Assembly (NCBI GenBank): GCA_937873265.1
Contig: CALMVL010000113.1
Span: 1-33,049, forward strand
DNA from: an uncultured Granulicella sp.
GTDB taxonomy: Bacteria; Acidobacteriota; Terriglobia; Terriglobales; Acidobacteriaceae
DNA: 33,049 nucleotides
Reading direction: 5' to 3'
Shown here piece after piece: positions 1 through 33,049 of this stretch. The position numbers and the translations under genes were made by a program. The notes beneath the pieces are model-generated. The model did not search any database, was not told the DNA's origin, and worked only from the letters and a program-made list of their open reading frames with translations. The stretch's first letter is position 1; each line of letters opens with the position of its first letter.

Positions 1-1220
1 GTGCGGTCGAACTCGGCGCGGAGCTGGTGGTAGTTGGATTCGGCGAGGACGCGGCTGAGGAGGTGCTGCATGTCGACGGGGTCGGACAGGAGCTGGCCGG
101 TGGCGGTGCGGTCTCCGGTGGTGAGGAAGTTGCGGCGGCGGAGATCTTCGGGGGAAAGGTTGAGGGCAAGGGCGACGCGGTCGAGGTGGCGTTCGAGGGC
201 GAAGATGGACTGCGGGGCGCCGAAGCCGCGGAAGGCTCCGTGGGGAGCGACGTTGGTGGCCATGGCCTTGGCGTGGACGACGAGGTAGGGCCAGTGGTAG
301 GGGCCGGGGGCGTGGATGGTGCCGCGGGAGAGGACGACGGGGGAAAGGGTGGCGTAGGCGCCGCCGTCGATGGCGAAATGGATTTCGCCGGCGAGGAGCT
401 TGCCTTCGCGGTCCACGGCGGTGCGGATGCGGGTTCGCGAGGGGTGGCGCTTGGTGGTGGCGCCCATGTCTTCGGCGCGGTCGTAGATGAGCTTGACGGG
501 GCGGCGGGACTTCATGACGAGGTAGTAAGGGCACTGCATGCAGCCCTGGACGGTGACGGAGCTGAGCGCGCCTTCGGGGGTGAAGTGCGCTTCGGCGATG
601 ATGCCGTTGGGTTCGATGTAGAGCTGCTCCTGGGCCCCCGTGCGGTATTCGCCTTCGAGGACGAGGTGGGCGGTGTCCCAGATGTCGGCGGGGACGTCTT
701 GCCCGCCTTTGCGCATGAGATAGGTTTTGAAGGTGTTGGGGTGGGCGCCGTGCTCGTTGCGCCAGATGATGCCGGCGTCGTGGTTGTGGTCGGCGGCGCG
801 CTCGGAGTCTTCGATGGTGAAGACGCCGGGGAGTTCGTCGTAGGTGATGGTGATGGCGCGGAGGGCGGCGGGAAGGGCGGCTTTGTCCGGGTGGGCGAGC
901 AGGAGGATGGGTTCGGCGGGGTGGTTGACGAATTCGGAGGAGAGGCTGGGGTGGTCTTTGGTGAGGTGGACGATGGTGTTTTCGCCGGGGATGTCGCGGG
1001 CGGAGACGACGGTGTACTCGTGCCAGGGGATTTCGGGGGCGAAGGTGATGCCGGTGATGCGGCCGCGGGCGACGGTGGAACGGACGGTGGCACCGAAGAG
1101 CATGCCGGGGAGATCGAGGTCGTCGACGTACTGGGCGCGGCCCAGGACTTTCGGGACGCCTTCCTTGCGGAGTGGCGTGGCACCGACGATCTCCTCCTGC
1201 TTGGGGTGTGGCTGCGGCAT
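1..1220 (-). CDS. Xanthine dehydrogenase, molybdopterin-binding (large) subunit, 5' part; continues past the left window edge
   Basis: Reverse-complement reading from ATG at 1220 gives an open frame to the edge: MPQPHPKQEEIVGATPLRKEGVPKVLGRAQYVDDLDLPGMLFGATVRSTVARGRI...YRTGAQEQLYIEPNGIIAEA...GAFRGFGAPQSIFALERHLDRVALALNLSPEDLRRRNFL... These are xanthine oxidase/dehydrogenase Mo-subunit motifs. Not in the ORF track because there is no in-window stop. Confidence 0.9.
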   Translation of the reverse strand, partial: MPQPHPKQEEIVGATPLRKEGVPKVLGRAQYVDDLDLPGMLFGATVRSTVARGRITGITFAPEIPWHEYTVVSARDIPGENTIVHLTKDHPSLSSEFVNHPAEPILLLAHPDKAALPAALRAITITYDELPGVFTIEDSERAADHNHDAGIIWRNEHGAHPNTFKTYLMRKGGQDVPADIWDTAHLVLEGEYRTGAQEQLYIEPNGIIAEAHFTPEGALSSVTVQGCMQCPYYLVMKSRRPVKLIYDRAEDMGATTKRHPSRTRIRTAVDREGKLLAGEIHFAIDGGAYATLSPVVLSRGTIHAPGPYHWPYLVVHAKAMATNVAPHGAFRGFGAPQSIFALERHLDRVALALNLSPEDLRRRNFLTTGDRTATGQLLSDPVDMQHLLSRVLAESNYHQLRAEFDR

Positions 1221-1328
1221 CGGCGTTTATCCCCGGGATGCTTGGGAGTTTTCGCTAAGCATAGAACGAATGGGCGCGGCGGCATAGGATGGGTTGCGAT
1301 TGAGTGAACGTGGGGCTCGACCAAGGAG

Positions 1329-2459
1329 ATGGACCGGATGGCGATGACGAGGCGGCGATTTGGGCAGATGGGGACGATGAGTGTGGCGGCGATGGGGCTG
1401 CGAGGTTTGCCGGTGATGGGACAGGCGGGCGGCGGTCAACGGAAGATTGGCTACGCGGTGATCGGGCTGGGGGAGATTGCGAGCCACTTTATGCCGGGGG
1501 TGCGGGGCTCGCAGCATTGCCAGATTACGGCTGTAGTGAGTGGCCATCGTGACAAGGCGGAGCAGATTGTGGCGGAGTACAACGTGCCGACGAGCTCGAT
1601 CTACAGCTACGAGGATTTCGACAAGATCCGCGACAACAAGACGGTGGACGCGGTGTATGTGGCGCTGCCGAACAGCATGCATGCGGAGTATACGGTGCGG
1701 GCGGCCAAGGCGGGCAAGCATGTGCTGTGCGAGAAGCCGATGGCGGTGAGCGTAAAGGAATGCGAGCAGATGATCGCGGCGTGCCGGAGCGCGAACGTGA
1801 AGCTGATGATTGCGTATCGGCTGCACTATGAGCCGGTGACGAAGAAGGCGATCGAGCTGGTGCGGAGTGGAGCGATCGGGCAGGTGGAGGTGATGGAAAG
1901 CTCGTTCGGGTTCAACTCGAAGCCGGGGGTTTGGCGGCTGAACCGGAAGCTGGCGGGTGGGGGACCGCTGTGTGATGTGGGGATCTACAGCCTGAACGCG
2001 ATGCGGTACATGACGGGGGAAGAGCCGAGCGAGTTCAAGGCGTACTGCTCGGTGATCGACAAGGATGGGCGGTTCACGGAAGTGGAGGAGAACTGCTCGT
2101 GGACGATGCAGTTTCCGTCGGGGATCCTGGCGAGCTGTGCGACGAGCTATGGGGCGAACCTGCCGGGGTTTTTCAAGGTGCATGGGCCGAAGGGGTGGGT
2201 GTCGATGGAGCCGGCGTTTTCGTACGACAATCTGAAGCTGGAAGCGCGGTATGGCGGTGGGAACGGGGCGAAGCCGGAGGAGTTTTCGATGGACAGCGAC
2301 TACAAGGATCCGGCGCAGTTTGGATGGGAGGCGGACCACATGGCGGAGTGCATTTTGAATGGCACGGAGCCGGCGACCTCGGGCCAGGAGGGATTGAAGG
2401 ACATGCGGTACATCGCGCAGATTTATAAGTCGGCGGGAAGAACGGACCTGGTGGTGTAG
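1329..2459 (+). CDS. Gfo/Idh/MocA family oxidoreductase with N-terminal Tat-like signal
   Basis: ORF 1329..2459. N-terminus MTRRRFGQMGTMSVAAMGL (twin-arginine type), then Rossmann motif IGYAVIGLGEIASHFMPG and the EKPMAVSVKECEQM motif typical of Gfo/Idh/MocA enzymes. Confidence 0.88.
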   Translation: MDRMAMTRRRFGQMGTMSVAAMGLRGLPVMGQAGGGQRKIGYAVIGLGEIASHFMPGVRGSQHCQITAVVSGHRDKAEQIVAEYNVPTSSIYSYEDFDKIRDNKTVDAVYVALPNSMHAEYTVRAAKAGKHVLCEKPMAVSVKECEQMIAACRSANVKLMIAYRLHYEPVTKKAIELVRSGAIGQVEVMESSFGFNSKPGVWRLNRKLAGGGPLCDVGIYSLNAMRYMTGEEPSEFKAYCSVIDKDGRFTEVEENCSWTMQFPSGILASCATSYGANLPGFFKVHGPKGWVSMEPAFSYDNLKLEARYGGGNGAKPEEFSMDSDYKDPAQFGWEADHMAECILNGTEPATSGQEGLKDMRYIAQIYKSAGRTDLVV

Positions 2460-2585
2460 GCTCCTGCCGTCTACAACTTTTGTCGCAGAGCGGAGATCGA
2501 GATTGTAGGAGAAGAGAATGCGAAATCACCTAAACTAGCTGCAGGCTGACCGACAAAGATCGGCAACGCCCTGGTGACATCTCCT

Positions 2586-3182
2586 ATGCAGCGCTTTCTG
2601 TCGTTGTTACTTTCCCGCTCCGTCCTGCTGTCCGCTTTGGCCGCAATTCTACTCTGTTCGCGCTCCAGCTTGGCTGATCCCATCGATGTCACCGCATCCG
2701 GGGTCTCGCAGTTCACGCTTGCCCCCTCGGCAGACGCCCTCGCCTTTAACGGCCAGACGACCACCATCGATCCGAGCTCAGGCGCGTCATTCGTCTTCCA
2801 AACGGGCTCATTCAGTGTCGGTGATTCGGGATGGCTGATTCAGGATGTCCCATTCTCCTTTCAGGAGCAGATCACGATCGGCGATGTGACCAATCTGGTG
2901 ACGATCTCCGGAGATGATGACATCACCTGGAGTGCGGATACGTTGCAGATCGACGGAACCGGTCCGATCGCCTTTGGCAACTACACATTTGCCTTGCAGC
3001 CCTTCACCATCTCTGACGGCGGAGTTGGCGATGTCGATCCGGTGACCCTGGACGCCACTGTTACACCTGAGCCTGGGGCCTTGTTGCTGGTGGGTACTGG
3101 GCTGGCGGGATGGGCGCTGACCGCTGCGCGCAAAGCGCGATCGGCGCGAGGCGTCTCCGGGCCGCCGCAAGCCTCAGCTTAG
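2586..3182 (+). CDS. PEP-CTERM sorting-domain secreted protein
   Basis: The ORF starts at GTG 2574 but ATG 2586 fits a signal peptide better (MQRFLSLLLSRSVLLSALAAILLCSRSSLADP). The C-terminus VTPEPGALLLVGTGLAGWALTAARKARSA matches the PEP-CTERM layout (PEP motif, TM helix, basic end). Confidence 0.85.
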   Translation: MQRFLSLLLSRSVLLSALAAILLCSRSSLADPIDVTASGVSQFTLAPSADALAFNGQTTTIDPSSGASFVFQTGSFSVGDSGWLIQDVPFSFQEQITIGDVTNLVTISGDDDITWSADTLQIDGTGPIAFGNYTFALQPFTISDGGVGDVDPVTLDATVTPEPGALLLVGTGLAGWALTAARKARSARGVSGPPQASA

Positions 3183-3193
3183 CGAGCGCGGAA

Positions 3194-3216
3194 GCCTCGG
3201 GCGCTTTGCACGAGGC
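3194..3216. terminator. Candidate hairpin between convergent genes (PEP-CTERM + / S53 -)
   Basis: Inverted repeat gcctcg (3194-3199) / cgaggc (3211-3216), extendable by one A-T pair. No clear U-tract. Confidence 0.35.
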
Positions 3217-3239
3217 TCCCTGACCTGGTTTGCCGAGGT

Positions 3240-4952
3240 CTAGCCCTGCTTTGTTGGGCTTCGGCTGGCGCTGCTGCGCGGCTTCGTCGGATGTTTTTTG
3301 CCCTTGCCTCCGCCCTTCTTTCCACCGCCTCTGATTGTTCCCGTTGTGCTGCTAGGGGCGAGCAGGGAGAGTAGGGCGGGCAGATTGGGTGAGCCGAGGC
3401 CGGTGCAGGCGTCCCAACCGGGGCCGGCGCTGAAGCTGCCATTGTTGCCCTCGGTGATGTCGCGAAAATCCGCGCTCGCATTCCCGGTATAGATTTGTGG
3501 ATTGATGAAGCCGGCCGTGGCCTTGTTCTGCGCATTGGCGACGGCGATGAGGCCTGCCCACAGCGGGGCGACGGCGCTGGTGCCTCCGATGACGGTAGTC
3601 TGTCCGTCAACGCGAATGACGTAGCCAGTCGAGGGGTCAGCATCGCCCGCAACATCCGGCACTCCGCGGCCACCGGTGCTGCTGGAAGCCGCGGGAACGT
3701 TCGCGTCGGACTGCCAGGAGGGTTTCGGAAACAGGGTGGAAACGCCGCCGCCCGTGGCGCCTTCGTTGGGAAGCTCGTTCCAGACGACCTCGGAGGTGAT
3801 GGTACTGCCGGAGCCGACGAGCTTCGTGCCGCCGCAGGCAAGAACGTACGGGCTCGAAGCGGGGAAGTCGACGTTGTTCCCCGTGCCTCCGTCACTTGAG
3901 CCGTCATCGCCGGAAGCGACCGTGATCGTGACGCCGAGCGCTGCGGCGGACTGGCAGGCATCGTCCAGAGCCGAGACGGCCTGCTGCGTCCAGGAGGACT
4001 CGGGGCCGCCCCACGAAATCGAGACGACGGAAGGTTTGTTGGTGGTGTCGTGCACGGCGGTGGCGACAGCGTCTATGAAGCCTTGGTCCGTATTCGGGGT
4101 GAAATAGACGACGATGTTGGCTCCGGGGGCGATCGCACCGGCGACTTCGATGTCGAGCATCACCTCGCCATCGGCTCCGTTCGCATCGCCGGGGCTGTTC
4201 TTGCCCTTGTCGACGGAAACGGCGGTCACCTTGGGAGCGGAGCGGCCGAGCGTCTTGAAGTAGGCGGTGAGGTCCGTCGTGCGGTAGCCGCCGCCGAGTT
4301 CGATGATGCCGATCGTCTGACCGGACGCCGAGGCGTCAGCGGGCAAACCGTACAGTTCGCCGACCTGCACCGGCGTGTAGGAAACCCCGGCGGCGTGGGC
4401 GACAATATTCCCCTCGGGGTTCGACGATTTGGCTTGCGCGGCGGCCTGCGGTTTGGCGACGCGAAAATGAGGCTTGGCCTGGGGACGATTGTCGAGGCCA
4501 AGGACCGCTTCGATGGCTCCAACAAGCTCAGACGGGATGCAGATAGCCCCCTGGCGGACTCGGTACGTCGTGTCACCCACACGATGATGCGCAAGCTTGA
4601 CGCCGAAGGCGGCCTCAATGGCGGGTTGCGATCCGGTGAGCTGCAGGTTGCGGAGTTCCGGCGAGGCCATCTCGGCAGCCAGACCGAACTCTTTGGCAAA
4701 GGCCTGCACAAGCTTCACTGCCGCCGGGTCAGCACCGTGTTGTGTGCGGAACTGGGCTCGGGAGAGGCGTTGCCGGCCGAGGCTCGCCGTTTGAATCGGG
4801 CTTTTGCGGCGGACAATCACCGAGACCGTGATGGGAGCGCGCGACGGCTTGCCGGGGCTGGCCTCCGGGTGCGAGAAGGGCGCTCGCTCACTGCCGGGAA
4901 GAGGAACGCGTTCCTGCGAGGCGAAGAGGGTGACAGTCTTCCGGGTGGCCAT
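3240..4952 (-). CDS. S53 family peptidase (sedolisin/kumamolisin-like, pro-domain plus catalytic domain)
   Basis: ORF 3240..4973; preferred start ATG 4952, preceded by AAGGAGA. Pro-domain (QLTGSQPAIEAAFGVKLAHHRVGDTTYRV) and catalytic motifs DGEVMLDIEVAGAIAPGANIVVYF, TVASGDDGSSDG, GGTSAVAPLWAGLIA. Confidence 0.93.
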   Translation of the reverse strand: MATRKTVTLFASQERVPLPGSERAPFSHPEASPGKPSRAPITVSVIVRRKSPIQTASLGRQRLSRAQFRTQHGADPAAVKLVQAFAKEFGLAAEMASPELRNLQLTGSQPAIEAAFGVKLAHHRVGDTTYRVRQGAICIPSELVGAIEAVLGLDNRPQAKPHFRVAKPQAAAQAKSSNPEGNIVAHAAGVSYTPVQVGELYGLPADASASGQTIGIIELGGGYRTTDLTAYFKTLGRSAPKVTAVSVDKGKNSPGDANGADGEVMLDIEVAGAIAPGANIVVYFTPNTDQGFIDAVATAVHDTTNKPSVVSISWGGPESSWTQQAVSALDDACQSAAALGVTITVASGDDGSSDGGTGNNVDFPASSPYVLACGGTKLVGSGSTITSEVVWNELPNEGATGGGVSTLFPKPSWQSDANVPAASSSTGGRGVPDVAGDADPSTGYVIRVDGQTTVIGGTSAVAPLWAGLIAVANAQNKATAGFINPQIYTGNASADFRDITEGNNGSFSAGPGWDACTGLGSPNLPALLSLLAPSSTTGTIRGGGKKGGGKGKKHPTKPRSSASRSPTKQG

Positions 4953-5224
4953 GCGAAATCTCCTTAGGTGCATCGACGCAGAGTTTTGGGAAGGGGAAGC
5001 CCAGCCTGAGGTCCTTCCGGAGATCAGGAGTTGCAGGTTCCTTTGTTTGTGGGGCGAAGGTGGTGGTTACGTGCCGAGCGACCGATCCCGAGGGAGCGGA
5101 GGAGAATCCATCAGAAAATTGACCGACGGTGTTTGTACATTAAAGTTCAGCAATCTGGGTCGAAGAGTCTATGGAACACGATGGTGAGCTTGAACGGATG
5201 TCCTTGCGCCCGCATGCGTGGCAC

Positions 5225-5240
5225 TGTTCCCTGCGGAACA
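5225..5240. terminator. Small perfect hairpin in the intergenic region 4953-5373
   Basis: tgttcc-ctgc-ggaaca, downstream of the 5374..6120 minus-strand gene. No obvious T-tract in that direction. Confidence 0.2.
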
Positions 5241-5373
5241 CTTCTAAGTCGATTATAGGGACGGGCGTGAACTGGTACGCCACCTTGGCGAAATTTGCTT
5301 GGGTACCGGCACACGACTCACCCCCGGGGTAGACGGCGGAAACCGGCATAGCGCGGTTCGAGCGGCAAAACCA

Positions 5374-6120
5374 TCAGAAGTGACGCAGTGTTTCGCGGGG
5401 CTCCGGTCCCGTTGTGGTGTACGCAGGATCAAGGGGATTCGAATCGAGGCGATCGGCACTTCTCTCGAGCGAACGGGAAACGAGATCGCGGGAGCCGAGG
5501 CCGATCGCCAGGGCAAGCGTGAGAACGATGCCGCCGAAAAGAATGCCGAAGGCGAGCTCGACGATCGCCCCGCCGACGCCGATGTGATCGAGCACCATGG
5601 CTCCCGTGAGAACGAAGACGAGCCACTTGACGCCCAGCGAGAGAAAACGTGCGTACTGGAGGCGAGCATTCACCGCGCCGATGAGGACGGAGCGGGCCAG
5701 GAAGCGAGCAATCAGGGTGCCCGCAAAGAGCAGAACGATCGCGCCCACGGAGTGGGTCAGGTAGGGAAGCATAAAGACTTCCATGGACGAGTTGGTGGCG
5801 TACGAAGCGTCGAAAGCGGAGAGGCCGATGATGATGCCGACGACGATAAACGCCCAGAAGACGATGCGGGTGACCAGCAAAGTGGGGCTATTGCTGGGGG
5901 ACCAGTCCGTGAGGCTGGTGCCCGCGTTGTTGCGGGAAAGGCGCTCGTCAAAGCGGGCGCTCTGAAGAATGCGGCGAAGCGCCGCCGACACACCCCAGCC
6001 AATGACGGAGAGGATGAGAACGGCCAGCAGGAGGGCGATGACGCCGGGAAGGAGACTGGCGAGCTGTACCAGAACGCGGTGCGCGGAGTCGCTGAGGGCG
6101 AAATGAATCTGTTGCAACAT
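5374..6120 (-). CDS. Small multi-TM MscS-like 'conserved TM helix' protein
   Basis: Within ORF 5374..6408. Preferred start ATG 6120 (MLQQIHFALSDSAHRVLVQLASLLPGVIALLLAVLILSVIGWGVSAALRR...). Repeated TM segments and the glycine-rich helix VGGAIVELAFGILFGGIVLTLALAIGLGSRDLVSRSLE, typical of mechanosensitive-channel-like TM helix repeats. Confidence 0.75.
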   Translation of the reverse strand: MLQQIHFALSDSAHRVLVQLASLLPGVIALLLAVLILSVIGWGVSAALRRILQSARFDERLSRNNAGTSLTDWSPSNSPTLLVTRIVFWAFIVVGIIIGLSAFDASYATNSSMEVFMLPYLTHSVGAIVLLFAGTLIARFLARSVLIGAVNARLQYARFLSLGVKWLVFVLTGAMVLDHIGVGGAIVELAFGILFGGIVLTLALAIGLGSRDLVSRSLERSADRLDSNPLDPAYTTTGPEPRETLRHF

Positions 6121-6190
6121 GGGCTTGGTCCCTTTCTGTCTGGGATCACCTGAATGCCAGCTGATCCAATGGCATGCGTGCGCAGAGGGG

Positions 6191-7408
6191 TTAGGGGTTG
6201 AAGCGGTCTGGCCAGCGCCAGCGAGAGACGAGGTACGCCTTGTCGGTCTCGAAGACTCTGGCGAGTTCTTGAATGTGGCGTTCGGGTTCCATGTGGCCAG
6301 CCTCGGAGCCGCTGGTGAGCAGGAGGTGCGACGCGACCCAGGCGAGATAGAGCGGGGTAAGCGCGCCGAGCAGGTGGCCGCGGTTGATGGTGCGCAGCCG
6401 CCAGGCAAGGGTAAAGTCGTACACGATGCGAGCCCAAAGGTCGTCGGGCATGCGGAAGTTGGGGACGGGCGTGAGCGAAAGGCGTTTTAGTCCGAGCAGC
6501 GAATTCGGCGGCAGAATCAACGACCAGATCTCATGGAGGTTCGTGTAGGCATTACGGAAGCTGTCCAGCATGGGACGAACGTCCGGCGGGGCTTCGGTGT
6601 GGTCGAGGGCGAGCTGGGTGAAGGCGCTGCCGGGGGCAATGCGGGAGCGCTGCCAGAAGGTGGCGCGCGTGTCGATCTCGGCAAAAAAGGAGCCGGCAAT
6701 CTCGCCGAGGAGGCTGTTGAGGTCGGCCTGCGGGGGCTGGGGCAGGACGCGCTCGCCGGCCTCCACTTCCGCAATGGAAAGGCCGGCGGCTGCGGCTTCC
6801 GCTACGGGCCAGACGACGGCATCGTCTTGGCCGGCGCTGGTGAAGCGCTGCGCGGTTGTGGCCAGGTGCTCGACTGCGCGAAAGGAGAGGCCGAAATCGA
6901 TCGCGAGGGGGAAGCGCGGGGCAGCCCCGAACAGGGCGCGGGTAACGGGGTAGAGCAGGGCGGCGTTGACGAGACCCTCGCGCGGACGGAGGGTGTAATG
7001 GGGAACGGCGAGGTCGTTGCCGGAGCCGAGGGCTGCGGCCAGATTGCGCAGCGCCTGCGGCGAGAGCGACTGGGCCTCCGCTCCGAGCATCAGCGAAAGG
7101 CCGGCGTGGTGCTCGCGGGCGAGCTGGAACGTGTTGAGGTAGTCGGCGGCGGTCAGCACCCAGGCGCCCTGGGCGGCAGCGGCAGGGGTGTAGCCGACGA
7201 GCCGAAGCGAGGCGATGCCGCCGCTGTCGGGCACCGTGGAGATCTCCGGCGTAGCAACCGTAATGTTCTGGCCCGGAAAAGCCACGGCAAGGTTGCTGAG
7301 CATCGCGGGGAGCGCGCTCGCCGGCATGGACGCCAGGCTCACGAGCAGCCCAGGGCCACCCGGGTGAGCGGAGGGGTTGGCTTCCATTGCGATTTGGGTT
7401 GAGGCCAT
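6191..7408 (-). CDS. Divergent glycosyltransferase family 2/GT-A-like protein
   Basis: 405 aa. Segments NDLAVPHYTLRPREGLVNAALLYPVTRALFGAAPRFPLAIDFGLS, DDAVVWPVAEAAAAGLSIAEVEAG and LRTINRGHLLGALTPLYLAWVASHL resemble the C-terminal part of GT2-type glucosyl-phosphoglycerate/mannosylglycerate-like transferases. The N-terminal half is poorly conserved. Assignment by remembered family pattern only. Confidence 0.5.
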   Translation of the reverse strand: MASTQIAMEANPSAHPGGPGLLVSLASMPASALPAMLSNLAVAFPGQNITVATPEISTVPDSGGIASLRLVGYTPAAAAQGAWVLTAADYLNTFQLAREHHAGLSLMLGAEAQSLSPQALRNLAAALGSGNDLAVPHYTLRPREGLVNAALLYPVTRALFGAAPRFPLAIDFGLSFRAVEHLATTAQRFTSAGQDDAVVWPVAEAAAAGLSIAEVEAGERVLPQPPQADLNSLLGEIAGSFFAEIDTRATFWQRSRIAPGSAFTQLALDHTEAPPDVRPMLDSFRNAYTNLHEIWSLILPPNSLLGLKRLSLTPVPNFRMPDDLWARIVYDFTLAWRLRTINRGHLLGALTPLYLAWVASHLLLTSGSEAGHMEPERHIQELARVFETDKAYLVSRWRWPDRFNP

Positions 7409-7450
7409 CGGTGTCGAACTTTCTCCGCCGGGAATCTTTTTGCGGCAGCG

Positions 7451-10400
7451 TTATCGCGGGAGAGCGAGAATACCTGAGAGCGGAATGCGGACCCAGGCGG
7501 GGCGATTGTTCAGCTCGTACAGGAGCTCGTAAAGAGCCTTCTCCAGAGTGTAGGCGTTCAGCAGCAGCTGTGCGACGGCCGGTTCGGGGATCAGGCCAGG
7601 ACGAACGGCGATTGCAGCGCGATAGCTGTTCAGAAATTGCGTGGCGGCGGCGTTCTCCCACAGGCGGGTCCAGGGCTCAAGATTGCGGGCGTCGTCAGGG
7701 CGGCGCTGCGCGAAGGCGGCAAGGCCGGCCCAGGCAACATAGGAAAACGACCGCAGCATGCCGGCGACATCCTTCAGCGGGGACTGCTTGGCGCGGCGCT
7801 CGGCCAGCGAGCGGGCGGGTTCGCCCTCGAAGTCGAGGATGACGTAATCATTCTTCGCTCGCAGAACCTGGCCGAGGTGGTAGTCGCCATGGATGCGAAT
7901 GCGCTGGCCGGCGGCCGCGGGGTCGCCCGCGGAGATCGCGTGCGCTCGGGCGAAGAGCTCAATGCGCTGGCTAAGAAGAAGGGCAGCGTCGTCGGCGGTG
8001 AGGTCGGTCAGCTGGGACATCTCGCGCTTGAGCGCGTCGAGGGTGCTGTTGATCTGGGCGTCGATCCGGCGGGCGTCCGCATTCAGGTCGGCGGCGGTAA
8101 ACACCTCGGCGGTAAAGGCTGGGTCTTCGGTGGGCGTGGCAAGGGCGAGGTGCATCTCGGCGGTGCGCCGGCCGAGGAGCGCGGCCGCATCGAGCGAGAA
8201 GCCGGCGTGCTCCTGCGCGAGAGCAAGCGGAGGTGCGGGGACGTCCGTAAAGGTCGGTACTTGGCCGATGCCGGTGGGGGTGGGGCAATTGAACACGCCC
8301 TCGAAGTAGCGCGAAAGCTCGTCGAGGAACCACGCCCAACCGTCGCCCTCGTTGGTAACCAGGCCTTGGAGCATGGCAAGCGTGGTGGGTTCGGCGGTCT
8401 CGCCTTCGGGCGCGGAGCTTAGGCGGATGTCGCCGAGAAAGGGGGCGATCCGCGGGAAATGGGCGACTTCGGTGAGGAAGCGGCCAATCTCCGTATCCGG
8501 GTTCTCGCCGGGCTGGAGGCGGCGGAAAAGCTTCAGGATCAGCTTGTCGTCGTAAAGGATGGAGGTGTTGGACTGCTCGGCCGAACCGGTGCGGGCCGGC
8601 AGCGCACCGGAGCCGCGCACCGCAGCAAACGCCGAGCTCTGCCCGCCGCCGATCGAGCCGACCTCCGTGGGCAGAGATCTGTTGTGCTCGATCAGACCGA
8701 GCAGCGCCTGCCGGAGATCTTCACGCTGGACGGCATCATGGAGCGCCGCTGGGCCGGAGGGCGTCGTGAGGGTAGCGAGAATCGTGTTGGGGGCAGTGGC
8801 GCGGAGCTGGTCAGCGGTCTCTCCGGTGGAGACGGCAAGCGGAAGCTGGTAGGTGTCGACCGTGCCATCGCTGTAGGTGAGATCGACAAACACCAGTGCG
8901 GAGTTGAGCGTGACCGAGGAGGCGGAGGCGACCGCGGCAGTAGGGATCTCGACCCAGTCAAGAACGCTGACGGAAGACACGGTACGTGTCTTCGCGCCGA
9001 ACCAGCGTTGCCGCTGCAGCCACGCCGGAAGCAGCTGCTGCAGAACGCCGACACCCGCGCCGGAGAGCAGACTCTGCCAGCTCTGGTTGAGCAACGAAAG
9101 CGTGGGCTCGTCGCCGGCGATCTCGACCGGCTCTTCGCGTTCCGGGGCGGGCTGCAGCTCAAGCCACAGGAAGGAGTAGGGGCTCAGCGTAATGGCGTAG
9201 GGGGTCTGGTCGATCGGCGGGAACGGAACATAGCCGAGCATCTCCACCGGCATGCGGCCCGCGTAGGCGGAAAGGTCCAGCTTAACCGGCTGCGCGAAGC
9301 GGGATAGGTTCGCCACGCAGAGGACGGTTTCGTGACTTCCGTCCTCGCGGTCGAGGTTGCGAAGGTACGCAAGGATCTTGCGGTTCTCAGGGTGCAGAAA
9401 CTCGAGCGTGCCGCGGCCGAAGACCTGGAAGAGCTTGCGCAGCGCAATCATGTTGCGCGTCCAGTGAAGCAGCGAGGACTGGTCCGACTGCTGGGCCTCA
9501 ACATTGATGGCCTGGTAGCCCCAGATCGGGTCCATGATGACGGGGAAGTAGAGCTTGGCGGGTACCGCGCGCGAAAATCCGGCGTTGCGATCGGAGTTCC
9601 ACTGCATGGGCGTGCGGACGCCATTGCGGTCGCCCAGATAGATGTTGTCGCCCATCCCGATCTCGTCGCCGTAGTACATGATGGGCGTGCCGGGAAAGGA
9701 GAGCAGAAGCGAGTTCAGCAGCTCGATGCGCCGGCGATTGTTGTCCACCAGCGGAGCCAGACGGCGCCGGATGCCGACATTGATGCGCATGCGAGGGTCG
9801 GCCGAGTAGGCGAGATACATGTAGTCGCGCTCGTCGTCCGAAACCATCTCCAGGGTCAGTTCATCGTGGTTGCGGAGGAAGATGCCCCACTGGCAGTTCG
9901 GCGGGATATCCGGCGTCTGCGCCATGATATCGGTGATGGGGAGGCGATCCTCCTGGCGGACTGCCATGTAGATGCGGGGCATCAGCGGGAAGTGGAACGC
10001 CATGTGGCACTCGTCGTCGTCCCCAAAGTACGGCCGGACGTCCGCCGGCCACATGTTGGCTTCGGCGAGAATGACGCGATTCGCATACTCCTCATCGAGC
10101 ACCTTGCGAATCGCCTTGATTTTGACGTGGGTCTCGGGGACATTTTCGCAGGAGGTGCCGTCCCGCTCGACCAGGTAGGGAATCGCGTCCAGGCGCAGAG
10201 CGTCCACGCCCATGTCGAGCCAGAAGCGCATTGCGGTAAGCACTTCATGCATCACGCGGGGGTTGTCGAAGTTAAGATCCGGCTGGTGCGAGAAGAAACG
10301 GTGCCAGTAGTACTGGCCGGCGACCTCGTCCCAGGTCCAGTTCGATTTCTCGGTGTCGGTAAAGATGATGCGGACGCCGGAGTAGAGCTCGTCGGTGTCG

Positions 10401-10810
10401 GACCAGACATACATCTCGCGCTCGGGTGAGCCCTTGGGGGCGAGCCGGGCCGCCTGAAACCAGGGATGCTGGTCGGAGGTGTGATTGATGACCAGCTCGA
10501 TCATGACCTGGATATCCCGGCGATGCGCGGCGTCAAGGAACTGCTTGAAATCGTCGATGGTGCCGTAGGACGGGTTCACATCGACGTAATTGGCGATGTC
10601 GTAGCCGTCGTCGCGCAGTGGCGAGGGAAAGAAGGGAAGCAGCCAAAGACAGGTAACGCCGAGGTCCTGGAGGTAGTCGAGCTTCGAGATGAGGCCCTGG
10701 AAGTCGCCAATGCCGTCCGCGTTCGAATCGGCAAAGGCCCGGACGTGGAGCTCGTAGATGACAGCGTCTTTGTACCAAAGGGGATCGGTGGCGCTTCCCA
10801 GTTGCTTCAC
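7451..10810 (-). CDS. treS: Trehalose synthase (TreS, GH13)-maltokinase (Mak/Pep2) fusion protein
   Basis: 1119 aa. N-terminal half DPLWYKDAVIYELHVRAFADSNADGIGDFQGL...DALRLDAIPYLVERDGTSCENVPETH...FLRNHDELTLEMV...GVRTPMQWNSDRNAGFS is TreS. C-terminal half LLPAWLQRQRWFGAKTRTV...IRIHGDYHLGQVLRAKNDYVILDFEGEPARSLAERRAKQSPLKDVAGMLRSFSY is maltokinase. Confidence 0.95.
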   Translation of the reverse strand: MKQLGSATDPLWYKDAVIYELHVRAFADSNADGIGDFQGLISKLDYLQDLGVTCLWLLPFFPSPLRDDGYDIANYVDVNPSYGTIDDFKQFLDAAHRRDIQVMIELVINHTSDQHPWFQAARLAPKGSPEREMYVWSDTDELYSGVRIIFTDTEKSNWTWDEVAGQYYWHRFFSHQPDLNFDNPRVMHEVLTAMRFWLDMGVDALRLDAIPYLVERDGTSCENVPETHVKIKAIRKVLDEEYANRVILAEANMWPADVRPYFGDDDECHMAFHFPLMPRIYMAVRQEDRLPITDIMAQTPDIPPNCQWGIFLRNHDELTLEMVSDDERDYMYLAYSADPRMRINVGIRRRLAPLVDNNRRRIELLNSLLLSFPGTPIMYYGDEIGMGDNIYLGDRNGVRTPMQWNSDRNAGFSRAVPAKLYFPVIMDPIWGYQAINVEAQQSDQSSLLHWTRNMIALRKLFQVFGRGTLEFLHPENRKILAYLRNLDREDGSHETVLCVANLSRFAQPVKLDLSAYAGRMPVEMLGYVPFPPIDQTPYAITLSPYSFLWLELQPAPEREEPVEIAGDEPTLSLLNQSWQSLLSGAGVGVLQQLLPAWLQRQRWFGAKTRTVSSVSVLDWVEIPTAAVASASSVTLNSALVFVDLTYSDGTVDTYQLPLAVSTGETADQLRATAPNTILATLTTPSGPAALHDAVQREDLRQALLGLIEHNRSLPTEVGSIGGGQSSAFAAVRGSGALPARTGSAEQSNTSILYDDKLILKLFRRLQPGENPDTEIGRFLTEVAHFPRIAPFLGDIRLSSAPEGETAEPTTLAMLQGLVTNEGDGWAWFLDELSRYFEGVFNCPTPTGIGQVPTFTDVPAPPLALAQEHAGFSLDAAALLGRRTAEMHLALATPTEDPAFTAEVFTAADLNADARRIDAQINSTLDALKREMSQLTDLTADDAALLLSQRIELFARAHAISAGDPAAAGQRIRIHGDYHLGQVLRAKNDYVILDFEGEPARSLAERRAKQSPLKDVAGMLRSFSYVAWAGLAAFAQRRPDDARNLEPWTRLWENAAATQFLNSYRAAIAVRPGLIPEPAVAQLLLNAYTLEKALYELLYELNNRPAWVRIPLSGILALPR

Positions 10811-10864
10811 TCGTGGCTCCTGCCTGTGTTGGTGAGGATGGGTCGGTACTCGTCTTCGGCCGCT

Positions 10865-12877
10865 TCAGGCGGAAAGCGTGGTGCTTGCGCCGCGGGTGAT
10901 CCGCAGAACATGCGCGGGCATGGTTTCAGGACGGAGGGCGACATAGTTGGAGCGGTCGTGCCAGGTGTAGTGGGTTCCCGTAAGGAGATCGTGCACGTCG
11001 AAGTTCTGGTTGTGTTCGATCCCCAGGTGTTTGAGGTCGAGGTCGATCCAGCCGGCCTGCTCCTGGATGGGATCGAGGTTGATGGCAACAAGAATCTGGT
11101 TCGCGCCGGAGGTCTTGGAGTAGCAGAGGATGTGCGGGTTGTCGACCGGGTGAAAGTGCAGCGAATCGTTCGATTGCAGAGCGCGGTTCTCGCGGCGAAT
11201 CGCATTCAGACGCGTGATCAGCGGCGCGATGGAGTGCGGGGCGTCGAGATCCCACTGGCGGATCTCGTACTTTTCGCTGTTGAGGTACTCCTCGCCACCG
11301 ATCTTAAAGGGTGCGTTCTCGCCAAGCTCATAGGCAGGACCGTACATCCCATAGTTCGCGGCGAGCGTGGCAGCAAGAATCACGCGCTGCATGAACGCCG
11401 GTCGACCGCCGGTCTGAAGAATAGGCGGCAGAATGTCCGGCGTGTTCGGCCAGAAGTTCGGCCGAAAAAAATCGGAAACGGGCGGCTTGGTCAGCTCTTC
11501 CATATACTGCTGGAGCTCGGGCTTGGTGGTGCGCCAGGTAAAGTACGTGTACGACTGGGTGTAGCCGCCCTTGGCAAGCTCGTACATCAGGTGCGGGCGG
11601 GTAAAGGCTTCGGCAAGGAAGATGACCTCGGGAGCGCCCTTGTGCACTTCGGTGATGCACCACTCCCAGAAATGCAGATTCTTCGTGTGCGGGTTATCGA
11701 CGCGGAAGACCGTGACGCCGTGGCCGATCCAGAACTTGAAGACCGACAGCAGCTCTTCCCAAAGGCCGCGCCAGTCGCTCGATTCGAAGTTCAGCGGGTA
11801 AATGTCCTGGTACTTCTTCGGCGGGTTTTCCGCGTACTGAATGGACCCGTCCGGCCGGATCTGAAACCACTCGGGATGCTGCTTGACCCAGGGGTGATCG
11901 GGCGAGCACTGGAAGGCGATGTCCATGGCGAGGTCGATGCCGAAGCCGCGCGCGACGTCGGCCAGGTGTTCGAGGTCGTCAATCGTTCCAAGGCTCGGGT
12001 GAACCGACTTGTGGCCACCTTCGGGAGCGCCGATCGCCCATGGGCTGCCATGGTCCCCGGCGGCAGCGACGACATTGTTGTTCGGACCTTTTCGGAAGGC
12101 CGTGCCGATGGGATGAATGGGCGGGAGATACAGGACGTCGAAGCCCATCTCCGCGACCCGCGGCAACTGTGCCTCCACGTCCTTGAGGGTGCCGTGCTTC
12201 CCCGGAACGGGCGAGACCGAACGTGGGAACAGCTCGTACCAGGTGGAAAAGCGGGCGCGTTCGCGATCCACCCAGAGCGGCAGATCCTGCGCGTACCGGG
12301 CCGCAAAGCGGAGATCAGGGTACTTTGCGACCAGCTCTTTTATCTCGTCGTCGATCGGGTACTCGTACCGCTCAGCATTCTGGTCCGCCATCCAGCGCAG
12401 CGACAGGATGATCTGCCGAAACGTCTTGGCGTCGGCGGGCGTGGCGCGGACGGCAGCCTCTTCGAGCAGCAGCGCGCCCGAGCGGAGCGCGAGCGGAATG
12501 TTCTGCGGGGTGACGTTAGCGCTGGGATGAGCGAGGTCAGGCTGCGCGTCAATCCGTTTCCGGAGGTCGGAGCACCAGGTATCAAAGTGGTCGACCCAGC
12601 CCTCGACGGAAAACTCCCACATGCCGATACTGTCGACGGCGAAGCTCGCGGCAAAGATGTCGTTGCCGAGGGGGTGCATGGGCGCAAAGCGCCAGTGCGC
12701 CTCACCCTTCTGCCGATAAAGAAGGCGGCCGGCAACGTGGTCGTGGCCGTCGGAGAAGATGGCGGCGGTCACCTCGACCGCGTCGCCGACGACGCGCTTT
12801 GCCGGGTAACGGCCGCAGTCGACCTCCGGTTGAAGATCTTCGATCACGACGCGCTTGCGGCCTTCGGTGGGTTTCAT
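10865..12877 (-). CDS. glgE: Alpha-1,4-glucan:maltose-1-phosphate maltosyltransferase
   Basis: ORF 10865..12949; preferred start ATG 12877 (MKPTEGRKRVVIEDLQPEVDCGRYPAKRVVGDAVEVTAAIFSDGHD). GlgE-type N-terminal domain, then MGFDVLYLPPIHPIGTAFRKGPNN, FRVDNPHTKNLHFWEW, VIFLAEAFTRPHLM. Confidence 0.94.
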   Translation of the reverse strand: MKPTEGRKRVVIEDLQPEVDCGRYPAKRVVGDAVEVTAAIFSDGHDHVAGRLLYRQKGEAHWRFAPMHPLGNDIFAASFAVDSIGMWEFSVEGWVDHFDTWCSDLRKRIDAQPDLAHPSANVTPQNIPLALRSGALLLEEAAVRATPADAKTFRQIILSLRWMADQNAERYEYPIDDEIKELVAKYPDLRFAARYAQDLPLWVDRERARFSTWYELFPRSVSPVPGKHGTLKDVEAQLPRVAEMGFDVLYLPPIHPIGTAFRKGPNNNVVAAAGDHGSPWAIGAPEGGHKSVHPSLGTIDDLEHLADVARGFGIDLAMDIAFQCSPDHPWVKQHPEWFQIRPDGSIQYAENPPKKYQDIYPLNFESSDWRGLWEELLSVFKFWIGHGVTVFRVDNPHTKNLHFWEWCITEVHKGAPEVIFLAEAFTRPHLMYELAKGGYTQSYTYFTWRTTKPELQQYMEELTKPPVSDFFRPNFWPNTPDILPPILQTGGRPAFMQRVILAATLAANYGMYGPAYELGENAPFKIGGEEYLNSEKYEIRQWDLDAPHSIAPLITRLNAIRRENRALQSNDSLHFHPVDNPHILCYSKTSGANQILVAINLDPIQEQAGWIDLDLKHLGIEHNQNFDVHDLLTGTHYTWHDRSNYVALRPETMPAHVLRITRGASTTLSA

Positions 12878-12931
12878 TGTGTGGAGCTCGGGGTGGGTTC
12901 TTTGTGCCAGCCGAAAGAAGAGAAAAGCTGC

Positions 12932-12976
12932 GATGCGGCTGGTTCGCATCCCAAAGCTTACGAAAGCAACCGTAAG
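12932..12976. promoter_or_regulatory. Divergent intergenic region with two adjacent inverted repeats (candidate operator/promoter region for glgE and GH15 arms)
   Basis: gatgcg (12932-12937)/cgcatc (12945-12950) and cttacg (12957-12962)/cgtaag (12971-12976), between the divergent starts at 12877 (-) and 13050 (+). Confidence 0.35.
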
Positions 12977-13049
12977 ATGACGTTAGGGATAGAGATGCTT
13001 CCGCTGGTAGGGGCGTTTGCTCCCCCTGGCGTGAAAGGAAGACCAGAGC

Positions 13050-14876
13050 TTGTTCGGTAAGGGGAAAGGGAAGCAGCCGCTCCACGCGGCTCGCATTGAG
13101 GAGTATGCGCTGCTTGGCGATCTTGAGACGGCGGCGTTGGTCTCGCGCGAGGGCTCGATCGACTGGCTGTGCTGGCCGACCTTTGCCTCCGCAGCATGTT
13201 TCGCGGCGTTACTGGGAACGCGCGAGAACGGGTTTTGGAAAATATTCCCGGCGAAAAAGGGAAGATCGGTAGGCCGGCGGTACCGGCCAGGAACACTGAT
13301 CCTCGAGACGACGTTGGCCGGACCGAAGGGCGAGGTGGTGTTGATCGACTTTATGCCCCCGCGCGGCAAGCACTCGGATGTGGTTCGCATTGTTCGAGGT
13401 CTGCGCGGCAAGGTCGACCTGCGTCTGGACCTCTCGATCCGCTTCGACTATGGCTCGCGCGTCCCGTGGGTCACGCACAGCGACCATGAGCTGCGGGCGG
13501 TTGCGGGATCGGATCTGGTGGTGCTGCGGACCGACATCCCGGTCCACGGCGAAGGCCTCTTTTCTGTGAGCGAGTTCACGGTCCGAGAGGGCGAGACCGT
13601 CGCCTTTGTCATGACGGACGGATCCTCCATGGAGGAGGTGCCGGAAAAGGTGGATGCGGAGCAGGCGCTCGCCGAAACCGAAACGTTCTGGACCGAGTGG
13701 GCGTCGCGAGGAAACTACGTCGGACGTTACCGGCAGGCCGTCGAGCGGTCAGTGCTGACCTTGAAGGCGCTGTCCTACCGGCCTTCGGGCGGCATCGTGG
13801 CTGCGCCCACCATGTCGCTGCCGGAGTGGATCGGCGGCACGCGCAACTGGGACTACCGCTACTGCTGGATCCGCGATACCGCGTTTCTGCTGCTCACGTT
13901 GATCCATGTGGGCTATCAGGAGGAAGCCGCGTCCTGGCGGCAGTGGCTCTTGCGCGCGGTGGCGGGAACACCGGGGCAGCTGCAGACAATGTACGGCATC
14001 TGTGGGGAGCGGCAGATTCCCGAGTGGGAGGCAACCTGGCTGCCAGGGTACCGCAACTCGAAGCCGGTGCGCATCGGCAATGCGGCGGTGGAGCAGTTTC
14101 AAATGGATGTCTTCGGTGAGGTGATCGCGGCGCTGACGCGCATGCCCGAGGCGGAGGATGACATTCGCGTGGACGCGGCCAAACTGGTGCAGGCGTTGGC
14201 CGACCACGTCTGCACGATATGGACCGAGCCGGACGACGGCATATGGGAGACCCGCGGAAATCGGCAGCACTTCACCCACTCGAAGGTGATGGCCTGGGTT
14301 GCGCTCGATCGGGCGATCAAACAGCAGGAGCGAGACGGCGGCGACGCCGACCTGGCGCGGTGGCGGCGCAACCGCGACCAGATCCATCGCGAGGTCTGCA
14401 AAAAGGGCTTCAGCAAAAAACGGAACAGCTTCGTGCAGCGCTATGGCTCCGATGCGCTGGACGCTTCGCTTCTTCGCATTGCCATGGTCGGATTTCTGCC
14501 GCCGGAGGATCCACGGATCATCGGCACGGTGGACGCGATTCAGAAGCACCTGATGGAGGGCGGGCTGGTCAAGCGATACAAGACCACCGGCTCGGACGGA
14601 CTGGCGGGCGGCGAAGGCGTCTTTCTGGCGTGTTCCTTCTGGATGGTGATCAACCTGCATCTGATTGGACGTGAGGCGGAGGCGCGGGCGCTGTTTGAGC
14701 GACTGTTAGCGCTCGCGAACGATGTGGGCCTGCTCTCGGAGGAGTACGGGCCAAAGCAGGGCGAAATGCTCGGTAACTTTCCCCAGGCGCTCTCGCACCT
14801 CTTCCTGGTGCATGCCGCAATGACGCTCGACGGCGGCTGGCGGCCGGAGGTCGGGCACCTGCCGGACGCTCGCTGA
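13050..14876 (+). CDS. GH15 glycoside hydrolase (glucoamylase / trehalase-like)
   Basis: 608 aa, apparent TTG start at 13050. IEEYALLGDLETAALVSREGSIDWLCWPTF, GTRNWDYRYCWIRDTAF, PDDGIWETRGNRQHFTHSKVMAWVALDRA, QGEMLGNFPQALSHLFLVHAAMTL. Confidence 0.92.
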   Translation: MFGKGKGKQPLHAARIEEYALLGDLETAALVSREGSIDWLCWPTFASAACFAALLGTRENGFWKIFPAKKGRSVGRRYRPGTLILETTLAGPKGEVVLIDFMPPRGKHSDVVRIVRGLRGKVDLRLDLSIRFDYGSRVPWVTHSDHELRAVAGSDLVVLRTDIPVHGEGLFSVSEFTVREGETVAFVMTDGSSMEEVPEKVDAEQALAETETFWTEWASRGNYVGRYRQAVERSVLTLKALSYRPSGGIVAAPTMSLPEWIGGTRNWDYRYCWIRDTAFLLLTLIHVGYQEEAASWRQWLLRAVAGTPGQLQTMYGICGERQIPEWEATWLPGYRNSKPVRIGNAAVEQFQMDVFGEVIAALTRMPEAEDDIRVDAAKLVQALADHVCTIWTEPDDGIWETRGNRQHFTHSKVMAWVALDRAIKQQERDGGDADLARWRRNRDQIHREVCKKGFSKKRNSFVQRYGSDALDASLLRIAMVGFLPPEDPRIIGTVDAIQKHLMEGGLVKRYKTTGSDGLAGGEGVFLACSFWMVINLHLIGREAEARALFERLLALANDVGLLSEEYGPKQGEMLGNFPQALSHLFLVHAAMTLDGGWRPEVGHLPDAR

Positions 14877-14959
14877 CCGCCCCAGACAGTGCAACCCTGC
14901 CTGTCGCCGAGAAGTCTAAACAGGCTTCACACGATGGTCACTTCTCCACAGGTTGATAG

Positions 14960-17620
14960 ATGCCCCGTATTCCGCACTCGACATACCGCTTGCAGCTTCA
15001 CAAGGGATTCACCTTCGACGACGCGTCCGCAATCGCCGGATACCTCTACGATCTCGGCGTCTCGCACGTATACAGTTCCCCGTATCTGCAAGCGGCCCCG
15101 GGCAGCATGCACGGCTACGATGTCGTCGATCACCAGCGGGTGAATGTGGAGTTGGGCGGCCGCGAAGCGCACGAGCGCTTCTGCAAGACGTTGGGCGAAA
15201 CGGGGTTGGGACAGGTGCTGGATATTGTTCCCAACCACATGTCCCTTGGGCGCGAGAACCGCTTCTGGTGGGACGTGTTGGAGAACGGCACAGCCAGCCG
15301 ATACGCATCGTTCTTCGACATCGACTGGGACTCGACCGAGGAGCGGCTGCGCAACAAGGTGCTGGTGCCGATCCTGGGGGACCACTACGGTCGCGTGCTC
15401 GAGGCCGGCGGCATCCGGGTGGTGCGCCACGGCAACGACTTCGTGGTGGAGGCGGCGGGCCAGACCTTCCCGGCGTCGCCCAACACACTTCCGGTCATCC
15501 TGTCCCGCGCGGCGGAGTACTCGAAGTCGGATGCGCTGAACTTTGTCGCGGCGTCCTTCGGCAGGCTGCCCGAGCCCGAAATGTGGGATCGCCGCGCGAT
15601 CTCTGCGCGGCACCGCGACAAGCAGGTACTCCAGCAGATCGTCACGCGCCTGTGCGAGCAGAACGACGTGTGCGATGCGATTGACCGGGCGGTCCGTGAT
15701 CTGAACGAGAACTTCGACGCGCTCGACGATTTCCTCAACCAGCAGCACTATCGTCTTGCCTTCTGGAAGACCGCGGACCAGCAACTGGGCTATCGAAGAT
15801 TTTTCGACGTAAACACGCTCATCGGCCTGCGCATGGAGCGCGAGCACGTCTTTGAAGAAACGCACGCCGTCCTGATCGAGTGGATGAAGCGGGGCGTTTT
15901 GGACGGTGTGCGCGTGGATCACCCGGATGGGCTCCGCGATCCGCTCGAGTACTTCCGGCGGCTGCGCAGCCATGTCCCGGATGGTTGGATCATCGGCGAG
16001 AAAATCTTGGAGCCGGGCGAATTTCTCCGGCAGGAGTGGCCGATCGAAGGCACCAGCGGGTACGACTTCATGAATGCCGTCGGTGGCGTTTTGGTCGACC
16101 GCCACGGGGTACGAAAGCTGCGCGACATCTACGGCGATCTGACCGGCGAACCGACGGACTTCGGCCAGATCGCGCACGACAAAAAGATCAACGTGACGCA
16201 GGAGGCGCTGGGCAGCGACGTCAATCGACTCACAAGCCTGTTCGTGCAGATCTGCGAATGCAACCGCAACCAGCGCGACTACACGCGGGCAGAGATCCGG
16301 CGCGCCATCCGGGAGGTCGCAGCCTGCTTTCGCGTGTACCGCACCTACGTCGTTCCGGAGCGCGAGGAGATCACGGAGGAGGATCGCGAAGCCATCCGCG
16401 AGGCCACCGAGTGCGCGAAAACCAAGCGGCAGGACATCGATGGCGGTCTCTTTGACTTCCTGCGCGAGGTGTTGACACTCGCGGTGCGCGGCAAATTTGA
16501 GTCGGAGTTTCTGTTGCGCTTCCAGCAGTTCACCAGCCCGGTGATGGCGAAGGGCGTCGAAGACACGGCCTTCTATGACTTCAACCGGCTGATCGGCCTC
16601 AACGAGGTTGGCGGCGACCCGGGCAATGACGGCCTGACCGTGGCGGAGTTCCACGCGTACAACACAAAAATGCAGGCAACACACCCCGCGACGATGACGA
16701 CGCTCTCCACACACGACACCAAGCGGAGCGACGACGTGCGCGCGCGCCTTGCGGTGCTGTCGGAGATGCCGGACGAGTTCGCCGAAACGGTGCGGCGATG
16801 GATGGCGGCGAACGCCCGACACAAGACCAACGATCTTCCGGACCGCAACTCAGAATATTTCCTCTACCAAACCTTGATCGGCGCGTGGCCGATCAGCTCG
16901 GAGCGCCTCGAAACCTACATGGAAAAGGCCATGCGCGAGGCCAAGCAGCAGACCTCGTGGGTGGCCAACAACAAGGAGTATGAAGACGCTCTGAGAAGCT
17001 TCATGCGCAGTCTGCTGAACGATCGCACCTTCTGCCGCGAACTGGAATCCATTGTCGGTCGCGTCAACCACCCGGGGCGGCTGAACTCGCTTGCACAGAC
17101 CCTGGTCAAGTACACCTCACCGGGCGTTCCGGACTTGTACCAGGGATCGGAGTTATGGGATCTCAGTCTGGTCGATCCGGACAATCGCCGGCCGGTGGAC
17201 TACGATCTGCGCCGCACTCGGCTGCGCGAGATGGCGTCGATGACCGCCTCGGACGTGCTCGCCCGCTGGGAAGACGGCCTGCCCAAGCTCTGGATCATCG
17301 TGCACGCGCTGCACCTGCGCAAGCAGATGCCCCAGAGCTTCGGAGCCGATGCCGAATATGTGCCTGTCGAAGTTACAGGAACCAGGCGCGACTCCGCCAT
17401 CGCGTTTCTTCGCGGCGAAAACGTGGCGACGGTCGTTCCGCGACTGCCGCTGAGCCTCGCCCAGGGCTGGGGCGACACCTCCGTCGATCTGCCGACGGGG
17501 GTCTGGCGGAACCGTCTCACCGGCGAGGCGCTCACGCTCGCCGGCAAGACACATCTAGCGGAGTTGCTGGCGGGGTTTCCCGTGGCGCTTCTGGTAAAGG
17601 AGGACGCGAAGGATGCATGA
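14960..17620 (+). CDS. treY: Malto-oligosyltrehalose synthase
   Basis: 886 aa. PRIPHSTYRLQLHKGFTFDDASAIAGYLYDLGVSHVYSSPYLQAAPGSMHGYDVVDHQRVN, VLDIVPNHMS, GVRVDHPDGLRDP, TTLSTHDTKRSDDVRARLAVLSE, PGVPDLYQGSELWDLSLVDPDNRRPVDY. Confidence 0.96.
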   Translation: MPRIPHSTYRLQLHKGFTFDDASAIAGYLYDLGVSHVYSSPYLQAAPGSMHGYDVVDHQRVNVELGGREAHERFCKTLGETGLGQVLDIVPNHMSLGRENRFWWDVLENGTASRYASFFDIDWDSTEERLRNKVLVPILGDHYGRVLEAGGIRVVRHGNDFVVEAAGQTFPASPNTLPVILSRAAEYSKSDALNFVAASFGRLPEPEMWDRRAISARHRDKQVLQQIVTRLCEQNDVCDAIDRAVRDLNENFDALDDFLNQQHYRLAFWKTADQQLGYRRFFDVNTLIGLRMEREHVFEETHAVLIEWMKRGVLDGVRVDHPDGLRDPLEYFRRLRSHVPDGWIIGEKILEPGEFLRQEWPIEGTSGYDFMNAVGGVLVDRHGVRKLRDIYGDLTGEPTDFGQIAHDKKINVTQEALGSDVNRLTSLFVQICECNRNQRDYTRAEIRRAIREVAACFRVYRTYVVPEREEITEEDREAIREATECAKTKRQDIDGGLFDFLREVLTLAVRGKFESEFLLRFQQFTSPVMAKGVEDTAFYDFNRLIGLNEVGGDPGNDGLTVAEFHAYNTKMQATHPATMTTLSTHDTKRSDDVRARLAVLSEMPDEFAETVRRWMAANARHKTNDLPDRNSEYFLYQTLIGAWPISSERLETYMEKAMREAKQQTSWVANNKEYEDALRSFMRSLLNDRTFCRELESIVGRVNHPGRLNSLAQTLVKYTSPGVPDLYQGSELWDLSLVDPDNRRPVDYDLRRTRLREMASMTASDVLARWEDGLPKLWIIVHALHLRKQMPQSFGADAEYVPVEVTGTRRDSAIAFLRGENVATVVPRLPLSLAQGWGDTSVDLPTGVWRNRLTGEALTLAGKTHLAELLAGFPVALLVKEDAKDA

Positions 17621-19358
17621 GTTCAAGCTGTGGGCGCCCCATCCGCGCAAGGTCGAGGTTCAGGTGGGCGACGAGGTCTATCCGATGACCCGCACCGATC
17701 TTGGCTGGTGGGTGGGCACGGTGGACCGGGCCGAGTGGGGCAGCGACTACGGCTTTCTGCTGGACGACGACACCATCCCCATACCGGATCCGCGCGGCCT
17801 CGAAGCGCCCCATGGCGTTCACGGTCTCTCGCGCCTCTACAACCAGAAGCAGTTCGCGTGGCACGACGAGCAGTGGCAGGGGTGGCCTCTCGCCGCCGCC
17901 GTGATCTACGAACTGCACGTCGGGACATTTACCGAGCAGGGAACCTTTGACTCGGCGATCGAGCGGCTGCCCTACCTGCGCGACCTGGGCATCACGCACG
18001 TCGAACTGATGCCGGTCGCGGAGTTTCCCGGCGACTTTGGCTGGGGCTACGATGGCGTGGGCCTCTTTGCCGCCGCCTCCATCTACGGCGGACCGGATGG
18101 CCTGAAGCGCTTCGTGGATGCGTGCCACGCACACCGGCTCGCCGTGATCCTCGACGTCGTCTATAACCACTTCGGTCCGGTGGGCGCCTACGCAAACCGC
18201 TTTGGACCGTACCTCACCAACAAGCACATCACGCCGTGGGGCGATGCGGTGAACTTCGAGGAGGGCGGCAGTGACGAGGTGCGTCGCTTCTTTGTGGACA
18301 ACGCGCTCATGTGGCTGCGCGACTTCCACTGCGATGGTCTGCGTCTGGACGCCACGCATGAGTACATGGACCGGTCCGCGATCCACTTCATGGAGCAGCT
18401 CTCGGCCGAGGTCGAGGTGATGTCTGCCGTCGTCGGGCGGCGTCTGGTGCTCATCGCCGAAAGCGATCTGAACGATCCGGATGTGGTTCGGCCGCGCGAG
18501 GCAGGTGGATACGGCATGGACGCGCAGTGGAGTGACGACTTTCACCATGCCTTCTTCACGGTGCTGCACGATGTGGAGGCGGGCAAAGGGTACTACGACG
18601 ACTTCGGCTCCTTCGATCTGCTGGCGAAGTCGCTCACCGACGTCTTCGTCTACGACGGGCAGTACTCCAGGTATCGTCATCGATCGCATGGTCGGCCGGT
18701 CTCCAGCCTTTCCGCCCATCATTTCATCGGCTTCATTCAGAACCACGACCAGATCGGCAATCGCGCTGTCGGTGATCGGATCGAGCACATCACCGGCATG
18801 GAGCGGGCCAAAGTCGCTGCCGGCCTGGTGCTTACGGCGCCATGCCTGCCGATGCTCTTCCAGGGCGAGGAGTTCGCGGCGTCGGCGCCCTTCCAGTACT
18901 TCGCGCACCACGAGGATCCGGAAATGGCGAAAGCCGTCTCCATGGGCCGCAAGCGGGATTTCGCCAGCTTCGGCTGGAACGAGGATGAGATCCCGGATCC
19001 GGAGGACATCGCCACCTTTCACCGATCCAAGCTCAACTGGAACGAGATCGGCGAGGGCAAGCACAGGGAGATGCTCGAGTGGACACGAGCGCTGATCGCC
19101 CTGCGCCACCGGTCGTTCTCGCTGAACGACGGCGATTGCGGGCATACCTCGGTGGAGTACAGCGGCGAGGAGCGATGGATGGTGATGCATCGCGGCCGGG
19201 TGCACGTCCTGTTCAATCTCGGGCGCGCATCGAAGTCTCTCCCCTGCCCGCTCGGCGCGAAGTTGGTGTTGGCGTCGAACCCTTCCGTGAACGGAACCGG
19301 AGGTCTGGTGGTGCTGCCGCCGGATACACTGGCCATCTTCTCGTCCGAGGACGTCTGA
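17613..19358 (+). CDS. treZ: Malto-oligosyltrehalose trehalohydrolase
   Basis: 581 aa, overlaps the treY 3' end by 8 bp. FKLWAPHPRKVEVQVG, VIYELHVGTFTEQGTFDSAIERLPYLRDLGITHVELMPVAEFPGDFGWGYDGVGLFAAASIYGGPDGLKRFVDACH, LRLDATHEY, FIQNHDQIGNRAVGDRI. Confidence 0.96.
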   Translation: MHEFKLWAPHPRKVEVQVGDEVYPMTRTDLGWWVGTVDRAEWGSDYGFLLDDDTIPIPDPRGLEAPHGVHGLSRLYNQKQFAWHDEQWQGWPLAAAVIYELHVGTFTEQGTFDSAIERLPYLRDLGITHVELMPVAEFPGDFGWGYDGVGLFAAASIYGGPDGLKRFVDACHAHRLAVILDVVYNHFGPVGAYANRFGPYLTNKHITPWGDAVNFEEGGSDEVRRFFVDNALMWLRDFHCDGLRLDATHEYMDRSAIHFMEQLSAEVEVMSAVVGRRLVLIAESDLNDPDVVRPREAGGYGMDAQWSDDFHHAFFTVLHDVEAGKGYYDDFGSFDLLAKSLTDVFVYDGQYSRYRHRSHGRPVSSLSAHHFIGFIQNHDQIGNRAVGDRIEHITGMERAKVAAGLVLTAPCLPMLFQGEEFAASAPFQYFAHHEDPEMAKAVSMGRKRDFASFGWNEDEIPDPEDIATFHRSKLNWNEIGEGKHREMLEWTRALIALRHRSFSLNDGDCGHTSVEYSGEERWMVMHRGRVHVLFNLGRASKSLPCPLGAKLVLASNPSVNGTGGLVVLPPDTLAIFSSEDV

Positions 19359-19432
19359 TCGTCTATCGGCTCGGCGAGTGTGTGTACTATCTCCTGTATC
19401 ACTTTTTTCAGTAGCAGGAGCGACCCCTCGCC

Positions 19433-22400
19433 ATGCCGTATCGCCGCGCGCTTGCACGTCACGTTTTTCTGCCGTCGCTGTTCTTCCTCGTCGGCGTCGC
19501 ACCGCTCTTGGCGCAGATCGAGTTGCCCTCACTGAGCGAACCGGCGATCTCCCCTGACGGCGCGGAGATCGCCTTCGTCTCGGGAGGAGATATCTGGACG
19601 GTGGCGGCCGCCGGCGGCGAAGCGCATCTGCTGATAACCAATCCGGCGACCGAGTCGCGGCCGATGTACTCGCCCGACGGATCGAAGCTGGCCTTCATGT
19701 CCACGCGCACCGGCGGCGGCAACATCTATGTGCTGACGCTCGCGACCGGGCATTTGGACCGGCTCACCTACTCGGACTCGCTCGACCAGCTGGACGGTTG
19801 GTCGAACGATGGGCGCTGGCTCTACTTCACCTCGAGCGCGAATGATATCGCGGGACAGGGCGACATCTTCCGCGTCAGCGCAGACGGCGGGACGCCGCTC
19901 GAGGTGAGCCACGAGCGTTACCTCACCGAGTTCGAATCGGCTCCGTCGCCGGATGGCCAGACGATCGCTCTTGTGGCAAAGGGCATCAGCAACCGCCAGT
20001 GGTGGCGCAACGGCCACGCGCACATCGACGAGACCGAGGTATGGCTGAAGCCGGTCGCGAGTGAGGGTGGGTACCGGCGGCTGCTGCCGGCAGACGCGAA
20101 GCACGGCTGGCCCATGTGGTCCGCCGATGGCGCGACCATCCTTTTCATGTCGGACGCGAGTGGCGCCGAAAATCTGTGGAGCGTTCCGGCGGCGGGTGGA
20201 CAGCCCAGGCAGATGACCAGCTTCCCCCAGGGCCGGGTGCTGTGGCCGAGCATCGGCAACCGTGGCAAAACCATTGTGTTTGAGCGGAACTTCCGCATCT
20301 GGCGTTTTGACCTGGCAAGCGGCCGGGCGGAAGAGGTCAAGATCGCGCTTCGCGGCTTGCCTGCCTCTCCCGGAACGACGCACCTGAATGAGACCAACTT
20401 TGGCCAGATGGCGCTTTCGCCCGATGGAACCAAGATCGCGCTGATCGCGCATGGCGAGGTCTTCGCGATCCCGGCGAAGGACGGCGGCGAGGCGCAGCGC
20501 GTAACCCGCACCCCATCGGCGGAGCGAGACCCGGAGTGGTCCCCTGACTCGCTGAAGCTCGCCTACATCTCCGAGCGCAGCGGCCGCGAGCAGGTCTTCT
20601 GGTACGACTTCGTCTCCGGCAAGGAGCGCGCGCTGACCACCGGCGCGGGTGAGGTGGCCGCGGTGCACTGGGCTCCGGACGGCCGATCCATCGCCTACTT
20701 GGCCGACAGCAAGCAGCTTCACGTGGTGCACCTGAGCGAGAAGGGCGAGGTCGAAGCAGATACTGTCGTCGCGACCGGACCGGTGGGCGACTTCGGCGAG
20801 GGTTCGCTCGCGTGGTCGCCCGATTCGCAGTGGCTCGCATTCACGCTGCTCGACGCTCGGTCATTCACCAACATCGAGGCCGTTCCGGCAAAGGGCGGCG
20901 AGCCCCGGCCGCTGACCTTTCTGGCAAACGGCGAGACCGGCTCGCAGATCGCGTGGTCGCCCGATGGACGTTACATTCTCTTCGACACGGCGCAACGAAG
21001 CGAGCAGGTGCAGATCGCGCGCGTGGACCTTCTGCCGCACGTGCCCAAATATCGTGAGGACGAATTCCGTGAGCTGTTCCGGCCGAACAAGCAGCCCGGG
21101 GTGACGCCGCCGGCCTCCCCGGCCAAGCCCGACAGCGTGCCTGCGCCGGCGAAGCCCGAAGAAACGCCTGCGACCCCGGCAAAGGACCCACAAGCCGAAA
21201 AACCCGCCGACAACGCGGCAAAGCCGGATTCCGCCAAGAAAAAGCCGGAGCCGGTGCGGATCGTCTTCGAGGGCATTCGCGAGCGGCTGACCCTGCTGCC
21301 GCTCGGCCTCAGCGCAGAGAACCCGGTCATCAGCCCGGATGGGAAGGAACTGCTGTTCAGCGCGCGCTCGGCCAACCAGCAAGCCCTCTACACCTACTCC
21401 CTTGACGAACTGGCAAAGGAGCCGCCGCAGGCACGGCAGCTGACGTCGACGCCCGGCGCGAAGTCTGACTTTGTCTTTGCGCCCGATTCGAAGAGCGCCT
21501 ATTTTCTCGAGAGCGGCGGCATCCGCTCGATCGCGATCGAGAGCCGCACGCCCAAGCCGATCGCGGCAAACGCGATCATGGACGTCGACTTCGATGCCGA
21601 GAAGATGGTGGTCTTCGAGGAGGCCTGGACGACCCTCGGTCGCGACTTCTTCGATCCGAAGTTCAACGGGCAGGACTGGCGGAAGCTGCACGACACCTGG
21701 AAGCCGTACATCGCGGGCGCACGCACGCCCGACGAGATGCGACGCGACATCAATCTCATGATCGGTGAGCTGAACGCCTCTCACTCTGGCATCGGCTCGA
21801 GCCGGCGTGGTCCGCCCCCGCAGCGTGTCGGCGACCTTGGGCTGCGCTTCGATCGTCTGCAGAACGAGGCCGGCAAAGGCCTGGTGGTGCGCGAGGTCAT
21901 CGCCCTCGGACCGGCGGCGATCGAGGGCTCGATCCAGCCCGGAGATCGGCTGGTCCGTGTCAACGGCCAGCCGGTCCAACCGCATGCCAATCTCGACCAG
22001 CTCCTTCTGGACACGATCGATCATCGCGTGGAGCTCGGCGTCGAACGCGCGGGAAAGACGCGCGACGTCATCGTTCGTCCGGTCTCGGGCGCGACGGCGA
22101 GCGGCCTGCTCTACCGGCAATGGGTCAACGACCGGCGGGCGCTGGTCGATCGCCTCAGCGGAGGCAAGATCGGCTACGTCCACATCGCGGACATGAGCGA
22201 CAGCTCGCTTCGCCAGCTCTACCTCGATCTGGACGCGGGGAACGAGTCGAAGCAGGGCGTCGTCATCGACGTGCGGAACAACAACGGCGGCTACGTCAAC
22301 GGGTATGTGCTGGATGTGTTTACCCGCCGCAACTACCTCATCATGACGCCGCGCGACCTGTTCCCGATGCCCAGCCGGCAGTCCCTCGGGCAGCGCGCGC

Positions 22401-22723
22401 TCGGCCTGCCGACGGTGCTGGTCACCAACGAGTCCTCGCTTTCGGACGCGGAAGACTTCACCGAGGGCTACCGGTCGCTTCATCTCGGCAAGGTCGTCGG
22501 GGAGCCCACGGCAGGTTGGATTATCTTTACCGACGGAACCCAGCTGATCGATGGCTCCGCCCTGCGCCTGCCGGAGGTCCGGATCGAAGACCTGCGAGGT
22601 CAGACCATGGAAATGCATCCCCGGCCGGTGGATGTCGAAGTGGAACGGCCGCTGGGCGAAACCGAGGACGGCAAGGACGCGCAGCTGGAACGCGCTGTGG
22701 AGGAGCTGATGCATAGCCGATGA
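19433..22723 (+). CDS. Tricorn-like S41 peptidase (beta-propeller, PDZ, S41 protease) with signal peptide
   Basis: 1096 aa. Repeated SPDGxxIAF/WSPDS WD40-like/TolB-type motifs, linker, then tricorn core: FEEAWTTLGRDFFDPKFNGQDWRKLHDTWKPYI, MIGELNASHSGIG, PDZ-like LVVREVIALGPAAIEGSIQPGDRLVRVNGQPV, and NNNGGYVNGYV...TNESSLSDAEDFTEGYRSL. Confidence 0.93.
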   Translation: MPYRRALARHVFLPSLFFLVGVAPLLAQIELPSLSEPAISPDGAEIAFVSGGDIWTVAAAGGEAHLLITNPATESRPMYSPDGSKLAFMSTRTGGGNIYVLTLATGHLDRLTYSDSLDQLDGWSNDGRWLYFTSSANDIAGQGDIFRVSADGGTPLEVSHERYLTEFESAPSPDGQTIALVAKGISNRQWWRNGHAHIDETEVWLKPVASEGGYRRLLPADAKHGWPMWSADGATILFMSDASGAENLWSVPAAGGQPRQMTSFPQGRVLWPSIGNRGKTIVFERNFRIWRFDLASGRAEEVKIALRGLPASPGTTHLNETNFGQMALSPDGTKIALIAHGEVFAIPAKDGGEAQRVTRTPSAERDPEWSPDSLKLAYISERSGREQVFWYDFVSGKERALTTGAGEVAAVHWAPDGRSIAYLADSKQLHVVHLSEKGEVEADTVVATGPVGDFGEGSLAWSPDSQWLAFTLLDARSFTNIEAVPAKGGEPRPLTFLANGETGSQIAWSPDGRYILFDTAQRSEQVQIARVDLLPHVPKYREDEFRELFRPNKQPGVTPPASPAKPDSVPAPAKPEETPATPAKDPQAEKPADNAAKPDSAKKKPEPVRIVFEGIRERLTLLPLGLSAENPVISPDGKELLFSARSANQQALYTYSLDELAKEPPQARQLTSTPGAKSDFVFAPDSKSAYFLESGGIRSIAIESRTPKPIAANAIMDVDFDAEKMVVFEEAWTTLGRDFFDPKFNGQDWRKLHDTWKPYIAGARTPDEMRRDINLMIGELNASHSGIGSSRRGPPPQRVGDLGLRFDRLQNEAGKGLVVREVIALGPAAIEGSIQPGDRLVRVNGQPVQPHANLDQLLLDTIDHRVELGVERAGKTRDVIVRPVSGATASGLLYRQWVNDRRALVDRLSGGKIGYVHIADMSDSSLRQLYLDLDAGNESKQGVVIDVRNNNGGYVNGYVLDVFTRRNYLIMTPRDLFPMPSRQSLGQRALGLPTVLVTNESSLSDAEDFTEGYRSLHLGKVVGEPTAGWIIFTDGTQLIDGSALRLPEVRIEDLRGQTMEMHPRPVDVEVERPLGETEDGKDAQLERAVEELMHSR

Positions 22724-22761
22724 CCGCGTCACAGAAGCTCCGCACGGGAAAACCGGTCCTC

Positions 22762-22799
22762 GGGAAATCGTTATCCTTCCTTGTTTTTGTCGATTCCCC
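22762..22799. terminator. Weak imperfect hairpin downstream of the S41 protease gene
   Basis: gggaaatcg (22762-22770)/cgattcccc (22791-22799), one internal mismatch. Confidence 0.2.
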
Positions 22800-22903
22800 G
22801 GGAAACTTTTTCCGGTGCGGATCGTCTCCCTTCTCGTTCTAACTCCCTGCCGTTACTGGGTTCTCGGGTTCGGTTGAGCTTCGGTGCCTACGAGGAAACA
22901 TCC

Positions 22904-24139
22904 ATGAACGACACTTCTGTTTCAAATCGCAGACTGCTCCTGGCGTCAGGTGTTGCATTTTCTCTGTTCTGTGCCGCTTCGCCTCGCGTTTGGGGGCAGG
23001 CGCCGCCGCCGGCCTCTACGACCGCGACGGCCGCTGCGCGCCAGCGTGGGACGGTGCAGGCGATCTCCGGCTCCACCCTGACCCTCACCACCGACGACAA
23101 GCAGCAGGTCTCCGTGACTGTCACGCCGGCGGCGAAGATCGTGCAGCTGCCTCCAGGCAGCACCGATCTGAAAACAGCCCAGCCAATCACGCTCGCCGAT
23201 GTTTCCGTCGGGGATCGCATTCTTGTCATCGGAGCGGCAGGCGCGGATGCCGGTACCTTCACCGCCGGGCGCGTCATCCTGATGAAGGGAACCGACATCG
23301 CCGCGCAGCACGAGCGCGAAGCCGCAGACTGGCAGCGCCGGGGCACCGGTGGCATCGTGGCGTCGGTCGATCCCGCGGGCGGCGCCATCTCCATGACCGT
23401 TCGGGGCAGGACCGAGACGGTGAAAATCTCTCCCACCACCATCGTCCGGCGGTACGCCGCCGATTCGGTCAAGTTTGAAGACGCTCAGCGCGGCACCCTC
23501 GACCAGATCCGGCCGGGCGATCAGCTGCGCGTACGCGGTGCCCGGTCCGCCGATGGCGCCAGCATCGATGCCGAGGAGATCGTGAGTGGCACCTTCGACA
23601 ACCTCTCCGGCACGCTCACGGCAGTGGACGCGAACGCCGGTACGGTCACCCTGAAAGACCTCGCCACCAAGCGCACCATGACCGTCAGCTTGACGGCCAA
23701 CTCAGCCATCCACACCATTCCGCCCGAGATGGCGGCCACATTGGCCTCTCGTGGAGCCGCCGGCTCTGGCGGGGCAGCTTCCGGTGCCGGCAGCCGCCCA
23801 CCCGCGTCCGGAGCTCCGGGGCAGACCTCCCGTCCCGATGCCGCGTCCGGTTCGCCCCAAACTCCAGGCTCGCAGCCGAGGGAGGGCGGCCGCCGGCAGG
23901 GTGGCGATCTATCCCAGATGGTCTCTCGACTGCCCGCGGTTCCCATCACCAACCTTCACCCCGGCGACGCCGTGCTGATTGTGGCTTCGCCCTCCGCGCC
24001 GGGCAGCGCATCCGTCACCGCGATCACGCTGGTCAGTGGCGTTCAGTCCCTTCTTACCGCGGCTCAGGGCAGCGCGCCCGCCGTAACGCTTTCGCCTTGG
24101 ACCCTTGGTGGAGCACCTGCCGAGGGTGGCGGTCAATAG
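22904..24139 (+). CDS. Secreted DUF5666-like repeat protein
   Basis: ORF 22781..24139; ATG 22904 gives a signal peptide (MNDTSVSNRRLLLASGVAFSLFCAASPRVWGQ). Three repeats of the type RGTVQAIS-GSTLTLTT...VGDRILVIGAAG; GGIVASVDPAGGAISMTV...PGDQLRVRGARS; GTLTAVDANAGTVTLKD...PGDAVLIVASPS. Confidence 0.7.
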   Translation: MNDTSVSNRRLLLASGVAFSLFCAASPRVWGQAPPPASTTATAAARQRGTVQAISGSTLTLTTDDKQQVSVTVTPAAKIVQLPPGSTDLKTAQPITLADVSVGDRILVIGAAGADAGTFTAGRVILMKGTDIAAQHEREAADWQRRGTGGIVASVDPAGGAISMTVRGRTETVKISPTTIVRRYAADSVKFEDAQRGTLDQIRPGDQLRVRGARSADGASIDAEEIVSGTFDNLSGTLTAVDANAGTVTLKDLATKRTMTVSLTANSAIHTIPPEMAATLASRGAAGSGGAASGAGSRPPASGAPGQTSRPDAASGSPQTPGSQPREGGRRQGGDLSQMVSRLPAVPITNLHPGDAVLIVASPSAPGSASVTAITLVSGVQSLLTAAQGSAPAVTLSPWTLGGAPAEGGGQ

Positions 24140-24175
24140 CCCCCAAGCTTCTCCAAACCTGTACCCGGAGTATCG

Positions 24176-27088
24176 ATGTCTTTTCGCGCGTCTGTGACGT
24201 ACTGGCTGTTCCTGCTGTGTCTCTGTGCCGCTCCCGTCGCCTACGGGCAGCAGCGATCCGCGGGCGCGCTGCACGGCACGGTGACCGATCCGGATAACGC
24301 CGTCATCCCGGGGGCAACCGTGACCCTGACGCCCCCCGCCGGAAAGGCGATCGTCGTCACCTCCGGAGCCGATGGAAGTTACACCGCCCCAGCCGTTCCG
24401 CCCGGCCTCTACTCCATCACGGTCACGATGCCGAACTTCGCCACCTTTGTCCGTCAGGGCGTGCGCTTCGCCCCGGGGCAGCAGATGGCGCTCGATGTCA
24501 AGCTGGCCATCCAGGTGCAGTCGCAGCAGGTGCAGGTGACAGCCCAGGAAAACCAGGTGAGTCTCGATCCCGAAAACAACGCCAGCTCGACCGTTCTCAA
24601 AGACAAGGACCTCGATGCGCTCTCGGACGATCCTGACGAGCTGAACTCGGAGTTGACGGCACTCGCCGGACCCGCAGCCGGACCGAATGGCGGTCAGATC
24701 TATGTCGATGGTTTCACCGGCGGGCAGCTTCCGCCGAAGTCCTCGATCCGCGAAATCCGCATCAACCAGAATCCCTTTTCGGCCCAGTACGACCGGCTCG
24801 GCTTTGGCCGGGTCGAGATCTTCACCAAACCGGGTACCGACAAATATCACGGCAACTACCAGATCAACGGCAACGACTCCGCCTTCAACACCCAGAACCC
24901 CGTCTTGAACGCGTTTCTTTCGCCTGGCCAGAAACCGATTACCCAGCCGCCCTACCACACCATCTACATGTTCGGCAGCGTCACCGGGCCCATCAACCAC
25001 AAGGCCTCGTTTTCCCTCGGCGGTTCCCATCGGAGCATCGAAGACAACGCCATCTTCAACGGCACCATCATCACGCCGGTCAGCAGCTCCGGAGTGAACG
25101 GGACGGCGACCATCTGCTCGCCCGGCGCCGCAAACACCTCCGGATGCACGCTTCAGCAGCTGCAGACGGCGACGACCTTTCCTCAGGTCCGAACCGACTT
25201 TACACCGCGTCTCGACCTGGCCATCACCGACTCCAACACGCTCACGGTGCGCTACCAGTACGAGCAGAACGACATCATCAACGATGGTCTGGGCAGCTTC
25301 AATCTCCCTTCGACGGCCTACAACCTCAGCACCAACGAGTCCGAGCTGCAGATGAGCGACACGCAGATCGTAAACTCGCACATCATCAACGAGACACGCT
25401 TTGAGTTCTCCCGCGATCGCAGCACGCAGATGGCGCAAAGCGATGCGCCCGCGATCAACGTGCAGAGCGCCTTCGTCTCGGGCGGAACTACCGCCGGCAC
25501 GGTTACCGATCATCAGGAGCATATCGAGGTGCAGAACTACACCTCGATCCAGCTTCGAAAGAACTTCGTCCGGCTCGGCGGCCGCCTCCGAACAACCCGC
25601 GAGGCAAACAACACGACCGCTCTGACCAACGGATCGTTCAACTACGCCAGCCTCTCGGACTATGAGCAGAACAACGTCGAGAACTTCACCCTCGTCAAGG
25701 TCAACGTGCCTGAGGTGCAGGCGCGGCTGACCGACCTTGGCGTCTATGCCGAGACCGACTGGAAGGCGCGCCCCAACCTCACCATCACCTACGGCATCCG
25801 GTACGAAACCCAGAATGCGCTGAACGAACACCACGACATCGCGCCGCGTCTGGCCTTCGCCTACGGCGTCGGCCGCGGAAAGAGCAATCCCCGGACCGTG
25901 CTGCGCGGCGGCTTTGGCATCTTCTTCGATCGCTTTCAGCTCGCCAACCTGCTGACGACGTACCGCGAAAACGGGATCAACCAGACCCAGTACACCCTCA
26001 GCAACATCGGCGCCACCGGCTGCTCTCCGTTGAACATCGCGGCCTGCCTGAGCGCCGTCACGCCGGGCGGCAACACCGTGTACACCAAGGCGCCGAACCT
26101 GCGATCGCCCTACATCATGCAGACGGCCGTAGGCTTCGACGAGCAGCTCTTTCGCGGCGGAACGGTGAGCGTCAACTATCTCAACTCCATCGGCGTCCAC
26201 GAGTTCCTCAGTCAGAACGTCGCCGCGATCAACCGGCCATACGCGGCCACCAACACAGGCCTGCCGGTCACCGACCAGTTTCAGTCCGAGGGCTTTCTCC
26301 GGCAGAACCAACTCAACACCAACTTCAACATCCGCACGCGCCGGTTATCGCTGTTTGGCTTCTACGGCCTGAACTACGCCAACGCCGACACCTCCGGCCC
26401 CACCTACTTTCCCTCCATCCCCGGCCATATCGGGGCGGACTACGGTCGCGCCGCCTTCAGTGTCACCAGCCGCCTCTTCCTCGGCGGCAACGTCACCATT
26501 CCCCACGGCATCTCGCTCAGCCCGTTCATCATTGCGCAGTCCGGCAACCCCTACAACATCATCTCGGGGCAGGACACCAACGGAGACAGTGTCATCAACG
26601 ACCGGCCGGCCTTTCTGCCCGGGCGCAACTCGGCCAGCTGTACCGATGCGAGCACCTACGCCATCCCGACGCCCGGCACCTCCTACACGCCCATCCCCGT
26701 CAACTACTGCACCGGCCCCGGCCTCTTCACGATGAATCTGCGCGCCACCAAGGCCTTCGGCATCGGTCCAAAGATCGAGTCCGCTGGAGAGCAACGGGGT
26801 GGCGGCGGTCCCGGTGGCCCCGGCCCCGGAGGTCCCGGCGGTCCGCGCGGCGGCGGTGGTCGGGGCGGTCCAGGGGGCGGCTTCGGTGGTGGCGCCAGCA
26901 CCGGGCACAAGTACAGTCTGCTGCTCGGCGCTCAGCTGCAGAACGTCTTCAATCGCGCCGACTACTCGACCCCGGTGGGCACGCTCTCGTCGCCGAACTT
27001 CGGCCGCTCGTTGCAACTCGCCGGTGGACCGTTCACCTCCAACTCGGCAGTGCAGCGGCTGCAGCTTACGGCGTCCTTCAACTTCTAA
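24176..27088 (+). CDS. TonB-dependent receptor, Oar-like, with N-terminal carboxypeptidase-regulatory-like domain
   Basis: 970 aa. Signal peptide, GALHGTVTDPDNAVIPGATVTLTPPAGKAIVVTSGADGSYTAPAVPPGLYSITVTMPNF, plug-like IYVDGFTGGQLPPKSSIREIRINQNPFSAQYDRLGFGRVEIFTKPGTDKYHG, C-terminal beta-barrel ending in ...LQLTASFNF. Confidence 0.92.
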   Translation: MSFRASVTYWLFLLCLCAAPVAYGQQRSAGALHGTVTDPDNAVIPGATVTLTPPAGKAIVVTSGADGSYTAPAVPPGLYSITVTMPNFATFVRQGVRFAPGQQMALDVKLAIQVQSQQVQVTAQENQVSLDPENNASSTVLKDKDLDALSDDPDELNSELTALAGPAAGPNGGQIYVDGFTGGQLPPKSSIREIRINQNPFSAQYDRLGFGRVEIFTKPGTDKYHGNYQINGNDSAFNTQNPVLNAFLSPGQKPITQPPYHTIYMFGSVTGPINHKASFSLGGSHRSIEDNAIFNGTIITPVSSSGVNGTATICSPGAANTSGCTLQQLQTATTFPQVRTDFTPRLDLAITDSNTLTVRYQYEQNDIINDGLGSFNLPSTAYNLSTNESELQMSDTQIVNSHIINETRFEFSRDRSTQMAQSDAPAINVQSAFVSGGTTAGTVTDHQEHIEVQNYTSIQLRKNFVRLGGRLRTTREANNTTALTNGSFNYASLSDYEQNNVENFTLVKVNVPEVQARLTDLGVYAETDWKARPNLTITYGIRYETQNALNEHHDIAPRLAFAYGVGRGKSNPRTVLRGGFGIFFDRFQLANLLTTYRENGINQTQYTLSNIGATGCSPLNIAACLSAVTPGGNTVYTKAPNLRSPYIMQTAVGFDEQLFRGGTVSVNYLNSIGVHEFLSQNVAAINRPYAATNTGLPVTDQFQSEGFLRQNQLNTNFNIRTRRLSLFGFYGLNYANADTSGPTYFPSIPGHIGADYGRAAFSVTSRLFLGGNVTIPHGISLSPFIIAQSGNPYNIISGQDTNGDSVINDRPAFLPGRNSASCTDASTYAIPTPGTSYTPIPVNYCTGPGLFTMNLRATKAFGIGPKIESAGEQRGGGGPGGPGPGGPGGPRGGGGRGGPGGGFGGGASTGHKYSLLLGAQLQNVFNRADYSTPVGTLSSPNFGRSLQLAGGPFTSNSAVQRLQLTASFNF

Positions 27089-27109
27089 CGCTGCAAGCAG
27101 CGGGAGTCG

Positions 27110-27138
27110 GGCGGCGTCTGAAGCTCGTCTACGCCGCC
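27110..27138. terminator. Candidate hairpin at the convergent TonB receptor / ureide-operon junction
   Basis: Perfect 8-bp arms ggcggcgt (27110-27117)/acgccgcc (27131-27138), 13-nt loop. The right arm overlaps the last codons of the minus-strand gene. No U-tract. Confidence 0.3.
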
Positions 27139-28391
27139 AGCCCGGCCAGCGTCTCGGCCAGCACACGTGTCCCAACCGCGATATGCTCCGCCGTGGCAAA
27201 CTCATCCGGCCGATGACTCACCCCTCCGCGGCATGGGATAAAGATCATCGCCACTGGCGCAAGGCGCGCCATAAACAGCGTGTCGTGGTACGCCCGGCTC
27301 ACCATCGGCGCCGCTGCCACGCCCGTTCGCTCGCACGCCTGCCCGATCGCCTGCACAATTGCCGGCGAACAGTGCGCCGGCATATCGGCATTCATGATCT
27401 CCTCGCGCACCGTCACGCCGCGCCCTTCGGCCAGCTTCCGCGCGTCACGCCGCACCGCCTGCATCACGCGCTCGCGCCGCTCCGGATCAATGTCGCGCAC
27501 ATCCACCTGCAGCACCACCCGGCTCGGCACACTGTTCACCGCGCCGGGATGCACCGCGCAGGTCCCCACCGTCGCGACCGTATCGCGGGAGCCGCTCCGC
27601 AGCGCCTCGCGCTCGATCGCCAGGATCAGCTCCGCCGCCGCGCACAGCGCATCCCGCCGATCCGGCATCAGCAGCGCTCCGGCATGGCCGCCCACGCCCT
27701 CGATGGTGAAGCCGTAGCTGGCAGGCGCGGCAATATCCGTCACGATGCCGATAGGCACACCCGCTCGCTCAAGCAGCGATCCCTGCTCAATGTGTAACTC
27801 CACCCACGCACTGTACCGGTCCCCGCCGACCGCAACCGAAGCAAGCGGACCCGCGAAGCCGGCCTCTGTGCGCACCGCCTGCAACGTCCTGCCGTCCCCG
27901 TCTTGCAGCGCATCGGCAGCATCCGGCGCCAGCGCTCCCGCAAGCACCCGGCTACCCAGGCATCCGATGCCGAACCGCGTCGGCTCCTCCGAGGTGAACA
28001 GCACCAGCTCAATCGATCTGCGGAGACACGCCCCGCTCCGCTTCAGCGCCCGGATCGCCTCGAGTCCGCCCAGCACCCCCACCGTGCCGTCAAACATGCC
28101 CGCATACGGAATCGCGTCGATGTGCGACCCCGTTCCCACCGCGGGCAGCGCCGGATCAAGTCCCTCCCATCGAAAGAACGTGTTGCCGATCGCGTCCTCG
28201 CGCACACCCAACCCCGCCTCCCGCGCCAGCGTCTTCAGCCACGCCCGCGCTTGGAGGTCCCGTTCGGTGAACACGATCCGCGTCACTGCCGTTCCCCCGG
28301 GCGTCGGCTCCGCATCCGTGATCCCCGCCAGCTCCGCCAGTTCAGCCGAGAGCCGCGCCGCATCCACCGCAATCTCCTCCGCCGAACTCAT
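27129..28391 (-). CDS. M20 family amidohydrolase, probable ureidoglycolate amidohydrolase (UAH-like)
   Basis: ORF 27129..28538; preferred start ATG 28391 in an ATGA overlap with the upstream stop. VGTGSHIDAIPYAGMFDGTVGVLGGLEAIRALKRSG, LVLFTSEEPTRFGIGCLGSRVLAG, VELHIEQGSLLE, VSRAYHDTLFMARLAPVAMIFIPCRGGVSHRPDEF. Closer to plant UAH than to AllC as I recall those sequences. Confidence 0.75.
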   Translation of the reverse strand: MSSAEEIAVDAARLSAELAELAGITDAEPTPGGTAVTRIVFTERDLQARAWLKTLAREAGLGVREDAIGNTFFRWEGLDPALPAVGTGSHIDAIPYAGMFDGTVGVLGGLEAIRALKRSGACLRRSIELVLFTSEEPTRFGIGCLGSRVLAGALAPDAADALQDGDGRTLQAVRTEAGFAGPLASVAVGGDRYSAWVELHIEQGSLLERAGVPIGIVTDIAAPASYGFTIEGVGGHAGALLMPDRRDALCAAAELILAIEREALRSGSRDTVATVGTCAVHPGAVNSVPSRVVLQVDVRDIDPERRERVMQAVRRDARKLAEGRGVTVREEIMNADMPAHCSPAIVQAIGQACERTGVAAAPMVSRAYHDTLFMARLAPVAMIFIPCRGGVSHRPDEFATAEHIAVGTRVLAETLAGLAA

Positions 28392-29131
28392 CGCCGCACC
28401 TCGGTGCCGGCGATCGGATGGCAGTTCCAGTCCTTGTAAATGAGGTACTTCGCCGGCTGCTTGCCCAGCGCGCCAAACCACTGCGGACAGAACGCCGCCA
28501 TCCAGATAAAGTCCCCCGCCCGCACCGGATACCAGCACTCCCCCAGCCGATAAATGCCGCCGCCCTCCAGCATCAGCAGCCCATGCTCCATCACATGCAC
28601 CTCCACCATCGCGAGCGAAGCCCCGGGCTGGTAGGTCATCGTATTCACGGCAAAGTCAACACCCGCGTCCTCCGGCAAAAGCGTGCTCACCTGAAGCTCC
28701 GGATCGCCCATCAGCGGGGCCCGCGGCGCCGCGTCCTCCGTGCCCACGATCACCCGGCCCCTTCCCGCCGAGGCGACTCGCTCGATCACCGCGACCCGTG
28801 CTCCCGCATCTCCGCGCAGCAGGTGCGCTTCATCCGCGGGCACGAGAGCAAACCCGCCACGCGTCATTCGGTGGTCCCCCACAGCCGTCGAAAGCGCAGC
28901 GGTCCCGCTCAGCACGTAAAGAAACCGGTTCACTCCGGCTGCCGGCCGTAGCTCGCCACCCGCGCCAAACTCCACCGTGTACTGCGCGAAGTTGCAGCCG
29001 ATCACCGGAGCCGCGTGCACCACCGCAAGGCCGCCCGAAAGACAAGGCAAAGGCGTGCGCACAAACGTGTCGGGCGTCTGCAGATGGTGGTCGCGCCGGT
29101 TGCGGCTGCGTGTCTCGCCAAGTTCATGCAT
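28388..29131 (-). CDS. allE: (S)-ureidoglycine aminohydrolase
   Basis: ORF 28388..29170; preferred start ATG 29131. Bicupin motifs FLYVLSGTAALS, MVEVHVMEHGLLMLEGGGIYRLGECWYPVRAGDFIWMAAFCPQWFGALGKQPAKYLIYKDWN. Confidence 0.9.
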   Translation of the reverse strand: MHELGETRSRNRRDHHLQTPDTFVRTPLPCLSGGLAVVHAAPVIGCNFAQYTVEFGAGGELRPAAGVNRFLYVLSGTAALSTAVGDHRMTRGGFALVPADEAHLLRGDAGARVAVIERVASAGRGRVIVGTEDAAPRAPLMGDPELQVSTLLPEDAGVDFAVNTMTYQPGASLAMVEVHVMEHGLLMLEGGGIYRLGECWYPVRAGDFIWMAAFCPQWFGALGKQPAKYLIYKDWNCHPIAGTEVRR

Positions 29132-30374
29132 GCGCGGCCTCTGTCCGTTCCGGAGTCGAGCGCTCCCCAAACATCCGCAGAACTCCGCGCAGGGTCATGA
29201 GGGCCGCGGCTACATCTTCGGTTCTCACCGTCTCGTCAGGGTGGTGGCTCAGCCCGCCCGGGCTACGCACAAACAGCATCGCCGAAGGAACCCGCCCCGC
29301 CACAATCATGGCGTCGTGCCCGGCGCCGCTGGTCATGCGCGGCGGCGTGCTGCCGGTGGCCTCGGCGGCGGCGCTGGTCAGCATGCCCACCAGCTCCGCA
29401 TCCATGGCCACCGCGGCTTGCGCCAGTTCAACCCGGACCTCCACCGCCACGCCCCGCCGCTCCGCCGTCGTCTGGGCGCGCGTCAGCAACTCCTGCCCGG
29501 CACGCTCGCGCACCGCGTCGTCCCGGTGGCGCACATCGAGCGTCGCCGTGACCTCGCCGGGAATGATGTTGCTCGCACCCGGTCGCGCCTCCACTCGCCC
29601 CACCGTCGCGACCAGGCCCTCCTCCGAGCGCGCGTAGCCTTCAACGGCAACAAGCCACGCCGCCGCCGCCGCCAGTGCGTCGCGCCGCAAATGCATCGGG
29701 GTGGTTCCGGCATGGTTGCTCTGCCCAACAAAGCGCAGCGTATACCGGCTCTGCCCGGCGATCGCCTCCACCACGCCAAGTGGCCGGTCGAGACTTTCAA
29801 GCACCGGGCCCTGCTCGATATGCACCTCCACATACGCCGCAGCCTCCGGCGCCAGCCCGGTCTCAGCGCCGGCATCGACGCCGAAACTCCGAAGCGCCTC
29901 CGCCACCGTCTCTCCCGCCGCATCTCGCAGGCCGTGCAGCTCCGCCCCGCGCCCCACAGCGGCGAGACTGCCAAGAAACGGCCGCCGAAACCGAACCCCC
30001 TCTTCTTCCGAAAAGCCGATCACCTCAACCGCGATCGGCAGACCGTCCGCCGCAACCGCCTCAATGGCCAGCACCACGCCGAGAACGCCGTCAAAGGCTC
30101 CCGCACGGGGCACCGTATCCAGATGCGATCCAAGCAGAAGTCGCGTCGTCGAAGCATCTGCTCGCGCCGACACGCCGCGCAGGTTTCCCATCCCATCCAG
30201 CCGGACTTCGAGCCCGGCCGACTCCATCCATTGGCGTACCAACCCCTGCACGGCCCGCGCCGACTCGCACAGAAACGGGCGCGTCGTCTCGCCCGCCACT
30301 TCTGTGAACGTCGCCAGCTCGCGACAGCGTTCGATCACCCGGCGCGCACCGGGCATCGCCTCCTCCGCAGTCAA
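29124..30374 (-). CDS. allC: Allantoate amidohydrolase (M20 family)
   Basis: The ORF begins at TTG 30374; ATG 30356 is an alternative. LLLGSHLDTVPRAGAFDGVLGVVLAIEAV, VIGFSEEEGVRFRRPFLGSLA, VEVHIEQGPVLES, MTSGAGHDAMIVAGRVPSAMLFVRSPGGLSHHPDETV. Confidence 0.88.
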   Translation of the reverse strand: MTAEEAMPGARRVIERCRELATFTEVAGETTRPFLCESARAVQGLVRQWMESAGLEVRLDGMGNLRGVSARADASTTRLLLGSHLDTVPRAGAFDGVLGVVLAIEAVAADGLPIAVEVIGFSEEEGVRFRRPFLGSLAAVGRGAELHGLRDAAGETVAEALRSFGVDAGAETGLAPEAAAYVEVHIEQGPVLESLDRPLGVVEAIAGQSRYTLRFVGQSNHAGTTPMHLRRDALAAAAAWLVAVEGYARSEEGLVATVGRVEARPGASNIIPGEVTATLDVRHRDDAVRERAGQELLTRAQTTAERRGVAVEVRVELAQAAVAMDAELVGMLTSAAAEATGSTPPRMTSGAGHDAMIVAGRVPSAMLFVRSPGGLSHHPDETVRTEDVAAALMTLRGVLRMFGERSTPERTEAAHA

Positions 30375-31228
30375 GCCCGGCCTCCGCGCAACACGCGCGC
30401 CTCAATCGACCCGTGCGGCTCCTCGGTCGGCACAAAAATCTGGTTCGGGTTGTCCTGCCCGAAGCGGGACAGATCGACGGGCAGCGCATGCCGGTTCGGC
30501 ATCGACACATCAATCGCATCGATCGCGCGGCAAGCATCGAGCGCCGCCTCACCCATCGCAAACAGCGTCTCCTGCACCGACCTGCTGTGGTGCTCGGCAA
30601 AGACCCGCAGCATCGCCTCGCGAATCGCGTCGCGGGCCTGGTCAAACTCCACCTCGTGGTTCAGATACGTCCAACGGGCGCTCATCGCCGTCCCCAGCAG
30701 ACGATCCTCCGTATCCGGAAGTGTCGTCAGCTCATCCCGCAAAAATCCCGCAAATCCGGAGTTCGCCGTCTTCAAAATCACCATGTCGCGAAGTCCCGAA
30801 GTGATCACCGGCGCTTGCTCCCGTCGCTGCTCAACCGTCGTCATCTGGCGTTCTTCGCTGCCGTGCATAAAGGCCGTCGGATGCGGCACACCCGCTACCG
30901 AAAGCCGCTTCCACAACGCACCTTCAACGGAAACTCCGGCCGAAGACACCTGAGGATTCCGCCGAACCAGAAACTCCGCCACCTCTTTTGCAAAGACCTC
31001 CATCGTCCGCGCCTCGCTGGTTCGCGCCAGCGAGTACACCGTGTTCTTCATCGTGTCCGTGGGCAGCAGTCGGCTGTTGTCCCCGTCGGTAAACGCCGCT
31101 CCGAAGTCGCCGCGCAGCAGCACCTCCACCGTCCAGTCGTACACATGGTGCGCCTCCGCTTCGCGTACCAGCTTCAGCAGTCGCACCCTCGATTTGCCAT
31201 ACCGGTTCTCACCCAGCTGCGCTCTCAT
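30371..31228 (-). CDS. Urate oxidase (cofactor-independent uricase)
   Basis: 285 aa. ENRYGKSRVRLLKLVR, LLPTDTMKNTVYSLAR, MTTVEQRREQAPVITSGLRDMVILKTANSGFAGFLRDELTTLPDTEDRLLGTAMSARW, HHSRSVQETLFAMGEAAL, MPNRHALPVDLSRFGQDNPNQIFVPTEEPHGSIEA. Confidence 0.95.
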   Translation of the reverse strand: MRAQLGENRYGKSRVRLLKLVREAEAHHVYDWTVEVLLRGDFGAAFTDGDNSRLLPTDTMKNTVYSLARTSEARTMEVFAKEVAEFLVRRNPQVSSAGVSVEGALWKRLSVAGVPHPTAFMHGSEERQMTTVEQRREQAPVITSGLRDMVILKTANSGFAGFLRDELTTLPDTEDRLLGTAMSARWTYLNHEVEFDQARDAIREAMLRVFAEHHSRSVQETLFAMGEAALDACRAIDAIDVSMPNRHALPVDLSRFGQDNPNQIFVPTEEPHGSIEARVLRGGRA

Positions 31229-31232
31229 CCGG

Positions 31233-31571
31233 TCAACTCCCTCGATACGTGGTGTAACTGTTCGCTGTCAGAAGCAGTGGAATATGGCAGTGACGCTCGC
31301 CGTCGCGCACCACGAAGCTGATCTCTACAAAGGGATAAAGTCCGGAGACACCGATCGCCGCGAAATAGGCTCCGGTCGCGAACCGCAGCCGATACACACC
31401 CGCGCACGGCGGCAGCTCGCGCGGCAGCAGTGCCGGCAAACGCCCATCCTCATCGGTGCTGCCCTCTGCCTGCGTCCGCCATTCGCCGGCATCCAGAAGA
31501 GAGAGCGCAACAGCAACGCCCGCAGCCGGCCGGCCAAGCGTCGCATCCAGAACGTGCGTCGAGATCCCCAT
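31233..31571 (-). CDS. uraH: 5-hydroxyisourate hydrolase (transthyretin-like)
   Basis: ORF 31233..31595; preferred start ATG 31571 overlapping the upstream stop (TGATG). GISTHVLDATLGRPAAGVAVAL and C-terminal CHIPLLLTANSYTTYRGS. Confidence 0.94.
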   Translation of the reverse strand: MGISTHVLDATLGRPAAGVAVALSLLDAGEWRTQAEGSTDEDGRLPALLPRELPPCAGVYRLRFATGAYFAAIGVSGLYPFVEISFVVRDGERHCHIPLLLTANSYTTYRGS

Positions 31572-32107
31572 CAGAGCGCCGCCTCCTGAAGCCATCGCTG
31601 GAGTCGCAGCTCCGTAATCTTTCGCTGCTCCTCGACGGCAACCGCGAGCTCCGTCTCCGGATCATTTCCCATGCGTAACTCAATCTGTTGCAAAATTTCG
31701 CCGCCGCTTCGGCCGCTCGCGCAGATCAAAAAGATCCGGCCGAACCGCTCCTCATACCTTCGATTCGCCTCGCCCAACTCCGCCACGACAGAGCCACCCG
31801 ACTGAACCGCCGCGCCCTGCTCCCGCGCCGACCACGCCGAAGCCCGCGCGCTGACCTCCCCTGCAGCGTGCCGCTCACCGATCCTCGGATGGCTCGCAAA
31901 CGCCTCATCCCAGTCCTCTCCATCCAGCCCCCGCCACACCTCACCCGAAGCCCGCACCAGATCATCGAGAGACCCGAGCGGCCGCCGCGCCGCAACTCCA
32001 TTCGCCCACGCTCGCGACCCGCAGCAGGGCAGGATCGCCGCAGCCGCGGCCTCCGGCGTCCATGCATTCCAGCGCGCCAGCGCGTCACTCTCCATGCGGC
32101 CTAGCAT
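31571..32107 (-). CDS. uraD: 2-oxo-4-hydroxy-4-carboxy-5-ureidoimidazoline (OHCU) decarboxylase
   Basis: 178 aa; alternative start ATG 32095. FASHPRIGERH, YEERFGRIFLICASGRSGGEILQQIELRMGNDPETELAVAVEEQRKITELRLQRWL. Confidence 0.92.
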   Translation of the reverse strand: MLGRMESDALARWNAWTPEAAAAAILPCCGSRAWANGVAARRPLGSLDDLVRASGEVWRGLDGEDWDEAFASHPRIGERHAAGEVSARASAWSAREQGAAVQSGGSVVAELGEANRRYEERFGRIFLICASGRSGGEILQQIELRMGNDPETELAVAVEEQRKITELRLQRWLQEAAL

Positions 32108-33049
32108 ACGTCAGCTCCCGCCCGCCGGGTACGCCTGCCGTGCCGCCATCCTGCCACACCGCCGTGCCGCGCACGTAGGTCGCCGCCACCCGTCCCCGCA
32201 GCCGCTTCCCGACGTAGGGCGAGATCGCATGCCGAAATTGGAGATCCCCCGCCGTCACCGTCCATGCCTCCTCCGGCCGAAACCGAACAAAGCTGGCCTC
32301 GCGCCCCACCGCAAGCGCGCCGGCACGGTCCGCGCATCCCGCCAGTTCCGCCGGTCGCCGGCTCATCCAGCGCGCAACATCCTCGACCGTGTGTCCGCGC
32401 CGCAGCGCCTCGGTGTGCATCACCGGCAGCGCAACCGACAAACTCGCAATCCCACCCCAGGCCAGATCGAACCGCCCCTCCCGCTGGCGCTTCATCTCTG
32501 GTGGACACGGCGAGTGATCCGTCGCCACCAGATCGATCGTGCCCTCCTCGAGCGCATCCCACAGCAACTCGCGATTCCGGCGCCCCCGGATCGGCGGCGC
32601 GCACTTCAGCAGCGTATCCCCATCCGCGATCTCCTCCGCCGCAAACGCGAGATAGTGCGGGCACGTCTCAACCGTCACCGGCAAACCCTCCTCCCGGGCC
32701 GCCCGCAGCTCCGGCAGTGCCATCGCCGTGGAGAGATGCACAATATGTAACCGGAACCGATACCTTCGGCAAAGCCGCAGCAGCAGCCGGATCGCCTGCA
32801 ACTCCGCCTCGTCCGGACGAGACCTCAGATAGGTCGCGTATCTCCGCCAGTCCGCCCCTCGCAGATCGTCCAGTGCCGCCTCGATCGGGCCCGCCAGCTC
32901 CGCATGCACCAGCAGCGGCAGTCCCAGGCGCGCCACCGTCGGCAACGCCTGCTCGAGCTCGTCCGCGTCAATCGACGTAAAGCCACCGCACCCCGGGTGG
33001 ATCAGAAAGCACTTGAACCCCGGCACGCCCGCCCGCGCCAGTGGCTCCA
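32085..33049 (-). CDS. allB: Allantoinase, 5' end beyond the right window edge
   Basis: The frame continues past the listed start (GTG 33026, internal) to the edge as EPLARAGVPGFKCFLIHPG. Lysine motif FKCFL, LLVHAEL, LHIVHLST, ETCPHYL, KCAPPIRGRRNRELLW, DLVATDHSPCPPEMK. Confidence 0.92.
   Translation of the reverse strand, partial: EPLARAGVPGFKCFLIHPGCGGFTSIDADELEQALPTVARLGLPLLVHAELAGPIEAALDDLRGADWRRYATYLRSRPDEAELQAIRLLLRLCRRYRFRLHIVHLSTAMALPELRAAREEGLPVTVETCPHYLAFAAEEIADGDTLLKCAPPIRGRRNRELLWDALEEGTIDLVATDHSPCPPEMKRQREGRFDLAWGGIASLSVALPVMHTEALRRGHTVEDVARWMSRRPAELAGCADRAGALAVGREASFVRFRPEEAWTVTAGDLQFRHAISPYVGKRLRGRVAATYVRGTAVWQDGGTAGVPGGRELTYARPHGE

Follow-up and report, generated by a model that had tools for sequence, protein, structure and literature searches.

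The window, a 33,049-nt stretch of DNA from an uncultured Granulicella sp., a soil bacterium, carries on its minus strand, in transcriptional order, glgE (12949-10865), treS-mak (10810-7451), X405 (7408-6191), and lastly a gene for a membrane protein (6120-5374), with intergenic gaps of 54, 42, and 70 bp, respectively. The glgE product is a maltosyltransferase (PF11896 and PF21702), an inconstant neighbor found in only part of the loci, and treS-mak encodes a trehalose synthase fused to a maltokinase domain, with TIGR02456 and TIGR02457 matched above the NCBIfam cut-offs. X405 is an ATG-started open reading frame (ORF) for a putative pseudo-glycosyltransferase of 405 aa, an assignment based on homologues across the order together with AlphaFold and Foldseek, and it contains every peptide quoted in the initial annotation. 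On the plus strand, divergent from glgE, positions 13050-19358 hold GH15/trehalase-like, TreY-like, and TreZ-like genes, so that both trehalose-glucan routes, TreY/TreZ and TreS/GlgE, seem to be present here. Reading of the ORFs at 27129-33047 (minus) revealed an apparent purine/allantoin degradation cluster with two amidohydrolases, a cupin, a urate-oxidase-like protein, and, truncated by the window end, an allantoinase-like ORF. Positions 2574-3182 (plus) encode a secreted protein whose tail (PEPGALLLVGTGLAGWAL) is PEP-CTERM-like, and a 577-aa protein encoded at 3240-4973 (minus) resembles, by eye, a sedolisin-type secreted peptidase.

Searches with the X405 sequence alone returned nothing usable from Pfam, NCBIfam, PHROGs, or the PDB, and weak matches to TIGR02603 and to an Arc-like repressor were dismissed as noise. 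The AlphaFold model, built from a 71-sequence alignment, is confident (pLDDT 91.7, pTM 0.90). Its best PDB match in Foldseek is the GT78 mannosylglycerate synthase (MGS), over the full length (E 1e-9, TM 0.59-0.64), followed by glucosyl-3-phosphoglycerate synthase (GpgS), which spans the GT-A half. The predicted fold of X405 is thus of the mannosylglycerate-synthase-type GT-A kind. The initial annotation had proposed a GT-A-like protein following a GT2-type compatible-solute transferase pattern; the GT-A fold and the compatible-solute ancestry hold, and since the model matches MGS and then GpgS, and the intact relatives match GpgS/MGS, the family is GT78/GT81-like and not generic GT2.

Of 120 genomes of the order, 75 carry homologues of X405, most of these homologues being 37-64% identical and seven only 25-29%. 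The family is spread over Acidobacteriaceae (Edaphobacter, Granulicella, Terriglobus, and others), despite the lack of any Pfam or NCBIfam model that matches X405. A single family copy is present per genome in the order, and no second copy was found in near-complete relatives; the single-copy state rests on these, the genome that holds the window being 73% complete. With one copy only, X405 does not look like an inactive partner to an active paralogue.

Two of the seven divergent homologues (L051 and L052) carry the full GT-A motif set, namely, IPSYNN, NSDGASKDGT, IPGKGSA, VVDSDLRS, RQPIGGDFGFS, and GAKLHD. L051 matches glucosyl-3-phosphoglycerate synthase both in the PDB (7p5l, E 2e-4) and in NCBIfam (NF010496, E 2e-12, under the cut-off). 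More intact relatives were found across the phylum; against NF010496 the intact relatives reach E-values of 1e-12 to 1e-18 (46-66 bits vs. a cut-off of 262), and three of them pass Pfam MGS_GT (28.6-32.7 bits vs. a cut-off of 27). The descent of X405 from a compatible-solute transferase, that is, an MGS/GpgS-type retaining GT-A enzyme, is supported. One further locus (L175:7630-9495, minus) encodes an intact MGS/GpgS-like glycosyltransferase with a C-terminally fused TrkA_N domain (PF02254, E 7e-20). TrkA_N domains are usually regulators of ion channels or transporters.

A column-by-column comparison of 139 degenerate orthologues with 43 intact relatives located the losses in the GT-A-like half of X405 (residues 18-228; 6725-7357, minus), where alignment to the intact relatives indicates that the catalytic motifs are gone. 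VVDSDLRS of the intact relatives corresponds to MLGAEAQS in X405, so that DSD (or DAD) aligns to G109-A110-E111 (7076-7084, minus), the very site at which a lost DxD had been suspected from the sequence. The first Asp column is acidic in 0/139 degenerate orthologues and in 43/43 intact relatives, a contrast far beyond chance. The second DxD position is Asp or Glu in 110/139 (Glu111 in X405) and not acidic in the other 29. The NSDGxSxDGT loop is shortened in degenerate orthologues and is lost from X405, in line with the earlier observation that a GSTDGT-like nucleotide-sugar motif is missing. Both DxD aspartates, the GKG lysine, and the metal histidine are present in all 43 intact relatives, whereas among the degenerate orthologues the lysine column is most often Thr and the histidine column most often Leu, as it is in X405; the GG pair has also been lost in X405. 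RFPLAIDFGLS (residues 165-175; 6884-6916, minus) aligns as a remnant of RQPIGGDFGFS, with IDFGLS opposite GGDFGFS, and 138/139 degenerate orthologues still have an acid in the GGD/E motif (D171 in X405). In GpgS, a conserved ion-pair set is made up of Asp134, Lys114, and Glu232; the metal is bound by Asp136, and His258 corresponds to His217, a metal ligand in MGS (PMC2581804). Of these residues, X405 keeps just two as acids, those aligned to Asp136 and Glu232. Judged from these alignments, the loss of catalytic motifs in X405 is well supported.

Loss of these motifs has not been accompanied by decay. Among near relatives of X405 (68 pairs), dN/dS is ~0.12, with 0.11 in the C-terminal half and 0.15 in the GT-A half. 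In every pair of intact relatives the GT-A half is the more conserved (66% vs. 44%), and in every pair within the window's clade the order is reversed (GT-A half 44%, C-terminal half 61%); the constraint once carried by the active-site half now lies on the C-terminal helical half (residues 229-405; 6194-6724, minus), which half-by-half identity marks as the part now conserved. This half ends in RWRWPDR (residues 396-402; 6203-6223, minus), found in 139/139 degenerate orthologues; RWRW is absent from all 43 intact sequences and also from L178 and L053-L057. The dN/dS and the move of conservation to the C-terminal half together indicate that X405 is under purifying selection rather than decaying. 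Homology to an active family, loss of its conserved catalytic motifs, and maintained selection would together place X405 among pseudoenzymes of the GT-A class.

In a tree of 128 family sequences, those from TreS-linked loci group on one branch (SH-aLRT 96), within which the loss of motifs is graded. L178 keeps DAD and GSGDGT and has lost GKG, GG, and His; L053-L057 keep GSRDGT-type loops and have lost DxD; L177 and L186 keep only GSTDGT and the first Asp and already possess the RWRW tail. L177, L186, and L178, with their partial motifs, lie outside the window's order and already adjoin treS. The tree requires two DxD state changes, which could mean two separate losses of DxD within the TreS-linked clade. 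Long branches make the positions of L178 and L158 uncertain. L158, from Anaeromyxobacter soli and hence outside Acidobacteriota, is a degenerate X405 homologue with the RWRW tail and an MscS-like neighbor; at its locus treS lies 2.6 kb off on the opposite strand, and its presence there may reflect either transfer or a deeper origin of the family. The switch of neighbors and the onset of motif loss map to the same branch of the tree.

The gene downstream of X405 (5374-6120, minus) encodes a protein of ~248 aa whose model is all-helical (pLDDT 84.7, pTM 0.58). Its PDB match is the MscS transmembrane region (E 1.2, non-significant), a match to PF05552 is likewise weak, and the MscS beta domain is absent from the model; we therefore name it an MscS-like, transmembrane-only protein and a putative channel. 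X405 and this protein occur in exactly the same genomes of the order (75/75 with X405 vs. 0/45 without). The MscS-like gene accompanies the family in GpgS-linked and TreS-linked loci alike, and its spacing from X405 is very short or overlapping in several loci.

TreS is present in 73/73 genomes of the order with a degenerate X405 and in 20/47 of the remaining genomes; treS lies apart from X405 in some genomes. X405 had originally been tied to GlgE and TreS-Mak. The TreS part of this link is retained, and GlgE was dismissed as a constant partner because it adjoins X405 in only about half of the loci, as was the maltokinase domain, present in 54/75 genomes. The initial annotation had missed the MscS-like association, the strictest of all, as well as the intact ancestors beside GpgS/MpgP. 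Within the order, GpgS and an MpgP-family phosphatase occur only in the two genomes with the intact form, bar one marginal phosphatase match, and there both sit with the glycosyltransferase and the MscS-like gene. In the phylum outside the window's family, GpgS was found in 48/56 genomes with an intact-type homologue (P ~6e-39, an overstatement, as the genomes are not independent); intact-type here covers any match to the intact relative P0002, and a few such matches are degenerate. Mirror-tree partial correlations of X405 were 0.31-0.48 with the MscS-like protein and 0.28-0.35 with TreS, singling out neither partner; as TreY reaches 0.78 in a small set, these values reflect mostly species signal. 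A search for fusions of X405 to TreS or to the MscS-like protein found none, and the extended open frames seen upstream at a few loci resemble read-through of GC-rich sequence.

Taken together, X405 is probably a non-catalytic helper in the osmotic stress response. At a probability of roughly 0.55, we consider it a pseudo-glycosyltransferase adaptor that couples TreS to the MscS-like protein, with the partners and the mechanism proposed from the patterns above. Gene content and the known reactions of GpgS and MpgP indicate that the ancestral glycosyltransferase was probably encoded alongside GpgS, an MpgP-type phosphatase, and the MscS-like protein in an operon for a glycosylglycerate-type compatible solute. 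GpgS would have supplied glucosyl-3-phosphoglycerate, the glycosyltransferase would have added a second sugar or used a related acceptor, the phosphatase would have finished the product, and the membrane protein may have handled its release. In one clade, the glycosyltransferase-MscS pair would then have joined treS; GpgS and the phosphatase would have been lost, while the donor/metal site eroded and the C-terminal helical half came under constraint. Present-day X405 may bind the MscS-like protein at the membrane and bind or regulate TreS, so that trehalose formation or retention would be tied to osmotic state; physical binding, regulation, and the direction of regulation are all inferred.

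The adaptor reading is favored by the fold, the DxD-bearing relatives that match GpgS/MGS, the motif loss and its graded course within a single TreS-linked clade, the confinement of GpgS and the phosphatase in the order to genomes with the intact form (bar the one marginal match), the frequent presence of GpgS with intact-type homologues across the phylum, the maintained selection, the shifted conservation, the co-occurrence with the MscS-like protein, and the constant presence of TreS, and also by the TrkA_N-fused family member, the single copy per genome, and a precedent in Thermoproteus tenax. It accords with the earlier suggestion of a pseudo-glycosyltransferase, which is the best account of the protein. 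Against it stand the wide retention of E111 and D171, the lack of a fusion in our search, the genomes with non-adjacent treS, the undiscriminating mirror-tree values, and the non-homology of the T. tenax glycosyltransferase.

Its main rival, which we regard as a serious but rather unlikely alternative, is that X405 serves the MscS-like protein alone, as a cytosolic subunit or in its gating, with treS merely co-transcribed because both act in osmotic adaptation. The exact co-occurrence of the two genes (75 vs. 0) in both GpgS- and TreS-linked loci, their very short or overlapping spacing, and the location of treS elsewhere in some genomes would all fit such a role; the presence of TreS in every degenerate-form genome and the coincidence of neighbor change and first motif loss on one branch are harder to reconcile with it. 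A transferase with another donor, also raised in the initial annotation, is disfavored. X405 would in this case still transfer sugar from a different or metal-free donor (e.g., a sugar 1-phosphate) through E111 and D171, as might be expected from an intact predicted GT-A fold and from acids kept at the second DxD position (110/139) and at D171 (138/139), and metal-independent GT-A enzymes exist in GT6 (PMC3961637). However, X405 no longer has the GSTDGT loop, the GKG lysine, the GG pair, or the metal histidine, the GT-A half now evolves faster than the C-terminal half, and 29 orthologues are non-acidic at the second DxD position, which makes this explanation improbable. A decaying, functionless relic would account for the stepwise loss of catalytic motifs, and is very hard to credit given the open frame in the sampled orthologues, purifying selection at dN/dS ~0.12, RWRWPDR in 139/139, and the retention of X405 with its partner over many genera.

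Pseudo-glycosyltransferases are already known, and a glycosyltransferase that activates a trehalose enzyme has precedent; no description of the X405 family or its operon was found in the literature searched, most subscription journals lying outside the search. In this family, for which sampling is good and intermediates survive, an enzyme of compatible-solute synthesis can be followed on its way to a probably non-catalytic partner, as the gene neighborhood around it moves from a glucosylglycerate-type pathway to one for trehalose. If the proposed coupling is true, it would reveal how bacteria adjust the making of trehalose to osmotic conditions at the membrane, and would show transmembrane-only MscS-like proteins acting with soluble partners.

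Among characterized enzymes, X405 shares with the GT78 MGS of Rhodothermus marinus (PDB 2bo4/2y4m) the full-length fold including the C-terminal helical extension, but at ~13% identity it lacks the DxD, the metal histidine (His217 of MGS), and the GKG lysine, and gives no match to the Pfam MGS_GT profile. The mycobacterial GT81 GpgS is matched by the intact relatives in sequence and by X405 in structure over the GT-A half; X405 gives no match to the curated GT81 GpgS model of NCBIfam, for which the intact relatives score under the cut-off. Mycobacterial TreS acts in complex with a partner in TreS:Pep2 (PMC6509496); the partner is a maltokinase, which is fused to TreS here, and X405 is unrelated to Pep2. 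The msc-gt-tpsp operon of T. tenax encodes TPSP with a GT4 protein and a transmembrane-only MscS-like protein; this glycosyltransferase has no TPS activity itself and activates TPSP via complex formation, and a stress-response unit was proposed (PMC3634074). Similarly, the X405 operon combines a trehalose-forming enzyme, a glycosyltransferase-like protein, and a transmembrane-only MscS-like protein; unlike in T. tenax, the glycosyltransferase-like protein is GT-A rather than GT4/GT-B and the enzyme is TreS rather than TPSP. Because the two glycosyltransferases are not homologous, the parallel suggests that X405 works like the archaeal protein, not that it is one. We tentatively raise the possibility, somewhat short of even odds, that X405 belongs to a bacterial GT-A pseudoenzyme family linking TreS to a transmembrane-only MscS-like protein in an osmotic switch whose origin is independent of the archaeal GT-B/TPSP/MSC complex; a glycosyltransferase would then have been taken on in two lineages to regulate the link from an enzyme of trehalose synthesis to a channel-like protein.
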